This document shows, one piece after another, positions 1 through 64,000 of a stretch of 64,000 bases of DNA (its first letter is position 1; each line of letters starts with the position of its first letter). The position numbers and the translations under genes were made by a program. The DNA is taken from contig JAKIWS010000007.1 of the NCBI GenBank assembly GCA_022749895.1, positions 1 through 64,000 of the forward strand, in the 5' to 3' direction. Source of the DNA: Thermoplasmata archaeon (GTDB lineage Archaea > Thermoplasmatota > Thermoplasmata > Lutacidiplasmatales > UBA184). Below the pieces are notes generated by a model. That model searched no databases. It was not told the DNA's origin and was given only the letters and a program-made list of their open reading frames with translations.

Positions 1-73
1 ACGCGGTCTTGATCTGCTCGGCGGTCGCGTCGCGTTCGACGCCGAGCACCTCGTAGTAGTCACGCTTGGCCAT
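1..73 (-). CDS. dnaJ: DnaJ molecular chaperone, N-terminal fragment (truncated by window edge)
   Basis: Reverse complement translates MAKRDYYEVLGVERDATAEQIKTA, the J-domain N-terminus. Confidence 0.9.
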   Translation of the reverse strand, partial: MAKRDYYEVLGVERDATAEQIKTA

Positions 74-136
74 GATTCGGTGAGACTCCGGGACCACGCG
101 GCGCGTGGAAATTAGCTCAGCTATCCGGCGTGCTAT

Positions 137-952
137 TTACCGCCTGCCCGGCCGGCCCGGGCGCCAGCGGACCCGGAGGGCGTGACCGACCTTGAGCCGA
201 AGCCGCGCGGTGGCCGAGCCTTCGCGCACCGCCAGTTCCAGCGTCCCGAAGCTCGACCCGAGAACCCCGACCGCGTATTTCGGGAGCTCCTCGTAGATCG
301 ACCGCACGGCGACGCGTCGCGACGTGCGACCTCGCACGGACAGCTCCGCCGTGCGAATCGAGGCGGGGATCGAGGACGACGGGATGTTCGTGATCGCGTT
401 CCCAAAGTGGTCGATGTGGACGACCGTCCCCCGGGCTCCTCCGCGCGTGACCGCCGCCTGCGCGAGCTCGAGGCGGCGCGGGGTCCACCGCTCGCCCAGG
501 GTCGCGAGGTTCGCCCCCCGGGCGAGGCGAGCCGCCGCCGGGGCGAACAGGTCCCGGCCCTCGAACGTCCGTCCCACCCGCGGGACTCGCCCCAATCGCT
601 CACGGTCCAGACGGACGGCGCGGACGATGCCGAGGTGATGGGCGAGCGGCGCCAGCACGCCGTTGTCCGGACCCACGAGGAAGCTCCCGTCGTGGGTGGC
701 GATGGCGATTCCGGCCCGACCCCCGCCGACGCCGGGGTCGACGACCACGACATGGACCGTCCCGGCCGGGAACATCGAAGCCATCTGGCGCACGAGGAAC
801 GCCGCTTCCTCGACGCGGTGCCGGGGAAGCTCGTGGGTGAGGTCCACCACGTGGCCGGCCGGGAGGGCGCGGTAGAGCACGCCCTTCATCTGGGCGGCGT
901 ACGCGCTGCCGACGTCGGTCGAGAGGGTGACGAGTCGCCGGCGGGGCGCCAC
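137..952 (-). CDS. SAM hydrolase / SAM hydroxide adenosyltransferase (DUF62 family)
   Basis: MAPRRRLVTLSTDVGSAYAAQMKGVL...VVDPGVGGGR...GPDNGVLAPL...IDHFGNAITNI motifs. Confidence 0.9.
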   Translation of the reverse strand: MAPRRRLVTLSTDVGSAYAAQMKGVLYRALPAGHVVDLTHELPRHRVEEAAFLVRQMASMFPAGTVHVVVVDPGVGGGRAGIAIATHDGSFLVGPDNGVLAPLAHHLGIVRAVRLDRERLGRVPRVGRTFEGRDLFAPAAARLARGANLATLGERWTPRRLELAQAAVTRGGARGTVVHIDHFGNAITNIPSSSIPASIRTAELSVRGRTSRRVAVRSIYEELPKYAVGVLGSSFGTLELAVREGSATARLRLKVGHALRVRWRPGRPGRR

Positions 953-989
953 GCGCGACGTGGGGCCGAGCCCCCGGGGCGTCCCCCGA

Positions 990-1316
990 CTACGACTTCA
1001 TGATCGCCACCAAGAAGATGGCGACCGCGGCGAGCGCCCCGATGGCGCCGGCCAGGATCACGAGGAACGCCTGCCAGATGAGCCCCGTCAGGTTCGGGCT
1101 CTGGGCCGCCACGTGGTACCAGTAGCCGCCGGCGAGCCCGACGACGACACCGACGACCAGGAGGACCACGCCGATGGTGCGGCTCTTGCCGCTACCGAAG
1201 TAGGCGGTGAACAATCCGGCGAGGATCAGGAAGAGGCCGAAGATCAGAAGCAGGATCGTGGCGAACTGGTAGAATCCCACGCTCAGCCCTTCCATCGCGC
1301 TAACTACTAGGTCCAT
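990..1316 (-). CDS. small multi-TM membrane protein
   Basis: 108 aa, three to four hydrophobic segments; good ORF between convergent/codirectional genes. Confidence 0.7.
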   Translation of the reverse strand: MDLVVSAMEGLSVGFYQFATILLLIFGLFLILAGLFTAYFGSGKSRTIGVVLLVVGVVVGLAGGYWYHVAAQSPNLTGLIWQAFLVILAGAIGALAAVAIFLVAIMKS

Positions 1317-1338
1317 CGGATGTTTCCCCCGCGTTCGT

Positions 1339-1572
1339 TCAGAACTTGATCCCGGTGAGGGTCTTCGTGTCGATCACGCCCGGTACGGACCGGATCTTGT
1401 CGACGACCAGCTGACCGAGGGCGTTGAAATCCTCGGCTTCGACTTTGGCGATGAGGTCGTACTCCCCGAACAGCGGATGCAGCTCGACGATGCCCTTGAC
1501 GCGGAGCAGCTCAGCGTACACCTCGTGCTCCTTCGCCGGAGCCGTGCTGATCAAGACGAAACCGATCGCCAC
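1339..1572 (-). CDS. Lrp/AsnC ligand-binding (RAM) domain protein without HTH
   Basis: 77 aa MAIGFVLISTAPAKEHEVYAELLRVKGIVELHPLFGEYDLIAKVEAED... typical stand-alone RAM domain. Confidence 0.9.
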   Translation of the reverse strand: MAIGFVLISTAPAKEHEVYAELLRVKGIVELHPLFGEYDLIAKVEAEDFNALGQLVVDKIRSVPGVIDTKTLTGIKF

Positions 1573-1810
1573 CGAATTCCCTCAGCGTGGACGGGCGGCG
1601 ACTACGGCCGCGCTTTATAAGGGTTGTTAGAGGGCGGCGCTCGCCGGAGGCGATGGGCCTCTGCCCCCTCGAAGAATCGGGGTCGTCGCGGGCCGATCGA
1701 CCGCCCGGTCGCTCCGACGCGAGGGCGACCCGGGCTCAGGGTTTTTCGTCGTACCCGCCGGCGCGCCCGACCGCCTATAGGGAGGACCCGCGTCCCCCCC
1801 GCGCGCGCGC

Positions 1811-3202
1811 ATGGAACATCGAGTGCTCACCGTTCCTCCCCGGCTGGTCGCCCGGCCGTGGCTCCTCGCGTTCGTCCCGATCAACGCCGCGAGCGCCGGA
1901 TTCGGCGTCACCCTCCCGCTGTTGATCCTCGTCACGTTGCACAGCTCGTGGTCGGTGGTCGCCCTTGCGGCGACGCTGTTCAATTCCGCGGTGATCGGCG
2001 CCTCCCTCTTCTGGGGGTACGTCGCCGACCGGTTCCCCACGCGCCGCAACCTCCTCCTCGTGAACTTTGCCGGGTTCGCGGTCCTGTTCTTCGCCCTCGC
2101 CGAAGTGCACACGACGTTCGTGCTGCTCGCCCTGTACACGGTGATCGGGGTGCTCGCCCCGGCCGGGGCGAATGCCGGCAACTTGCTCATCCTGGAAAAG
2201 TTCCGCTCGGAGGAGCGGCCGGCCGCCTTCGCCTCGTTCCAGGAGATGACGATCCTGGGCTCGATCGCCGGGCTCCTCATCGGGTACGGCTGGCTCGCGG
2301 TCGCCCTCCCGCTCGCGCCGCTCCTCTATGTTCTCGCCGCGCTCGCGACCGCGAGCGTCGTGGCCGTGCTCGTCGGCGTGCACGATGCGCCCCGAACGGT
2401 GAGTTTGGCGACGGTGGCGCACCACCCCGAGAGCCTCCTCGCTCGCCTCCGCCACTCGAGCGCGCTGCACCTGAGCTTCCCGTTCTTCCCGAAGCTCCCC
2501 GTCTTCCGGCGGGGCGCGTGGACGAGCTTCCGCCGCTGGGTCCGCGAGGAGGCGCGACACGAACTGCCGCTCGTCCTCGCCGCGACGCTGCTGTTCAACT
2601 TCAGCTCGAACCTGTTCAACATCTCCTACACGCCGTACCTCTACTCCGTCGGGATCGGGGCCGCCTCGATCTTTCTCGTCAACTTTGCCAACAATTTCGC
2701 GCAGAGCGTGACGTTCCCCCTCTCCGGGACCCTGTCGTCCCGCGTGGGTCCCGACCGTCTGGTCCAACGATCCACGTACGTGCGGAGCCTGGGCTACCTC
2801 CTCGTCGTCGGATTGACGATCGTTCCGCTCTCCGCGAGCGTCGCGTTCGGGTTCAACGTCGTGGCGTTCGGCATCCTGGGCGGCGCGATCGCGTTCTACT
2901 CGACCGCCTCCACCCTTCTCCTCTTCCACGCCCTCGAGGGACGCGACGCGGGCCGTCTCATCGGGCTCAGCAGCGCGCTCGGCGGTTTCGCGGCGGTGGG
3001 CGGAGCCGCGGTGTCGGGTGTCCTCTCGGTGTTCGGCAGTTTCCGACTGGTGTTCCTCGTCTCCGCCCTGACCTTGCTCGCCTCGGTTCCGATCTGGTCG
3101 GCCGCCGAGGTCGCGGCCCAACGTCGCCGCCGCCTCGAGCGGGTGCCCCCCGAGACGAGCGAGCGCGACGATGCGCCGCGCCACTCCGCGAAACCTGATT
3201 AG
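1811..3202 (+). CDS. MFS transporter
   Basis: 463 aa, about 12 hydrophobic segments, MFS-like loop GYVADRFPTRRNLL. Confidence 0.85.
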   Translation: MEHRVLTVPPRLVARPWLLAFVPINAASAGFGVTLPLLILVTLHSSWSVVALAATLFNSAVIGASLFWGYVADRFPTRRNLLLVNFAGFAVLFFALAEVHTTFVLLALYTVIGVLAPAGANAGNLLILEKFRSEERPAAFASFQEMTILGSIAGLLIGYGWLAVALPLAPLLYVLAALATASVVAVLVGVHDAPRTVSLATVAHHPESLLARLRHSSALHLSFPFFPKLPVFRRGAWTSFRRWVREEARHELPLVLAATLLFNFSSNLFNISYTPYLYSVGIGAASIFLVNFANNFAQSVTFPLSGTLSSRVGPDRLVQRSTYVRSLGYLLVVGLTIVPLSASVAFGFNVVAFGILGGAIAFYSTASTLLLFHALEGRDAGRLIGLSSALGGFAAVGGAAVSGVLSVFGSFRLVFLVSALTLLASVPIWSAAEVAAQRRRRLERVPPETSERDDAPRHSAKPD

Positions 3203-3241
3203 GCGGGGCCGGGCTCGGTCGGCATCCGACTTTCGAAGACC

Positions 3242-4369
3242 GTGGCCGATCTCACCGTCCAGCGGGGTCTGGAAGACGTCGTCGCGCTGGAATCGAGCCT
3301 CACGTTCATCGACGGCAAGGGCGGTCGCCTCATTTACCGGGGGTACGACATCCGCGACCTCGCGGCCCACTCGACGTTCGAGGAGGTCGCGTATCTGCTC
3401 TGGTACGGTCGATTGCCGACGCGCGCCCAGCTCGACGAGCTCCGTCACCGTCTCGCCGCGTTGCGCGCTCTTCCCCCGGGCCTCCTCCAGATCCTCGACG
3501 AGCTGCCCCCGGATAGCTCCCCGATGGACGTCCTCCGCACGGCCGTCTCGGCGCTGGCCCTGCTCGAACCCGCCGAATCGCAACCCGGGGCGAGCTCGAT
3601 CGGCGGGGCGCTCCGCCTGACCGCCGTCCTCCCCTCGATCCTGGGGTACATTCAACGCCGTCGCTCCTCGAAGTTGCTGCCGTCGATCCCGCCGGAGCTC
3701 TCGCATGCGGCGTACGTCCTGGCCGCGCTGAGCGACCGGCCGATCGACCCGCTCGACGAGGGGGCGCTCGACGTCGCGCTCATCCTCCACGCGGACCACG
3801 AGCTCAACGCCTCGACGTTCGCGGCGCGGGTCACCGCGTCGACCTTGAGCGACCTCTACAGCGCGATCACGAGCGCGGTCGGTACGCTCAAGGGGCCGCT
3901 CCACGGCGGCGCCAACGAGCGCGTGATGGAGCTCCTGGACGAGATCCGGACCCCCGACCGCGCGGAAGAGGTCGTCAAGGCGCGGCTCGCCCGCCACGAA
4001 CGGATCATGGGTTTCGGCCACCGCGTCTACAAGGTCGAGGACCCCCGGGCGACGATCCTGCGGGACTGGGCGCATCGCGTCGGCACCGCGAAAGGCGACC
4101 TCAGCTACTTCGAGCGGCTCCGCAAGGTCGAGGAGGTGGTCCACCGCGAGAAGGGACTGTACCCGAACGTCGACCTCTACTCGGGCGCCGTCTACACCTT
4201 GCTCGGCATCCCGAAAGACCTGTTCACGCCGATCTTCGCGGTGAGCCGCGTCGCCGGCTGGACCGCGCACGTCCTCGAGGAGTACCAGGACCTCCGGCTG
4301 ATCCGGCCGATGGCGAACTACGTCGGGCCGACCGACCTTTCGTACGTGCCGATCGACGCGCGGGCGTAG
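3242..4369 (+). CDS. gltA: citrate synthase
   Basis: LIYRGYDIRDLA...GPLHGGANERVMELL...MGFGHRVYKVEDPRA...YPNVDLYSG motifs. Confidence 0.95.
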   Translation: MADLTVQRGLEDVVALESSLTFIDGKGGRLIYRGYDIRDLAAHSTFEEVAYLLWYGRLPTRAQLDELRHRLAALRALPPGLLQILDELPPDSSPMDVLRTAVSALALLEPAESQPGASSIGGALRLTAVLPSILGYIQRRRSSKLLPSIPPELSHAAYVLAALSDRPIDPLDEGALDVALILHADHELNASTFAARVTASTLSDLYSAITSAVGTLKGPLHGGANERVMELLDEIRTPDRAEEVVKARLARHERIMGFGHRVYKVEDPRATILRDWAHRVGTAKGDLSYFERLRKVEEVVHREKGLYPNVDLYSGAVYTLLGIPKDLFTPIFAVSRVAGWTAHVLEEYQDLRLIRPMANYVGPTDLSYVPIDARA

Positions 4370-4766
4370 TCCGTCCCCGACGGCCTCGGATCCGGTCGAC
4401 GCTCATGAGCGGGTAGCGCAGATCGGGTCGGTGCTCCAGCCGGGCCACCACGTGGACCCGACCGTCGGTCAGGACGATCCGCACGCGCAGCATCTCGGCG
4501 GTGAGGTACCGGTATCCGAACGCCCCGGGACCCGTGGCGCCACCCTTCGCGGGGAGGATCCGGACCTCCACCCGCTCGACGTACGGCTGAAGCCCGACCG
4601 CGCGCTCGATCGTCCGGGAGAGACCGGGGGCGGTCCGGCGGTCGAGAGGCGTCCCGAGGTACTGGTGGAACAATCCGCCGAGCTTGATCCCGGCCTCGAA
4701 GAGCAGGGCCTCGGTCGCCGAGAGGTCGGCCCGATGGTGCGAGGAAGGCTGGGCGGCCCTCCTCAC
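4224..4766 (-). CDS. mptD: archaeal dihydroneopterin aldolase (MptD-like) with Arg-rich C-terminal extension
   Basis: EAGIKLGGLFHQYLGTPL...LQPYVERVEVRI...FGYRYLTAEMLRVRIVL...VVARLEHRPDLRYPLMSV; the tail after PLMSV is antisense to the citrate synthase 3' end. Confidence 0.75.
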   Translation of the reverse strand: MRRAAQPSSHHRADLSATEALLFEAGIKLGGLFHQYLGTPLDRRTAPGLSRTIERAVGLQPYVERVEVRILPAKGGATGPGAFGYRYLTAEMLRVRIVLTDGRVHVVARLEHRPDLRYPLMSVDRIRGRRGRTTPARRSARTKGRSARRSSPSAGSAGGPGTPRGRARSSRRRGSPRRSA

Positions 4767-5527
4767 GACGCCTCGGGGGGTGCGGTCGAGGGTGGGGGCG
4801 CCCGGACGGTGAACGGCCCGATCAGATAGTAGGCGAGAATGCCCACAGCGGACGCCACGGTCCCGCCGAAGCCGATCCGGTACAGGATCGACCCTTCAGA
4901 GGGAGCGAACTGCAGGGGAAGGAGGGCGAGCACGAGCGCGATCCCGGTGAGGATCATCGCCGGTCGCAGCGGCGAACTCCGGCGGATCTTCGGGAACGGT
5001 AGCGGCACGACCATGGTGAGCGCGACCAACAAGCTGCCGACGAGGACCAGCGGCGGATTGGTGCCCACGAACGCCGGGACATCCGCCACGAGGACGAGGA
5101 CGATGATCGCGAGCGCGGCCTGCGGTGTCGGTGCGCCGAGGAACGAGTCGCGCTGGTAGCCGCGCGCCGTGAAGTAGACCAGCCGCGCGATGGCGAGCCC
5201 CGCGACCGCGACGCCTACGAGGAGCGACGCCGACGCGAACGGCGCCCAGAGTACCGGCCGGTCGGAGTGCACGAGGAGGAGAGTTCCGGGCGCGAGTCCG
5301 AACGTCACCGCGTCGGCGATCGAGTCGGCGTACCGCCCGAAGGCGGACGTGGGAGCTCCGGCCCGCCGGGAGAGCCAGCCATCGAGCCCGTCGAACCCGA
5401 TCCCGCAGACGATGAGGAGCATCGCCCAGAGCTTGTTCCCGGCGAGGATGTAGAGGATCGCCCCGACGCCGACCGCACCGTTCGCGAGCGTCGCCAGGTT
5501 CGCGCCGTACCGTGCTCGCCCGGTCAC
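4763..5527 (-). CDS. CDP-alcohol phosphatidyltransferase (probable archaetidylserine synthase)
   Basis: CDP-OH-P motif GIGFDGLDGWLSRRAGAPTSAFGRYADSIADAVTFG; multi-TM. Confidence 0.9.
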   Translation of the reverse strand: MTGRARYGANLATLANGAVGVGAILYILAGNKLWAMLLIVCGIGFDGLDGWLSRRAGAPTSAFGRYADSIADAVTFGLAPGTLLLVHSDRPVLWAPFASASLLVGVAVAGLAIARLVYFTARGYQRDSFLGAPTPQAALAIIVLVLVADVPAFVGTNPPLVLVGSLLVALTMVVPLPFPKIRRSSPLRPAMILTGIALVLALLPLQFAPSEGSILYRIGFGGTVASAVGILAYYLIGPFTVRAPPPSTAPPEAS

Positions 5528-6150
5528 GGCTTCATCCGGGCGATGGTCGTGACCCCGGCGACGACGCGCTGGCCGGGAGCGACCACGGGATAGGTCCGGT
5601 CCGCTGGAAGGTTCAGGTCGACACGCGAGCCGAGGACGATCATCCCGAGGCGCTCACCCTTCTTCCCATCGTACCCGGCGTTGACGAATGAGACGAGGCG
5701 ACGGGCGAGGACACCGGTCATCTGCGTCAACTCGACGGCACCGACCGCCGTGGTGAGCTGGTAGGACCGCCGGAGGTTGTGCGAGGCGTCGGAGCGGTAC
5801 GCCGGCCGGAAGCCCTTCCCGGCCTCCTCGACGCGTTCGATGTGGGCGTCGAGCGGGAAGCGGTTGACGTGGACGTTCGTGACGTTCATGAACGTCGAGA
5901 TGACGAGCCGGCCTTCGGCGATGCCGACCTCCCGGATGCGCCCGTCGGCCGGCGCGACGATGTCCACGCCGGGCATCCGCTCCGGGTCCCGGAAGAACGT
6001 CGCGAGGAACAGCCACACCGCCCACGACGCGGCGAGCAGCACCGCGAGCGCGGGCGTGCGGGGCACCACGGCCGTCGCGGTGAGCGCGGAGAGGACCGCG
6101 AGCAGGAGGCCCCCGACCAGAAGGGGTCGGCCCGTTCCCGGGGCGAACAC
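5524..6150 (-). CDS. phosphatidylserine/archaetidylserine decarboxylase
   Basis: FFRDPERMPG...ADGRIREVG...MNVTNVHVNRFPLDAHIE...GMIVLGSRVDLNLP (Gly-Ser cleavage motif); start taken as the GTG just after rpsJ. Confidence 0.85.
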   Translation of the reverse strand: MFAPGTGRPLLVGGLLLAVLSALTATAVVPRTPALAVLLAASWAVWLFLATFFRDPERMPGVDIVAPADGRIREVGIAEGRLVISTFMNVTNVHVNRFPLDAHIERVEEAGKGFRPAYRSDASHNLRRSYQLTTAVGAVELTQMTGVLARRLVSFVNAGYDGKKGERLGMIVLGSRVDLNLPADRTYPVVAPGQRVVAGVTTIARMKP

Positions 6151-6158
6151 GGGCCCCG

Positions 6159-6470
6159 CTACGACTTGAGGACGATCTCGATGTTCACGCCGTCGGGCAC
6201 CTGGATGCGCATCACCTGGCGCAGGGCCCGTTCGTCGGCGTCGAGGTCGATGAGACGTTTGTGGATCCGCATCTCCCAATGGTCGATGGTGCTCGTGCCG
6301 CCGCCGTCGGGTCCCTTACGGACCGAGACCTTGAGGCGCTTCGTGGGCAACGGGATCGGGCCGGCAATCGCGACGCCGGTGCGCTGGGAAATCTCCCGGA
6401 TCTGCCGGCAGACCGTGTCGACCTTCTTCGCGTCGACGCCGCTCAGCGCGATCCGGGCCTTCTGCGGCAT
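6159..6470 (-). CDS. rpsJ: 30S ribosomal protein S10
   Basis: [44 protein letters not shown]... canonical archaeal S10. Confidence 0.97.
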
Positions 6471-6506
6471 CGACCTTACCCGGGCCCCGACCGCACGACG
6501 GGCGGT

Positions 6507-7787
6507 CTAGCCCTCGCGCTTCTTGAGATCGACGACGACCCCGGCCGCGACGGTCTGACCCATGTCGCGCACGGCGAACCGGCCCAGCTGAGGGTACTCT
6601 TTGTACTTCTCGATCACGAGGGGCCGCTTTGGCGTGATCTTGACGACGGCCGCGTCGCCGGTCTTCAGCGTCTGCGGGTTCTCTTCCGCCGTCTGCCCGG
6701 TCTTCGGGTCGAGGCGCTTCAAAAGTTCGGTGAATTCACAAGCGACTTGCGCGGTGTGGCAGTGGAACACCGGCGTGTAGCCCGCCGTGATGACGGACGG
6801 GTGGTTGAGCACCTGGATATTGGCGGTGAAGCTCTCGACGACCGTCGGGGGGTTCGAGGTCGGCCCGGCGACGTCGCCGCGCCGGATGTCGTTCTTGTCG
6901 ATCCCGCGCACGTTGAACCCGATGTTGTCGCCGGGGATCGCCTCGGTGACTTGCTCGTGGTGCATCTCGATCGACTTCACTTCGCCCGATTTGCCGCTCG
7001 GGAGGAAGATGATCTTGTCGCCGATCTTGAGCTTCCCGGTCTCGACGCGACCGACCGGCACCGTACCGATCCCCGTGATCGTGTAGACGTCCTGGACCGG
7101 GAGCCGGAGCGGCTTATCGGTCGGCTTCTCCGGGACCTTCAGGTTGTCGAGGGCCGCAAGGAGGTTAGGCCCCTTGAACCACGGCATGTTCGGGCTCGCC
7201 TTGTTGATGTTGTCGTCCTTGAACGCCGAGATCGGAAGGAAGACGACCTGGGTATCGACCTTGAAGCCGACGTTCTTGAGGAGCTTCGTCAGCTCCTCCT
7301 TGACGGTGTTGTACTTCGCCTCGGCGTAGTTGACTTCCTGGCGGTCCATCTTGTTGATCGCACAGATGAGCTGGGCGACGCCGAGCGTCCGCGCGAGGAA
7401 GATGTGTTCGCGCGTCTGTTCCTGCACGCCCTCGGCGGCGGAACAGACGAGCACGGCCGCGTCGGCCTGGCTCGTCCCCGTGATCATGTTCTTGACGAAA
7501 TCACGGTGACCGGGCGCGTCGATGATGGTGAAGTAGTACTTCTGGGTGTCAAACCGGCGGTGGGCGATGTCGATGGTGACCCCGCGCTCGCGCTCCTCCT
7601 TGAGGTCGTCCATCACCCACGCGAACTCGAACGTCGCCTTCCCCTTCGCCTCGGCCTCGATACGGAACTTGTCGATCTCCTCCTGCCGGATGACGCCGGT
7701 GTCGACGAGGAGTCGGCCGACGGTCGTCGACTTCCCGTGGTCGACGTGACCGATGAAGACGATGTTGAGGTGCGGTTTGTTGGCCAT
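6507..7787 (-). CDS. tuf: translation elongation factor EF-1 alpha
   Basis: [27 protein letters not shown]...[15 protein letters not shown]...; start set at MANKPHL, inside the longer track ORF. Confidence 0.98.
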
Positions 7788-7814
7788 GCTGTGGGGCTCC
7801 GGGCGCGCCGAAAA

Positions 7815-7832
7815 GGTCCCTCTATAATACAG
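7815..7832. promoter_or_regulatory. divergent TATA region between tuf (-) and methyltransferase (+)
   Basis: ccctctataatacaggtt in the 64-nt gap between divergent starts; about 28 nt upstream of the + strand GTG. Confidence 0.5.
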
Positions 7833-7851
7833 GTTCGGAAACTCGCTCGCC

Positions 7852-8469
7852 GTGAGCGACCTCGACGCGGTGGTGCGGGAGACCCACCGGCCCTCCTCGC
7901 GCGACCGACGCACGCGACGCCTCCCGTCGATGCGTTGGCCCCCCCCGCTTCCCTCGCGCGTGGAGTACGGGTGGCTCCTCCGACTGCCACTCCGGCGGCT
8001 TCGAGTTCGTCGTCGACTCGCCCGGATCGCGGACGTGATCGGCACCCCCGACGTTATCGTGGACGTCGGATCGGGCACCGGCGTGACGGCGGAGGCTCTC
8101 GCGGCCCGCTTCAAACGCGACCCCCGCCCACGGTTCGTCCTCGTCGATCCTCAACGTGGATTCCTCACGCGCGCGCGACGTCGGCCGAAGTCTCGGTTCG
8201 ACCTTGTCGAGGGTGACGCGACCCGGGTCCCGTTGGGAACGCATTCGGTCGGGGTCGTCGTGAGCTTCGGCGTCCTCTGCTGTCTTACGGAAGAGGCCCT
8301 ACCCCACGCGATCCGAGAGGCCTGGAGGATCCTTCGCCCGGGCGGCTACCTGCTCGTGAGCGTCCCCCGCTGGCAGGGCCCAGGTCTCGAATCGCAGCTG
8401 ATGGTCGAAGGGTTCGTGCGGTTGGCGTCGGAGCGACCCGGCGTCTCCGCGCTCCAGAAACCCTCATAG
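7852..8469 (+). CDS. class I SAM-dependent methyltransferase
   Basis: [17 protein letters not shown]...[11 protein letters not shown]...[17 protein letters not shown] motifs. Confidence 0.85.
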
Positions 8470-8511
8470 TTCGCTGCCGCTCCCGTCCGCCACGGCCCGA
8501 CCTCCGGTGCG

Positions 8512-9024
8512 GTGCCGAGTACGAGGAGACGCGTGGACGACGCTGCGCCGCGGAGTGCCGCGGAAAGCCGGTCGAACGTGGTCCGGCTCACGTTGCCGAC
8601 CGACGCGAATTTCATGGGGAACGTCTTCGGGGGCGTGATCTTGGGCGAGATCGACCGCGTGGCGTACGTCACCGCGAGCCGGCACGCCCGGCAGAACTGT
8701 GTCACCGCGTCGTTCGACCGGGTCGACTTCCTGGAGCCGGTCCACGTCGGGCAGCTCCTCGATTTCGAAGGTCTGCTCACGTATGTCGGGCGGAGCTCGA
8801 TGGAGGTATCCGTCGACGTTCATTCCGAAGAGCTCACCGGGGGCAATCGCCATCGGGTCGGGCACGCCTACGTGACCATGGTGGCCGTGGGAAGTGACGG
8901 CAAACCCACCCGCGTCCCACCCCTCGCCCAGCCGACGTCCGAAGACCAGCAACGGTTCCGCGAGGGCCGGAAACGGATGGAAGAACGGGCGCGGACGCGC
9001 CCCCCTCCCACGGGCGCCGGCTGA
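8512..9024 (+). CDS. acyl-CoA thioesterase (hotdog fold)
   Basis: RLTLPTDANFMGNVFGGVILGEIDRVAYVTASRHA...VTASFDRVDFLEPV. Confidence 0.9.
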   Translation: MPSTRRRVDDAAPRSAAESRSNVVRLTLPTDANFMGNVFGGVILGEIDRVAYVTASRHARQNCVTASFDRVDFLEPVHVGQLLDFEGLLTYVGRSSMEVSVDVHSEELTGGNRHRVGHAYVTMVAVGSDGKPTRVPPLAQPTSEDQQRFREGRKRMEERARTRPPPTGAG

Positions 9025-9048
9025 CGCATTCAGGTACAGAGAAGAACC

Positions 9049-9495
9049 ATGTTGTGCGAAATGTGCGGGAAGGACGTCGAGGGGCTCAACCGCGTCGAGA
9101 TCGAAGGTTCCGTGCTCTCCCTCTGTGCGGAGTGCAGCCGATTTGGGAAGATCGTGGTGCCGGCGCCCGTGCCGCCGTCCGAACGACGGGCTCCGTCGCT
9201 TCCCGCCGGTACGATCGACGCCCGCCTCGGACAACGCACGCAACGGATGACGGAACGCGACCTGTTCCGCGAGCTCCCGGAGATGGAGCTCGCCGAGGAC
9301 TGGTCGAAGCGGGTCCGGCTCGCGCGCGAGAAGCTCGCGTGGAGCCCCGAGGATCTCGCGAAGAAGCTCAACGAAAAGAAATCCGTCGTGCTCAAGATCG
9401 AGGCCGGCAGCTTCCGGCCGCCGGACGGGCAGATCCGCAAGATCGAGCAGATGCTCAAGATCCGCTTGCGGGCGTCCCCGAGCGACGCCACGTAG
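9049..9495 (+). CDS. archaeal multiprotein bridging factor aMBF1 (Zn ribbon + HTH)
   Basis: MLCEMCGKDVEG...LCAECSRFGK; SKRVRLAREKLAWSPEDLAKKLNEKKSVVLKIEAGSFRPPD. Confidence 0.93.
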   Translation: MLCEMCGKDVEGLNRVEIEGSVLSLCAECSRFGKIVVPAPVPPSERRAPSLPAGTIDARLGQRTQRMTERDLFRELPEMELAEDWSKRVRLAREKLAWSPEDLAKKLNEKKSVVLKIEAGSFRPPDGQIRKIEQMLKIRLRASPSDAT

Positions 9496-9506
9496 CGGGC
9501 GATTGT

Positions 9507-10466
9507 CTAGGCCCGGGGGTCGCGCGGGTGCGCCGGGAGTAGAGCTTCCAGGATCGCCTTCTGGGCGTGGAGGCGGTTCTCCGCCTGGTCCCAGATCGCC
9601 GCCCGAGGTCCGTCCATGACCTCGTCGGAGATCTCCAGGCCCCGGTGGGCCGGAAGATCGTGCAGGACCCACACGTCGGGTTTGGCGAGGCGAAGAAGCT
9701 CGGCGTCGATCCGGTAGCCGCGGAAGTCCTGCTCGCGCTTCTCCCGTTGGGCCTCGTCGCCCATCGAGACCCATACGTCGGTGTAGAGCGCGTCGGCGCC
9801 GACCGCGGCCCGCTTCGGGTCGGTCTCGAACTGGATCGATGAGCCCGAGGCGGCGGCCAACCGGTTGGCCGATTCGACGATCGCGTCCGGCGGTCGGTAC
9901 TTCTCCGGGATCGCAGCGACGACGTTGAGGCCGACGATCGCGGCCCCCTGCACAAGCGAGTTGAACACGTTGTTGCCGTCCCCGATGTAGGCGAGGGTCC
10001 GGTTCCGGAATCCCGCGCTCCAACGCTCCTTGAGCGTCAGAAGGTCGGCGACGACCTGGCAGGGGTGCTCCCGGTCGTCGAGGGCGTTGATCACCGGCAC
10101 GCTCGCGTGGCGCGCGAGCGCCTGCATGTCCGCCGAGTGGAACGCTCGATAGGCGATCACGTCCACGTAGCGCGAGAGTACGCGCGCGGTGTCCGCGATC
10201 GTCTCGCCCCGCCCGAGCTGGAGGTCGTGTTTCGAGAGGTACAGCGCGTGGCCGCCGAGATCGTTCATGGCGACCTCGAAAGAGACCCGGGTCCGGGTCG
10301 ATGGCTTCTCAAAGATGAGCGCCGCGTTTCGGCCCGGCCGAGTGGGTGAAAGGTTTCCCGACGAGCGATGAGCCCGCATCTCTCCGGCCCGCGCTAGGAT
10401 CTGACCGAGGTCGGCCGCAAGATCGACGATGGACAGGAGGTCGCGCTTCCTCGGCGACCCTGGCAT
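9507..10466 (-). CDS. argF: ornithine carbamoyltransferase
   Basis: FEKPSTRTRVSFEVAMNDLGGHALYL...DDREHPCQVVADLLTLKE...YIGDGNNVFNSL. Confidence 0.95.
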   Translation of the reverse strand: MPGSPRKRDLLSIVDLAADLGQILARAGEMRAHRSSGNLSPTRPGRNAALIFEKPSTRTRVSFEVAMNDLGGHALYLSKHDLQLGRGETIADTARVLSRYVDVIAYRAFHSADMQALARHASVPVINALDDREHPCQVVADLLTLKERWSAGFRNRTLAYIGDGNNVFNSLVQGAAIVGLNVVAAIPEKYRPPDAIVESANRLAAASGSSIQFETDPKRAAVGADALYTDVWVSMGDEAQREKREQDFRGYRIDAELLRLAKPDVWVLHDLPAHRGLEISDEVMDGPRAAIWDQAENRLHAQKAILEALLPAHPRDPRA

Positions 10467-10530
10467 GGTCTCGGCGGCGTCTTACCCTTCAAAAGGTTAG
10501 CTTCTTCGTCCAGCCCGCCCTCCGCCCGAG

Positions 10531-10824
10531 GTGCGGCCGTTCTGGCTTCCCGTCGGGCGATGGGTGGTACCTCTCTTCCTCACCGTCGTGGGCCTACTCC
10601 TGATCTGGAATGCGACCGTCCAGCTTGCGGATGCAAAGATCGTCCTTGCCGACGCGCGGGCCCGCGCCTGCGCGGGGGGCGTCCCCTGTGTCGCTCCCTC
10701 TGGCAGCGTTGAAGAGGTACTAGCGCGGACGACCGGGATCCTCGGCGCCGTAACGCTCCTTGCCGGAATGGTGATGTCGTTTGTTCGATGGCACCGATCG
10801 CGGGGCCCGGGCGGAGAGACCTAA
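10531..10824 (+). CDS. small two-TM membrane protein
   Basis: 97 aa, hydrophobic N- and C-terminal helices. Confidence 0.55.
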   Translation: MRPFWLPVGRWVVPLFLTVVGLLLIWNATVQLADAKIVLADARARACAGGVPCVAPSGSVEEVLARTTGILGAVTLLAGMVMSFVRWHRSRGPGGET

Positions 10825-10853
10825 CGTCAACGGGCCCGGCATGACGGCGCTAG

Positions 10854-12374
10854 ATGGCCGGGCCGTCGCGAGTCCGGAATAGCATCGACCCGTTCGGCAA
10901 GATTATCAAGGACGCCCCGCTCGCGCGGGCCGAGGGAACAACTTTGGCCCGATCGAAGACAAAGACAGGGGTGCGCGAACGGAAGGTAGTTCGCTCGAGC
11001 CGATCGAGGAGCCAGAGTTCCGGACGCCGGGTCTACATGGTCACGGGCGGCGTGACGAAGTTCGCGAAGGCCCATCCCGCGATGGATTTCCGGTTGATGG
11101 TTCGCCGCGCCTACGACTACGCTCTCAAAGGTATCCCGAACCTCACCAAGGACAGGATCGACGGAACCCGAATCTCGTACTTCTCCGACCACTTCACCCG
11201 GCAGCTGAAGGCCGCGAGCATGGTCCAGGACTACCTCGGGATGAATCCGAAAGGGTCGATCCGCCTCGAGTGGGGTGGGGCGACAGGTGGCGAGTGCTTC
11301 CAGGCCGGGTACGAAGCCGTCGCGAGTGGTCGGATGGACGTCTGCCTGGCCGCCGGCTTCGAAACGATGAGCCGGGTCGCTACGTGGAAGGGGAACGAGT
11401 TCATCGCGCTCGCCTCCGACACCAACTTCGACTTCCCGCTCGGGGGCTTCTATACCGGCTACTATGCGCTCATGGTCGTCCGCCACATCTACGAGTACAT
11501 CCGGCGGACGAAGTTCGCGCACATCACCGACGAGCGGGAGGCCCAGCGGCAGGCGGTCGCCGAGGGAAGCCGGATCATGAGCCTCGTCTCGGTGAAGAAC
11601 CACCTCAACGCTCTCCACAACCCGTACGCCCAGTACCCGAAGTCGCTCTCGGTCCAGGACGTGCTCAACTCGGAGATGATCTCTTACCCGCTCACCCGAG
11701 AACAGATCTGCACGATGAGCGATGGGGCCGCCGTCGCGGTCCTCTGCTCGGAATCGGTCGCCCGCGAGTTCACCGACAAGCCGATCCGGATTATCGGGGT
11801 GGGCACCGGCACCGACACCATGCGGCTCGCGGACCGCCCGTTCGGGAAGGTCCCCCTGATGCCGAAGGAGAAGGCGTCCGACTATACCCACCTGGAGTAC
11901 CCGGGCGTCCACTCGTTCCGGGCCGGCCGCGCGGCCGGACTGGAGGCGTACCGGATGGCCGGCATCACGGACCCGAACCGGGAGCTCAACTTCATCGAGC
12001 TGCACGACGCGTACGCGTCGAGCGAGATCCAGACCTACGAAGACCTCGGACTCTGCAAGTACGGCGAAGGCTACGATTTCACCGAGCGGGGGGACCCGTT
12101 CCTGACCTCCGTCCGGTACCCGTTCCCCACTCCGAACGCCGGGGCGATCCCGGTGAATCCGTCCGGCGGGCTCATCGCTTGCGGCCACCCGGTCGGCGCG
12201 ACCGGCCTCATGCAGGCGGTCTTTGCCTTCTGGCAGCTCCAAGGGAGTGTGAAGAAGCACTTCGGGGACGGAACGCTCCAGGTCAAGAACGCGCACCGCG
12301 GCGCGATCCACAGCCATGCCGGGACGGGTTCGGCCGTGACGGTGTCGATCCTCGAGCGGGGGTACCGCCCGTGA
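10854..12374 (+). CDS. thiolase family protein (SCP-x/acetyl-CoA acetyltransferase-like)
   Basis: GGATGGECFQAGYEAVASGRMDVCLAAGFE...NPSGGLIACGHPVGATGLMQ. Confidence 0.9.
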   Translation: MAGPSRVRNSIDPFGKIIKDAPLARAEGTTLARSKTKTGVRERKVVRSSRSRSQSSGRRVYMVTGGVTKFAKAHPAMDFRLMVRRAYDYALKGIPNLTKDRIDGTRISYFSDHFTRQLKAASMVQDYLGMNPKGSIRLEWGGATGGECFQAGYEAVASGRMDVCLAAGFETMSRVATWKGNEFIALASDTNFDFPLGGFYTGYYALMVVRHIYEYIRRTKFAHITDEREAQRQAVAEGSRIMSLVSVKNHLNALHNPYAQYPKSLSVQDVLNSEMISYPLTREQICTMSDGAAVAVLCSESVAREFTDKPIRIIGVGTGTDTMRLADRPFGKVPLMPKEKASDYTHLEYPGVHSFRAGRAAGLEAYRMAGITDPNRELNFIELHDAYASSEIQTYEDLGLCKYGEGYDFTERGDPFLTSVRYPFPTPNAGAIPVNPSGGLIACGHPVGATGLMQAVFAFWQLQGSVKKHFGDGTLQVKNAHRGAIHSHAGTGSAVTVSILERGYRP

Positions 12375-12892
12375 CCCCCCCCAAGTTCACGTCGTTCCGC
12401 GACGTGATGGAGGAGCTCGACCGGGGCGGCAACGCGATCTTCATCGACAAGTCCGGAGTCGAGAGCCTAATCATCCGATCCCCGTACGCGATCCAGTACA
12501 TCCACAGCTACGCCGAGGATTCCCCGTTCTTCCTCGGCTTGGCCGAGGGGAGGCTTCGGGGCTCGAAGTGCACGAAGAAGAGCTGCGCCACCGTCTACGC
12601 GACGCCGCGGGGCCACTGCATGGAGTGCGGGTCCCCGACGGTCTGGGTCGACCTGCCGACGCGCGGCCGCCTCCATTCGTGGACGACCTGCCACTTCGGC
12701 AGCGAGGCGTTCCTCAAGGAGACCCCGTACAACCTCGCGCTCGTCGAGTTCGAGGGCGCCGACAGTCTTCTCCTCGTACGCCTGAAGGATTGCACCGAGT
12801 CCGACTGCTACGTCGGAATGCCGGTCACGGCGAAGTTCGACCCGAACCCGAAGTACTCGATCACCGACGTCTGGTTCGTCCCCGTGCCCTAG
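12371..12892 (+). CDS. DUF35 / OB-fold acyl-CoA-associated Zn-ribbon protein
   Basis: GTG start overlapping the thiolase stop; GRLRGSKCTKKSCATVYATPRGHCMECGSPTVWVDLPTRGRLHSWT. Confidence 0.9.
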   Translation: MTPPKFTSFRDVMEELDRGGNAIFIDKSGVESLIIRSPYAIQYIHSYAEDSPFFLGLAEGRLRGSKCTKKSCATVYATPRGHCMECGSPTVWVDLPTRGRLHSWTTCHFGSEAFLKETPYNLALVEFEGADSLLLVRLKDCTESDCYVGMPVTAKFDPNPKYSITDVWFVPVP

Positions 12893-13027
12893 CGGGACTC
12901 GGAATCGCTCGTCGCTGGACCAACTGGGACCCGGCCGCCGGGGGAGGCGAGCTCCGCACACCCGTGTACCGGCATTCGATTGTATGTTCCAAGGTTTTAT
13001 GGGGCGCCCGACGTGAAGCGGCTCCCG

Positions 13028-13435
13028 ATGTCGAGGCTGAAAGTCCGCACCATTCGACAGACGGTGGTTCTCCCGGGGACGCCGAGGCAGGTCTATAACG
13101 CGTTGATGACAACGCGAGGCCACATGGGTTTCACCGGCGCCGACGCCCGCATCAGCCCCAAGGTCGGGGGGAAGTTCATGGCGTGGGGCGGATACATTCA
13201 CGGCACGAACATCAAGCTCGTCCCCGGCAAGACGATCGTCCAGAAGTGGGTCCCGAGCGAAGCGACGTGGCCGAGCGGTCACGAATCCACGGTCACGTAC
13301 AGCTTGACCCCGAGCCCGCGGGGTACCCGCCTTTCGTTCACCCACTCCGGGGTCCCCGCCGAGCACGCGGGCCATCTGACGACCGGGTGGAAGAAGTCGT
13401 ACTGGGACCCGCTGCGCCAGTACCTCGCGGAGTGA
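13028..13435 (+). CDS. SRPBCC / AHSA1-like protein
   Basis: VRTIRQTVVLPGTPRQVYNALMTTRGHMGFTGADARISPKVGGKFMAWGGYI...IVQKWVPSEATWPSGHESTV. Confidence 0.85.
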   Translation: MSRLKVRTIRQTVVLPGTPRQVYNALMTTRGHMGFTGADARISPKVGGKFMAWGGYIHGTNIKLVPGKTIVQKWVPSEATWPSGHESTVTYSLTPSPRGTRLSFTHSGVPAEHAGHLTTGWKKSYWDPLRQYLAE

Positions 13436-13442
13436 GCCTCCG

Positions 13443-13670
13443 ATGCACCCTACCCATCCTACGTGCGAGTGGGTCGAAGTCGCTGAGGACGACGAGCACG
13501 TCATCATCTGTGGCGAGCCCGCGAAGGGGTTCGTTACCGACGCCAACGGTACGCACCACTATGCGTGCCTCGAGCACGCGGCGTCGGTGAAGGCGCACAT
13601 CGGCACCGGTGAGTGGGAGTTACTCCCGGCCCACCCCCCGGCTCGGCCCTATCCGGAATCGATGCCGTAG
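13443..13670 (+). CDS. small Cys/His protein, paralog of 52199..52429
   Basis: 75 aa; aligns with the 76-aa protein at 52199-52429 across its length. Confidence 0.75.
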   Translation: MHPTHPTCEWVEVAEDDEHVIICGEPAKGFVTDANGTHHYACLEHAASVKAHIGTGEWELLPAHPPARPYPESMP

Positions 13671-13770
13671 GCCGACCCGGGGCGCCGGATCCGCCATCGC
13701 CCGCGGGATGAGGAACGGTGGGGCATTCCCCCGAGGAACGGGGTCCGCCCTACTCGCATGCCAGGGGAGG

Positions 13771-13844
13771 TGCCGCGGGCCGGGCTTGAACCGGCGGCTT
13801 CAAGATCTTCAGTCTTGCACTCTCCCAAACTGAGTTACCGCGGC
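13771..13844 (-). tRNA. tRNA-Phe (GAA)
   Basis: Acceptor GCCGCGG/CCGCGGC; anticodon arm CAAGA-CTGAAGA-TCTTG; T-arm GCCGG-TTCAAGC-CCGGC; upstream box TTTATA. Confidence 0.95.
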
Positions 13845-14034
13845 GCCAAACGGAGCGACCCCCTCCCCGGTATAAAGTCACCGGCGGGGCCCGGCACGAC
13901 GATTTCGACCCGCTCGTCGGGGCCGGGCCGTGATCCCGAACTGCGAACGCGCGCGCGCCCACGTTCTTCGGCGAGAAATGCCCTCGACGACCCCTTGAGT
14001 TTATGTAATCCACATCGCCTTTCACGCGTTCGCC

Positions 14035-16524
14035 GTGGTGCGCAGCCTCGTCGTCACCGAGAAGTTCAACACCGCGCTCCGGATCGCCATCGTTCTCTCC
14101 GACGGGAGGATGAAACGTTCCCGGATCGCCGGGACGAACGTCTTTCAGTTCGAGCGCCCGGACGGACCGTACGCGGTCGTGGGGCTCCGGGGCCACATCG
14201 TCGAACTCGACTACCCTAAGGAGTTCGCCAATTGGAGCCTGGAAGCGATCCCCAAGCTCATCGATACGCCCCCCGAGAAGCGCGTTACCGAGACGGGGAT
14301 CGTCGACGCGCTCAGCCGGATCGTCCGGGAGTTCGACCGCGTCGTCATCGCGACCGATTTCGACCGGGAAGGGGAGCTCATCGGCGCCGAGATCCTCGAG
14401 ATCCTGCTCCGGCTGAACCCGAAGCTCGAGGTCAAGCGGGCCCATTACAGCGCCCTCACGCGCGAAGAGATCGAGAGCAGCTTCACGCACCTGGTCGGCC
14501 TCGACCAGGCGCTCGCGGAGGCGGCGGAGTCGCGCCAGGAGATCGACCTCGTTTGGGGCGCGGTCCTGACCCGATTCCTCTCGCTGACCGCGCAACAGCG
14601 CGGGCAGTCGTTCCTGTCCGCGGGACGGGTGCAGACCCCGACGCTGGCGCTCCTCGTCGAGCGGGACCAGGCGATCAAGGAGTTCGTCCCGGAACCGTTC
14701 TGGCAGCTCGAAGCCGACGCCGAGCACGCGGGCGAGAAGTTCCTCCTCCGCCACGCCCACGGCGTCTACCAGGATCACGCCGAGGCGGAGCGCGTCTTCG
14801 CCAAGGTGAACGGGGCCACGGAGGGCACGGTCACCGCCTTCGAAGAGAAGGAGACGAAGCGCCGGCCCCCGATCCCGTTCAACACGACCCTGTTCGTCGC
14901 GGAGGCGACGCGCATGGGGCTCGGGGCGGCCCTGGTGATGCGGATCGGCGAGGACCTGTACACCCAGGGGTTGATCAGCTATCCCCGGACGGACAACACG
15001 GTCTACCCGCGAGGTCTCGGGCTTCGCTCGCTCGTCGAGAAGTTCCAAGGCGGCCCGTTCGGCGAGGCGGCGGGGTTCGTGCTCCAGCAGCCGTCGTTCC
15101 ATCCGACGCGCGGGCGGAGCGAGACGACCGACCATCCGCCGATCTATCCGACGCAGGCGACCGACCCCCGAAAGCTCAAGCCGGACCACGCGCGGGTCTA
15201 CGAACTGATCGTCCGCCGGTTCCTCGCGACGCTGGCCCCGGACGCCCTCGGGGTCGCCCGGGACGCGAAGGTCGAGATCCGCCACGAACCCTTCGAGGGT
15301 CACGGCCAGCACCTGACCGACCCTGGATGGTACCGGATCTATCCTTACTCCAATCCGGAGGAGATCCCGTTCCCGGTCCTCGCCCCCGGTCAGTCGGTCG
15401 CGATCCTCGCCGTCCGTCTCGCCGAGGACAAGACCAAGCCGCCGCGCCGCTTCACGCAAGGCACGCTGATCCAGGAGATGGAACGGCTCGGGCTCGGCAC
15501 GAAGAGTACCCGGCACGACGTCCTCCAGAAGCTGTTCGACCGCCGGTACGTCGTCGCGAAGTCGCTCGAACCGACGAGCACCGGCATCGCCGTCACGGAG
15601 GCCCTCAAGGCCCACGCACCGGTGATCACCCGCCCCGAGATGACCCACCGACTCGAAGAGGAGATGGAGCTCGTTGCGGAATCGAAGAAGCCGAAGAGCG
15701 AGGTGATCGCGGACTCCCGCGAGATGCTGCGCGAAGCCCACGAGCTGCTCGCGCGGAACGCGGCGGGGGTCGCGAAGACCCTGACCGGCGCGCTCGACCG
15801 GCAGCGGTTTGTGGGGCCGTGCGCGAAGTGCGGGGGCGCGCTCCGTCTTACGCGGAGCCCGCGCGGGTCGCGGTGGGTCCAGTGCGTCAATAACCCCGCG
15901 ACGTGCACCGCGAGCTACCCGCTCCCGTCCGCCGGATTCATCGAACCCGCTCCCGAATTCCTGTGCGCGACGTGCCAGGTCCCGCGCGTCAAGATCGTCT
16001 TCCGCGGCCAACGGCCGCAGCTCTACTGCATCAATCCGGAGTGCGCCGTCCACCGCGCGGCGTTCCAGTTCGGCGACTGCCCGAACTGCCAATCGCCGCT
16101 CGGACTGCGCTATTCGTTCGCGGGCAAGCGATTCCTGGGGTGCACCGCGTACCCGAAGTGCACCGTCACGTACCCCCTCCCGCAACGCGGGCGGCTCGAC
16201 AAGAGCGAAACTCCCTGCCCCACCTGCCATGCCCCGATCGTGACCGCCATCGAGGCGGGACGTCCTCCCTGGACGCTCTGCGTGAACCCGTCGTGCCCGG
16301 CGAAGGCGGAGGCGGCGGAGAAGAAGGCCGCCGCGAAAGTCGATGCCGCCGAGAAGAAGGCCGCCGCGACGGCGAAACCGAAAGCCAAGTCCGCCAAGAG
16401 CGCGGCGCGTCCGCGGGCGAAGAGCCCCGCGCGCCCTCAGGCGGGACGAGCCCGAACCCCCGCGGCCGGCCCGGCCGCTCCAACGCCGAGCATTCCACCC
16501 GCGACCGATGCCCCGGCCGTCTGA
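14035..16524 (+). CDS. topA: DNA topoisomerase I with C-terminal Zn ribbons and Lys/Ala/Pro-rich tail
   Basis: TOPRIM ATDFDREGELIGAEI; LISYPRTDNTVYP; GRVQTPTLALLVERD; several CxxC ribbons near the C-terminus. Confidence 0.95.
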   Translation: MVRSLVVTEKFNTALRIAIVLSDGRMKRSRIAGTNVFQFERPDGPYAVVGLRGHIVELDYPKEFANWSLEAIPKLIDTPPEKRVTETGIVDALSRIVREFDRVVIATDFDREGELIGAEILEILLRLNPKLEVKRAHYSALTREEIESSFTHLVGLDQALAEAAESRQEIDLVWGAVLTRFLSLTAQQRGQSFLSAGRVQTPTLALLVERDQAIKEFVPEPFWQLEADAEHAGEKFLLRHAHGVYQDHAEAERVFAKVNGATEGTVTAFEEKETKRRPPIPFNTTLFVAEATRMGLGAALVMRIGEDLYTQGLISYPRTDNTVYPRGLGLRSLVEKFQGGPFGEAAGFVLQQPSFHPTRGRSETTDHPPIYPTQATDPRKLKPDHARVYELIVRRFLATLAPDALGVARDAKVEIRHEPFEGHGQHLTDPGWYRIYPYSNPEEIPFPVLAPGQSVAILAVRLAEDKTKPPRRFTQGTLIQEMERLGLGTKSTRHDVLQKLFDRRYVVAKSLEPTSTGIAVTEALKAHAPVITRPEMTHRLEEEMELVAESKKPKSEVIADSREMLREAHELLARNAAGVAKTLTGALDRQRFVGPCAKCGGALRLTRSPRGSRWVQCVNNPATCTASYPLPSAGFIEPAPEFLCATCQVPRVKIVFRGQRPQLYCINPECAVHRAAFQFGDCPNCQSPLGLRYSFAGKRFLGCTAYPKCTVTYPLPQRGRLDKSETPCPTCHAPIVTAIEAGRPPWTLCVNPSCPAKAEAAEKKAAAKVDAAEKKAAATAKPKAKSAKSAARPRAKSPARPQAGRARTPAAGPAAPTPSIPPATDAPAV

Positions 16525-16647
16525 TCGACGGACGACGACCGGCCAAAACCTTTCGTGAGACGTTCTGGAGCTATGACGCTGCGGGCCGCCCCGAGCGTTT
16601 CCCCACCTCCGACCTCGCGTTAAATACGCTCTCCCGGTGGCAGCCTC

Positions 16648-17373
16648 GTGAATTCCACCGGTCGAGCGATCGACCGCTTGGATTCTCGCAGCTTCGAGCG
16701 GCAGCTGGCCACCGGCAAGCTGCTGATCGTCCCGGTCGGAGCGTTGGAGGCCCACGGACCTCACCTCCCGTTGGGGGCCGACGAGATCCAGGCGACGCGT
16801 ACCGCAGAAGCCCTAGCGGAGGAGCTCGGTGCGCTGATCGCCCCGGCGATACCGTATGGAGCCTGCTTGGCGGCGCGGCCGTTCCCGGGGACAGCCTCCC
16901 TCTCGCTCGCGACGCTCTCGGCGCTCCTTCGCGAGGTGCTGAGCGCGTTCGTCGGCATGGGGGCGCGCCGGATCCTGGTCCTCTCCGGCCACGCCGAGCG
17001 CGGGCACATGGCCGCGCTTCGGGACGCCGCAACGGCGACCATGGACGCGCACCCGGCGGCCCGGATCGCGGTGATCTCCGACTACGACTTCGTGTACGAG
17101 CTCCGGGGCGAGCTCGCGCCGCCGACCGACGGGCACGGGGGACTTCTCGAGACCTCCCGGCTTCTCGCGCTGGCGCCCGCAACGGTCGGCCCCGAGCGAC
17201 CGAACATTACGCCGCACTTCTCCCCGCTCCTCCCGGCGCCTCCGACGACCACCGAATGGCCCGAGAGCGTGCAGGGGGACACCCGGGCGGCCTCGGCCGA
17301 GCTCGGGGCGAAGGTACAGGCCCACGTGCTGCGCCGACTTCGCGAGGTCGTCGTCGAGCTGCTGCCCGCGTAA
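16648..17373 (+). CDS. creatininase family protein (possible archaeal FAPy deformylase ArfB)
   Basis: IVPVGALEAHGPHLPLGADEIQAT...GHAERGHMAAL...DGHGGLLETS. Confidence 0.85.
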   Translation: MNSTGRAIDRLDSRSFERQLATGKLLIVPVGALEAHGPHLPLGADEIQATRTAEALAEELGALIAPAIPYGACLAARPFPGTASLSLATLSALLREVLSAFVGMGARRILVLSGHAERGHMAALRDAATATMDAHPAARIAVISDYDFVYELRGELAPPTDGHGGLLETSRLLALAPATVGPERPNITPHFSPLLPAPPTTTEWPESVQGDTRAASAELGAKVQAHVLRRLREVVVELLPA

Positions 17374-17387
17374 CGGTAGGTCCGACG

Positions 17388-20231
17388 ATGGCGGTCCCCT
17401 CCAGCAGCATCCGCATCCGCGGGGCGCGCCAGCACAACCTGAAGAACCTCGACATCGACCTCCCTCGGAACCGGCTTATCGTTATCACCGGCGTCAGCGG
17501 ATCGGGCAAATCGTCGCTCGCGTTCGACACGCTCTACGCGGAGGGCCAACGGCGCTACATCGAGAGCCTGTCGTCGTACGCCCGGCAGTTCCTCGGCCAG
17601 ATGGACAAGCCCGATGTCGACGGGATCGAGGGGCTCTCCCCGGCGATCGCCATCGAGCAGCGGGCCGGCAGCCGCAACCCGAGGTCGACCGTCGGCACCG
17701 TGACGGAGATCTACGACTACCTCAGGTTGCTGTACGCCCGGATCGGAATTCCCCACTGCCCGAACGACGGGCACGAGATCGCCCCGCAATCGGTCGACAA
17801 GGTCAGCGAGGCGGTGCGCCGGGATTCCGCCGGCGAGAAGGTCGACATCCTCGCTCCGGTCGTCCGCGGTCAGAAGGGCGAGCAGCGCGACGTGATCGAC
17901 AAACTGCGCAAGCTCGGGTACCGCCGCTTCACCGTCGACGGCGTCGAGGTTCGGCTCCCGGGGACCGAGCTCCGGCTCGAGAAGAACAAGAAGCACACGA
18001 TCGAGGTCGTCGTCGACTCCTTCACCGTGAGCGACGCCGAAGCGAGCCGCCTCGCGGAGGCGATCACGGTCGCGCGCGATCTCGCGGAGGGACTCGTCAT
18101 CGTGCGCGGACCGAAGGGCGCCCGCGCCACGTATTCGGGGCGGCGGGCGTGCCCGGAGTGCGGGTTTTCGATGGAGGAGCTGACGCCGCGGATGTTCTCG
18201 TTCAACTCTCCGTTCGGGGCCTGTCCCGAGTGTCTCGGCATCGGCGCGACGCTGCATGCCGACCCCAACCTGATCGTCCCCGACAAATCGAAGACGCTGA
18301 AGAAGGGGGTGGCGGTCTTCGGGCTCACCCCCGAGGACGACGCGCTCGAGCGGTTCGGGCGGATGTTCGATTTCGACCCGAAGCGGCCGATCTCGGAGCT
18401 CAACGAGAAGGGATGGAAGGCGCTGTTCTACGGCACGGAGAAGCCGCTCAGCGCGAACGCGCATTGGAACCATCACTGGTGGGGCGGCGGATGGCTCCGG
18501 GAAGGTCTCGCCACCGCCGTCGAGCGTCGCTGGAAGGCGGCGAAGAGCGACGGCCTCAAGGAGTACTACCTCGGCTTCATGACGTTCACGCCGTGCCGCT
18601 CCTGCCACGGCAAGCGGCTTCGCCCGGCGAGCCTCGCCGTCACGGTCCTCGACCAGTCGATCGCGGACGTCGCCGCGATGACCGTCGAGAAGGGGGCGCG
18701 CCTCTTCGAGAAGCTCACGCTGACGGACCGCGACGAGCTGATCGTCGGCCAGGTCGTCCGCGAGATCCGGGCCCGGTTGGGGTTCCTCCAGAACGTGGGC
18801 CTGACGTACCTGACCCTCGACCGCGCCTCGGCCTCCCTTTCCGGGGGCGAGGCCGAACGGATCGCCCTCGCGACGCAGATCGGCTCCGGGCTCGTCGGCG
18901 TTCTCTACATCCTCGACGAGCCGTCGATCGGACTCCACCCGCGCGACCACGAGCGGCTCCTCGCGACGCTGAAGACGCTCCGCGACCTCGGCAACACGCT
19001 CCTCGTGGTCGAACACGACGAGATGACCATGCGCGCCTCCGACTGGCTGGTCGACTTGGGCCCCGGCGCGGGCGTGAAGGGCGGGGAGCTCCTCTTCGCG
19101 GGGCCGCCGGAGAAGATCGGGAGCGCCCGGCGCTCGATCACCGGCGACTACCTGACCGGCCGGCGGAGGATCGAACTTCCGGCGCAGCGTCAAGCACCGG
19201 GGGACCGTTGGCTCACCATCCACGCACCTCGGGAGAACAATCTCAAGGGCGAGACGGTGCGCCTCCCGCTCGGGACCTTGACGGCGCTCTCCGGGGTGTC
19301 GGGGAGCGGCAAATCGACGCTCCTCCAGGAGATCGTCTACAAGGCCGTCCGCCGGCATCTCGGGCTCGGGAAGGATGCGCCGGGCAAGCACGAGTACATC
19401 GACGGGATCGACCAGATCGACCGCGTCCTCCTGATCGACCAAGCGCCGATCGGCCGAACGCCCCGGAGCAATCCGGCGACGTACACGGGATTGATGACGC
19501 CGATCCGCGACCTGTACGCGGGCCTCCCGGAGGCGAAGGCGCGCGGGTTCGGACCCGGCCGGTTCAGCTTCAACGTCGAGGGCGGTCGGTGCGAGACGTG
19601 CGAGGGCGACGGCGTGATCCGGTACGAGATGCACTTTCTCCCCGACGTCTACGTCGCCTGCGAGGCCTGCGGCGGGAAGCGGTTCAACGCGGAGACGCTC
19701 GAGGTCCGCTTCAAGGGAAAGACGATCGCCGACGTCCTCGACATGACGGTCGATGAGGCGCTCGCCTTCTTCGTGAACCACCGACGGATCGCTTCCCGGC
19801 TCGCGCTGCTCACCGAGGTGGGGTTGGGGTACATCCGGCTCGGCCAGAGCGCGACGACCCTCTCCGGCGGCGAGGCGCAGCGGGTGAAGATCGCCTTCGA
19901 GCTCGCGAAGGTGCCGACCGGAAAGACGCTCTACCTGCTCGACGAGCCGACCACGGGGCTCCATTTCGAGGACGTGCGCCACCTGCTCGACGTGCTGTAC
20001 CGCCTCCGCGCCGGCGGGAACACGGTCGTGGTGATCGAGCACAACCTCGACGTGCTGAAATGCGCCGACTGGCTGATCGACCTCGGTCCCGAGGGCGGCG
20101 ATGCCGGGGGCCACGTCGTCGCCGCCGGGCCTCCGGAAGCGATCACAACGGCGAAGCGCTCCTACACCGGGAGGTTCCTCCTCCCCCTCATGGGCGCCGC
20201 GCCGATGCCCCTCCCGGTCCCCTCGCGATGA
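17388..20231 (+). CDS. uvrA: excinuclease ABC subunit A
   Basis: IRIRGARQHNLKNLDIDLPRNRLIVITGVSGSGKSSLAFDTLYAEGQRRYIESLSSYARQFLGQM...; two ABC signatures LSGGEA. Confidence 0.97.
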   Translation: MAVPSSSIRIRGARQHNLKNLDIDLPRNRLIVITGVSGSGKSSLAFDTLYAEGQRRYIESLSSYARQFLGQMDKPDVDGIEGLSPAIAIEQRAGSRNPRSTVGTVTEIYDYLRLLYARIGIPHCPNDGHEIAPQSVDKVSEAVRRDSAGEKVDILAPVVRGQKGEQRDVIDKLRKLGYRRFTVDGVEVRLPGTELRLEKNKKHTIEVVVDSFTVSDAEASRLAEAITVARDLAEGLVIVRGPKGARATYSGRRACPECGFSMEELTPRMFSFNSPFGACPECLGIGATLHADPNLIVPDKSKTLKKGVAVFGLTPEDDALERFGRMFDFDPKRPISELNEKGWKALFYGTEKPLSANAHWNHHWWGGGWLREGLATAVERRWKAAKSDGLKEYYLGFMTFTPCRSCHGKRLRPASLAVTVLDQSIADVAAMTVEKGARLFEKLTLTDRDELIVGQVVREIRARLGFLQNVGLTYLTLDRASASLSGGEAERIALATQIGSGLVGVLYILDEPSIGLHPRDHERLLATLKTLRDLGNTLLVVEHDEMTMRASDWLVDLGPGAGVKGGELLFAGPPEKIGSARRSITGDYLTGRRRIELPAQRQAPGDRWLTIHAPRENNLKGETVRLPLGTLTALSGVSGSGKSTLLQEIVYKAVRRHLGLGKDAPGKHEYIDGIDQIDRVLLIDQAPIGRTPRSNPATYTGLMTPIRDLYAGLPEAKARGFGPGRFSFNVEGGRCETCEGDGVIRYEMHFLPDVYVACEACGGKRFNAETLEVRFKGKTIADVLDMTVDEALAFFVNHRRIASRLALLTEVGLGYIRLGQSATTLSGGEAQRVKIAFELAKVPTGKTLYLLDEPTTGLHFEDVRHLLDVLYRLRAGGNTVVVIEHNLDVLKCADWLIDLGPEGGDAGGHVVAAGPPEAITTAKRSYTGRFLLPLMGAAPMPLPVPSR

Positions 20232-21985
20232 CCGACCCCGTTCCGGCGCTCCCGGGGTTCGTCCCGGCGAGCCAGCTGGGGGCGGCCGCGGGCGACGGCT
20301 TCCGGCGGGGGCCGAACGTCGCCGGCGTCTACCTGTTCCGGTCGGCGCGGGGCGAGGTCGTCTACGTGGGCAAGGCGCGCAGCCTCCGGCACCGGGTCCT
20401 GGACCACCTGAACGCCCGCATCGAGAAGGATGGGACGATCCTGGCCGACAGCGCGACCGTCGAGTTCGTTCCCACGACGACCGAGCGCGAGGCGCTGTTG
20501 CTCGAAGCGAACCTGATCAAGCAGTACCAGCCCCGGCACAACGCGCTCCTCAAGGACGACCGGAGCTTCCCGTACCTGGCGGTCACCGAGGACGAAACGT
20601 TTCCGCGCATCCTCCTCGTGCGCCGGCCGAGGAAAGGCTCGGCCAGCACGCTCGTCGGCCCGTACACGAGCGCGCGCGAGGCCCGGAGCGTCGCCCGCCT
20701 CCTCTCGGAAGCGTTCCAGCTCCGCCGGTGCATCCGGCTCCCGAAGCGTGCGTGCCTCTACTACTACCTCAACACGTGCAGCGCGCCGTGCATCGGTGCG
20801 ATCGGCGCCGCGGCGTACCGCGCGAGGACCGACCAGGCCCTCCAGATGCTGCGCGGGCACGGAGCGAGCGTGCGCCCCGCGCTCGAGAAGGAGATGCACG
20901 AGGCGGCGGAACGTCGGGAGTTCGAACGGGCCGCGTTGCTGCGCGACACGATGGCGGGGTTCGCCGCGCTCAAGCAGCCCCAGCACGTGGTCGGCCGCGG
21001 GCGCGGTCGGGTCGACGTCGTCGCGCTCGCGTTCCCCACCGATGCGAGCACGCTGCGCGTCGCGGTCGGCCTCCTCCGCGTGGAGGACGGCGAGGTGCGT
21101 CGCACCGAGCCGCACCTCCTCGCCATCCCCGCGGACGACCTCCCCGACGCGGGGGAGCTCCTCCGCCAGTTCCTCGTCCAGTACTACGCCCCTCTGATCG
21201 ACCGGCCCGAGCGGATCTATGTCCACGGGGCCCGACCGCCGGGGATCGACGAGACCGTCGACTGGCTCGAGGGGGAGCAGGGCATCGAGGTCCGCTTCCG
21301 CCCCACCGGCCAAGCCGCCTCGTGGGGTCGTCTCGCCGAGCGCCTCGCCCGGGCGCACGTCGAACAGGTCGTGGTCCGGAAGCCCCCGCGCGAGGTCCTG
21401 ATCGCGCTCCAGAACCTGCTGCAGCTTCCGACGATCCCGAACCGGATCGAGGGCGTCGACATCTCGCTGTTCCAGGGCGCGGAGGCGGTCGGCTCGGTCG
21501 TCGTCTTCCAAGGGGGCGTGCCGGACAAGGACGAGTACCGGCGCTTCCGCATCCGGACGGTCGAGGGGACGAACGACTTCGCGATGATCGCGGAGGTCGT
21601 CCGGCGACGATACTTCCGGCGGTTGAGCGAGCAGGAGATCCTCCCCGACCTCCTCCTGATCGATGGCGGCCGGGGTCAGGTCGCCGCGGCGATGGCGTCG
21701 CTCACGGAGCTCGGGTTGGCCGACCAGATCCCCGTCGTCGGACTCGCGAAGCGGGAAGAGGAGCTCTACCTCCCCGACGCGGCCGAACCCCGCACGCCGA
21801 ACAAGAACGCGCCTCCGATGCTGCTGCTCCGCGCCGTCCGGGACGAAGCGCACCGATTCGCCGTGACGTACCACCGGACCCGAAGGCGGATCCGCCTCCG
21901 GGAGGAGGTCGACGAGGTCGTCGCGCGCGACCGGGCGAGGGCGTCTACTTCGCCGCCGAGCCCTTCCGCTCGGCCGGCCCGATGA
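20228..21985 (+). CDS. uvrC: excinuclease ABC subunit C
   Basis: GVYLFRSARGEVVYVGKARSLRHRVLDHL (GIY-YIG), IEGVDISLFQGAEAVGSVVVF, DLLLIDGGRGQV; ATGA overlap with uvrA. Confidence 0.95.
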   Translation: MTDPVPALPGFVPASQLGAAAGDGFRRGPNVAGVYLFRSARGEVVYVGKARSLRHRVLDHLNARIEKDGTILADSATVEFVPTTTEREALLLEANLIKQYQPRHNALLKDDRSFPYLAVTEDETFPRILLVRRPRKGSASTLVGPYTSAREARSVARLLSEAFQLRRCIRLPKRACLYYYLNTCSAPCIGAIGAAAYRARTDQALQMLRGHGASVRPALEKEMHEAAERREFERAALLRDTMAGFAALKQPQHVVGRGRGRVDVVALAFPTDASTLRVAVGLLRVEDGEVRRTEPHLLAIPADDLPDAGELLRQFLVQYYAPLIDRPERIYVHGARPPGIDETVDWLEGEQGIEVRFRPTGQAASWGRLAERLARAHVEQVVVRKPPREVLIALQNLLQLPTIPNRIEGVDISLFQGAEAVGSVVVFQGGVPDKDEYRRFRIRTVEGTNDFAMIAEVVRRRYFRRLSEQEILPDLLLIDGGRGQVAAAMASLTELGLADQIPVVGLAKREEELYLPDAAEPRTPNKNAPPMLLLRAVRDEAHRFAVTYHRTRRRIRLREEVDEVVARDRARASTSPPSPSARPAR

Positions 21986-22706
21986 ACGCGAGTCCCGTGA
22001 CGCGCCGGGTGACTTCGGCCGCGGTGAGGTGACGGAGCTCCTTGTCGGGCTCCAGGATCGCCACGTCGAGCGCCTCGGCCGGGAAGGGGGTGGGCGAGCC
22101 TTCCGCGACGGCGTTGACCGCGAGCTTGAAGGCGGTCTCCTCGGTCCGGCTCTCGCCGATCTTCTCTTCGAGGTAGTCGGCGACCGCGCGGCGGTTCCGC
22201 CCGATCGCGTAGGCGCGCCAGCCGATCGTCGCGCCGCTCGGGTCGAGCTCGACGAGCCCCGGTGCGCCATCGGCGAAGCCGCCCAGGAGGAGCGAGACCG
22301 CGAACGGTCGTGTCCCGCCGAACTGCGTGAACTGTTGGAGGAGCGCGCCGAGCGAGTGGCCGAGGAGTCCGTACGGGGCGGGCTCTCCGTAGAGGATCCG
22401 GTGGCGCTGGGCTTCCACGCGCAGGAATTCGACGAGCACCCGGGAATCGGCGATGAGGCCGGCCGTGACGCACCCGAGACCTAGGTCGAGGGCGAAGGTC
22501 TTCTCGATCGATCCGGCCTCGGCGAGGCTGCTGACCGGCAGGTTGCGGTACGCGACGAAGACGATGCCGCCCTCGTACGTGACGGCGACCGCCGTCCCGC
22601 CCATCTGGATCGCCTGGAGGGCGTACTCGACCTGGAAAAGGCGCCCATCGGGGGAGAAGACGGTGCTCGCTCGGTCGTATGCCATCTGGCCCGGCTGCAT
22701 CTCCAT
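21945..22706 (-). CDS. psmA: proteasome subunit alpha
   Basis: MAYDRASTVFSPDGRLFQVEYALQAIQMGGTAVAVTYEGGIVFVA... Confidence 0.93.
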   Translation of the reverse strand: MEMQPGQMAYDRASTVFSPDGRLFQVEYALQAIQMGGTAVAVTYEGGIVFVAYRNLPVSSLAEAGSIEKTFALDLGLGCVTAGLIADSRVLVEFLRVEAQRHRILYGEPAPYGLLGHSLGALLQQFTQFGGTRPFAVSLLLGGFADGAPGLVELDPSGATIGWRAYAIGRNRRAVADYLEEKIGESRTEETAFKLAVNAVAEGSPTPFPAEALDVAILEPDKELRHLTAAEVTRRVTGLAFIGPAERKGSAAK

Positions 22707-22856
22707 CGAAATTGACTCCCTGGAATCGGGCGGCCCAGCAAGGTAGGGGATTTAGCGGCACCGCCCGGCCGGCCGTCGGAGCCAGTTGGTTACCGAACGC
22801 CACGGGGACGGACGCACCGCGCCAAACTCTTACCCGCGACCGGCTCCGCTCCGTGG

Positions 22857-23993
22857 ATGGCCGCCCATCCCCTCACGCTCCTCCCGATGGCGTCGAGCCA
22901 TCGCGGCGCCCTATCCCCCGCGTGCACCCAGTGTGCCGAGGGAAGGAAGATGGTGCTGTTCGTGACCGGCCTGTGCCGGTTCCGTTGCTTCTACTGTCCG
23001 GTCTCGGAGAAGCGGAACCAGAAGGACGATACGTACGCCAACGAGCGGCTCGTCCGCTGCGACGACGACGTCCTCGATGAGGCCCGGGCGATCGGCGCCG
23101 CCGGAACCGGGATCACGGGCGGCGATCCGCTCGGTGTGATCGACCGGACCGAGCACTACGTCCGGCTGCTCAAGTCGACGTTCGGTCCGGAGCACCACAT
23201 CCACCTCTACACCCACGAACCGAATGCCGAGAAGCTCGAGCGCCTCGCCCGGGCGGGGCTCGATGAATTCCGCCTCCACATCCCGCACTACCTGTGGGGT
23301 CCGCTCGCCGCGGACGGCGGCGCCTACCGCAAGGTCCTCGAGGACGCCCCGAAGTGGGGGATCCAGCGGGGGGTGGAGATCCCCGTGCTCCCCGAGAAGG
23401 AGCCCGAGCTGCGGCGTTTGCTCGAGGCCGTCGACGCGATGGGCGTCGACTTCGTGAACCTGAACGAGCTCGAGTTCTCCGAGACGAATGACGCGAAGAT
23501 GCGCGTCCGGGGCTACGACACGTCCCCCAACGCGGCGTGGAGCGTGGACGGGAGCCGGGAGGTCGCCCAGCGCGTGGTCCGCGAGATGCGCCTTCGGACG
23601 CCGGTGCACTACTGCTCCTCCCGGTTCAAGGACGGCGTCCAGCTGCGCCAACGATTGATCCGCCGGGCGGAGCGGACGTCGCCCGGATTCGTCGAGCGGA
23701 CGCCGGACGGGACCGTCGTGTTCGGCGTCGTCGAGGCGCGGGGGAACCGCTCGGTCCGACGGCTCGGCGCGACCGTGGTGGCCCTCGCGGGCGTGCGCCC
23801 GGGCGACTATCGCCTCGACTTCGCGCGCCGGCGGGTCGAGCTCGCGGCCGAGCCGCTGCGGCGGGTCGCCGAGCGTTTGCGAGCCCCGGCCTTCGTCGTC
23901 GAGGAGTACCCCACCGCCGATGCGCTCGAGGTGGAGCGCGAGCCGCTCAACACCGCCGCGTTCCCCGGCCACGCCCGGGTGGGCGGGACGTAA
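22857..23993 (+). CDS. radical SAM protein (COG2108-like)
   Basis: ACTQCAEGRKMVLFVTGLCRFRCFYCPVSEKRN (CX3CX2C), GGDPL. Confidence 0.88.
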   Translation: MAAHPLTLLPMASSHRGALSPACTQCAEGRKMVLFVTGLCRFRCFYCPVSEKRNQKDDTYANERLVRCDDDVLDEARAIGAAGTGITGGDPLGVIDRTEHYVRLLKSTFGPEHHIHLYTHEPNAEKLERLARAGLDEFRLHIPHYLWGPLAADGGAYRKVLEDAPKWGIQRGVEIPVLPEKEPELRRLLEAVDAMGVDFVNLNELEFSETNDAKMRVRGYDTSPNAAWSVDGSREVAQRVVREMRLRTPVHYCSSRFKDGVQLRQRLIRRAERTSPGFVERTPDGTVVFGVVEARGNRSVRRLGATVVALAGVRPGDYRLDFARRRVELAAEPLRRVAERLRAPAFVVEEYPTADALEVEREPLNTAAFPGHARVGGT

Positions 23994-24169
23994 CCTTCGT
24001 CGCACGGGTGCGACCCGTGCGTGAGGTACCGATCGTCGCCGCGACGATGCTTGATCGAGCAGGGGCCCCATCCGGCATCCTCGGCGCCGTACCACATCGG
24101 GCAGTCCTTGCAATGCAGGTCGATAGGGGAGCGCGTCGGAGGCTCGTCGGGTTCCGCCGGATCGCTCAT
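23807..24169 (-). CDS. small Cys-rich protein, 3' end antisense to the radical SAM gene
   Basis: MSDPAEPDEPPTRSPIDLHCKDCPMWYGAEDAGWGPCSIKHRRGDDRYLTHGSHPCDEGYVPPTR...; four Cys, in-frame tail to stop at 23807. Confidence 0.6.
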   Translation of the reverse strand: MSDPAEPDEPPTRSPIDLHCKDCPMWYGAEDAGWGPCSIKHRRGDDRYLTHGSHPCDEGYVPPTRAWPGNAAVLSGSRSTSSASAVGYSSTTKAGARKRSATRRSGSAASSTRRRAKSRR

Positions 24170-25068
24170 GGATACTCGGCCCGCTCCAGGAGCTCCCAGC
24201 CACGGACGACGTTGGCCATCAGTTGAGCGACCGTCACCGGTCCGACCCCGCCGGGCACCGGTGTGAGGGCCGACGCCCACCCGTCGAGCGATTCCGGGTT
24301 CGCGTCGCCGGCGGCCCGGTGGCCCGAAGGGCGCGTGGGATCCTCGACGGAGCTGAGCCCGATGTCGACGACCACCGCGCCCTTGGGCACCACCGAGCGG
24401 TCGAGAAACCCGGGTCGACCGATGCACGGGAAGATGATCACCTGGTCCGCGAGGACCTTGCGGAGATCCGGACTCTTCGAGTGGACCACCGTGACGGTCG
24501 CGTTGCCCCATTCCCCCTTCGACGCGAGGAGGATCGCGAGCGGGAGCCCGACGGTCGTCGAGCGCCCGACGACCGCGACGCGCTCTCCGTCCGTGCGAAT
24601 CCCATAGTGGCGAAGGATCTTGACCGCAGCCAAGGCCACCGCGGGGATTTGGACGGGGCGCTGGATCGCGAGCTGGCCGAGGTTGGCCATGCCGACCCCG
24701 TCCGTGTCCTTCGCGGTACCCAGTTCCGCGATCGCCGAATCGAAGTCGAGCTCCGGCGGAAGAGGATGTTCGACCAAGACGCCGTGGACGGTCGGATCGT
24801 GCTCGAGCTCCCGGAGCCTCGATCGAAGTCCCGGGGCGTCGAGACCGGGGGCGATCAGCTCCTCCCGAAATGCGAGGCCCACGTCCCGCGCGGCGCGCTC
24901 CTGCTGACGGGCGTAAAAGGTGAAGGGGGAACCTGGGATACGTCGGTAGAGGCTCGCGAGGCACGGTGCCGGGCGACCCCGCGCTCGACCCGCGGCGACT
25001 CTCTGGCGTACATCGTCGAGGATGCGGGCGGCGATCGGCGCCCCAAGCAACGAGCGGGTGACGACCAT
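24166..25068 (-). CDS. folD: methylenetetrahydrofolate dehydrogenase/cyclohydrolase
   Basis: DTDGVGMANLGQL...VVGRSTTVGLPLAILL...TPVPGGVGPVTVAQLM. Confidence 0.95.
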   Translation of the reverse strand: MVVTRSLLGAPIAARILDDVRQRVAAGRARGRPAPCLASLYRRIPGSPFTFYARQQERAARDVGLAFREELIAPGLDAPGLRSRLRELEHDPTVHGVLVEHPLPPELDFDSAIAELGTAKDTDGVGMANLGQLAIQRPVQIPAVALAAVKILRHYGIRTDGERVAVVGRSTTVGLPLAILLASKGEWGNATVTVVHSKSPDLRKVLADQVIIFPCIGRPGFLDRSVVPKGAVVVDIGLSSVEDPTRPSGHRAAGDANPESLDGWASALTPVPGGVGPVTVAQLMANVVRGWELLERAEYP

Positions 25069-25355
25069 CGACCCGCCGTGTAGTCAGGAGGCCAACTTAA
25101 GGGGACGGAGCCACGGCCTCTCGATCGGGCGGCGTCGTGCGAAATTGGCGCACGGGTGACGTTGTGTTTTGGAGGAAACCAGACTAAAGGTTAAAAGCGG
25201 GGGACCCCTCTGAATTCGATAAGGAGCGGTCGCCGGTCGAACGGGATACGGCACCTATCCGAGAGGCAGTTACGGAAACCCCAGCCGACAGTGCCGAGGT
25301 CCCCTCCGACCTCGACAGCTGGAGCAAGACTCTCCCCTACGAGACCACGGCGAAC

Positions 25356-27269
25356 GTGGAGGTCCCTCCGCGCATCATCGACCAGGTCATCGGCCAGGAC
25401 GACGCGGTCGAGGTCGCGAAGAAGGCGGCGACGCAGAAACGCCACATGATCCTCATCGGAGAACCGGGCACCGGGAAGAGCATGCTCGCGCGCGCGATGG
25501 TCGACTTCCTGCCCCGCGAGCAGCTGCAGGACATCCTCGCCTACCCGAACACCGAGGACCCGAACGAGCCGAAGATCCGTGTCGTGCCGTCGGGGAAGGG
25601 CAAAGAGATCGTCGCGGCCCAGAAGCTCGAGGCCGCGCAGAAGAAAGAGCAACGCATGATCTTCCTCGTCGTCGCCGTGTTCATCATCATCGCGCTGACG
25701 GCCTACATCATCATCATCAGCCAGGGGCACGACCTGACCGCCGCCCTCTTCGCGCTCCTGATCATCATCATCCTCTACGGACTGTTCCGGCTCAGTTCCG
25801 GCCGCTCCGAGGGCGGCGCCGGCGTCGCGAAACTGCTCGTCTCCCATTCGCTGGACGAGCGACCGCCGTTCATCGACGCGACCGGCGCGCACGCCGGCGC
25901 GCTGCTCGGCGACGTGAAGCATGACCCGTTCCAGTCGGGGGGGCTCGAGACACCGCCGCACGAGCGGGTGGAGGTCGGAGCGATCCACAAGGCGAACGGC
26001 GGCGTGCTGTTCGTGGACGAGATCAACCTCCTCAAGATCGAGAGCCAGCACTCGCTCCTGACCGCGCTCCAGGAGCGGAAGTTCCCGATCGTGGGCCAGT
26101 CGGAGCGCTCGGCCGGCGCGATGGTCAAGACCGAGCCGGTCCCTGCCGACTTCGTCCTCGTGGCCGCCGGGAACGTCGACAGCGTTCAGGCGATGCACCC
26201 GGCGCTCCGGTCGCGGATCCGGGGCTACGGCTACGAGCTGTATGTCAAGACGACGATGCCGGACACCGTCGACAACCGCCTCAAGATCGTCCGTTTCGTG
26301 GCGCAAGAGGTCGTCAAGGACAAGAAGATCTCGCACTTCGACATGGGCGCGGTCCTCGAGGTCGTGCGCGAGGCGCAGCGGCGCGCGGGCCGGAGCGGGC
26401 AACTCACCCTCCGCCTGCGCGAGCTCGGCGGGCTGGTGCGGGTCTCCGGCGACATCGCCAACGCGGAAGGCGCGCGGCTCGTGACCGCCGCGCATGTCGT
26501 TCGCGGCAAGCGGTCGAGCCGCTCGCTCGAGCAGCAGATCGCCGACCGGTACATCGAGCGCCGCAAGGAGTACCGGATGTTCAGCACCGAAGGCTCGGCG
26601 GTGGGGATCGTCAACGGACTGGCGGCGATCAACGCGCAGACCGGCATGTCCGAGTTCTCCGGCATCGTTCTGCCGATCGTCGCGGAAGTGACTCCCGCCC
26701 AGACGAAGGACGGCGGGGTTGTCGTAGCGACCGGCAAGCTGGGCGAGATCGCGCGCGAGGCCGTCCAGAACGTGAGCGCGCTCATCAAGAAGTACACCGG
26801 CGAGGACATCTCCCGCTACGATATCCACATCCAGTTCGTCGGCACGTCGGACGGCGTCGAGGGGGACAGCGCCTCCGTCTCGATCGCCACCGCCGTGATC
26901 AGCGCCCTCGAGGGCGTCGCCGTCGACCAGGGCCTCGCGATGACCGGTTCGCTCTCGGTCCGCGGACAGGTGCTCCCCGTCGGGGGCGTGACCGCGAAGG
27001 TCGAAGCCGCGGCCGATTCGGGCCTGAAGCGGGTCCTCGTCCCCGAAGATAATCTGGAAGACCTCGTCCTCGAGTCCCGCTACCGCGGGATGATCGAGGT
27101 GATCCCGGTGCGGACGCTGCGGGACGTGCTGAAGTACGCGCTCGTCGGGCAGGGCACCAACAAGGAGACGCTGCTCGGACGCCTGGCGGCGATGGTCCAT
27201 GCGACCAGCCGGACCGACGGTCCGGACGGTCCGGCGAAGGTTCCCCCGCTCCGCCCGGCCGGATCGTGA
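25356..27269 (+). CDS. lonB: archaeal membrane-anchored ATP-dependent Lon protease
   Basis: [41 protein letters not shown]; two TM helices; [18 protein letters not shown] (Ser protease motif). Coding similarity continues upstream of this GTG (see findings). Confidence 0.95.
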
Positions 27270-27502
27270 GGAGCACCGCTCGCGCGCCCGCGCACCGGCC
27301 CGAGCCCACCTTCGAGACCCATCACGACCGGGGCGAGCACGATGACGACCGGTTCGTCGGCCGCTCGTGCTACGTGTTCAACCCGTCGCTCCGCTCCAAT
27401 CTCAACGACACGCACTGCAGCCATTGCCGCCACTACCTCACCGCCCGCTGCCCGCACATCGACGAGTTTCTCGACGACGTCGAGGAACTGATGCCCGACT
27501 GA
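27266..27502 (+). CDS. small Cys/His (putative zinc-binding) protein
   Basis: 78 aa [51 protein letters not shown] overlap with lonB. Confidence 0.7.
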
Positions 27503-27523
27503 GCGTCCGCCGGGGCGGTCGGC

Positions 27524-28066
27524 GTGGCTCGGACGCTTCTCATCGGCCGCTTCCAACCGTTCCACCGCGGCCATCTCGCCGTGGTCGAAACGACCCGCCG
27601 CGCCCGGCCGAAGGCCACCGTCCTCCTCGGGGTGGGGAGCGCGCAGGCGTCGTTCACCTCGGTGGATCCGTTCACGGCGGGCGAGCGGATCGAGATGATC
27701 GGGCTCGCGCTCGACGAGGCGAAGATCCGGAACTACGCGGCGATCCCGATCCCCGACATCCACCGGCACAGTCTCTGGGTCGCCCACGTCGTGTCGCTGG
27801 TGCCGAAGTTCGAGCGGGTGGTCACCAACAATCCCCTCACCCGACTCCTGTTCGAACGGGCCGGCTATGAGGTCGACGGGGTCGAGTGGGTCGAGCGGGA
27901 CCGTTTCCAGGGCAGCGTGATCCGCGCGGCGCTGCGGGAGGGAGCCCCGTGGGAGTCGCTCGTCCCGCCGGCGGTGGCGAAGTACCTGGTCGACCTCGAT
28001 GCGGCCGGCCGCCTCCATCAGCTCGCGCGCGATGAAGGGCGTTCGGCTCCGGTCGGGGAACCGTGA
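27524..28066 (+). CDS. nadM: archaeal nicotinamide-nucleotide adenylyltransferase
   Basis: ARTLLIGRFQPFHRGHLAVVE...GVGSAQASFTSVDPFTAGERIEMI...VVTNNPLTRLLFERAGY. Confidence 0.95.
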   Translation: MARTLLIGRFQPFHRGHLAVVETTRRARPKATVLLGVGSAQASFTSVDPFTAGERIEMIGLALDEAKIRNYAAIPIPDIHRHSLWVAHVVSLVPKFERVVTNNPLTRLLFERAGYEVDGVEWVERDRFQGSVIRAALREGAPWESLVPPAVAKYLVDLDAAGRLHQLARDEGRSAPVGEP

Positions 28067-29289
28067 GCGACGAGCGACCCCCGGGCGAGGTGGGGGCGAA
28101 GCGCGGGCGCGGCCGTTTCGACGCGCTTCCGCCGTGGATCGGGCTCGGTACCCGCCTCATCCACGCCGGACGACGGCCGGAGCTCAACGCCGGCGCGGTG
28201 GTCCCTCCGATCTACCAGACCTCAACGTACCACTACCCCCCGCCGTTCTCCGAGGCGGCGGCGGGCGGCGACGTCCATCTCTACACCCGCACCGACAATC
28301 CGACCCACGAGGTCGCCGAGGAGCTGATCCGCCAAGCGGAGGGCGGCGAGGCGGCGCGTGTCTTCGCGTCCGGCATGGGGGCGATCAGCGCGACGATCCT
28401 TTCCTTCGTCCGGACGGGGGATACGGTGGTCGCGCTCGAAGACCTCTACGGGGGGAGTCTCCAGCTTTTTTCGGATCTCCTCCCTCGGCTCGGCGTCAAG
28501 GTCCGGTGGGTGACCGCCGCGGAGGCGCAAGTTCCCGCCTCGGCGCTCCACGCCCCGGCGCGGGTTGTGTACCTGGAAACCCCGAGCAATCCTCTCGGAC
28601 GTGTCCACGACCTCACCGCTTGGTCGGAAGCCGCCGACACGGCTGGGGCGCTCCTAGTCGTCGACAACACCTTCGCGACGCCGGTCAATCAGAATCCGCT
28701 GGAGTTCGGCGCGGACCTCGTCGTTCACAGCGGGACCAAGTACCTGGGGGGGCACAGCGACCTCCTGGCGGGGGCGGTCGTCGGCGCCGCCGACCTGATG
28801 GACCGGATCGACGTCACCACGTCGTACCTCGGCGCCGTCCTGGACCCGTTTGCCGCGTTCCTTCTGGCGCGCGGTATGCGCACGCTCGCGCTTCGGGTCG
28901 CGCGCCAGAACGAGAACGGACGACGAGTCGCGGAAGCGCTGTCCCGCCATCCTAGAGTCCTCCGCGTGGACTATCCCGGTCGGGCGAGTCCACGCGAAGA
29001 GGCGCTCGCGGTGCGCCAGATGCGGGGGCGAGGCGGGGTGGTGGCTCTCACCCTCGAGGGGGGCGAGGCCGCTGCGACCCGGTTCCTGAAGAAGCTCCGG
29101 CTCGTCCACGTCGCCTCGAGCCTCGGAGGAGTCGAAAGCCTCGCGAGCGCTCCGACCGCCACCTCGCACGTGCATCTCGCGCCCGAGGAGAGGGCGCGAC
29201 GAGGGATCGCCCCCGGTACGGTGCGCCTCGCGCTGGGGGTCGAGGAGCCCGACGATCTGATCCGCGACCTGAGCGAAGCTCTCGATTAG
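28063..29289 (+). CDS. cystathionine gamma-synthase/lyase family PLP enzyme
   Basis: LGTRLIHAGRRPELNAGAVVPPIYQTSTY...VVDNTFATPVNQNPLEFGADLVVHSGTKYLGGHSD. Confidence 0.95.
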   Translation: MSDERPPGEVGAKRGRGRFDALPPWIGLGTRLIHAGRRPELNAGAVVPPIYQTSTYHYPPPFSEAAAGGDVHLYTRTDNPTHEVAEELIRQAEGGEAARVFASGMGAISATILSFVRTGDTVVALEDLYGGSLQLFSDLLPRLGVKVRWVTAAEAQVPASALHAPARVVYLETPSNPLGRVHDLTAWSEAADTAGALLVVDNTFATPVNQNPLEFGADLVVHSGTKYLGGHSDLLAGAVVGAADLMDRIDVTTSYLGAVLDPFAAFLLARGMRTLALRVARQNENGRRVAEALSRHPRVLRVDYPGRASPREEALAVRQMRGRGGVVALTLEGGEAAATRFLKKLRLVHVASSLGGVESLASAPTATSHVHLAPEERARRGIAPGTVRLALGVEEPDDLIRDLSEALD

Positions 29290-29352
29290 GTGAGGTCGAG
29301 GGAGCGTGCCGGGCGCAGGCATTATACCTCGGTCCCCGTCGCACGGGCCAGC

Positions 29353-29426
29353 GCCACTGTAGCTCAGTTGGCAGAGCGGCTGATTCGTAATCAGCAGGTC
29401 GGGGGTTCAAGTCCCTCCAGTGGCTG
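29353..29426 (+). tRNA. tRNA-Thr (CGT)
   Basis: GCCACTG/CAGTGGC acceptor; anticodon arm GCTGA-TTCGTAA-TCAGC; T-arm GGGGG-TTCAAGT-CCCTC; upstream cattatacc box. Confidence 0.93.
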
Positions 29427-29568
29427 ACGGTGCCTCTGTCCTCGTCTTGGCCAGGGAGGCGCGCTCGGCCGGTCCGCTGAGAAGCCCCGGTGAGAAGCTC
29501 ACATCGATGCGGGCCGCGGAGTAAGCGCGAGATATCGATAGGGGCATCGTAACCCGGAGGTCAGGTCG

Positions 29569-29778
29569 ATGAACACGGTGACGGTTTCCCCGAAGTACCA
29601 GGTGAATCTCCCGAAGCGAGGTCGGGAGGAGCTTCACATTCGGAGGGGGGACAAGTTGGCCGTCATCGTGAAGCACGGGATCCTGAACTTCGTCCCTGTC
29701 CGGCCGTTCGACCGGACGAAGGGCATGACTCCGGGCTTGGGCACGGCGGACGTTCGAGACAAACACGATCGTGTGTAG
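29569..29778 (+). CDS. AbrB/MazE-fold antitoxin (VapB-like)
   Basis: MNTVTVSPKYQVNLPKRGREELHIRRGDKLAVIVKHGILNFVPVRP. Confidence 0.88.
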   Translation: MNTVTVSPKYQVNLPKRGREELHIRRGDKLAVIVKHGILNFVPVRPFDRTKGMTPGLGTADVRDKHDRV

Positions 29779-29781
29779 GGA

Positions 29782-30165
29782 CTGCTAGGCGCCGCGATCG
29801 CCATCGACAGCCACGGCTGGATTGAGAGGTTTGGCGAGGGGCCGAAGCAATCCCAGTACAATCGTGGGATCGATGCCGCAGCACCGAACCAAATACTGAC
29901 CTCGGTGGCAACGGTCTATGAGGTCTACAAGAAAGTCAAAGCTCTGCGCGGAGAACACGCCGCGTTGGAGGTCGTCGCCGCAATCGGGCAAACGGTGATC
30001 GTCCCCGTCGACCAGGATATCGCTCTCGCAACCGCCGATCTCAGTCTCGAGCATGGCCTTCATTTTTCGGATGCCCTGAGCTACGCAACCTCTCGGCGGC
30101 ACCACGCCGAGCTCGACACCAGCGATCCGGCTCTGAGGCGGCGTCCCGGCGTCCGATTCGTCTGA
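29782..30165 (+). CDS. PIN-domain toxin (VapC-like); no canonical start at the conserved N-terminus (track ORF begins at GTG 29905)
   Basis: Frame open from the antitoxin TAG: ...IAIDSHGWIERFGEGPKQSQYNRGIDAAAPNQILTSVATVYEVYKKVK...HFSDALSYATSRRHHAELDTSDPAL. Confidence 0.7.
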   Translation: MLGAAIAIDSHGWIERFGEGPKQSQYNRGIDAAAPNQILTSVATVYEVYKKVKALRGEHAALEVVAAIGQTVIVPVDQDIALATADLSLEHGLHFSDALSYATSRRHHAELDTSDPALRRRPGVRFV

Positions 30166-30241
30166 CGAACCTGCACCGACCGTCCCGGACCCGCCGCTCC
30201 CTCCGTAAGCTAGATGTCCGAGGACCTCTCGCTGGAGCGAT

Positions 30242-30814
30242 GTGACTATGGACGACGCGGAAGTGCTGCCCGAACTGGTCTTGCCCATGGAGTCTCGCGA
30301 TCACTGCCTCGGATCGGAGTCGGCGAAGCACTCGCTCGTGGAGTACGGTGACTACACCTCGCCGCACTGCCGACACGTGCTGGGTGCCGTCAGCGAGCTC
30401 GTCCGCGAGCTAGGGGATGACCTCTGCTTTGTGTTTCGCAACTACCCTCAACCGCACCTCCACCCCGCGTCGCGATCCGCGGCGGAGGCGGCCGAAGCCG
30501 CCGGCCTGCAGGGGAAGTTCTGGCTGATGCACGACCGGCTGTTCGCTCGCCAGGACGAGCTCTCGGAGAAAGCGATCCGTGAGATCGCGGGCTCGCTGCC
30601 CGTCGACATGCATCATTTCGAGAAGGACCTCTCCACGGGGGACGCCGCCCGCCGCGTCGACGACGACCTCGAGAGCGGGAAAGAGGCCGGGGTCGGCGAC
30701 ACGCCGACGTTCTTCGTCAACGGTCGTCTCCATGTGGGGCTGTACGAATTCGTGCCGCTCCTGACGGCCCTCCAGCGATCCGGAGGGGCCGGTAGCTCGG
30801 GAGCCATTCCCTAG
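30242..30814 (+). CDS. DsbA-like thioredoxin-fold protein (SPHC in place of CxxC)
   Basis: SLVEYGDYTSPHCRHV...FRNYPQPHLHPASRSAAEAAEAAGLQGKFWLMHDRLF...GVGDTPTFFVNGRLH. Confidence 0.88.
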   Translation: MTMDDAEVLPELVLPMESRDHCLGSESAKHSLVEYGDYTSPHCRHVLGAVSELVRELGDDLCFVFRNYPQPHLHPASRSAAEAAEAAGLQGKFWLMHDRLFARQDELSEKAIREIAGSLPVDMHHFEKDLSTGDAARRVDDDLESGKEAGVGDTPTFFVNGRLHVGLYEFVPLLTALQRSGGAGSSGAIP

Positions 30815-30982
30815 GCCCGTTCCGGCCCCGACGCCGCCTCCTGGGCCCGACCGATCGGCCCGAATCGGCAACGGACGTTCGACCGGTAAGCGACGGCGGC
30901 GATTCTTCGACGGTCGAGATTACGGCATCTCGTGCGATACGAACCGTGAAAGGGAGCTTCGAGGGGTCCGGCGCGGGGTGCG

Positions 30983-31690
30983 GTGGGATTCGCCGTGAAC
31001 GAAGCCGACGCGATGAAGATCGTCGTGATGCAGCGGGGACCTTACCGGGTCGTTGGGAAGGTCCCCCTCGGGGTCCAGGTCATCACGCCCAACGACCGCG
31101 GAGAATCGTGGGATTGGACGCCGGGTCGATCGTTCAAGGCCGCCGAGGAATACTTTCTCTGCCGATGCGGGCAATCGAAGAACAAGCCGCACTGCGACAA
31201 CACCCACCTGTCCGTCGGCTTCGAGGGGGAAGAGACGGCGTCCCGTCGTCCCCTCGAACGCCAGTCGGAGCATTTCGACGGACCCGCGATCCTGCTGAGC
31301 GATGCCGAGAAGTACGGCGCCTTCGCCCGGTTCTGCGACCCAGGGGGGAAGATCTGGGCGCTCATCGAGCGGACCGACGACTCCAAGGTCCGCGAATTGG
31401 TGACCCGGGAGGCGAACCACTGCCCGGCCGGTCGCCTCGTGGTGCGCGACAAGGCCACCGGGAAGACCATCGAGCACCCGCTCCCGCCCTCGCTCGGGCT
31501 CGTTGAGGATCCGGCGCTGCAGTGCAGCGGCCCCCTCTGGGTGCGCGGGGGTGTGCGCGTCGACTCCCAGGACGGCAAGGCGTACGAGCAGCGAAATCGC
31601 ATGACCCTCTGCCGGTGCGGTGCGTCGGACAACATGCCGTTCTGCAACGGCTCGCACGCGTCGATCCGTTTCCAAGACGGGCTCGTCTGA
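30983..31690 (+). CDS. double CDGSH iron-sulfur protein
   Basis: YFLCRCGQSKNKPHCDNTH and MTLCRCGASDNMPFCNGSH motifs. Confidence 0.9.
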   Translation: MGFAVNEADAMKIVVMQRGPYRVVGKVPLGVQVITPNDRGESWDWTPGRSFKAAEEYFLCRCGQSKNKPHCDNTHLSVGFEGEETASRRPLERQSEHFDGPAILLSDAEKYGAFARFCDPGGKIWALIERTDDSKVRELVTREANHCPAGRLVVRDKATGKTIEHPLPPSLGLVEDPALQCSGPLWVRGGVRVDSQDGKAYEQRNRMTLCRCGASDNMPFCNGSHASIRFQDGLV

Positions 31691-31807
31691 ACCGAGGCGT
31701 CGGAGTCCGGCGGGCCGGGCAGGATCCGATCCCACCCGACGGGTCCGGTACCCAAACCTCGACCGGTCCGGAACGTCCAAGTAGCCCCGGCGGTCGCCGT
31801 TCCGCCG

Positions 31808-32500
31808 GTGGGCTCGCTCGGGATCATGAACGCCGACCGTTCCTCGGGTCATCGCCCTACGCATCGACCGCGTCGGCCGGCGAAGCGCCCGAGTTCCCGC
31901 CCTCTCCGAAGGGCGGCGCGATCGCGGGACCGCCCGTCCGGGGCGATCGAAACGGAGATTCGTATCGAGCCGCTCCTCGACCACCTCGCCACGGTCGCCA
32001 CCGTGATCGGGTGGCACTGGACCGAATTCGGGTACGAGGATCCGGGCGGATCGGCGGCGTCGTGGCGGGCGGACCTCCTCGCCACGCTGCAGCGCGATCG
32101 GGTGCCGCTGGCCCTTGTCGCCCTCGACGGCCCGAAACCCGTCGGGTCCGCGGAGCTCATCGAGCACGACCTGGACTCCCGCCGCGATCTGAGCCCGTGG
32201 CTCGCCGGTGTCTACGTCGCACCGGCCTATCGAAGGGCGGGACTGGGTCGCCGCCTCGTCCGCACCATCGAGGGCAGGGCCGCCGATCTCGGCTTCAGTT
32301 GTCTCTTCTGCTTCACGGAGGACGCGGCCGAGTTCTACGTGGCGATCGGGTGGCAGCGCTACGCCGAGGCGGTCCTCCAGGGCCGGGCCGTGACCATTCT
32401 CCGGCGCGAGCTGAGCCCCTCGGCCCGGGGTTCGTCGCGCGTCGGTCGAGTCGAACCCGAGTGGCCCCCCGGGGCCGACGGCACGGCCAACGCCGAATGA
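31808..32500 (+). CDS. GNAT-family N-acetyltransferase
   Basis: SPWLAGVYVAPAYRRAGLGRRLVRTIEGRAADLG...FYVAIGWQRY. Confidence 0.85.
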   Translation: MGSLGIMNADRSSGHRPTHRPRRPAKRPSSRPLRRAARSRDRPSGAIETEIRIEPLLDHLATVATVIGWHWTEFGYEDPGGSAASWRADLLATLQRDRVPLALVALDGPKPVGSAELIEHDLDSRRDLSPWLAGVYVAPAYRRAGLGRRLVRTIEGRAADLGFSCLFCFTEDAAEFYVAIGWQRYAEAVLQGRAVTILRRELSPSARGSSRVGRVEPEWPPGADGTANAE

Positions 32501-32541
32501 GAAGGCGGATCGTCGCGGGCCGCCGGAAAGCCCCAGCCCGT

Positions 32542-34947
32542 CTATCCGTCCGGAGCGCGCCGCAGACGGCGCAGTAGCCCCGCCCGCTCGAACCCCTCCT
32601 CGATCGCTCGCTTGGCTTCCGGGAACGAGTTCTGTGCGAAGTACGCCCGCAGCTCCGGCTCGCGTTCGATTCCGAGCACCGCGATCAGGTCGGTGAGGAG
32701 CAGCCCGAGTAACCCGGTCCCGGTCCACTTCGATTCCAGGTCGCGGAGGCGGCCCTGCGCCCACGCCCAGAGCCCGTCGTGGATGGGGGTGAAGGGCGTC
32801 GCGGACCGGAGGACATCCCACACCCGGGACGAGGAGAGGCTGCCCGAATCGAGGAGCTCGAGGGTCTGGCGTAACTCCGCCGCGCCGGGGGCGCGGACGA
32901 GCGCGCATGCGATGGTCTCGGCCTCTTCATCGGTCGCGGCGAGGGGGAGGCGCGCGCGGAGCTCCGCGTAGCCCGCCGCCCCGCCCGATCGAGCTCGCCC
33001 CTCCGCGACGGCGGAGCGCAGCCCGCCGGGGACGCTCTCAAACCGATCCAGGCGTTGGCCGATCTCACGGGCGAACGCATCATCCCACAGCACGAGGAAC
33101 TGGCTCGCGAACGATCGTATCACATCGGACGTCGCCGCCTCCCCGGGGCGCGGGTCGAGTCCGACCCGGTCGAGATGGGCCCGAAGAATTCGTATCGCGG
33201 CCGAGCGCCATTGCGGGTCGTTCCCAAAGACCGGGTAGAGATCCCGACCGTAGCCGACCGCCGCGCGTGCGGGCAGGTAGTGGGAGATGGAGGCGGCCTC
33301 CTGCCAGAGCGCGCGGAACTGCCTGGGCGCCAAGCTGCCGCCGAGGAGGAAGAGGTAGGCATCCACCAAGAACCCCCACTGGTCGATCGCGGGGAGGTGG
33401 GGAAGCTCGCGTTCCATTCTCTCCAACAGTCGGGCGTCGTACCGGACGTGGTAGAACCCGGTCCGCCCCGGGTTGACCAGGAGCCGCTCCGGGGTCGCGA
33501 GGGGAAGCGAGGTCGATCGGCCGTCGAGGAGGAGACTCCGGCGATCGTCGCCGCTATGGAAGGTGACCGGCACTGGCCAGAGCGTGTCGTCCGGTGGTTG
33601 GCCGAGCGTGAACCGCTCCTGACGCAGCGTGAGCGAGCCGTTGTCCCACGCCACGTCCAGCACCGGGTGGCCGGGCGTCTGGATCCAACGGGCCATGATG
33701 GCGGCCACGGGCTTCTGGCTCGCGTTCTGCAACGAGTCCCAGAGGTCGACGCCCGAGGCGTTGGCGTACTGGTAGCGGGTCAAGTACTCCGTGACGCCCC
33801 GACGGAACGGCTCCGTGCCCAGGTACTCCTCGATCATCCGGAGGATGCTCGCCCCTTTCCCGTAGGAGATGTCGTCGGCGATCTCCGCGATCTCCGACGG
33901 GTCGCCGATCGACACCTGGATCGGGTGGGTCGTCGCGAGCGCGTCGCGCAGGAGGCCGCGCCCCGTCTCCCGGGTGAGGAAATCCCCCCAGTAGTCGTCG
34001 TTCGGGTAGAGGCGGTCGACGAGGGCGTAGCTGACGAACGTCGCGAAGCTTTCGTTCAACCAGAAGTCGTCCCACCACTTCATCGTGACGAGATTGCCGA
34101 ACCACTGGTGGGCGATCTCGTGCGCGATCGTCACGATGATGTAACGGCGTAGGAACGGGTCGGTTGTGGAATCGACGAGTAGAGCGGTCTCGCGGAACGC
34201 GATCGCGCCCCAGTTCTCCATCGCCCCGGCCCAGAACGCCGGCACGGCGACCAGGTGGAGCTTGGGAAGCGGGTACGGGAGCCCGTAGTACTCTTGGTAC
34301 GCCGCGAGACACCGTCCGCCGAGTTCGAGCGCCAGCTCGCCCGCCGCGGAGCGTCCGGCGGGAGTGGCGACCGTGAGGGCGACCCCGTTCGATTCGATCG
34401 ACCGCGTCTCGAACTCGCCCACGCCGAGGTAGACCAGGTAGCTGGACATCTTCGGAGTGGGCGCGAAGGTGATCGTCTTCCGACCCTCGTGCAGCGCTTC
34501 GTGGAGCGCGGGCGTGTTGAAGATGACCTGCGTCCCCGCGTCGACCTCGACCCGGACGCGGAAGACCGCCTTCGCCGTGGGTTCGTCGACGCACGGGAAC
34601 AGCCGACGGCACCCGGTGGGGTACATCTGCGACGTCAAGATCGTCCGACCCGGACCGTAGGGGGAGCGGTACACGCCGGTCAACCCGGCCGCCAACGGTT
34701 GACCGCGGAACTCGAGGTGGACCGTGTGAGGTCCGGGCGTCGCGACCGGGATGTCGACCGCTTCGGAAGCCGGTACTTCGGCGAGGGTGACGGCCTCCCC
34801 GTCGAGGCGGGGCTTCGTGAGTTGCAGGTCGCGGGCGTTCAGCCGGAACCGGGGGGCTTCATCGACGAACTCGACGTCGACAGAACCTTCGATAACCGCG
34901 TCGCTCTCCGAGATCGAGAGCCAGACGTCGTACGAACGGACCGGCAC
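32542..34947 (-). CDS. M1 family aminopeptidase (tricorn-interacting factor F2/F3-like)
   Basis: GAMENWGAIAFRE...IVTIAHEIAHQWFGNLVTMKWWDDFWLNESFA (HEXXH-X18-E). Confidence 0.95.
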   Translation of the reverse strand: MPVRSYDVWLSISESDAVIEGSVDVEFVDEAPRFRLNARDLQLTKPRLDGEAVTLAEVPASEAVDIPVATPGPHTVHLEFRGQPLAAGLTGVYRSPYGPGRTILTSQMYPTGCRRLFPCVDEPTAKAVFRVRVEVDAGTQVIFNTPALHEALHEGRKTITFAPTPKMSSYLVYLGVGEFETRSIESNGVALTVATPAGRSAAGELALELGGRCLAAYQEYYGLPYPLPKLHLVAVPAFWAGAMENWGAIAFRETALLVDSTTDPFLRRYIIVTIAHEIAHQWFGNLVTMKWWDDFWLNESFATFVSYALVDRLYPNDDYWGDFLTRETGRGLLRDALATTHPIQVSIGDPSEIAEIADDISYGKGASILRMIEEYLGTEPFRRGVTEYLTRYQYANASGVDLWDSLQNASQKPVAAIMARWIQTPGHPVLDVAWDNGSLTLRQERFTLGQPPDDTLWPVPVTFHSGDDRRSLLLDGRSTSLPLATPERLLVNPGRTGFYHVRYDARLLERMERELPHLPAIDQWGFLVDAYLFLLGGSLAPRQFRALWQEAASISHYLPARAAVGYGRDLYPVFGNDPQWRSAAIRILRAHLDRVGLDPRPGEAATSDVIRSFASQFLVLWDDAFAREIGQRLDRFESVPGGLRSAVAEGRARSGGAAGYAELRARLPLAATDEEAETIACALVRAPGAAELRQTLELLDSGSLSSSRVWDVLRSATPFTPIHDGLWAWAQGRLRDLESKWTGTGLLGLLLTDLIAVLGIEREPELRAYFAQNSFPEAKRAIEEGFERAGLLRRLRRAPDG

Positions 34948-35055
34948 TGCACGCGCGGGACCGACGGATGTACTTCACGATTCGTGCTTCCGGGAAGGCG
35001 ACCCGTGGGGTCGGTCCGGAATCGGTAAGACCGAGCGGCCGCTCCCGCGGCCGCT

Positions 35056-35955
35056 ATGCTGAACCTCTGTCGAACCCGGGAGATCAAGCTCGCCCGCCAT
35101 CTCCAGCGTGTGGCGCCCGACCTCGTGCCCGCGGAGGAGCCCGCCGAGGGGTTCGGTAGCCTCCTCCAGAGCGGCGACCCCATGCTGAGGTTCCAGCTCC
35201 GCGACCTCGAGTCTCGGGGCCGACTGCCGCCGACCCGGTCCGCGGCCTCGGCCCCCCTCTTCACCGGGGCCCTCAAGTTCGTGACGCTCAACTATCCCGG
35301 GCCGGGCGGAGGGCTTGCGATCCTTCCCGCCGATATCGCCACGTGTCTCGCGTACGCCGCGCGGGCCGTCCCTCCCATCGTTCGGTACGCGAACCAGTAT
35401 GGACGGGCCGCCGCGAGCGTGGACCCGATTGCCGCCACGTTGGCTCCTCCGAGAGCCGCACGTCGATTCAACGATACTTCCGTGAAGACATGGGTCGACG
35501 CGTTCGTCCGAGCGAACGGACTCCCCCCAAACGCTTCGGCTGTCGTCCTGCTCAATCCTCCCGGGGCCGTAAACACCGACGCGGACCCCGCCCAGGGCGT
35601 ACTCGGCTACCACGGCCTCGCGTCGGTGCCCTACTCGTTCGTCAACGTCGTGGGGAGTGGGTTCGCACTTGACGACCCGAGCGACCAGTTCGCCCTCGCC
35701 CTGAGTCACGAAATTGCCGAGATGGTCGTCGACCCCCGCGCGGACCTCTCCAACCCGGAGGTCTGCGACCCCTGCGGTCCGAACTGCCAGACGGTCTGGC
35801 GCGGCTACTTTGACGCGGGGGGAGCGTACCTGGCGACGGAGACCGCGTTTCCACCCGCCCTACCGTTCGCCTTCTTCATCAACGGTATCGTCCAGCCACC
35901 GGACTCTACAGCCTGCCCCGCACCCCGTTCGGCGTGCGCGTACGGTCCTCCGTAG
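35056..35955 (+). CDS. uncharacterized protein with SHEIAEMVVDP motif (possible metallopeptidase-like)
   Basis: 299 aa; FALALSHEIAEMVVDPRADLSNPEVCDPCGPNC; no other recognised domain. Confidence 0.7.
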   Translation: MLNLCRTREIKLARHLQRVAPDLVPAEEPAEGFGSLLQSGDPMLRFQLRDLESRGRLPPTRSAASAPLFTGALKFVTLNYPGPGGGLAILPADIATCLAYAARAVPPIVRYANQYGRAAASVDPIAATLAPPRAARRFNDTSVKTWVDAFVRANGLPPNASAVVLLNPPGAVNTDADPAQGVLGYHGLASVPYSFVNVVGSGFALDDPSDQFALALSHEIAEMVVDPRADLSNPEVCDPCGPNCQTVWRGYFDAGGAYLATETAFPPALPFAFFINGIVQPPDSTACPAPRSACAYGPP

Positions 35956-35958
35956 GAC

Positions 35959-38904
35959 GTGCCGGGAATCCTCCCATGGAGCCCTCGCCGTCGCCGTTTG
36001 GCCGAAGTTCGGAGCCTAAAGGTTCTTAACGAGAATCTCGTCCGCAACGTCACTCCCTTGCGGGCCGGAAACATTGCCATCCCGGTCGGGCTCGCGGTCC
36101 TTCTCGTCTTCACATTCTCGCCGGGCGGGACCAGCGCGACGAGTACCGCTCCGCCGCGGACCATCCACTTCGGAGCGGTCGGGTCGTCCGCGTGCCTGCC
36201 CGGCCCTCGTTGCGGGGCCGGACCCGTCTCCGCCCGCCCAACCCCGTCGGCGAACCCATCCGGACCTGGTTGGGTGCAGCTCACCGGTCTCGCCACCGCA
36301 CCCGGTGCCCGCACGCAACCGGAGATCGCCTACGATCCCTCGCTCCAAGAGGTGGTGATGTTCGGTGGTTACAGCGCTGGAACGGGTGGCGCGTTGGGCG
36401 ACACGTGGGCATTCGTCAACAACAGCTGGAGCGACCTTACCGGCACCTTGTCGACCGCCCCCCCGGCCCGCTGGGGCGGGACGATGGTCTGGGACCCTAA
36501 GGATCAGTACCTCGTCATGTTCGGGGGGCGATCGTCCTCTCTGTTCTACAACGACACCTGGACGTTCAACGGGTCCGGTTGGGCCCTCGGGAGCCCCTCG
36601 TCGGCGCCGCAACCGCGAGCCCATTTCACAATGGCCTGGGACCCGGTCGACCGGTACGTCGTACTCGCGGCCGGCGATGTGCTGAACTCCGGAAACGGCT
36701 CCGCGGGCTGGAGTCAGTACGCGGACACTTGGACGTACGTCGGTGGGGCGTGGACCAATGTGACGAACTCCGTCGTTGGGTCGATCGGGCCCCGGATTTA
36801 CGGGCCCGGCGTGTATGACCCGTGGAACCGGTCGGTGGTGGTCGTCGACGGCACGCCGACCGAAGGGTGCGGCAAGTCGAACCCGGTCGCGACGTACCGG
36901 ACTGCGAAGGTCTGGAACTACCCGGCCTCGGTCGGTCCGACCGACAACACCAGCCAGGCGATGATGACGTACGACCCGCAAGGAGCGTTCCTGCTCAATT
37001 ACGGTGGGGCCGTCGGGACCTCCGGCAACTGCGCCCAGACGAACGCCACGTGGGTCCGCTACAACGGCACCTGGTGGAACGTCTCGGCGTGGGTGGGACA
37101 ACCACCGTCCACACGGTACCTCTCCGGCATCGCCTTCGACGCCGTGGACCAAGAGATCGTGCTGTTCGGAGGCAACTCGAACGGGGCGTACCTCGCCGAC
37201 ACGTGGACCTACCGTGCGACGCCGATCAGTTCGACCCTCAACGCGACGCCGCGGGAAGGCGGCGTGCCGCTCACGGTCAATCTCTCCTCGGACGCCTGGG
37301 GCGGGTTCGGCGGCTACGGGTACAACTGGAGCTTCGGGGACGGTGGGACCTCCTCGACCGGCGCGAACACATCGCACACGTACACCGCGCTCGGAACCTA
37401 CCACATCTGGCTGAACTGGACCGACCGACTGGGACGGGCCGGCTCCGGCAACCTGACCGTGAGCCTGGTTCCGGGGCTCTTCGCGGTCGCTTCCGCGACA
37501 CCGACGATCGGCTCGATCCCGCTCACGGTGAATTTCTCAGCGACGATCGGCGGAGGTGTCCAACCGTACAATACCACGTGGGCGTTCGGTGACGGGTCGA
37601 TCGCCTACCGGGGGAATGTCACCCACGTCTACCTTCGGAGCGGTCCGTACCGGGCGACCCTCACCGTGCGCGACCAGTACGGACTCATCAACCGGAGCTC
37701 GATCCTGTTCCAAGTCGCTCCTAGGTTGGTCGCCGGCGCTACCGCAACGCCCTCGGCCGGGATCGCTCCGTTCAACGTCAGCTTCGTCGCGGCTCCCGCG
37801 GGGGGGAACCCGCCCTACGCCTACGCGTGGGCCTTCGGCGACGGAGGGATTGCGATCACCGCAACGCCCACCCATCTGTACCGGGCCGTCGGCGCGTACA
37901 ACGCCACGGTCGCCGTGCAAGACAGTCTGGGTCGGTCGGCGACGTACGCCGTTCCGATCCGGGCCTATCCGGCGCTGGTCCCGACCATCAGCGCCAATCT
38001 CTCGGCGGGCGTCGGCCCGCTGTCGGTCGAGTTCACCGCCGGGGGATCCGGCGGCGACGGTCAATTCAATTTCTCCTGGAACTTCGGCGATCGGAGCGCG
38101 CCGGCGAGCGGTGGCGTCGTCGACCACGTCTTCACCTCGCCCGGCAATTACACTATTCAATTGACCCTCACCGACCTGAGCCGGGCGTCCACCGCCCAGC
38201 TCACGGTGACCGTCGTACGACCCCTCGCCGCGGTACTCTCCGCGACCTCCCTGACCGGAGAGACCGGAGCGCCGTTCCATTTCGTCGTGCAGGTGGACGG
38301 GGGTCTCGCCCCGCTAGCGTACACCTGGAACTTCGGGGACGGAACCTCCGGCCGGGGGACGGCGAGTCAAGACCACACGTACGCCCTCCCCGGATCCTTC
38401 ACGGTCCGGCTGGCGGTGACGGACGCCGTCGGCGAGCGCGTGCTGGTGAGCGCTGGCGTCGGCGTGGTGCGAGCGCTGACCGTGGCGCTGATCGCGGAGA
38501 GTCCTGCGGTGACGGTGGGCGCGAGCGACAACCTTACGGCCACGGTGGGCGGCGGGCTCTCACCGGTCGCGGTACAATGGTCGGGTCTCCCACCGGGGTG
38601 CCCCGCGTCGACCGCCGCGTCGCTCGCCTGTTCGCCCTCGTCCGTGGGGAACTACACGATCACGATCAGCGTGGTGGACGCCCTTGGCTTCCACGCGGCC
38701 GCGAACGTCTCGATGACGGTCGACCGTCCGGTACCTCCCGCAGCTTCGGCCGGGCTCTCCGGTACGCTCGACCTGGCGGCCGCAGGAGGGGCCGTGGTGG
38801 CCGTGGGCCTCGGGACCGTCCTGCTCCTCTGGCGCCGCCGTAAACCGGGGGCCTCGTCCTCAGCGGTCGACGAGGTCGCGGACGAACCACCGGAATCGAC
38901 CTAG
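35959..38904 (+). CDS. large surface protein: N-terminal Kelch repeats, about 5-6 PKD-type repeats, C-terminal TM anchor
   Basis: Repeated LVMFGG...NDTWTF blocks, then NWSFGDGGTSS..HTY..GTY type PKD units; C-terminal VVAVGLGTVLLLWRRRK. Confidence 0.9.
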   Translation: MPGILPWSPRRRRLAEVRSLKVLNENLVRNVTPLRAGNIAIPVGLAVLLVFTFSPGGTSATSTAPPRTIHFGAVGSSACLPGPRCGAGPVSARPTPSANPSGPGWVQLTGLATAPGARTQPEIAYDPSLQEVVMFGGYSAGTGGALGDTWAFVNNSWSDLTGTLSTAPPARWGGTMVWDPKDQYLVMFGGRSSSLFYNDTWTFNGSGWALGSPSSAPQPRAHFTMAWDPVDRYVVLAAGDVLNSGNGSAGWSQYADTWTYVGGAWTNVTNSVVGSIGPRIYGPGVYDPWNRSVVVVDGTPTEGCGKSNPVATYRTAKVWNYPASVGPTDNTSQAMMTYDPQGAFLLNYGGAVGTSGNCAQTNATWVRYNGTWWNVSAWVGQPPSTRYLSGIAFDAVDQEIVLFGGNSNGAYLADTWTYRATPISSTLNATPREGGVPLTVNLSSDAWGGFGGYGYNWSFGDGGTSSTGANTSHTYTALGTYHIWLNWTDRLGRAGSGNLTVSLVPGLFAVASATPTIGSIPLTVNFSATIGGGVQPYNTTWAFGDGSIAYRGNVTHVYLRSGPYRATLTVRDQYGLINRSSILFQVAPRLVAGATATPSAGIAPFNVSFVAAPAGGNPPYAYAWAFGDGGIAITATPTHLYRAVGAYNATVAVQDSLGRSATYAVPIRAYPALVPTISANLSAGVGPLSVEFTAGGSGGDGQFNFSWNFGDRSAPASGGVVDHVFTSPGNYTIQLTLTDLSRASTAQLTVTVVRPLAAVLSATSLTGETGAPFHFVVQVDGGLAPLAYTWNFGDGTSGRGTASQDHTYALPGSFTVRLAVTDAVGERVLVSAGVGVVRALTVALIAESPAVTVGASDNLTATVGGGLSPVAVQWSGLPPGCPASTAASLACSPSSVGNYTITISVVDALGFHAAANVSMTVDRPVPPAASAGLSGTLDLAAAGGAVVAVGLGTVLLLWRRRKPGASSSAVDEVADEPPEST

Positions 38905-38955
38905 GCGCACTCACGAGGATCCGACCCCCAAGGAAACCACCCCCGCAAGGGGAAC

Positions 38956-39528
38956 CTAACTGGCGACGAACTTGCCGTCGACCATCCGGAGCGTGCGGTC
39001 GCACTTCGCGGCCACCTCGGGGTCGTGCGTCACGACGACGATCGTCTGCTGGTAGGACTTGTTGAGGCTCCGCAGGAGCTCCGTCACCTGCAGCGAGCCC
39101 TCCTGGTCCAAGTTCCCGGTCGGCTCGTCCGCCCAGACGATGGCGGGGCGGCTCACGAGGGCGCGGGCCAGCGAGACGCGCTGTTGCTGGCCGCCGGAGA
39201 GCTCGGAGGGCCGGTGGTGGAGCCGGTCGCCGAGGCCCAACTCGGTCAGGATCGTCGTCGCCCGCGCCCGGGCCTCTTTCGCCGCGACGCCGCCGATCAA
39301 GAGCGGCATCTCGACGTTCTCCACCGCCGAGAGCACCGGAAGAAGGTTGTACGACTGAAAAACGAAGCCGGTCCGACGCGCCCGATACTCACTCTTTTTC
39401 TTGTCCGACATCTGGTGAATGTCGGTCCCTTCGAGCGTGACCTGGCCCTTGCTGATGTCGTCGAGTCCGGAGAAGCAGTTGAGGAGCGTCGTCTTGCCGC
39501 AGCCCGAGGGACCCATGATCGCGACCAT
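38956..39528 (-). CDS. ABC transporter ATP-binding protein (LolD/MacB-like); N-terminus separated by an in-frame TAG, full frame 38956..39636
   Basis: [54 protein letters not shown]; upstream [38 protein letters not shown]. Confidence 0.85.
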
Positions 39529-39769
39529 CTCTCCGCGATTGATCTGGAGCTCAACCCCCTACAACGCGGCGACCTCCGTTTCCCCGGTTCCGTAGAGCTT
39601 CCAGACGTCGCGCGCGACGACGACTACCTCGACCATCGACCCTGCCCCGTGAAGGGTCGGACCACCTCGAGGGGGGGCTTAACTCTGACCGTTCGGAGCG
39701 ATTCTCGTCTCGGCGGACCCCCCGTCGCGTCGGAGGGGTATATATGCCATCACCGAGAGTCAAACACGT

Positions 39770-40576
39770 GTGGTGGGTCGTCCGCCTCCCCTGTATCGAG
39801 CGAGCCGCGCGGTGCAACGGCTCGCGACGGTCGCGCTCGTTCTCTTCGTGATCTTTGTCGGCGGCGCGGTCTACTCGGCCGCGTCGCTGCGACCGTCGTC
39901 CACCTCGGCCGGCAACGTGAGCTTCGCATCGATCGGCAACAACACGTTCCGGGTGACCGCGCTCGTGAACCTCTCCAACCCCGGCTTCTACCCGATCACG
40001 CACCTCCAGCTCGAGGCGCACGTCGACGACCCTCGCGGGGCCCTGCTCGCCGCGGGGTCGTCGCCGTATTCGGACATTGCGCCCGGGACGACCGGGATGA
40101 TCCTGCTCCAGTTCAATGTGGACATCTCGTCGGTCGCGGACGCGGTCTCCCTCCTCACGCACGACGCGAAGCTATCGGCGTACGTGCGCCTCCACGCTAC
40201 GTACGCCTCCGTCTTCGATATCGCGGTCGACGCCCCGTCGAACCTCTCCTGGGGAGCCCCCCTGGCGGGATTGAACGTCACGCCGGCGACCCCCGTCGCG
40301 CAGCCGAACGGCACGGTCAACGAATCGATCCGGATCTCCTTTGCGGACCACGCCCGGTTTCCCGTCACCGGGAGCTTCAACGTCCGCGTGACGAATCCGT
40401 CCGGGGTCGCCTGCGGGAGCGGCGCGTTGCCGGCCAACGTTCCTCCGGGCGGCGCGTTCAACCGGACGATGACGGTCGCGCTCGCCTTCGGCTGTAACGT
40501 GCAGGGCGGGGCGGTCGTCGGCTCGTTCGTGGGGCCCGACGTTTACGTCGTGCTGCCTCCGGAGCCGTTGCCGTGA
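39770..40576 (+). CDS. membrane-anchored extracytoplasmic protein
   Basis: One N-terminal TM segment (TVALVLFVIFVGGAVYSAAS) then a Ser/Thr/Asn-rich domain with N-x-S/T sequons. Confidence 0.75.
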   Translation: MVGRPPPLYRASRAVQRLATVALVLFVIFVGGAVYSAASLRPSSTSAGNVSFASIGNNTFRVTALVNLSNPGFYPITHLQLEAHVDDPRGALLAAGSSPYSDIAPGTTGMILLQFNVDISSVADAVSLLTHDAKLSAYVRLHATYASVFDIAVDAPSNLSWGAPLAGLNVTPATPVAQPNGTVNESIRISFADHARFPVTGSFNVRVTNPSGVACGSGALPANVPPGGAFNRTMTVALAFGCNVQGGAVVGSFVGPDVYVVLPPEPLP

Positions 40577-41082
40577 GCGGCCGAATCCCCGCTCCGCCCC
40601 GCGACCCCTCCGAGCCCCCGTACCGGCCGCCGGTCCTCCGTCGGATCGTGGTCGGGTCGATGATCCTTGTTGGGCTGATCTTCGTCTTCGTGGTCCTGCC
40701 GACGATCGCCCTCCGTTCGCTGAGCGCCTACGGGGTGACGTCCGGGGTGCCCCTCCCGGCGATCACCGCCGGCGGATTCGTCCTGGCGGGCCTCTCCGCG
40801 ATCCGGTATGTCGTGAAACCGACGCGCGCCTACGGACCGGTCGGCGTCGTGCGCGCCCTCGCGGCGGTCGGCTACCTGTTCTTGTTCGCCCCGTTCGGGA
40901 CCGTAAGCGCCACGTTGATGGGGGCGCAGATCACGGTGACCTACGGCGACCTCTTGCTCGTCGCCTTGGCGATTCCTCTTCTCTCGCTCGCGGCGTCGGC
41001 CTTGACCACCGCGGAGGACCTGCGCCACCCCTACGAGCGGCTCCGCTACGACTTTCCGCCGCCCGGCGCCGGTTGGCGCTAG
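40573..41082 (+). CDS. multi-TM membrane protein, translationally coupled to 39770..40576
   Basis: Four hydrophobic segments; GTGA overlap. Confidence 0.75.
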   Translation: MSGRIPAPPRDPSEPPYRPPVLRRIVVGSMILVGLIFVFVVLPTIALRSLSAYGVTSGVPLPAITAGGFVLAGLSAIRYVVKPTRAYGPVGVVRALAAVGYLFLFAPFGTVSATLMGAQITVTYGDLLLVALAIPLLSLAASALTTAEDLRHPYERLRYDFPPPGAGWR

Positions 41083-41089
41083 TCGACGC

Positions 41090-41560
41090 TCAGGCGGAAG
41101 CGCGCGCCGTCGTCAGCCGGACCGGCGTCCTCGGACGGTCGCGAGCGTCCCGCGGGGTGGCCGCGATCTTGTCGACGACCGTCTGGCCGCCGACGACCTT
41201 GCCGAAGATCGCGTGCTTCCGGTCGAGCCACGGGGTCGCGGCGAGGGTGATGAAGAACTGGCTGCCGCCGGTGTTCGGACCGGCGTTCGCCATCGACAGG
41301 ATGCCCGGCCCCGTGTGCCGGAGCTCCGGGTGGAACTCGTCGGGGATCTCGTAGCCGGGTCCCCCGGTTCCGTCCCCCTTGGGGCACCCGCCCTGGATCA
41401 TGAAGCCCGGGATCACCCGATGGAAGGTGGTGTTGTTGTAGAACCCCTTCTTCACGAGGTCGAGGAAGTTCCCCACGGTCTTGGGCGCCCGATCGGCGAA
41501 CAGTTCGACCTGGATCTCGCCCTCGCTCGTGGCGAGGGTCACCTGCGGATTCGCGGCCAC
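41090..41560 (-). CDS. cyclophilin-type peptidyl-prolyl cis-trans isomerase
   Basis: VTLATSEGEIQVELFADRAPKTVGNFLDLVKKGFYNNTTFHRVIPGFMIQGG...NTGGSQFFITL. Confidence 0.95.
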   Translation of the reverse strand: MAANPQVTLATSEGEIQVELFADRAPKTVGNFLDLVKKGFYNNTTFHRVIPGFMIQGGCPKGDGTGGPGYEIPDEFHPELRHTGPGILSMANAGPNTGGSQFFITLAATPWLDRKHAIFGKVVGGQTVVDKIAATPRDARDRPRTPVRLTTARASA

Positions 41561-41610
41561 GCGCGAGCCGAGCCGGCGGGGTCCAAAAGGCCGTCGGTCC
41601 CGGGTCGGCC

Positions 41611-41982
41611 CTACCGGAAGTGGCGATTGACGGCGAGGAGGTAGATCAGCACGAGGAGCGACAGGATCGAGGCGAACAGGGCGCCGGAGAGGATGTAGCC
41701 CAGGAACAGCAGGCCGACCACGATGATCGAGAGAACGAGCGCCCACAGCTCGAGGTGCCAAAGGCCGGTCGCGACCACGAGCAGTACGATCGCGAAGATC
41801 AGCAGGAGGATGGCGCCCAGGAGGCCGCCTCCGAACACTGCGAACCCGCCGGCGACCGCGACGCCGGTGAAGACTAGGAGCACGATCGACGCGATGACCA
41901 GGATCGCGCCGACGATCCCGATCAGCACCGCCAGAATCGCGACCCCGATCGGCAGGCCACGGGAGGGCATGCTCACCGACAT
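41611..41982 (-). CDS. multi-TM membrane protein
   Basis: Four to five strongly hydrophobic segments; start set at MSVSMPSRGLP. Confidence 0.7.
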   Translation of the reverse strand: MSVSMPSRGLPIGVAILAVLIGIVGAILVIASIVLLVFTGVAVAGGFAVFGGGLLGAILLLIFAIVLLVVATGLWHLELWALVLSIIVVGLLFLGYILSGALFASILSLLVLIYLLAVNRHFR

Positions 41983-42112
41983 GGCTCTCGGAAGTACCGA
42001 GATGGCCACCTCAACATGAATCTTCCGTGAGAACCACCTCGCGCCCACGACCTGTTTATACCTGACCACCGGTGGAATCGTCTAGGACCCCTCCGCCGGG
42101 GTGCGTGGCCGG

Positions 42113-42625
42113 ATGAACCGTTCCATCACATTCCTGGGCCTCGGCTTTCTGGTCCTCGCCGGGGGGTTGGTCGCGTACCCGGACCTGGTCTACGGCGCCG
42201 AGGTGCTCGATTTCGAGGTCGAGGTCGGCCTCCTGACGCTGCCCGCGGCCCTCTCGGTGATCCTCTGGGGTGCGGCGGCCCCCGACCCGCGCGTCACGAC
42301 CGTGCGGGGGGTCTTCGGGAACCCGGAGGAGAACATCGTCGGCCGGAAGCTCGACAAGAGCGCGGCGATCGCCGACGCCCGGTACCGACCGAGCCCGAAA
42401 GAACCGGTCAACTGTCGGCAGTGCTACACCTTGATCCCGCCGGAACTCGCCGACTGCCCGCGCTGCGGACGTCGCCGGGAGTGCCGCGGATGCGGCAAGC
42501 CGCTCTTCTTCCTCGCCGGCGCGGTCCGGTGCGCGCCCTGCCTGCACGACGAGGTCTACTGCAACTGCCCGCGGGTACGGCGCCCGACCACGGGCACCGG
42601 GCCGGCCCGGGTGGGGACCCGATGA
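42113..42625 (+). CDS. membrane protein with C-terminal double zinc ribbon
   Basis: Two hydrophobic helices then CRQCYTLIPPELADCPRCGRRRECRGCGKPLFFLAGAVRCAPCLHDEVYCNCP. Confidence 0.75.
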   Translation: MNRSITFLGLGFLVLAGGLVAYPDLVYGAEVLDFEVEVGLLTLPAALSVILWGAAAPDPRVTTVRGVFGNPEENIVGRKLDKSAAIADARYRPSPKEPVNCRQCYTLIPPELADCPRCGRRRECRGCGKPLFFLAGAVRCAPCLHDEVYCNCPRVRRPTTGTGPARVGTR

Positions 42626-43128
42626 CCGAGGCCCCGCTCGATTCCCACCTTCCCCGAGGCACGATCGTGAACGAGCCCGTCGCGCGCGTGCACTTCGACG
42701 GAGCGTGCCAGCCGCCCCGTGGCGGGGGGGTCGCGACGTTCGGTTTCGTGGTCGACGGGACGAACCTTTCCCACACCGACAAGGGCCTGGCGGTGCCCCC
42801 GTGGTCACCCAACGCGACCAACAACGTGGCGGAGTACGTCGCCGCGATCCGCGCGCTCGAGTGGCTGCGCGGACGGAGTTTTTCCGGAATCGTCGTTGTG
42901 ATCGGCGACAGCCAACTCGTCATCCGTCAGATGAACGGGGAGTATGACGTGAAGGCGGAGCATCTGAAGGCGTACCATGCTCACCTCCAGCGGCTCGTGC
43001 AGGAATTCAAGGAGGTTCGATTCGAGTGGGTGCCGCGCGAAGAGAATACGGAGGCCGACCGGCTCTCGAAGGAGGCGTTGATCGACGCTCTCCCCGCCGC
43101 CCGGAAGCTCCGCCCGAATCTCGACTGA
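42622..43128 (+). CDS. rnhA: ribonuclease HI-like protein
   Basis: ARVHFDGACQPPRGGGVATFGFVV...NNVAEYVAAIRALEWL...VIGDSQLVIRQMNGEYDVK...FEWVPREENTEADRLSKEAL. Confidence 0.93.
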   Translation: MTEAPLDSHLPRGTIVNEPVARVHFDGACQPPRGGGVATFGFVVDGTNLSHTDKGLAVPPWSPNATNNVAEYVAAIRALEWLRGRSFSGIVVVIGDSQLVIRQMNGEYDVKAEHLKAYHAHLQRLVQEFKEVRFEWVPREENTEADRLSKEALIDALPAARKLRPNLD

Positions 43129-43207
43129 GTTCGCCCGACCCGGACGGCGGGGCTCGAGAACGAGTCCGCCGTCACCCGGCCCCCAGGTGGGGCCGGTCGG
43201 CGCTGGG

Positions 43208-43417
43208 CTAACCCCAGCGAACGGTGTATACGAGGGTCCGGCCTTCGAGGGCCGCGCGCGCACGCGCGGTGTCGACGAACGTTGCGAACTCCGCGGCCGC
43301 TGCAGGACTCAAGCGCGGTCGGATCCCGACGCCGCGAGGGCTCCCGGTGCCGAGGATGGAGCGGGGGCGCGGAGGTCCGGGTGGGTTGATGAACGAATCA
43401 GCGGGGGAGCGGTTCAC
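43208..43417 (-). CDS. small hypothetical protein
   Basis: GTG start; VNRSPADSFINPPGPPRPRSILGTGSPRGVGIRPRLSPAAAAEFATFVDTARARAALEGRTLVYTVRWG; GTGA overlap with upstream ORF. Confidence 0.4.
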   Translation of the reverse strand: MNRSPADSFINPPGPPRPRSILGTGSPRGVGIRPRLSPAAAAEFATFVDTARARAALEGRTLVYTVRWG

Positions 43418-43575
43418 CGGCGCCCCCAGTTGACCGCGCGTTCGATCAGTTGCTGGTACGAGGTCCCCTCCGGGATGCGCGGGATGTAGGCGAGAGGTGA
43501 GGACGTATCCAGGTCCGGTTCTTCCGGAGCGCCGAGAGCGGCGAGTGGGATCAACGACGACTTGGTCACGGCCAC
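43414..43575 (-). CDS. small hypothetical protein (53 aa)
   Basis: GTG start; VAVTKSSLIPLAALGAPEEPDLDTSSPLAYIPRIPEGTSYQQLIERAVNWGRR. Confidence 0.4.
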   Translation of the reverse strand: MAVTKSSLIPLAALGAPEEPDLDTSSPLAYIPRIPEGTSYQQLIERAVNWGRR

Positions 43576-43689
43576 GTATATCCCCTCCAATTGTCAGACA
43601 GATGTCGTACATAAAGCCCAAAGCTCCTCAGGAAGGTAGGGGGTTGGGTTGGACTCCCTCTCGGAGATCCGCGGCCGACAAATGGCCGA

Positions 43690-43725
43690 CACACCCCCCC
43701 ATTTCCACTGGAAAAGGGGGCATCC
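43690..43725. repeat. palindromic element copy 1: CCCCC-A-TTTCC-ACT-GGAAA-A-GGGGG
   Basis: Shares ccccatttccactggaaaa (19 nt exact) with copy 2; near-perfect 25-nt inverted repeat. Confidence 0.7.
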
Positions 43726-43871
43726 CCCTCCCCCACCGACCGCCGGTTCTTCGAGGCGCTTCGGCTCCGATCCAGGGAGAGTGCGTTCCCCAACCACGGT
43801 AGGAAGTCGGAGAACGTTGAAGTAGCCGTGCCCCGTCGTCCGACTCCCCAGCTCCGGGGGCGGAAACAGGC

Positions 43872-46034
43872 ATGCGACGCGAAGAGTCCGAAGAGCGAAA
43901 CCCCAGCCGGCAGCGTCGGCGAGCCTCGTTCTGGGTGCTGCTCGTCATGGTGGTCGAGATCGGATCGTTCATGGCCGTCGGTGGCACCTCGGCCAGCCTG
44001 TCGTCCCACCTCGCTGCCTCGCCACGCCAGTCGACCCATGCCGTGGGGGCGGCGGAGACGTCGGCCGCGGTCGGATCGCTAGCGGCCGGTGGCGGCCCCG
44101 CTGGGGGCGATCCCGCCGCCTGCAACGTCGGAACCGATGGGGTCTCGGGTCAGTGCAGCCTTGGGGCTCCGACGGTCCCCCGCCCCTCCGCGTCTCCGTT
44201 GATCGCGACGACCCCTTCGTGGAATCTGGTGCCGCCTCACATTCCGCCGGCGCGGGAACTCGCGGCCATGACGTTCGACGCCAAGGATCACTACGACCTA
44301 CTCTTCGGAGGCTACGTCTCCGCCACGAACACCTTCCTCAACGACACTTGGACGTACTCGTCCGGCACGTGGGTCCAGCGGCATCCCACGGTTTCTCCCC
44401 CGGTGCGCGCCGGCGCCGCGATGGCCTACGACGCGTCGGATCACTACGTCCTTCTCTACGGGGGCGTGGGGACGACGGTCGCCCTGTCCGGAACGTGGAA
44501 GTACAGCGGCGGGAACTGGAAGTCTGTAGCCACCGGGACCAGCCCCGGCCCTCTCGCCTACGCGAGCATGGCCTACGACGCCAACGACAGTGCGATCGTC
44601 CTGTTTGGAGGGTACAACGCGACCGGGGGCAGCTCGGGAGCCACCTGGAAGTTCCACGCCGGAGTCTGGACGAACGTGACTCCCAATCCCTCTCCCAGTG
44701 CCCGCTTTGGGTCGAGCATGGCGTACGACGCCAAGGACGGTTGGGTGGTCCTCTTCGGTGGAGTCTCCGGCCTAACGACGATGGGGGACGGATGGAACTT
44801 CTCCCACGGCCACTGGAATTCCCTCCCGGCCTCCGGTGCACCGCCCGCCCGCGAGTTTGCCGCCTTGGCGTACAGCACCGCCGACGGCGTCTTGGTCCTG
44901 ACGAGTGGGGTGAACATCAACAACCAGCACACACCGGACACATGGACGTTCGTGGCCCAAGTGTGGACCAAGATGGGACCCGCGTTTCATCCTTCAACGC
45001 GATTCGCCGCATCGGCCGCCGACGGTCCGTCGGGTTCAACGCTCCTCCTCTTCGGCGGGCACCGCCCCACGGGGGCTGACATGAACGATACATGGAGCTA
45101 CACCACGAACTCCTGGCACCCCCTCATACCCCAGCTTCCCGCGGTTCGAAGCCGGGCTTCGATGGTCTACGATGAGGCGGACGGGTACGTCCTCCTGTTC
45201 GGCGGGGTCCATGGCTCGGCCCCTGTTGCGTTGTACGGCGATACGTGGACGTTCGGTCACGGGATTTGGAAGCATCTGCACACCGCGGTCTCCCCGCCGC
45301 CCCGATACGGCGAGGTGATGGCGTACGATCCGGTCGATGGGTACGTCGTGCTCTTTGGCGGGAGCATCGCCTCCGCCAACGTCGAATTGTCGGACACGTG
45401 GACCTTTGTCGGAGGCGTGTGGAGCCAACTCATCCTCTCCCCGTCGGCCACGCCGCCCGGGCTCGTCGGGGCGTCGATGACCTACGACGTGGCGGACGGC
45501 TACCTGCTACTTTTCGGCGGCAAGAACTTTACCGCGGCCCTCTACTCGAACCAGACCTGGACGTTCAGCAGCGGAGCGTGGACCGAGCTTTTTCCGGCCT
45601 CCGCCCCACCCTCGGTGAACGAGGGCAGCTCCATGGTCTACGATTCCTCCGACGGTCTTGTCGTGTGGTTCGGGTGGATCAACACGGGCGGTTTCACCGG
45701 AGTTCCCAAGACATGGGAATACTCTGCCGGGGTTTGGATTGACCGGACCGGCATCCAGACGTCGAGCCCTCTTGCTCGGTACGGGGCCGTCATGGTCGAC
45801 GACAGTTTCGATGGCTATGTGCTGCTGTTCGGAGGTCGGTCGTCGGCGAATGCCTCCGTCTACAACGATACCTGGAGCTTCGGCCTCCACCGATGGTCGC
45901 CGCTGACCCCCATGGTTCACCCGTCGGCGAGGTGGTTCGGGGAGGGCGTCTATGACGCGGCGGACAACAAGGTCGTCCTCCTCGGCGGAGTCACGGCTCC
46001 GACAACCTACCAGACCGACACCTGGACGTACTGA
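43872..46034 (+). CDS. secreted Kelch-repeat surface protein
   Basis: N-terminal signal/TM plus about 12 repeats of the form PPAR.GA.M.YD..D.YVLLFGG....NDTW.Y. Confidence 0.9.
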   Translation: MRREESEERNPSRQRRRASFWVLLVMVVEIGSFMAVGGTSASLSSHLAASPRQSTHAVGAAETSAAVGSLAAGGGPAGGDPAACNVGTDGVSGQCSLGAPTVPRPSASPLIATTPSWNLVPPHIPPARELAAMTFDAKDHYDLLFGGYVSATNTFLNDTWTYSSGTWVQRHPTVSPPVRAGAAMAYDASDHYVLLYGGVGTTVALSGTWKYSGGNWKSVATGTSPGPLAYASMAYDANDSAIVLFGGYNATGGSSGATWKFHAGVWTNVTPNPSPSARFGSSMAYDAKDGWVVLFGGVSGLTTMGDGWNFSHGHWNSLPASGAPPAREFAALAYSTADGVLVLTSGVNINNQHTPDTWTFVAQVWTKMGPAFHPSTRFAASAADGPSGSTLLLFGGHRPTGADMNDTWSYTTNSWHPLIPQLPAVRSRASMVYDEADGYVLLFGGVHGSAPVALYGDTWTFGHGIWKHLHTAVSPPPRYGEVMAYDPVDGYVVLFGGSIASANVELSDTWTFVGGVWSQLILSPSATPPGLVGASMTYDVADGYLLLFGGKNFTAALYSNQTWTFSSGAWTELFPASAPPSVNEGSSMVYDSSDGLVVWFGWINTGGFTGVPKTWEYSAGVWIDRTGIQTSSPLARYGAVMVDDSFDGYVLLFGGRSSANASVYNDTWSFGLHRWSPLTPMVHPSARWFGEGVYDAADNKVVLLGGVTAPTTYQTDTWTY

Positions 46035-46184
46035 TCATGGATCGGCGGCGAGGGTGAGGCGGACCGCGCGACCTTGGTCGCCTCTCTGAAGTTCGTTCGC
46101 CGACAACGGGACGGCCCCCTGGCTCGGCCCGTACCTGCCTGGAGCGCGCTCCGGAGGGTCGGCGCCTCGGGGTGGTGGGTGACG

Positions 46185-46215
46185 GGGGTGCCCCCATTTC
46201 CACTGGAAAAATGAT
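46185..46215. repeat. palindromic element copy 2: ccccatttccactggaaaa
   Basis: 19-nt exact match to copy 1 in the intergenic region on the other side of the Kelch gene. Confidence 0.7.
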
Positions 46216-46383
46216 TTCCTGGCTTCCGGCGAAACGCTGGCGGGATGGCCCGACTCCCCGCTGCAAAGGCAACGCGAGCGCGCTCCCGGCCCTCTCCCCG
46301 CCGCGACGGGGCGCTTGCCGAGCCCTCGAAGCTGCCTGGGTCCAGTGGCGAACAAGGATAATCTAGGAAACGCTCGACCGCCG

Positions 46384-47004
46384 ATGGCCGGTTTGAGTCC
46401 GACGGCGCAGAACCTGGTTGAGGCACTTGCCAATCGTCCGTTGCTCCTCATGAAAATGAGGATACTTTCGCTCGGAAAGAACTACGACGTCATGGACGAG
46501 CAGAAAAACGTTCTCTGCACAATCGGTCTGGACGCCGGCCAAAATGTCACCGGTTCCCTCGTGAAGGGCGCGGTCTCCTCGTTGGCGGGGGACTACGTTG
46601 GCCGGTGGGCCGCGCGGTCCATGAAGTACACGTACACGGTCAAGGACGCGGCGGGCCAGGTCGCGATGACCATCAACAAGGGCTCGGGGGGCAACAAGGC
46701 GCTCTTCGACCTCGTGGATACGGGCTCGAACGTCGCGATCGGGACTATTCAGATGAAACGCGGCCTCATCGGGGGCCTCAAGGCGACGTGGGTCGCCCCC
46801 GGGGGCCAGACCACCATGATGACCAAGGGGAACATCATCCGCCGCAAGTACCGGATCGTCGATCCGGCGGGACGGGAGATCGGGCACGTGCGGCACAAGA
46901 TCCTGGCCATTCGCGATGTCTGGCAGCTCCAGCTCGAGGCCGGGATCAACCACCTGTACGGCGCGATCTTCGCGGCGATCCTCGATTTCGAAAAGAAGAT
47001 GTAG
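46384..47004 (+). CDS. LURP-one/scramblase-like (tubby C-terminal-like) protein
   Basis: LLLMKMRILSLGKNYDVMDEQKNVLCTIGLD...KYTYTVKDAAGQVAMTINKG...KYRIVDPAGREIGHVRHKI. Confidence 0.75.
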   Translation: MAGLSPTAQNLVEALANRPLLLMKMRILSLGKNYDVMDEQKNVLCTIGLDAGQNVTGSLVKGAVSSLAGDYVGRWAARSMKYTYTVKDAAGQVAMTINKGSGGNKALFDLVDTGSNVAIGTIQMKRGLIGGLKATWVAPGGQTTMMTKGNIIRRKYRIVDPAGREIGHVRHKILAIRDVWQLQLEAGINHLYGAIFAAILDFEKKM

Positions 47005-47181
47005 GTCGCTGGTCAAGGGGCGCCGACGGGCCCACGTTTCCACCTTCGCCGGCCCCCCTACGTCCATCGCCTCTCCCCATCTCGCCCCGCCCGCTGAGCC
47101 GGAAGAGTGCGGGCTCGAGCCTCGCCGGCCGAGCAGGTCATCTCGAATCCACTCCGGCCCCAAATACGCCCCCGCCGTTGA

Positions 47182-47781
47182 TTGCGCATGCATCCGAGCG
47201 CACGCGTCTCCGAGATCATGACCCAACCGGTGATTCGCGTCCGCCCCGACGTACGCTTGGCCGAGGCCGCCCGACTGATGCGGGAGCACCACATTTCCGG
47301 CCTGCCCGTCACGGATAGCGACGACCGATTGGTCGGGATCATCAGCGAGATCGACATCCTGCGCACCCTCCACAAGGCCGCCGGTATCGCGAGCCCGCGG
47401 GGCATCCTCGGCCTCGTGCTGGAGGCATCTCCGGCCACCGGACCTGGCCTACTCGATGTCTGCCGACGTCGGCTCGAGAATGGCCTGGTAGCGGAATCGA
47501 TGACCGAGCGCGTGACGACGATCGATCCCGAGACGAGCCTGGGGGAAGCGGCGCGGCTCATCCAACTCAACGGCGTGAATCGACTCCCCGTGATCGACGT
47601 CGAGCGGCGCGTGGTGGGTATCGTCACGCGCTTCAACCTGGTCGAGGCGATTTCGGGCAAGCCGCGTGCCTCCCGAGGGCGTCTCGCACCCAAAGATCGG
47701 GCCCCGGCGCCGAAGGTGGGCAGCGCGGTGGCCGGTCGGCGTAGCGAGGAACGCCACCAACGAATCTGGGGCGGAGTCTGA
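47182..47781 (+). CDS. CBS-domain protein (tandem CBS)
   Basis: VSEIMTQPVIRVRPDVRLAEAARLMREHHISGLPVTDSDDRLVGIISEIDIL ... SMTERVTTIDPETSLGEAARLIQLNGVNRLPVIDVERRVVGIVTRFNLV. Confidence 0.93.
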   Translation: MRMHPSARVSEIMTQPVIRVRPDVRLAEAARLMREHHISGLPVTDSDDRLVGIISEIDILRTLHKAAGIASPRGILGLVLEASPATGPGLLDVCRRRLENGLVAESMTERVTTIDPETSLGEAARLIQLNGVNRLPVIDVERRVVGIVTRFNLVEAISGKPRASRGRLAPKDRAPAPKVGSAVAGRRSEERHQRIWGGV

Positions 47782-48363
47782 GACCTCTCCCGGCCCGGCT
47801 TCCCGACGCCTCGACCTCGGCCATCGCCCTCCGCGACCCGGTCCGGCCGGACACGATTCGGGAATTCGAAGCTCGAAGGCTCCCGCTTTGGTGGACGGGA
47901 AGACGGGACGTTCCCACGCGCGGGTCGCGAAACCCAGGAGGTTAGCAGGTGGGTCCGGAGGGGCTGACGACCCTGCTACGGGGCCAATTCGGGGGCAGAT
48001 CTCGATGGAGCCACCGATAGTCAGCCGTGCCCTGATCGTGGTCGATGACCTCTCCGGTACGACGGCCGAGGTCGTCGAAGCCTCTGCGCGTGGAGCGCGT
48101 CGGGTCCCCTGGGTCGAGGCCCGGCGCGGGAGCCACGCGACGGTCCGGCGGGGTGTTGGCCCGTATCGTGCATAGTCGACGCCGGTTCGTCCGGGGCGAT
48201 CGGGAGCGGTTCACCCGCACCGCCGAGTAGCTAGCCGGAGATCGCTCGCCCCCCTACCGGCGTTGCTCCCGCTGTCGTTGGTTCGGCGGCCGCCAGTGGG
48301 TCAACTCGTCTCGACCTGTGCATTATCTACCCGTCGAACGGGATGGGTGGCCGAGGGACCACC

Positions 48364-48957
48364 ATGGCTTCCGAAAGCGAAACGCCGAAAAGTTTGTGGG
48401 CAAGATACGCGTCGTCGATCAAGACACTGTTCCGGGTGCTGTTCGGAGCGGTGTGGCTGCTGGCGGGCTACTTCAAGTTCGTACCTGGCTTCGCGGCCAA
48501 CTTCACGGTCGCGAACGGCAGCACGCAGCCGGTCTGGCTCCAGGGCTGGTTCGGCTGGTGGGCGGGGATCGTGAACCCCAACCCCGTTCCGTGGGTCTAC
48601 CTGGTCGGGACGCTCGAGGTCCTCATCGGACTCGCGCTGATCTTCGGATTCATGCGCAAGCTCGCCTACGTGGGCGCTGGGCTCCTCGCGTTGTTCATCT
48701 GGGCGGTCCCCGAAGGATTCGGCGGGCCGTACGGCGGCGGCACGAACACCGACATCGGCACGGGATTCGTCTACTCGATGCTGGCGGTCTCGCTCCTGAT
48801 CATCAACGGGGTCTATGGACCGAGCCGCTGGAGCCTCGACTACTACATCGAGCGCTACTGGCCGAAGTGGGCGAAGCTCGCCGAAGTGAACGCCAAGGCG
48901 GTCACCCCGAACGTCCCGCCCGCGGCCACCTCCGAACCCGCACGGAGCGCAGCCTGA
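48364..48957 (+). CDS. DoxX/DoxD-like membrane protein
   Basis: IKTLFRVLFGAVWLLAGYFKFVPGF...WVYLVGTLEVLIGLALIFGFMRKLAYVGAGLLALFIWAVPEGFGG. Confidence 0.85.
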   Translation: MASESETPKSLWARYASSIKTLFRVLFGAVWLLAGYFKFVPGFAANFTVANGSTQPVWLQGWFGWWAGIVNPNPVPWVYLVGTLEVLIGLALIFGFMRKLAYVGAGLLALFIWAVPEGFGGPYGGGTNTDIGTGFVYSMLAVSLLIINGVYGPSRWSLDYYIERYWPKWAKLAEVNAKAVTPNVPPAATSEPARSAA

Positions 48958-49065
48958 ACAAGAACGCCAGCGGAGGCCGGGCGAGCCTACCGCGCTCGGC
49001 CTCCCCCGCCCCCCCGGTTCTCGGAACGGTCCCCGGGGACCGGGGAAGCCATGTGCCTCAGGGGG

Positions 49066-50127
49066 CTAAGGCGAGGCCGGACCGGAAGCTTTCTCGGACG
49101 CCGGCGACATCGGGAGCGCCGCGCTCGCCGACGGTGCGGAGGCGGCGAGAGAGTCCCATCGTGCGAGCAGATGGAGCGTCTCCTCGCCCCGGTGGGAGAT
49201 TCGATACTCGTCCCCGAGGTGCCCCAAGAGGCCTTCGTCGACCAGGCGACGCAGATGGAACGCGAGCTTCGGAGAGTCGTCCAGACCGGCAGCTTGCAGG
49301 GCCTGCGTGAAGGAGATCGGTCCCTCGCCGGCCCGCTGGAGGACGGAGCGCCGGATGGGGTTCGATAGCGCTTCCATCGTCGAGCGGGTGGCGGGCCCGG
49401 CCAGCGCCGCCTGCAACTCCTCCCCCTCGGCCGCGGAGATCTTCGCCGGGTCGAACGTCACGACGAGCGGTCCCCGCTCGCCCAGCGTTTCGCGGATGGA
49501 GCGGACGAACCGGACCAGCCCCGCGCGCGCGTCTCCGTCGAAATACCGGTCGACGCCCTCGATCAGGATGCCCGGCTTCGGATGGTTCGGGAGGAAGCTC
49601 TCCACGCCGTCCCGGACCAGCGACGCCTCCGCCGGCGAGTCGAAGACCGTTACGCCCTTCTGGGGGGGCGCCGGTCCGTGACGGACCCGAAGGACCTCGA
49701 GGCCCTCCTCAGTCCATCGTCGAACGATCGCTTCGAGGTGGGCCGACGGCTCACCCCGTCCCTGGAACCGGATCTCCCGGGCGGCCAGAGCGAGCGTCTT
49801 CTGGACCTGGTCGATTCGGAACGGCTTCTGGATGTAGTCGAAGGCGCCCATCTTCATCGCGTCGACCGCGGTGTCGACCGTCGCAAAGCCGGTGATCATG
49901 ACGACGAGCGTCCGGGGCCAGCGGCCCCGCACTTCTCGCAGGAGCTCGAGCCCGCTGTGCCGCGGCATCTTAAGGTCGGTAAAGACGAGGTCGGGGGGGT
50001 CGACCGCGAGCGCCTCGAGCGCCCGAGGGACCGACGGCGCGATCCCGACCTCGTGGCCGTCTTGTTCCAGGAGGTCCGCGAGCTCCTGACGGAACACCGC
50101 GTCGTCGTCGACCACGAGAAGGCGCAT
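49066..50127 (-). CDS. response regulator: REC + DUF835-like + ArsR-type HTH
   Basis: MRLLVVDDDAVFRQELADLLEQ...DLVFTDLKMPRHSGLELL...VVMITGFATVDTA...KPF; GILIEGVDRYFD; SNPIRRSVLQRAGEGPISFTQALQ...LAFHLRRLVDEGLL. Confidence 0.88.
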   Translation of the reverse strand: MRLLVVDDDAVFRQELADLLEQDGHEVGIAPSVPRALEALAVDPPDLVFTDLKMPRHSGLELLREVRGRWPRTLVVMITGFATVDTAVDAMKMGAFDYIQKPFRIDQVQKTLALAAREIRFQGRGEPSAHLEAIVRRWTEEGLEVLRVRHGPAPPQKGVTVFDSPAEASLVRDGVESFLPNHPKPGILIEGVDRYFDGDARAGLVRFVRSIRETLGERGPLVVTFDPAKISAAEGEELQAALAGPATRSTMEALSNPIRRSVLQRAGEGPISFTQALQAAGLDDSPKLAFHLRRLVDEGLLGHLGDEYRISHRGEETLHLLARWDSLAASAPSASAALPMSPASEKASGPASP

Positions 50128-50210
50128 CGCGCCCGACGATGGATGACACCCGTGATAGACGTTGCGTTAGCGGGGTTGAGCGAACCGCTCGGGCGGGCCC
50201 GGAGGAACTC

Positions 50211-51695
50211 TCACGTCGGCGCCGGATGGTCGGTGGCCGCCAGAGGGAGGACAACCAGGAAGCTCGCACCTCCCTCCGGACCATTGCGGGCGAGGATCGA
50301 CCCGTGGTGCGTCTGGACGATCCCGTGGCAGATCGCGAGCCCGAGGCCGGTGCCCTGCCCCTCGGCCTTCGTCGTGTAGAACGGCTCGAAGATGTGCGGC
50401 AAGGCGTCGGACGAGATTCCCGGCCCACTATCGAGGACTTCGACCTCGGCGTCGTCGCCTTGCCGCCGCACCTCAAGGAGAACGCGTCCCTTGCCCTGGA
50501 CGGCATCGCAGGCGTTGTTCAGGAGGTTCATGACCACCTGCATGAGCTGACCACGGTCACCGAAGACCAGGACCACTTCCCCGGGCACGTGGACGACGAA
50601 CTCCACGTTCTCCGACTGCTTACCCCGAAGGAACTCGACCGCTTGGCCGGCGACCTCGCGCAGGTCGAGCCGGACCATCTGAGGTTCGGAGCGCCGGGCG
50701 AAATCGAGAAGCCCGCGGACGATCTTGGCGGCGACCTCGACCTGGGAGGAGATCGTGTCGAGACGACCCCTCGTCCACGGGTCGTCGAGCTTGCGTCGGA
50801 GGCTCTCGGTGGCGAGCATGACGTTGGCGAGCGGAGTGTTGATCTCGTGCGCGACCCCCGCGGCGAGTTGGCCCACGGACGCGAGGCGCTCGGCGTGCCC
50901 TGCGACCCGTTCCCACGCCTTCTGTTCGAGTAGGTCGACCGCTACCCCGAGGTAGTGAGTCGTCACGCCGGCGTCGTCTTTGATGGCCGTGATGGTGAGG
51001 AACACCGGCCGCTCCCGACCCTTCCGGTCGCGGTTTTGGAGCTCGCCGGACCAGTAGCCCCGCTCGGGGTCGAGGAGGTCGGCCCACATCCGAGCGAAGA
51101 ACTCGGGGGGAGAGTTCCGACCGCGCACGAGGTTCGGCTTCCGGCCGACGCACTCGGCGCGCGAGTAGCCGTAGATCCGTTCGAAGGCGGGATTCACGTC
51201 GACCAGAATGCCGGCCGCGTCCGTGATTTCGATGGCGTTGGTGGAGGTCAGGAACGAGGAGTAGAACAGATGGACCTGGCGGTGCTCTTCGACCCGTTCG
51301 GTCGCGTCGTGAAGGACCACCACGGCGCGGGCAACCCCGTCGGCGGTCGGCACGAGCGCGCGGACATCGATGTCCAAGTAGACCCCACCCGGGCGGCTCC
51401 GATGGCGGGCGCGGATCGAGCGGAACGTGGACGGCGAGCCGTCCGTCAACGCTCGGTCGATCGCGTCGCGTACCGTCGGCGCCAGGCTTCCCTCCTCCTC
51501 CCCGAGCTCGTGGACGTCGCGGCCGATGATGGTCGAATCGCGACCGGACGTCTCGAAGTACGCGGGGTTCGCGTACCGGATTCGTCCGGGGGCCTCGATC
51601 ACGGCAATGCCCACGGGTGCCTGGGCGAGGATCGCCCCGGGGTCATGCAGCGGGTCGGACATCGGTGCCCCGCAGCGCACCGCGGCGGAAAACAC
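50211..51695 (-). CDS. PAS-domain sensor histidine kinase
   Basis: Two PAS domains; QLAAGVAHEINTPLANVMLATESL (H box), NLLNNACDAVQG (N), DSGPGISSDALPHIFEPFYTTKAEGQGTGLGLAICHGIV. Confidence 0.95.
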   Translation of the reverse strand: MFSAAVRCGAPMSDPLHDPGAILAQAPVGIAVIEAPGRIRYANPAYFETSGRDSTIIGRDVHELGEEEGSLAPTVRDAIDRALTDGSPSTFRSIRARHRSRPGGVYLDIDVRALVPTADGVARAVVVLHDATERVEEHRQVHLFYSSFLTSTNAIEITDAAGILVDVNPAFERIYGYSRAECVGRKPNLVRGRNSPPEFFARMWADLLDPERGYWSGELQNRDRKGRERPVFLTITAIKDDAGVTTHYLGVAVDLLEQKAWERVAGHAERLASVGQLAAGVAHEINTPLANVMLATESLRRKLDDPWTRGRLDTISSQVEVAAKIVRGLLDFARRSEPQMVRLDLREVAGQAVEFLRGKQSENVEFVVHVPGEVVLVFGDRGQLMQVVMNLLNNACDAVQGKGRVLLEVRRQGDDAEVEVLDSGPGISSDALPHIFEPFYTTKAEGQGTGLGLAICHGIVQTHHGSILARNGPEGGASFLVVLPLAATDHPAPT

Positions 51696-51764
51696 CGGGC
51701 CCGGGGTGAACCCGAGTTGACCCCGGATTCATCCCCGCTCCCCAGGTCGGTTCCCGCGTAGACG

Positions 51765-52142
51765 TTGCCCGATGTCCTTGTCGTCGCGGAGTCCCCGAGC
51801 CTCGGCTCGGCCATCTACGAGCTGGTCCGGGCCGGAGGGCTCGCGGCGACCGCGGTCGCCGACCTCGCCGACGCAATCCTAGCGTACGATGGGTCGACCG
51901 TCGATCGGCCGCGTGTGCTTGTCTCGGCGTCGGCGAGCCGGAAATGCCAGACCGCGGCGGTTTGGAACGCCGGCCCGCTCTCGACGACGCCGCTTATCGT
52001 GGTGGGGGACCGGGACTTGGACCTCCCGGGGGCCGATAGAATCCATTTCGTCACGTTTCCCCTGTCGCCCCCTCGGCTCCTCGATCTTGTCCGCCGACTC
52101 GTGAATCGAACCGAAGTCGAACCGGCGCCCCCGGAATCGTAA
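51765..52142 (+). CDS. degenerate receiver-like protein
   Basis: DVLVVAESPSLGSAIYELVRAGGLAATAVADLADAIL...; no Asp at the expected phosphoacceptor strand (RVLVSASASRKC). Confidence 0.6.
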   Translation: MPDVLVVAESPSLGSAIYELVRAGGLAATAVADLADAILAYDGSTVDRPRVLVSASASRKCQTAAVWNAGPLSTTPLIVVGDRDLDLPGADRIHFVTFPLSPPRLLDLVRRLVNRTEVEPAPPES

Positions 52143-52198
52143 CCGCGGGGCACCGCCGGAGACCGGGCTCGCGAGGGCGTGAGCGACCGACCCCGAGA

Positions 52199-52429
52199 CT
52201 AGAGGACCGCTTCGGGGTAGGGACGGAAGGGGAGTTGACCCGGCCGAAAATGCCCCGCCCCGGTCGAGCACTTCGCCTTCACGGCCGAAAGGTGGTCGGC
52301 GCAGGCGAAATGGCGCTGGCCGTCCGCGTCGGCCACCACGCCTCGCGCCGGGCGGCCGCAGATCGCGACGGTCCAGGCCTCGTCCGCGAGACTGACCCAC
52401 TCGCAGGCGGGGTGGTTCGACGGCCTCAT
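52199..52429 (-). CDS. small Cys/His protein, paralog of 13443..13670
   Basis: MRPSNHPACEWVSLADEAWTVAICGRPARGVVADADGQRHFACADHLSAVKAKCSTG...FRPYPEAVL. Confidence 0.75.
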   Translation of the reverse strand: MRPSNHPACEWVSLADEAWTVAICGRPARGVVADADGQRHFACADHLSAVKAKCSTGAGHFRPGQLPFRPYPEAVL

Positions 52430-52577
52430 CGTTGGGTCCACCGCATCCTTGCATGCTGCCTTGAGGTGGATAAGCGTCAGGTCAACCCCGGTAGACCTCG
52501 GAAGGTTCCGCGGGCGCTCCTTCCTCCATCGGTCGGCGGGCCAAGCCGCATAACCGCGCCGCACCTGCGGGCGATCG

Positions 52578-53090
52578 ATGGGGCCCGAGCCGCTCTACAC
52601 GCTGCGCTTCGTCTACCCCGACAGCTGGCAGGTCGATCTCCGGGGCGAGGGCGGAACGGAGGAGGAGCACTTCTTGTTCGCCGAAGGCAGCTGCCAGGGC
52701 CGTATCACGGGGCGTTTCCGCGGCGCAAACCATCCGCGCCGGCGAACCGATCGTACGGCGGTCATGAACCTCCAGGGATTCATCGAGACCCCGGACCCCG
52801 CGCTGATCCTCGTCGATCTCCAGGGGTATGGTCGCTCGTTCGCGCGCTCGCAAGAGCTGTACGCGGCGGCCGGGTTGTCGTCCGAGGCTACCGGATCGCG
52901 GCGACAGGTGGTCGGGTTCGCGCGGCATGTCAGCGAGCACGCGAAGTACCGATGGCTCAACGACGCGGTCTGCTCGATCGTTGGTGAGGTCCGCTCGCCG
53001 GTGGGAGTACCGTCCGACAAGATCAAACAGGCGGACGTTCGCTTGGTCTTCAGCGTCACGGAGATGATCTGGGAGCCGCCTCCCGAGTAG
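52578..53090 (+). CDS. DUF3237-like protein
   Basis: ITGRFRGANHPRRRTDRTAVMNLQGFIETPDPALILVDLQGYGR. Confidence 0.75.
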   Translation: MGPEPLYTLRFVYPDSWQVDLRGEGGTEEEHFLFAEGSCQGRITGRFRGANHPRRRTDRTAVMNLQGFIETPDPALILVDLQGYGRSFARSQELYAAAGLSSEATGSRRQVVGFARHVSEHAKYRWLNDAVCSIVGEVRSPVGVPSDKIKQADVRLVFSVTEMIWEPPPE

Positions 53091-53212
53091 GCGCCACTCG
53101 GAGCGGACGCCCCCACGGATTCACCGGCAAGTTCCGCCGGCACGAACCCTCGTGTCACCCCCATGAGGAGCGAGGGCTCCGATCGAGCCATGGGGCAGGG
53201 CGAGGCAACCTG

Positions 53213-53728
53213 GTGGACCCGACGACCTTCATCCAAGTTCTCGGCGCCGCCCGCACCGTCTCGGTGATCCTGGGGGTCCCGTTCATCGTACTCCCGATGA
53301 AACAGAACGCCCGGTTGGTGGCGACGTCAAACCGGCAGGTCGAGGTGATGAACCAGGAGACGCGGTCGCAGGTGTTCCTCAACATCGCCGAGCGTCTCTC
53401 TACCCGGGACTACATCCTGCAACGCAAGACGGTCCGCGACCTCGTCGCGAAGCGCGAGGCGGGGAACTGGCCGGGTTTCCTCGACTCGACGGACGCGTTC
53501 GAGATCCGCGCATTCGCGGCTACGTACGAAGCCAGCGCGACGATGGCGAAGCTCCGACTCATCGACGAGGGGACGCTCCCGGAGGCGCTCGGCTTCTGGG
53601 CCGTCTCCGATTGGAAGGCGATCCTTCCCGCCGTGAAGCAGCTCGAGGCATCGTGGGGGGTCCCGGCGTACCCCAACTTCCGTTGGCTGGGGGAGAGCGC
53701 GGAGAAGCAGCTGAGCGTCGGCGGGTAA
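53213..53728 (+). CDS. DUF4760-like protein with N-terminal hydrophobic helix
   Basis: QETRSQVFLNIAERLSTRDYILQRKTVRDLVAK...GFLDSTDAFEIRAFAATYEASATMAKLRLIDEGTL. Confidence 0.7.
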   Translation: MDPTTFIQVLGAARTVSVILGVPFIVLPMKQNARLVATSNRQVEVMNQETRSQVFLNIAERLSTRDYILQRKTVRDLVAKREAGNWPGFLDSTDAFEIRAFAATYEASATMAKLRLIDEGTLPEALGFWAVSDWKAILPAVKQLEASWGVPAYPNFRWLGESAEKQLSVGG

Positions 53729-53834
53729 GGATCGTTCACGACCGAGTTCCGGCCGGCGGGGGAATCTCGGTCTCCCCCGAACTCGCGACCGCCCGGCGGC
53801 AGACGGAGGGTGCGACCGATGGCCGTGGCGCCAG

Positions 53835-54749
53835 CTAGGTGCTGGGGTGGGGCAGGATGATGACCTTGCCTCGGGCGTGGCCCTCTTCGACGTAGCGAAT
53901 CGCGGCCGGAACCTCGGCCAACGGGTAGCGGCGATCGATCACCGGACGGATCTTGCCGGCCTCCAAGAACTCCTTGAGCACGCCGAGATCCTTCTTGTTG
54001 GGCTTCGCCACGAAGAACCGAATCCTCTTCCCGTGGGTCTTGGACGCCATCTTGCCCCGAAGGGCGACCGCCATCAGGCCGAGCATTCCGCCGAAGCCGA
54101 TCGTCACACAGATCCCGTCCGGGTTCAAGGCGCGTTTGAACGCGGAGACCGAGTGCGTCGGATGCATGTCGAGGATCCGGTCGAACCGCGGCCCCCCCGC
54201 GGCGAAGTCCTCGCGAGTGTAATCTAGGACGTGGTCGGCGCCGATCGACCGAAGGAGCTCGAGATTGCCGGTGCTCGACACGGCAGTAACCTCGGCGCCC
54301 AACGCCTTGGCGATCTGGACCGCGAACGTGCCCACACCGCCGCCCGCTCCGTTGACCAGGACCGAGTCGCCGGCCCGGACCTGGCCGATGTCCCGCAGGC
54401 CTTGTAGGGCGGTGACACCCGCGATCGGAACGGCGGCGGCGGCCTCGAAGGAGACGTTCGCCGGCTTGAGCACGATCTCCCGCTCGGCCGCCGAGACGTA
54501 CTCGCCGAAGGCCCCGTACGCAATCCCGAACACCTCGTCGCCGGGATGAAATTCGGTCGCGCCTCGGCCCTGCGCTTCGACCACTCCGGCGAAGTCGACG
54601 CCGAGTCGTGGCCGCTTCGGCTTGGTGAGACCCTCGACGAACCGGACGGCGAACGGAGCCCCGCGGACCTTTCGCCAATCGAGGGCGTTGACGGAGGCGG
54701 CACGGACCTGCACCAACACCTCGTTGTCCTCGGCCGCGGACGTCTCCAT
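53835..54749 (-). CDS. NAD(P)-dependent alcohol dehydrogenase / quinone oxidoreductase (MDR family); conserved N-terminus extends to about 54806
   Basis: VQVRAASVNALDWRKVRG...LGVDFAGVVEA...AVPIAGVTALQGLRDIGQVRAGDSVLVNGAGGGVGTFAVQIAKALG. Confidence 0.93.
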   Translation of the reverse strand: METSAAEDNEVLVQVRAASVNALDWRKVRGAPFAVRFVEGLTKPKRPRLGVDFAGVVEAQGRGATEFHPGDEVFGIAYGAFGEYVSAAEREIVLKPANVSFEAAAAVPIAGVTALQGLRDIGQVRAGDSVLVNGAGGGVGTFAVQIAKALGAEVTAVSSTGNLELLRSIGADHVLDYTREDFAAGGPRFDRILDMHPTHSVSAFKRALNPDGICVTIGFGGMLGLMAVALRGKMASKTHGKRIRFFVAKPNKKDLGVLKEFLEAGKIRPVIDRRYPLAEVPAAIRYVEEGHARGKVIILPHPST

Positions 54750-54978
54750 CTCCTGGAGCCGAAGGCCCTCCGGGGCCCCGTAGCGCGTCGTGAGAATCGC
54801 TTTCGTGGGCCGTCGTCAGCGCCGACCTAAGTTAGGGATATCGCCCGAGGATAATGACGGCAGGACGCCGCCCCCGAGGGCGGTCGGGCGCGAGTACGCA
54901 CGGGAGAGCTTCCACCGCCTTCGGTACGATTCCCCCCTCCCCTCAGGCGCCGGGACCCGACGGCCGCCGGAGGGCCGA

Positions 54979-55443
54979 TCAGGACCGCGGCCCGAGGCCA
55001 GCCGGGTGTTTCCGGACGAAGCGGCGCAAGTAGGGCACGTCCTCCGCATGGGAGCTCGCGTAGGTCCGCAATCGGTCCCGTTTGATCTCCGACGGAGTAA
55101 GCTCGGAGGATCGCATGTAGAAAAGTACGTCCGTGGCCGTTTTCGTCCCTCGGGGGGAGTAGATGTGGACCGTCTTCGACCCCGCGTACGGTCCCTCGAG
55201 CTCTTCGAGGATTCTCACCGCCGGGCGTATGGTGGTGAGTCGTGCGACCATCTTCCTCCACCGGCCCCCGTTTCGCACCTCACAGCTCAGGAGGATGGTG
55301 ACGTCCGAAAGTTGCTTGCTCTCGAAGTTCCGCAGCGTGGTGGCGTGCGCCTTGGGATGAAACTCCTCGTCCTTCTCCATGAAGTCCCATACGACTTCGA
55401 GGGGCGCGTCGAGGACCGTGCCTCGATCCTCGAAGTAGGTCAT
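54979..55443 (-). CDS. SRPBCC (polyketide cyclase-like) protein
   Basis: MTYFEDRGTVLDAPLEVVWDFMEKDEEFHPKAHATTLRNFESK...; start set at internal Met. Confidence 0.65.
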   Translation of the reverse strand: MTYFEDRGTVLDAPLEVVWDFMEKDEEFHPKAHATTLRNFESKQLSDVTILLSCEVRNGGRWRKMVARLTTIRPAVRILEELEGPYAGSKTVHIYSPRGTKTATDVLFYMRSSELTPSEIKRDRLRTYASSHAEDVPYLRRFVRKHPAGLGPRS

Positions 55444-55732
55444 GCTCGGCGAGGGAGGTTCGCCCGGATTCTTCCCACGGTGGCGAGCTTTCACCATCAC
55501 GAGAAGCAAGACATCAACATTATCTAACTACGCGGCTGAATCAACCAACCGTGCCGTTCGATCGAGCCAATCTTGAAGACGTTCGCCACCCCGTCGAGAG
55601 GGCTGTGGGGAAGGAGGGCGTGGGCACCGTGTTCGGTTTAGGACGGCCGTCCCGAGGACGGCGCTTGAGAATCCGCGTCGATAGCCCCGACCGGGGCTCA
55701 GGCTCGGACCGCCCTCCGGGCGGCTCGGGAGT

Positions 55733-55870
55733 ATGCGCATGACGGTCACCCCGCGCAAGCGACCGTCGCCCGCCGGCAAGAAGCGCCACCGACTGCAGCG
55801 GCAACGGAGAATCGCCCGACGCCGACGTCAGGTTCCTCCCGGGGGGAACCGGCGCCGTCGCTCAGGATAG
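55733..55870 (+). CDS. 45-aa extremely basic small protein
   Basis: MRMTVTPRKRPSPAGKKRHRLQRQRRIARRRRQVPPGGNRRRRSG-TAG; below the track length cutoff. Confidence 0.45.
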   Translation: MRMTVTPRKRPSPAGKKRHRLQRQRRIARRRRQVPPGGNRRRRSG

Positions 55871-56059
55871 ATTCGTCCATTCCAGAATCCCGTCGCGTGG
55901 GCCGGCTCGCGGACCCCGACGCGAGCCGGGGCCGGGCCCCGAGCGTTTCCGAACGAGTTGAGAAACAAGCGGACACGGGGGTGATGGAACCCGTTCGGGT
56001 TTGGACCCTCCTCTCCGCCGGCGAGCGGGGCGCGCACGGCGAAGGCTCGTTCCCATAGT

Positions 56060-56082
56060 TATCTATAAATGGCTATAGTATA
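56060..56082 (+). promoter_or_regulatory. promoter/operator of the RelBE-type locus
   Basis: TATA-like tctataaat about 28 nt upstream of ATG 56095, overlapping inverted repeat CTATA-N6-TATAG (56063-56078). Confidence 0.55.
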
Positions 56083-56094
56083 CTGGTCGTGACC

Positions 56095-56316
56095 ATGGCC
56101 ACTACCACGATCCAGCTCACTTCGGCCTTGAAGGGGGAGCTATCAGCGATGAAGATTCACCCTCGAGAAACCTACCAGGAGGTGCTCGAGCGAGTTCTTG
56201 AGGATCTGCGAGAACTGGACTCGAAGACTCGGAAAGAGCTCGCCAAGGCGGAGGCCGAGATTCGGCATGGTCGGTTCGTGAAGCACCATGAGCTCGGGGC
56301 CAAGCTGGGCGCCTGA
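56095..56316 (+). CDS. antitoxin of RelBE-type toxin-antitoxin pair
   Basis: MATTTIQLTSALKGELSAMKIHPRETYQEVLERVLEDLRELDSKTRKELAKAEAEI; 1-nt overlap (TGATG) with the toxin. Confidence 0.85.
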   Translation: MATTTIQLTSALKGELSAMKIHPRETYQEVLERVLEDLRELDSKTRKELAKAEAEIRHGRFVKHHELGAKLGA

Positions 56317-56564
56317 TGCCCTTTGAGATCATTTGGTCCGATTCCGCGGCGCGCCAACTGCAAAAGCTTGACCGACACGTTGCGCGACGTATCTTCGCCA
56401 AGGTGGGTGAACTCTCGCACGAACCGTTTCGAAATGTCCGTCGGCTCTCCGGTGAGCCGTACTACCGGCTTCGAGTCGGCGACTACCGGGTCATCCTCAG
56501 AATTCTGGAGTCGGAACTTCAGGTGCTGGTCCTGAAGGTGGGGCTTCGCGAATCGGTTTATTGA
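56316..56564 (+). CDS. RelE/ParE-family toxin
   Basis: MPFEIIWSDSAARQLQKLDRHVARRIFAKVGELSHEPFRNVRRLSGEPYYRLRVGDYRVILRI. Confidence 0.93.
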   Translation: MPFEIIWSDSAARQLQKLDRHVARRIFAKVGELSHEPFRNVRRLSGEPYYRLRVGDYRVILRILESELQVLVLKVGLRESVY

Positions 56565-56630
56565 ATGGGGGGCCCCGCAAAGGGCCGGCAGTCCGATCGG
56601 TCGCACGCCCGATGGCTCAGAAGGGGTTTA

Positions 56631-56702
56631 TGGACACGGGGGGATTTGAACCCCCGGCCTCTGCTTTGCGAAAGCAGCGATCTTCCGCTGATCTACGTGC
56701 CC
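56631..56702 (-). tRNA. tRNA-Ala (CGC)
   Basis: GGGCACG/CGTGTCC acceptor; anticodon arm CTGCT-TTCGCAA-AGCAG; T-arm GGGGG-TTCAAAT-CCCCC. Confidence 0.93.
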
Positions 56703-56748
56703 TGGTCGGCGGGGAGGTAGGTTGGGGAAAAAGGCTTGCGCCGGCCAA

Positions 56749-57366
56749 TCACCCACCGGCGACCGCGGCGGTGTGCGACCCCTCGCCGCCGCGACCTTCC
56801 GTGGCCGGAGGGGACCGAATCGGGCTCGACGGGGGTGTCCCGACCCCAGGCGACGACGGCGGCTTGCTCGCGGGCCGGCTCGAGGCTCTCGTCCGCGGTG
56901 GCAACAGCAGCCGGAGGTCGGGGTCGTACCGGAATAGTTCGGCGTACCGCCCCCAGTTGATGATGTTCTGCACGAGCTCGTCCGCGGGAGCCGTCGTGAA
57001 CTCGATGAGGCGATACATCTCGTCCTCCGTTAACCGGTGCTCGCGCGAGCTCTCGAGCGCCCGGAGGAGCGCCTTGAACAGCGTCGTCTTCCGCAGCTGC
57101 TCGCGCAGGATCGTCTTCCGCTCCCGGATCGAGCGGGCGAGGAGCTTGCGGCCGATGTCGGTCAGCGCGGCCCGCCCGTCCGCGACCTTGAGGAGCTGGA
57201 GCGCTTCCGCGAAGTCGACCGCGGGCAGGATCTCGTCGATCTCAAGGTCCAGGTCGGTCGCGAGGCGCGCGAGGTCCTCGACCCCCTTGTGCTCGTTCAG
57301 GAGCACGAGGAGGCCCATGACCTCGGTCGGAGTGGACTTGGGGTAGGTAGTGGGCACGAGATTCAC
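56749..57366 (-). CDS. AAA-associated C-terminal domain protein (stand-alone), ABC-transporter linked
   Basis: LLVLLNEHKGVEDLARLATDLDLEIDEILPAVDFAEALQLLKVADGRAALTDIGRKLLARSIRERKTILREQL. Confidence 0.85.
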   Translation of the reverse strand: MNLVPTTYPKSTPTEVMGLLVLLNEHKGVEDLARLATDLDLEIDEILPAVDFAEALQLLKVADGRAALTDIGRKLLARSIRERKTILREQLRKTTLFKALLRALESSREHRLTEDEMYRLIEFTTAPADELVQNIINWGRYAELFRYDPDLRLLLPPRTRASSRPASKPPSSPGVGTPPSSPIRSPPATEGRGGEGSHTAAVAGG

Positions 57367-57451
57367 TCTCCGTCCGGAGAGGCTGCCCTCATAGCGGGGA
57401 GATGGGGTATAAGGATTTGCGAAACGGTGGGAAAAGCCGGCGGGAGGCGCG

Positions 57452-58261
57452 TCATGTCGAGGAGCCGGTCAGGGCCTTTGCCTCGGACGGTCGGTCACTC
57501 GCCGAGCTGCCTTCGGTGATGAGCGAGTAGACGTAGTCGGTCAGGTCGTAGAACGCCTGGGACTTCCGGTCGCGCGGCCGGGGGAGGTTCACGATCACGC
57601 CCGCGAGGACGCGGCTCGGGCGGCGGGAGAGGACGATGATCCTATCCGCCATCTGCACGGCCTCTTCGATGTTGTGGGTGACGAGGACGACGGCGTCGGG
57701 GGGGAGCTGCGGGTCCTGCCAGAGCTGACGGACCTCTTCCCGCAAGCTCTCCGCGGTCAACGGGTCGAGGGAGCTGAACGGTTCGTCCATGAGGAGCGCG
57801 GTCGGCTCGACCGCGAGGGCCCGCGCGAGCCCGACCCGCTGACGCATGCCGCCGGAGAGCTCGCGCGGGTACGCTTCTTCGAACCCGACCAGACCGGTCG
57901 CGGTGATGTACCGGTCGACCCGCGCCTCGATCTTCGACGCGTCGAGGCCCCGCGCCTCGAGGCCGATCCCGACATTGTCATGGACGGTGAGCCAAGGGTA
58001 CAGCGCAAAGCTCTGGAACACCATCGCCATCTGTGGAATGACCCGATCGACCGGTTTCCCGCGAAAGCGGATCGTCCCGGCCGTCGGGCGGTCCAGGCCC
58101 ATCATCAGGCGGAGCAGCGTCGACTTGCCGCAACCGGACGGGCCGACGATCGCAAGGAAATCGTTGTCGGCGACGCTGAAGGAGATCCCGTTCATGATCG
58201 AGATCGTCCCGTGCCGGGAAGCGTAGCTCTTGTCGACGTCGACGACTTCGATGATCGCCAT
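57452..58261 (-). CDS. NitT/TauT-type ABC transporter ATP-binding protein
   Basis: IVGPSGCGKSTLLRLMMGLDRPTAG; LSGGMRQRVGLARALAVEPTALLMDEPFSSLDPLT; VTHNIEEAVQMADRI. Confidence 0.95.
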   Translation of the reverse strand: MAIIEVVDVDKSYASRHGTISIMNGISFSVADNDFLAIVGPSGCGKSTLLRLMMGLDRPTAGTIRFRGKPVDRVIPQMAMVFQSFALYPWLTVHDNVGIGLEARGLDASKIEARVDRYITATGLVGFEEAYPRELSGGMRQRVGLARALAVEPTALLMDEPFSSLDPLTAESLREEVRQLWQDPQLPPDAVVLVTHNIEEAVQMADRIIVLSRRPSRVLAGVIVNLPRPRDRKSQAFYDLTDYVYSLITEGSSASDRPSEAKALTGSST

Positions 58262-58291
58262 GCACTCCTCCCCCGCCGACCGCCCCGCCCG

Positions 58292-60118
58292 CTAGTCGTA
58301 CCGGTATTTCTCGACCGCCTTGCGGTAGAGCGGTTTCCAGAGGAGTTCATTGAGCGCCACGACCACGATGATGAAGGTGAAGAGCGACGCCACGACCAGC
58401 GCCTGGCCCCCTGGGGAGGTCGTGCCGATGTTGAGGAGCTCCCCGACGCCGAGCGTCCGGCAGCCGCTCGCGATCTTGCCGCAGGCGAACGGTAGATATT
58501 CCGCGATGATCAACGTGTTCCACCCTCCTCCGAACGCCGTGATCGATCCCGTGAGCAGCGCTGGTAGGACCGCCGGAAGGAGCACCTTCCGGTAGTAGAG
58601 CCAGCGCGAGAGCCCGAAGGCTTGGGCCGCCTCGTCGAGGTCGGGGGGAATGCTTCGGAGGCCCGAGAGGATGTTGAAGAACAGGTACCAGATCATCCCG
58701 GTCAACAGGACCAGGATCGCGACCCCTTCGAACCCGATGTACGCCAGGATGGTGATCACGAACAGCGGGAACAGCACCGTCGCCGGGACCGACGCGACGA
58801 CTTCGACGACGGGCAGGCCGACCTTGTAGAGCCCGGGTCGCCGCACGAGATAGACGGCGAGCGGCAGCGCGATCGCGAGAGAGAGCAGGTACGCCAGCAC
58901 GACCCGTCCGAACGACAGCACCGCGGCGAGGGGGAGTAGCCGGATCTTGGCGAGGGTGTCCGGCGGGATCGGCGCCGCGAGCACGACGTAGATGGCGGCC
59001 CCGGCGGCGATGAGCATCAGCCACACCAGGACGAGCGCCCCCCCGAGGACGGAGTAGTTGAACGCGGTCTTGGCGAGCGGACGCTCCTTGGCGCGGATCG
59101 GGCGCATCGTGTACGACGCGAGGCCGACGAACGGCACCGAGACCCGGGTCACCCCGGTCCGGAATCCGCGGGCGACGAACCCGGCCGCCCGTCGCAGCGG
59201 CCTCGGCGTCGTTCGCGTTTGGAGGGCCTCGCCCGCCCCGCTGGGCGCGCTGTCGTAGCGGTACTTCTCGGCGCGCCGTCCGAGCGGCCTCCAGACGAAC
59301 AGGTCGAGCGCCGCGATCAACATGATCAGGAGGAGGAGGCCCGCGTAGAGCGCGCCCGTCGCGTGGGCTTGGGCCGCGTAGAGGAGAAAGCTCCCGATCC
59401 CCGGGAGGGCGTGCGAGCCTTGCGACGTGGCGATGAACTCGGCGGCGACGAGGAAGTACCATCCGGCGGTCCAGGAAAGGACGGAATTGTAGACGAGACG
59501 GTTGATGGTCGCCGGAAACAGGACGCGGCGGACCCGGAGCAGACCACGCACCTGGAACGTGTCCGCCGCCTCCTTGAGCTCGGCCGGGAGCGACTTCAGC
59601 GATTCGTACACGCCGAAGGCCATGTTCCAGGACATCGACGTGAAGATCAGAAAGATCGAGGCGAGGTTCGGTCCCAGGACGGAGCCCGCGCCGGGAAAGC
59701 CGACGAAGAAGGTGATCGCAATGGGGAAGAATCCGAGGATCGGAACCGACTGGAGGATATCGAGAACCGGGACCAGAACCCGCTCCCCGGTCTTCCGGGT
59801 CGCGGCGAAGTAGCCGTAGCCGAAGGCGAACAGGAGCGAGAGTCCGTACGCGGCCAGCATGCGCACGAACGAGTAGAGGAGGTCGACGGCCGCCGTCGGG
59901 AGCGCGGATTCGGTCGCGCCGAGGGCCGTCGTTCCGGCGAGCGTCAGCAGCACCGGTGTTCCGAGCACCGCGGCCCACGCCCCGAGGCCGCGCGGGCGCA
60001 GTGCGAACGAGGGCCGGGCTTCGGCGGCCGGGGGGGTCGCTACCGTCGGGGGAGTTCCATCGTGGCGCCGAGCGGTCGCCGTCGTCCCGGTCGATTCGGC
60101 CCGGCGCTGCCGCCACAT
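58292..60118 (-). CDS. ABC transporter permease, tandem fusion of two permease domains
   Basis: 608 aa with two BPD_transp-like halves (SLKSLPAELKEAADTFQVRGLLRVRRVLFPATI and GLRSIPPDLDEAAQAFGLSRWLYYRKVLLPAVL). Confidence 0.93.
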   Translation of the reverse strand: MWRQRRAESTGTTATARRHDGTPPTVATPPAAEARPSFALRPRGLGAWAAVLGTPVLLTLAGTTALGATESALPTAAVDLLYSFVRMLAAYGLSLLFAFGYGYFAATRKTGERVLVPVLDILQSVPILGFFPIAITFFVGFPGAGSVLGPNLASIFLIFTSMSWNMAFGVYESLKSLPAELKEAADTFQVRGLLRVRRVLFPATINRLVYNSVLSWTAGWYFLVAAEFIATSQGSHALPGIGSFLLYAAQAHATGALYAGLLLLIMLIAALDLFVWRPLGRRAEKYRYDSAPSGAGEALQTRTTPRPLRRAAGFVARGFRTGVTRVSVPFVGLASYTMRPIRAKERPLAKTAFNYSVLGGALVLVWLMLIAAGAAIYVVLAAPIPPDTLAKIRLLPLAAVLSFGRVVLAYLLSLAIALPLAVYLVRRPGLYKVGLPVVEVVASVPATVLFPLFVITILAYIGFEGVAILVLLTGMIWYLFFNILSGLRSIPPDLDEAAQAFGLSRWLYYRKVLLPAVLPALLTGSITAFGGGWNTLIIAEYLPFACGKIASGCRTLGVGELLNIGTTSPGGQALVVASLFTFIIVVVALNELLWKPLYRKAVEKYRYD

Positions 60119-60317
60119 TCCGCATCCCCCGGCATGGGTCGCAATCGGTAGGACCGCTTCGCGGTATATCGTCCTTGACCTCGATTCCGTTCCCGCGTCG
60201 CGTCCCTCGCCCGGCCCCCGTCGCCGCGGTTGCCCCGCGTCGAACCGTGCTCGGCGCGCGGTCGGGGCCGGCGTGCCGCGGCAGGTTTATGTGTCCTGCA
60301 AAGCTCCCATCGACTGT

Positions 60318-60424
60318 AGCCCCGTAGTGTAGTGGCCAATCATGCGAGACTCTGGATCTCGCGACGCAGGTTCGAACGCTCCGAGGCCGCGCGACCTCGG
60401 TGGCCGGAACTCCTGCCGGGGCTA
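60318..60424 (+). tRNA. tRNA-Gln (CTG) with 34-nt T-loop intron (about 60377..60410)
   Basis: AGCCCCG/CGGGGCT acceptor; anticodon arm CGAGA-CTCTGGA-TCTCG; T-stem GCAGG/CCTGC; removing the intron restores TTCGAAT; TATA-like gtttatgtg about 28 nt upstream. Confidence 0.9.
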
Positions 60425-60457
60425 CTCGGGCTCAACCACAGCGCGACGGATCAAAGT

Positions 60458-60602
60458 GCGGGGGTGCTCCAGCTCGGCCAAGCCGCCCGGTCTCCCGGGC
60501 GGGGCCTCCGAGGCAGGGCTTAGAACCCTGTTGCTTAGGGCATGCGCCGGTTCAAAGGGAGCGCGGCCCGCCGCCGCGTTCCGGAGACTCCGGCCCCCCG
60601 CA
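60458..60602 (+). tRNA. tRNA-Leu (TAG) with D-loop intron (about 60482..60508) and T-loop intron (about 60557..60588)
   Basis: GCGGGGG/CCCCCGC acceptor + A; anticodon arm CAGGG-CTTAGAA-CCCTG; V-arm TGC..GCA; T-stem GCCGG/CCGGC; intron removal restores TTCAAAT and a class II tRNA of about 86 nt. Confidence 0.88.
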
Positions 60603-60619
60603 TCCGCCGCCCCCCCGCT

Positions 60620-61549
60620 ATGAACCGACCGGTGCGGTTGCCCGACGGGGCGTCGTGGGAGATTCTTCCTCCCTCGGCCATCCTCCGTCTGGAACCCGAG
60701 GGCGCCGACCAACTGCTCGACCGGCTCGAAGCTGGCGTTCCGATCGCTCCGGCACTTGCCGAGATACCCAAGGTTTCGGACGGCACCGCCTACGTCTTCG
60801 GCGACACCCACGGCGACTGGCGCTCGACCGAGGCCGCGGTCGCGCGGTTTTTGCCGGCGCCGCTCACCGACTTCTTGGTCGGACTCGGCGACTACGTCGA
60901 CCGCGCCCCGGACGATTGCGCTCAGGGCTCGGTGGCGAACGCGCTCTTTCTCCTCCAGCTCGCGGCCCAATTCCCCGGTCGCGTCCTCTTAGTGAAGGGC
61001 AACCACGAAATGCATCGGATCCTGCCGGTACTTCCGCACGACCTCGACGAAGAGGTCGACACCCTCTGGGGCCCGGACATCCGGCGCTACGCCCGGATCG
61101 CGGCTCTCCTCGAGCGGGGTCCGCTCGCCGCGGTCACCGACTCGGGGGCCTACCTCGCTCACGCCGGCTTTCCGCGGAACGGGAAGGGGGCCGACGTGCG
61201 GGCCGGCTTCGAGCGGTTGACCGAGGAACAGGTCGTGGACGTCGTGTGGGGCGAGAGTGGCGCCTCGCGTTCCCACCGGGGGGTGTCCGTCCCGTTCACC
61301 GAGCGCGAGCTCAAGGAGTTCCTCACACACGTCGGCGCGAGCGTCTTCGTGCGGGGCCACGACCCGGATCTGGCCGGACGCTCGGTCTTCGATGACCGCT
61401 GCCTGACCCTCCACACGAGCCGGATTCACGAACGGTTCGGAGGGGTCCTGCTGGCCCGGGTCCCGCTCGATACCCGGGTCCGGCATGTCGCGGACCTCAC
61501 GATCGAGCACCTCGAGACCGAGGGAAGGGAGTACCCGGCCCCCGACTGA
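60620..61549 (+). CDS. PPP-family (PP1/PP2A-like) metallophosphatase
   Basis: VFGDTHGDW, GLGDYVDRAPD, VKGNHEMH motifs; starts 17 nt after tRNA-Leu. Confidence 0.92.
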   Translation: MNRPVRLPDGASWEILPPSAILRLEPEGADQLLDRLEAGVPIAPALAEIPKVSDGTAYVFGDTHGDWRSTEAAVARFLPAPLTDFLVGLGDYVDRAPDDCAQGSVANALFLLQLAAQFPGRVLLVKGNHEMHRILPVLPHDLDEEVDTLWGPDIRRYARIAALLERGPLAAVTDSGAYLAHAGFPRNGKGADVRAGFERLTEEQVVDVVWGESGASRSHRGVSVPFTERELKEFLTHVGASVFVRGHDPDLAGRSVFDDRCLTLHTSRIHERFGGVLLARVPLDTRVRHVADLTIEHLETEGREYPAPD

Positions 61550-61629
61550 ACGGCGGGCTCCGGCGCCGGGCGGGCGGCACCCGTTTCCGAGTGGTCCGTC
61601 GAGCCGAGGGGCGGGAGTCCGACGCCCGC

Positions 61630-62205
61630 TCAGTCCGGCGCGGGCGCGCCGAAACTCTTCCGCTCGGCGCGGAGGACATCGTCGGCCGTCGAGCAACCCG
61701 CGTAGTCGTTGAGCAGCTGCCGGTTCAATGTGAGGAACGAGGCCACGCCGTGTACGCGTTCGCCCAGTTCCGCGGCGCCGGCGAGATCGCCCACGATGTA
61801 CCGCGCCCCCGCGAAGGCTTCCGCCGTGTTCAGTTGACCGAGGCGGCCGTAGTGCTGCGCGTTGCCGGCGAACAGCCACGGGAGACGACGGCGGGGCGCT
61901 CGGGCAGCGCCGGCGTCGGCTTGGGTAGGGAATCCACCGCGGGCCCAAAGCCGGTTCCACGAACAGTCGATGGCCGCGAAGCCGCCCCGCCGCGCGATCC
62001 CGCCGTCGGCGGCGCTCAGCGGATCGTTCGCGTACGGGTCGAGCAGGATCGCCCGCCCCCGGGAGCCAGCGAGCGGCCGCGCGAGCCCGAGCCGCAGTAG
62101 CTGGCGCCCGGTGCACGCCTTGGGATGGTCTTCGCCCGCGACGATGAGGAGGAGGGGAATCCGACCGTCAGGCGAGGGGTTGCGCGTACTCGCGGAAGAG
62201 GGCAT
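61630..62205 (-). CDS. tsr3: Tsr3-like rRNA aminocarboxypropyltransferase (DUF367)
   Basis: GEDHPKACTGRQLLRLGLA...ILLDPYANDPLSAADGGIARRGGFAAIDCSWNRL...RRLPWLFAGNAQHYGRLGQLNTAEAFA. Confidence 0.92.
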   Translation of the reverse strand: MPSSASTRNPSPDGRIPLLLIVAGEDHPKACTGRQLLRLGLARPLAGSRGRAILLDPYANDPLSAADGGIARRGGFAAIDCSWNRLWARGGFPTQADAGAARAPRRRLPWLFAGNAQHYGRLGQLNTAEAFAGARYIVGDLAGAAELGERVHGVASFLTLNRQLLNDYAGCSTADDVLRAERKSFGAPAPD

Positions 62206-63169
62206 GGAGCTCCCGGGTCAGCGTCAGCGCCTCCAGGCGAGGCCGCTGCCAGAGGTTTCTCCCAAAGATGATCCCGGTCGCCCCCGCGTCCATCGAGTGC
62301 CGGACCTTGCCGAGCAGTTCGCCGTCGGCGACCTTTTCGCCGCCCGAAACGAGAACCAGCGCCCGACCCGCGCTCGCCACGACCTTGCGGAACGCCGCCT
62401 CCGGCGTGAGGTCCAACATGTTGTACGGCGGCGGGCTCTCCTTGTCCTTCTCGGAGCGCACCGGATAGTTCAGCTTCACAATGTCCGCACCGAGCTCGAG
62501 CGCGACGCGGGCCGCATAGTCGATGGCGTACAGACTCTCTTTACCGCCTTTCTTTGCGACCGCCTCGCCCCGCGGGTACGCCCAAACGATCACCGGCATC
62601 CCGAGCCGCTCGGCGTCCTGGCGCACGTCGAGGAACTGGCGGAAATCCCGGTCCTGAGCCGGGGATCCCACGTAGACGGTGTAGCCCACAGCGTCGGCGC
62701 CCAGGCGTACCGCATCCTCGACCGTGCCCGTGAGCGAGCTGAACGACTGGGCATCGGACGGGATCGCGGTCTTGCCGTTCAACTTGAGGATCAGGGGGAC
62801 GGTGCCGGCAAAGTCGTGGCCGTACTTCTCCGCGAGGCCGATGTGGAGCGCGATCGCCGAGAAGTGGCCGTCGTGGGCCAGCTGGTACTGGTACTCCGGG
62901 TTCAACGCCTCCGGATTCTCGAAGAAATCGACGGGCCCGTGTTCCAGCCCCTGGTCGATCGGAAGCACCAGGAGCGTTCCGCCCCCCGGCCCGTAGTCGT
63001 AGAGAAGGCGCTTCAGTCGGGTCCGCTTACCGGGCGATAGTCCGAGGTCGCTCAAGCGGGGTCGCATCACCCGCGGACCGCGCGAGGGGGGGACCTCGGC
63101 CGCCAACGACGCGACGCTGGGGGACGTTCGCGCACCCGGTTCGGACATCGAAAATCTCTCCTCGGCCAA
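62168..63169 (-). CDS. archaeal class I fructose-bisphosphate aldolase (DhnA-type)
   Basis: LLVLPIDQGLEHGPVDFFENPEALNPEYQYQLA...ADIVKLNYPVR...ALVLVSGGEKV...GATGIIFGRNLWQRP. Confidence 0.95.
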   Translation of the reverse strand: MAEERFSMSEPGARTSPSVASLAAEVPPSRGPRVMRPRLSDLGLSPGKRTRLKRLLYDYGPGGGTLLVLPIDQGLEHGPVDFFENPEALNPEYQYQLAHDGHFSAIALHIGLAEKYGHDFAGTVPLILKLNGKTAIPSDAQSFSSLTGTVEDAVRLGADAVGYTVYVGSPAQDRDFRQFLDVRQDAERLGMPVIVWAYPRGEAVAKKGGKESLYAIDYAARVALELGADIVKLNYPVRSEKDKESPPPYNMLDLTPEAAFRKVVASAGRALVLVSGGEKVADGELLGKVRHSMDAGATGIIFGRNLWQRPRLEALTLTRELHALFREYAQPLA

Positions 63170-63221
63170 GTAGCCGAGTTCGGCATTTAACGGTTGGTTT
63201 GCCTCCGAAGTTGGCCGTCAG

Positions 63222-63256
63222 AAAAAAAGGGGAGGGCGGGGGGGGCCGCCCTCCCC
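63222..63256 (-). terminator. hairpin plus U-tract terminator downstream of 63308..63772
   Basis: 11-bp perfect inverted repeat ggggagggcgg...ccgccctcccc followed in the minus direction by T7. Confidence 0.65.
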
Positions 63257-63307
63257 AGAGGGGGTCGATGGGTGGTCGAAGGGTTTGGTCCTCGAAGCGC
63301 CGCTCCT

Positions 63308-63772
63308 TTACGGCGCGAGCACCGCCACCGAGGTCGTCGCGGTCATTTGGGTGCTGGGGAAGTACACGTGCACCGTCGTCGGGTAGACGCCCGGACCCTG
63401 CGCCATGCAGCTGACCTGCGGGAGGGAGACGGTCATGCAGCCCGAGGGGAGCGCTGTGTAGAAGAACGCCACCGGGGTCATGCAGACCGCGCTCGGTCCG
63501 CTCTTGTGGAACAGCACCTGCGTCTGGAGCTGGATGTGCTGCCCCATGCGGAGCACGGGCGGGTTGGCGACCAGGGCGACCGTGACCGTGCAGGTCGCGC
63601 TCGGGCCGACCGAGTGCGAGCCGGAGATCGCCAGGTTCGACGGGAGGCCCTTGAGCGCCGCCGACTGGGAGACCGGGCTCGCGTGCGCCGCCGGGATCAA
63701 AGTCAACGAGACCCCGACCACCATCAGGAACGCGAGGCCGGTCGCGCCGCGGACGAGCAGGCGGGAGCTCAT
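63308..63772 (-). CDS. secreted protein with signal peptide, unknown function
   Basis: MSSRLLVRGATGLAFLMVVGVSLTLIPAAHASPVSQ...; beta-rich mature region with 3 Cys. Confidence 0.75.
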   Translation of the reverse strand: MSSRLLVRGATGLAFLMVVGVSLTLIPAAHASPVSQSAALKGLPSNLAISGSHSVGPSATCTVTVALVANPPVLRMGQHIQLQTQVLFHKSGPSAVCMTPVAFFYTALPSGCMTVSLPQVSCMAQGPGVYPTTVHVYFPSTQMTATTSVAVLAP

Positions 63773-63990
63773 GCGCGGCCCCCGAACGGCAGCAGGGTCC
63801 GCTGGAGGAAGGTCAAGGGGCGGGGTCGGGAGCGGCCCGCGACCGCGTCCTCCGATCCCCGCTCCTGTAGCTCGAGCTGGCCCCGGGCTCCAAGGACTCC
63901 GTCGGCAAGGCTTTCACCCTCGTTGCAGAGGTTGTTGCCGGCGCGTAGGCAGGAGCGGCATCCACGGACGTGGATGTCCCAGCTGAGCAT
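63769..63990 (-). CDS. small Cys-containing protein (putative zinc-finger-like)
   Basis: MLSWDIHVRGCRSCLRAGNNLCNEGESLADGVLG...; ATGA overlap with the downstream secreted protein. Confidence 0.6.
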   Translation of the reverse strand: MLSWDIHVRGCRSCLRAGNNLCNEGESLADGVLGARGQLELQERGSEDAVAGRSRPRPLTFLQRTLLPFGGRA

Positions 63991-64000
63991 GGCGTCCTCC

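Follow-up and report, generated by a model that had tools for sequence, protein, structure and literature searches.

A tRNA gene interrupted inside its T-loop raises two questions: whether it is still alive, and why its tandem neighbour should be interrupted at the very same nucleotide. Both are posed by a tRNA-Gln(CTG) gene in a stretch of 64,000 nt (positions 1 to 64,000 of contig JAKIWS010000007.1; hereafter the window) from a Thermoplasmata archaeon of the Lutacidiplasmatales. The tRNA-Gln gene and the tRNA-Leu(TAG) gene that follows it are built as listed here.

60286–60291, forward strand: TATA-box-like TTTATG, ~32 nt upstream of the tRNA-Gln 5′ end
60318–60376, forward strand: tRNA-Gln(CTG) exon 1, 59 nt, ending at T-loop A59 (AGCCCCG-TA-...-GCAGG-TTCGAA)
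60377–60410, forward strand: 59/60 BHB intron of tRNA-Gln, 34 nt, strict hBHBh′
60411–60424, forward strand: tRNA-Gln exon 2, comprising T60, the T-stem 3′ strand CCTGC, the acceptor 3′ strand CGGGGCT and A73
60458–60481, forward strand: tRNA-Leu(TAG) exon 1 (the gene spans 60458–60602)
60482–60508, forward strand: D-loop BHB intron of tRNA-Leu (about 20/21), 27 nt
60509–60556, forward strand: tRNA-Leu(TAG) exon 2, with anticodon TAG, ending at A59
60557–60588, forward strand: 59/60 BHB intron of tRNA-Leu(TAG), 32 nt, placed by a boundary test; 65 orthologs
60589–60602, forward strand: tRNA-Leu exon 3, comprising T60, the T-stem 3′ strand, the acceptor 3′ strand and A73

The pair lies between the genes for an ABC transporter ATPase and a fused permease (57452–60118, reverse strand) upstream and a calcineurin-like phosphoesterase gene (60620–61549, forward strand) downstream. 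Of the 68 loci orthologous to tRNA-Gln, 48 have a TTTAT/TATA-like element beginning at −30 to −32.

The first-pass annotation had placed a 34-nt insert at 60377–60410 of a tRNA-Gln(CTG) gene at 60318–60424, between T-loop nucleotides 59 and 60, and had described a CCGAGG/CCTCGG hairpin within it. These coordinates were exact to the base and the hairpin is present. Deletion of the insert yielded a canonical tRNA-Gln(CTG), as had been claimed, and ARAGORN called the spliced sequence as such. According to BLAST, intronless homologs from other families of the class align across nt 1–73. Run on the unspliced window, ARAGORN saw the tRNA-Gln gene with its 3′ end misplaced to 60392 and missed the tRNA-Leu(TAG) gene; the Rfam tRNA model missed both genes at its gathering score. 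As these failures illustrate, the tRNA complements of such genomes can be under-annotated.

In an archaeal BHB, exon nucleotides −6 to −3 form a 4-bp central helix with intron nucleotides −6 to −3, and each of two 3-nt bulges is cut after its second nucleotide. In the Gln gene, the T-stem (GCAGG/CCTGC) serves as outer helix, TTCG/CGGA forms the central helix, and the bulges, of 3 nt each, are AA/C and AC/T (cut at the slash), with the inner helix starting flush at intron nt 2. When the boundary was slid from −3 to +3, shift 0 alone had full outer, central and inner helices (4, 4 and 3 pairs, respectively). Applied to all 14 T-loop introns of the genome, described below, the boundary-shift test returned a unique boundary at 59/60 and a BHB in each. 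A GGTT/RACT pairing, previously proposed for the exon–intron junctions of both neighbours, is not the functional register: it competes with that register and would break the T-stem. In the supported register, T54-T55-C56-R57 is paired with intron nucleotides −3 to −6, and RACT lies in or around the 3′ bulge. In the TTCA-type T-loops of the family, an intron G stands opposite A57 and creates an A–G mismatch in the central helix (7 of 8 here; 62 of 65 Leu orthologs). Because most TTCA-type loops have this mismatch, not all 14 motifs are perfectly strict. At the intron site facing A57, the Met and Ala introns of other families often carry T.

Exon 1 had matches in 76 named stretches, almost all from Thermoplasmata MAGs; Candidatus Lutacidiplasma silvani AcS3-62 and UBA184 are among them, which puts the host in Candidatus Lutacidiplasmatales (PMC9287336). 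The GC content of the window is 68%, against ~69% published for the Lutacidiplasmatales type genus. The relatives known by name are all metagenome-assembled, and the host genome is 83% complete. One matching record, DAIDCO010000027.1 (L278), is titled 'bacterium' and carries a Lutacidiplasmatales tRNA-Gln; it is probably mislabelled. Independent BLAST hits put exon 1 (nt 1–59) at 95–100% identity in genus relatives; in a set of 69 distinct orthologs, exon conservation is partly by construction because the search pattern fixed the exon except for one position. The intron was exactly 34 nt long in all 69, and its sequence drifts, with a mean identity of 59%. All but one of the 276 central-helix cells (275) were paired, A and G replacing each other opposite the two U's; the first inner pair was intact in 69/69. 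More distal intron pairs were present in 69% of cells versus 61% in shuffled sequences; the inner stem is only moderately above controls. The T-stem and central helix together appeared in the single-sequence minimum-energy fold of 56 of the 69 orthologs. Two genomes from a different family of the order (G037 and G039) have a tRNA-Gln that is interrupted near the anticodon and not in the T-loop; its BLAST halves, 1–38/39 and 44–73, are separated by ~190 and ~390 nt.

A second, intronless Gln(CTG) gene had been named as a sign that this copy is dead. One was sought in the genome and none was found, the other Gln gene having anticodon TTG. That the gene is a dead copy broken by a random insertion is scarcely credible: standard finders do misplace or miss it, but neither decayed exons nor a redundant intact copy was found, and the conservation of exon 1 among genus relatives, together with an intron that drifts under BHB constraint in its orthologs, largely refutes this reading.

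The tRNA-Leu(TAG) gene lies 27–36 nt downstream of tRNA-Gln in all 66 loci with enough sequence, and its insertion at 60557–60588 is, as first described, at the same 59/60 position as the Gln intron. Its D-loop intron was kept in 64 of 65 loci, with an exon GGCC central helix of 4 pairs in 63 of 64 orthologs. In one species (L033), the D-loop intron is cleanly absent with the exact predicted junction, GGCCAA/CGAGG, and this loss is a natural check on the boundary assignment. Across 68 loci of the genus, the lengths of the Gln–Leu spacer, the Leu D-loop intron and the Leu T-loop intron vary almost only by 3-nt steps. The total length was 0 mod 3 in 64 of 68, which may reflect few independent events. 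An overlapping coding frame was rejected as the source of the steps: no frame stays open.

We then surveyed all tRNAs of the host genome for 59/60 introns, a check proposed in the first-pass annotation. Introns at this position occurred in 14 of ~42 detectable tRNA genes, and 37/38 introns in 4 (Tyr, elongator Met, Trp and Leu-TAA). The genome was covered by a splice-and-test scan on ~1.8 Mb and by a covariance model for the remainder. The scan, which spliced in silico at 59/60, recovered 13 distinct T-loop-intron tRNAs with introns of 26–38 nt: Gln-CTG, Asn, Gly-TCC, Glu-CTC, Arg-TCT, Arg-TCG, Ser-GCT, Ser-CGA, Ser-GGA, His, Ala-GGC, Lys-TTT and Asp. Leu-TAG is the 14th. Reversed sequence gave 0 candidates, and three Markov shuffles gave 1–2 each, with inserts of 44–122 nt. 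This strict scan with controls replaced a relaxed scan, whose output was mostly noise. The covariance model was based on MAFFT alignment A3; in A1 and A2, the anticodon region or the introns were out of register. Across the genome, the model found the same 14 tRNAs and nothing else long enough to hold an intron. The Lys-TTT gene (G000:C21:24923–25065) carries a D-loop intron as well, and the non-canonical introns of the host genome number 16, of which 14 are at 59/60.

These results bear on whether the Gln and Leu introns came to share their position through local duplication or conversion between neighbours. The two genes are adjacent in all 66 testable loci and both have 59/60 introns, as that account would have it. 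We nevertheless judge it very improbable, as another twelve tRNAs, encoded elsewhere in the genome, are interrupted at 59/60 too. Moreover, the intron lengths differ (34 nt in Gln versus mostly 32 or 35 in Leu), and the two introns have no evident shared sequence beyond what the BHB imposes. The shared placement had been attributed to either a common origin or a splicing preference: the 14 tRNAs speak for the preference, and a special common origin of the neighbours finds no support.

The host genome contains one EndA gene (L062:1158–2219), encoding 353 aa with two PF01974 domains. The protein is matched colinearly over most of its length by the alpha2 EndA of Archaeoglobus. A single two-domain EndA gene with no other match was found in 39 of 41 family genomes; neither a third unit nor a separate second subunit gene, indicative of epsilon2 and (alpha-beta)2 enzymes, was found in these 39 incomplete genomes. 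A second subunit could be missing here because the genome is only 83% complete and the relatives are metagenome-assembled. A single gene with two PF01974 domains identifies the endonuclease as alpha2-type. A loop insertion in EndA is linked to broad specificity. In an alignment, both domains are about the length of M. jannaschii EndA in the loop region after the first conserved strands, and we therefore have the impression that there is no sign of such an insertion. Being strict, the Gln BHB does not call for the relaxed-motif endonuclease invoked earlier, and the type identified is the ordinary alpha2. Because the host EndA is of this type, the accumulation of 59/60 introns needs no (alpha-beta)2 or epsilon2 enzyme. 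The RtcB ligase is also encoded. Overall, the Gln insert has the motif geometry of an archaeal BHB tRNA intron, leaves a canonical tRNA on removal and resides in a genome that encodes both EndA and an exon ligase.

Our main reading, to which we assign a probability of about 0.93, is that tRNA-Gln(CTG) at this locus is a functional gene, has a BHB intron in its T-loop that EndA splices, and is probably transcribed together with tRNA-Leu(TAG). Judged from its sequence, the gene is very probably live and its transcript spliced. Before splicing, the T-stem would be extended by the 4-bp helix between T54-T55-C56-R57 and the 3′ end of the intron, flanked by the two 3-nt bulges. A single alpha2-type EndA homodimer would cut both bulges, at 60376/60377 and 60410/60411, and RtcB would join the exons, restoring TTCGAAT. 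The spliced junction expected in RNA is GCAGGTTCGAA joined to TCCTGCCGGGGCTA. With T54–R57 paired at that stage, neither the TPsiC loop with its modifications nor the D-loop/T-loop elbow could form; splicing would therefore probably gate folding and maturation of the tRNA.

The shared 59/60 position is best explained by the T-stem and the TTCRA sequence supplying one strand of the outer and central helices. The T-stem and TTCRA are near-uniform among tRNAs, so one set of intron ends would fit almost any tRNA. Position 59/60 would thus be a portable splice site, which explains why 14 different tRNAs of the host genome share it. The presence of 16 non-canonical introns in one genome of an alpha2 lineage suggests that broadening of the enzyme is not required when the host sequence supplies a strict BHB.

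We also examined the distribution of 59/60 introns in relatives. In the class sample, strong matches to the 59/60-intron model were found in all 95 sampled genomes of the family. Six of the family genomes, examined more closely, had 8–12 matches each of intron-holding length, as judged by match length only. Outside the family, most genomes of the class had no match and about a quarter had at least 1–2; several complete genomes of class families f15 and f19 had no match to the 59/60 model. In the phylum sample, one further family (f37) had up to six candidate matches, by model match alone. Per-genome counts in both samples are lower bounds, as a search of more than 40 genomes scores the best candidates only. 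Sequences from several other families of the class confirmed 59/60 introns, with complete central helices, in tRNA-Lys, -Met, -Ala and -Arg. Many families of the class have a tRNA-Lys(TTT) gene with both a D-loop and a T-loop intron (L338, L340–L343, L346, L349–L351), a pattern that suggests an old double-intron gene.

T-loop introns may be kept because they disrupt the 3′ tRNA segment that integrating elements use as an attachment site. The idea has been put forward in print for tRNA introns of archaea (PMC3293823, citing Randau and Soll), and a 59/60 intron does break up the 3′ part of the gene. We consider this explanation unlikely.

A stronger candidate, though one to which we give somewhat less than even odds, is position-specific spread, in which a BHB intron moved repeatedly among tRNA genes by recombination or reverse splicing into the TTCRA loop. 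It would be a deeper account of the main reading rather than a contradiction of it, and has been proposed likewise for the Thermoproteales, where there is precedent for large-scale intron transposition (PMC4033280). Consistent with spread, one position is used in 14 hosts, the T-arm varies very little between tRNAs, and the hosts differ by family (Gln in the Lutacidiplasmatales family; Ala, Met, Arg or Lys elsewhere). By contrast, there are no recent copy pairs, the introns of different tRNAs have no obvious likeness by eye beyond the BHB ends, and independent gains at one permissive site would give the same picture. The introns are too diverged for copy relationships to decide between one moving intron and separate gains. 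We tentatively propose a position-locked intron population in Thermoplasmatota, above all in Lutacidiplasmatales, that may have spread to a third of the tRNA genes by using the universal TPsiC arm as one half of the splice motif already in place, with the endonuclease unrelaxed. If so, intron invasion would be decoupled from endonuclease type. With dozens of species and fast-drifting introns, gain, loss and movement should be traceable at the species level.

Position 59/60 is itself already listed among non-canonical sites, of which Crenarchaeota and Nanoarchaeota are rich sources (PMC4090602). Non-canonical tRNA introns have been described as nearly confined to Crenarchaeota (PMC3218864), and non-canonical or multiple introns have been linked to endonuclease type, (alpha-beta)2 or epsilon2 (PMC4033280). 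Using tRNAscan-SE 2.0, 673 non-canonical introns were reported in 217 genomes, Thermoproteales averaging 0.84 introns per tRNA gene (PMC8450103). In the open-access literature, we found no report of T-loop introns in Lutacidiplasmatales, and the word 'intron' is absent from the paper naming the order.

Among known systems, the introns of Thermoproteota (Pyrobaculum, Thermofilum) are similar in having 59/60 among their sites (PMC4090602), a BHB and several introns per gene. They differ in their scattered positions and (alpha-beta)2 enzyme, whereas here a euryarchaeal lineage from soil, whose enzyme is alpha2, concentrates 14 introns at a single site. The canonical 37/38 archaeal introns share the BHB geometry and presumably the endonuclease, but lie in the anticodon loop and are here fewer than the T-loop introns. 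The Asgard Atabeyarchaeia and Freyarchaeia of wetland soil are likewise soil archaea with many non-canonical tRNA introns; in that unrelated lineage, however, 92–95% of tRNAs are interrupted, often non-canonically and often more than once (PMC11291895). Finally, Caldiarchaeum subterraneum has D-, V- and T-arm introns outside the Thermoproteales, for which gain from mobile elements was proposed, but its 13 interrupted tRNAs of 45 have introns at various positions, as opposed to mainly one in the present genome (PMC3293823).

Follow-up and report, generated by a model that had tools for sequence, protein, structure and literature searches.

Positions 60458-60602 (+ strand) of the window, the whole 64,000-nt stretch of DNA analysed, almost certainly constitute a functional, single-copy tRNA-Leu(UAG) gene, from a soil-dwelling Thermoplasmatota archaeon of Lutacidiplasmatales type, with two bulge-helix-bulge (BHB) introns, which would be cut by the sole alpha'2 EndA of the genome and whose exons would be joined by RtcB. 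The two introns, their boundaries and the length of the mature tRNA-Leu(TAG) product are supported by sequence comparison, and from the sequence we also infer transcription, cleavage, ligation and the order of these steps.

The gene of 145 nt consists of a 5' exon (60458-60481; tRNA positions 1-21), a D-loop intron (60482-60508; 27 nt, at 21/22), a middle exon (60509-60556; positions 22-59, with the anticodon TAG at 60521-60523), a T-loop intron (60557-60588; 32 nt, at 59/60) and a 3' exon (60589-60602; positions 60-73, with discriminator A73), all on the + strand. The first-pass annotation had described intact acceptor, anticodon and T-stem elements split by two insertions, and the acceptor stem (GCGGGGG/CCCCCGC), T-stem (GCCGG/CCGGC) and anticodon arm (CAGGG-CTTAGAA-CCCTG) were all found intact and in place. 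The tRNA is of class II, with a variable region of 15 nt, A73 and the anticodon TAG, as in tRNA-Leu. A canonical intron at 37/38 was considered for this gene and is ruled out by the intact anticodon loop. Removal of 60482-60508 and 60557-60588 leaves 86 nt, as had been estimated; ARAGORN calls tRNA-Leu(TAG) after both removals and makes no call with neither or only one of them removed, and ARAGORN and Rfam both skip the gene in the raw window, as had been anticipated for standard scanners. Folded in isolation, the precursor forms the anticodon stem and a hairpin for each intron.

The D-loop intron has the BHB predicted for it, with an outer helix CTC/GAG, a central helix GGCC/GGCC (60476-60479 with 60503-60506), bulges AA|G and TC|C and an inner stem of 8 bp; the 5' central strand is made of G18-G19 and the next two bases. 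It fits the BHB definition of a 4-bp central helix, two 3-nt bulges and a cut after the second bulge nucleotide. A strict search of the 145-nt gene (4-bp central helix, 3-bp outer helix, inner helix of at least 7 bp) returned 60482-60508 as the sole site, and any site at all was found in 20 of 2000 shuffled sequences. Counting against the reading as a spliced gene, the outer helix of the motif takes the D-stem strand 60510-60512, which is paired with 60467-60469 after splicing, so that this strand must change partner between the precursor and the mature tRNA.

The T-loop intron misses the strict definition, which asks for a full 4-bp central helix: T54-T55-C56-A57 (60551-60554) faces GGAG (60583-60586) and gives three pairs (U.G, U-A, C-G) and an A57.G mismatch. 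Its bulges, its outer helix, which is the T-stem, and its inner helix lie in BHB register and are kept by covariation. The motif is thus a slightly relaxed BHB, and that in the T-loop of the neighbouring tRNA-Gln is a full one. The A.G mismatch recurs in 21/21 aligned 35-nt T introns of tRNA-Leu from relatives.

Similar introns occur in about a third of the tRNA genes of the window genome, according to a census built on Rfam hits with E up to 10 and on the stretches around them. The automatic double-splice search yielded many spurious second cuts, and we kept only those cuts for which T-stem pairing or an orthologue gave backing. At least 13 genes have a T-loop intron at 59/60, namely Leu(TAG), Gln(CTG) and eleven others (loci L028, L029, L030 and L102-L109): Asn, Arg(TCT), Arg(TCG), Ser(GCT), Ser(CGA), Ser(GGA), Gly(TCC), Ala(GGC), Asp, His and Lys(TTT). 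D-loop introns are present in Leu(TAG) and Lys(TTT) and, less surely, in Arg(GCG), Lys(TTT) (L109) having both kinds together; canonical 37/38 introns are found in Tyr, Met, Trp and Leu(TAA). Cut sites placed by T-stem pairing and by BHB geometry agree in most of the T-loop introns tested, and a relative of about 100% completeness has largely the same intron set. In the T-loop motif the T-stem forms the outer helix and T54-T55-C56-R57 the central strand. Among the 13 T-loop introns, each of the six in G57 tRNAs places C opposite position 57; of the seven in A57 tRNAs, six place G there, giving A.G, and one places U. An A.G in this central helix therefore seems to be tolerated, judging from these sequences.

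The window genome has one EndA gene (G000:C28:1389-2192). A single frame contains two PF01974 repeats, the protein resembles the Archaeoglobus alpha'2 enzyme (1R0V/2GJW) over its full length, and its second repeat has the catalytic Tyr...His...Lys motif. By its sequence the product is a two-repeat alpha'2 splicing endonuclease. The second subunit of an (alpha-beta)2 enzyme and the three-unit chain of an epsilon2 enzyme were not found in this genome. The spacing from YGS to LSL is 7 residues, equal to that of the wild-type Archaeoglobus enzyme, and 17 in 3P1Y, which by length and sequence we take to be a CSL chimera of the Archaeoglobus enzyme; by this comparison an 11-18 residue CSL/ASL loop near the active site is absent. 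Relatives in the class have the same EndA layout wherever the locus was parsed, which covers part of their loci. RtcB is encoded in the window genome (E 3e-174).

According to reviews, the alpha4 and alpha2 endonucleases cut canonical BHBs only, and euryarchaeal tRNA introns are mostly single and canonical (PMC4033280, PMC4090602, PMC6379350). The simplest reading of the introns described here is that alpha'2 enzymes need a local BHB, not a given position, and the A.G mismatch of the Leu T-loop intron is the one feature that strains it. Both introns could be real and one of them, the mismatched T-loop intron, be cut by another or accessory activity and not by alpha'2 EndA alone; the mismatch in six of the seven A57 tRNAs and the rating of alpha'2 enzymes as narrow in specificity (PMC6379350) speak for this. 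It is nevertheless improbable, at roughly one chance in ten, since only one EndA-type gene was found in the window genome and in nearly all genomes searched, and since the mismatch is set by position 57, as though A.G were tolerated. Furthermore, the homodimeric EndA of Ferroplasma cleaves minimal BHB substrates, homodimeric EndAs being credited with cleavage of BHL-like motifs (PMC8707768), and the Archaeoglobus enzyme is reported to cut BHL-like motifs at 37/38 in full-length pre-tRNA.

That the gene is functional is indicated by its conservation. The relatives recognised by neighbouring genes, Candidatus Lutacidiplasma silvani among them, are MAGs of the Thermoplasmata. At 30 of 30 same-genus loci tRNA-Gln(CTG) adjoins tRNA-Leu(TAG), with one intron in Gln and two in Leu at constant positions, the Leu T-loop intron always lying at 59/60 and measuring 32, 33 or 35 nt. 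The Leu exons have a mean identity of 98.2% across these loci, the 5' exon being near invariant; mean identity falls to 56.6% for the 27-nt D introns and 61.7% for the 35-nt T introns. In spite of this divergence the central and outer helices of the D-loop BHB are paired in 25/25 relatives. The inner helix of the D intron is 86.9% paired, against 62.7% when 3' strands are swapped between species, and none of 2000 shuffles reaches the observed value; the two parts of the inner helix in the T intron likewise pair above shuffles (0/2000), counts that serve as support and not as probabilities, because the strand shuffle ignores kinship among the species.

Intronless tRNA-Leu(TAG) genes exist in G037 and G039, two genomes from within the order, and in G053, from within the class. 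The spliced window tRNA aligns with all three; its D-arm equals those of G037 and G039 in length and its T-arm is identical (GCCGGTTCAAATCCGGC), so that these orthologues, like ARAGORN, agree with the two insertions, their boundaries and the total length first proposed. In G038 (L144, same order), tRNA-Leu(TAG) appears with a T-loop insert of a different length, 13 nt, possibly an independent or an eroded intron.

A blast search with the spliced 86-mer, looking for an intact tRNA-Leu(TAG) elsewhere, returned no unbroken copy in the window genome, nor in any of six relatives that are 94-100% complete; in 7/7 genomes the match splits at 24/25 and 72/73, segment 1-24 of the query corresponding to the 5' exon. 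The lack of a second copy is weak evidence in the window MAG taken alone (2.0 Mb, 83% complete, 106 contigs), and an intact second copy was also not found in the relative of about 100% completeness. The other Leu tRNAs detected are CAA, GAG, CAG and TAA, and CTA codons are in use, with 8 among the 2225 codons of seven ORFs in the window.

These data bear on the proposal that the locus has decayed into a pseudogene and its inserts always stay in place, for which the two inserts and the failure of ARAGORN and Rfam to recognise the gene could be cited. Exons that stay near invariant in 30 genomes while the inserts diverge with compensatory changes, the lack of another copy of the isoacceptor, also in the nearly complete relative, and the use of CUA codons make decay very improbable. 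An assembly artefact of one MAG, conceivable in a genome in 106 contigs, is practically excluded by the same arrangement in 30 genomes.

The neighbouring tRNA-Gln(CTG) (60318-60424, + strand; 73 nt when spliced) has a T-loop intron of 34 nt at 59/60 (60377-60410), of which place and length are kept in 30/30 relatives. The four pairs of its central helix, TTCG/CGGA, are kept in 29/30, 30/30, 30/30 and 30/30. The ARAGORN call for this gene (60316-60392) has a wrong 3' end, which lies inside the intron. A TATA-like element, TTTATG (60286-60291, + strand), lies about 32 nt upstream of tRNA-Gln and probably serves as promoter for an operon of the two tRNAs; an element containing TTAT is found equally far upstream in most of the 30 relatives, and none comparable is evident in the 33-nt Gln-Leu spacer. 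Since the element precedes Gln and the short spacer has none, tRNA-Gln(CTG) and tRNA-Leu(TAG) are probably co-transcribed.

The orthologous tRNA-Gln(CTG) genes of G039 and G037 (L142, L143) lack the T-loop intron. They have what seems to be a long anticodon-loop insert (384 and 184 nt by ARAGORN), built of short repeats that also occur in the flanking DNA.

The Leu precursor, most likely transcribed jointly with the upstream tRNA-Gln(CUG), would fold its D-loop into a canonical BHB around 60482-60508, and around 60557-60588 a second, slightly relaxed BHB would arise, with the T-stem as its outer helix and T54-A57 in its central helix. The single two-repeat alpha'2 endonuclease is expected to cut both motifs by their local structure, and RtcB would join the exons to a tRNA of 86 nt. 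Splicing probably comes before trimming of the ends and modification of the T-loop, since the precursor has both its D-loop and its T-loop interrupted and no tRNA elbow can form until the introns are out.

T-loop introns extend beyond the genus. A strict pattern, GGTTCGAA-N(20-50)-CGGAA(A/C)TCCC, is found in 68 of 300 genomes of the Thermoplasmata, spread over 19 of 89 genera, and the reversed pattern used as control matches none. A looser pattern was set aside, having some reversed-control matches outside the genus. Most of the 14 matches inspected lie within recognisable tRNAs, and several of these are tRNA-Lys(UUU) or tRNA-Arg(CCG) in which an extra D-loop insert was judged by eye. It is fairly likely that class-wide T-loop (59/60) and D-loop introns, present in about a third of the tRNA genes in the window genome, are processed by plain alpha'2 endonucleases in the Thermoplasmatota, with a CGGAA-like intron end pairing to T54-T55-C56-R57, which is nearly universal. 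With such an end a single intron design would suit almost any tRNA.

tRNA-Lys(UUU) with D-loop and T-loop inserts was seen in four other families of the class (f5, f18, f22 and f32; L187, L188, L189, L190, L199), which suggests that the two-intron form of this gene may be old. tRNA-Arg(CCG) has both inserts in families f4 and f9 (L148, L191, L200).

A heavy, multiple and non-canonical intron load in a euryarchaeal phylum with a simple alpha'2 endonuclease tests the accepted view that CSL/ASL loops, by expanding specificity, permit non-canonical introns. If the class-wide reading is true, the rule that narrow alpha'2 enzymes confine introns to the canonical site is wrong, and tRNAs that seem lost from such MAGs may have been overlooked. 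ARAGORN, and Rfam used with its cut-off, fail to find or wrongly trim a good share of the tRNAs in these soil archaea, which bears on completeness estimates and on claims of missing tRNAs. What merits further work is the class-wide pattern together with the alpha'2 enzyme.

The intron type is already known, and what is new is the lineage, the number and the enzyme context. No report of multiple or T-loop tRNA introns in Thermoplasmatota was found among the papers listed by searches of the open-access literature, a scope that leaves priority uncertain, GtRNAdb and most subscription papers lying outside it; the word "intron" is absent from the Lutacidiplasmatales genome paper (PMC9287336). Multiple non-canonical BHB introns are best developed in Thermoproteales, where Pyrobaculum has up to three per tRNA, with 59/60 and 20/21 among the positions listed (PMC4090602), and P. 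calidifontis has 71 introns in 46 genes (PMC8450103). The window lineage resembles them in the BHB motif, the D-loop and T-loop sites, several introns per gene and the many tRNAs affected, but those are Crenarchaeota with (alpha-beta)2 enzymes, whereas here the host belongs to Thermoplasmatota with alpha'2, and position 59/60 is dominant. Outside Crenarchaeota, tRNAs with multiple introns are listed for Methanopyrus, Methanothermobacter, Korarchaeum, Nanoarchaeum and ARMAN, Thermoplasmatota being absent from the table (PMC4033280). These share more than one intron per tRNA and non-canonical sites with the present case and differ in their endonucleases, which include (alpha-beta)2 and epsilon2 types. 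Closest on the enzyme side are the alpha'2 endonucleases of Archaeoglobus (1RLV/2GJW), Thermoplasma (2OHC) and Ferroplasma, which likewise have one chain with two repeats, a catalytic second repeat and no CSL-like insertion; they have been described with canonical BHB substrates, whereas the window lineage has at least 20 introns, most of them non-canonical.
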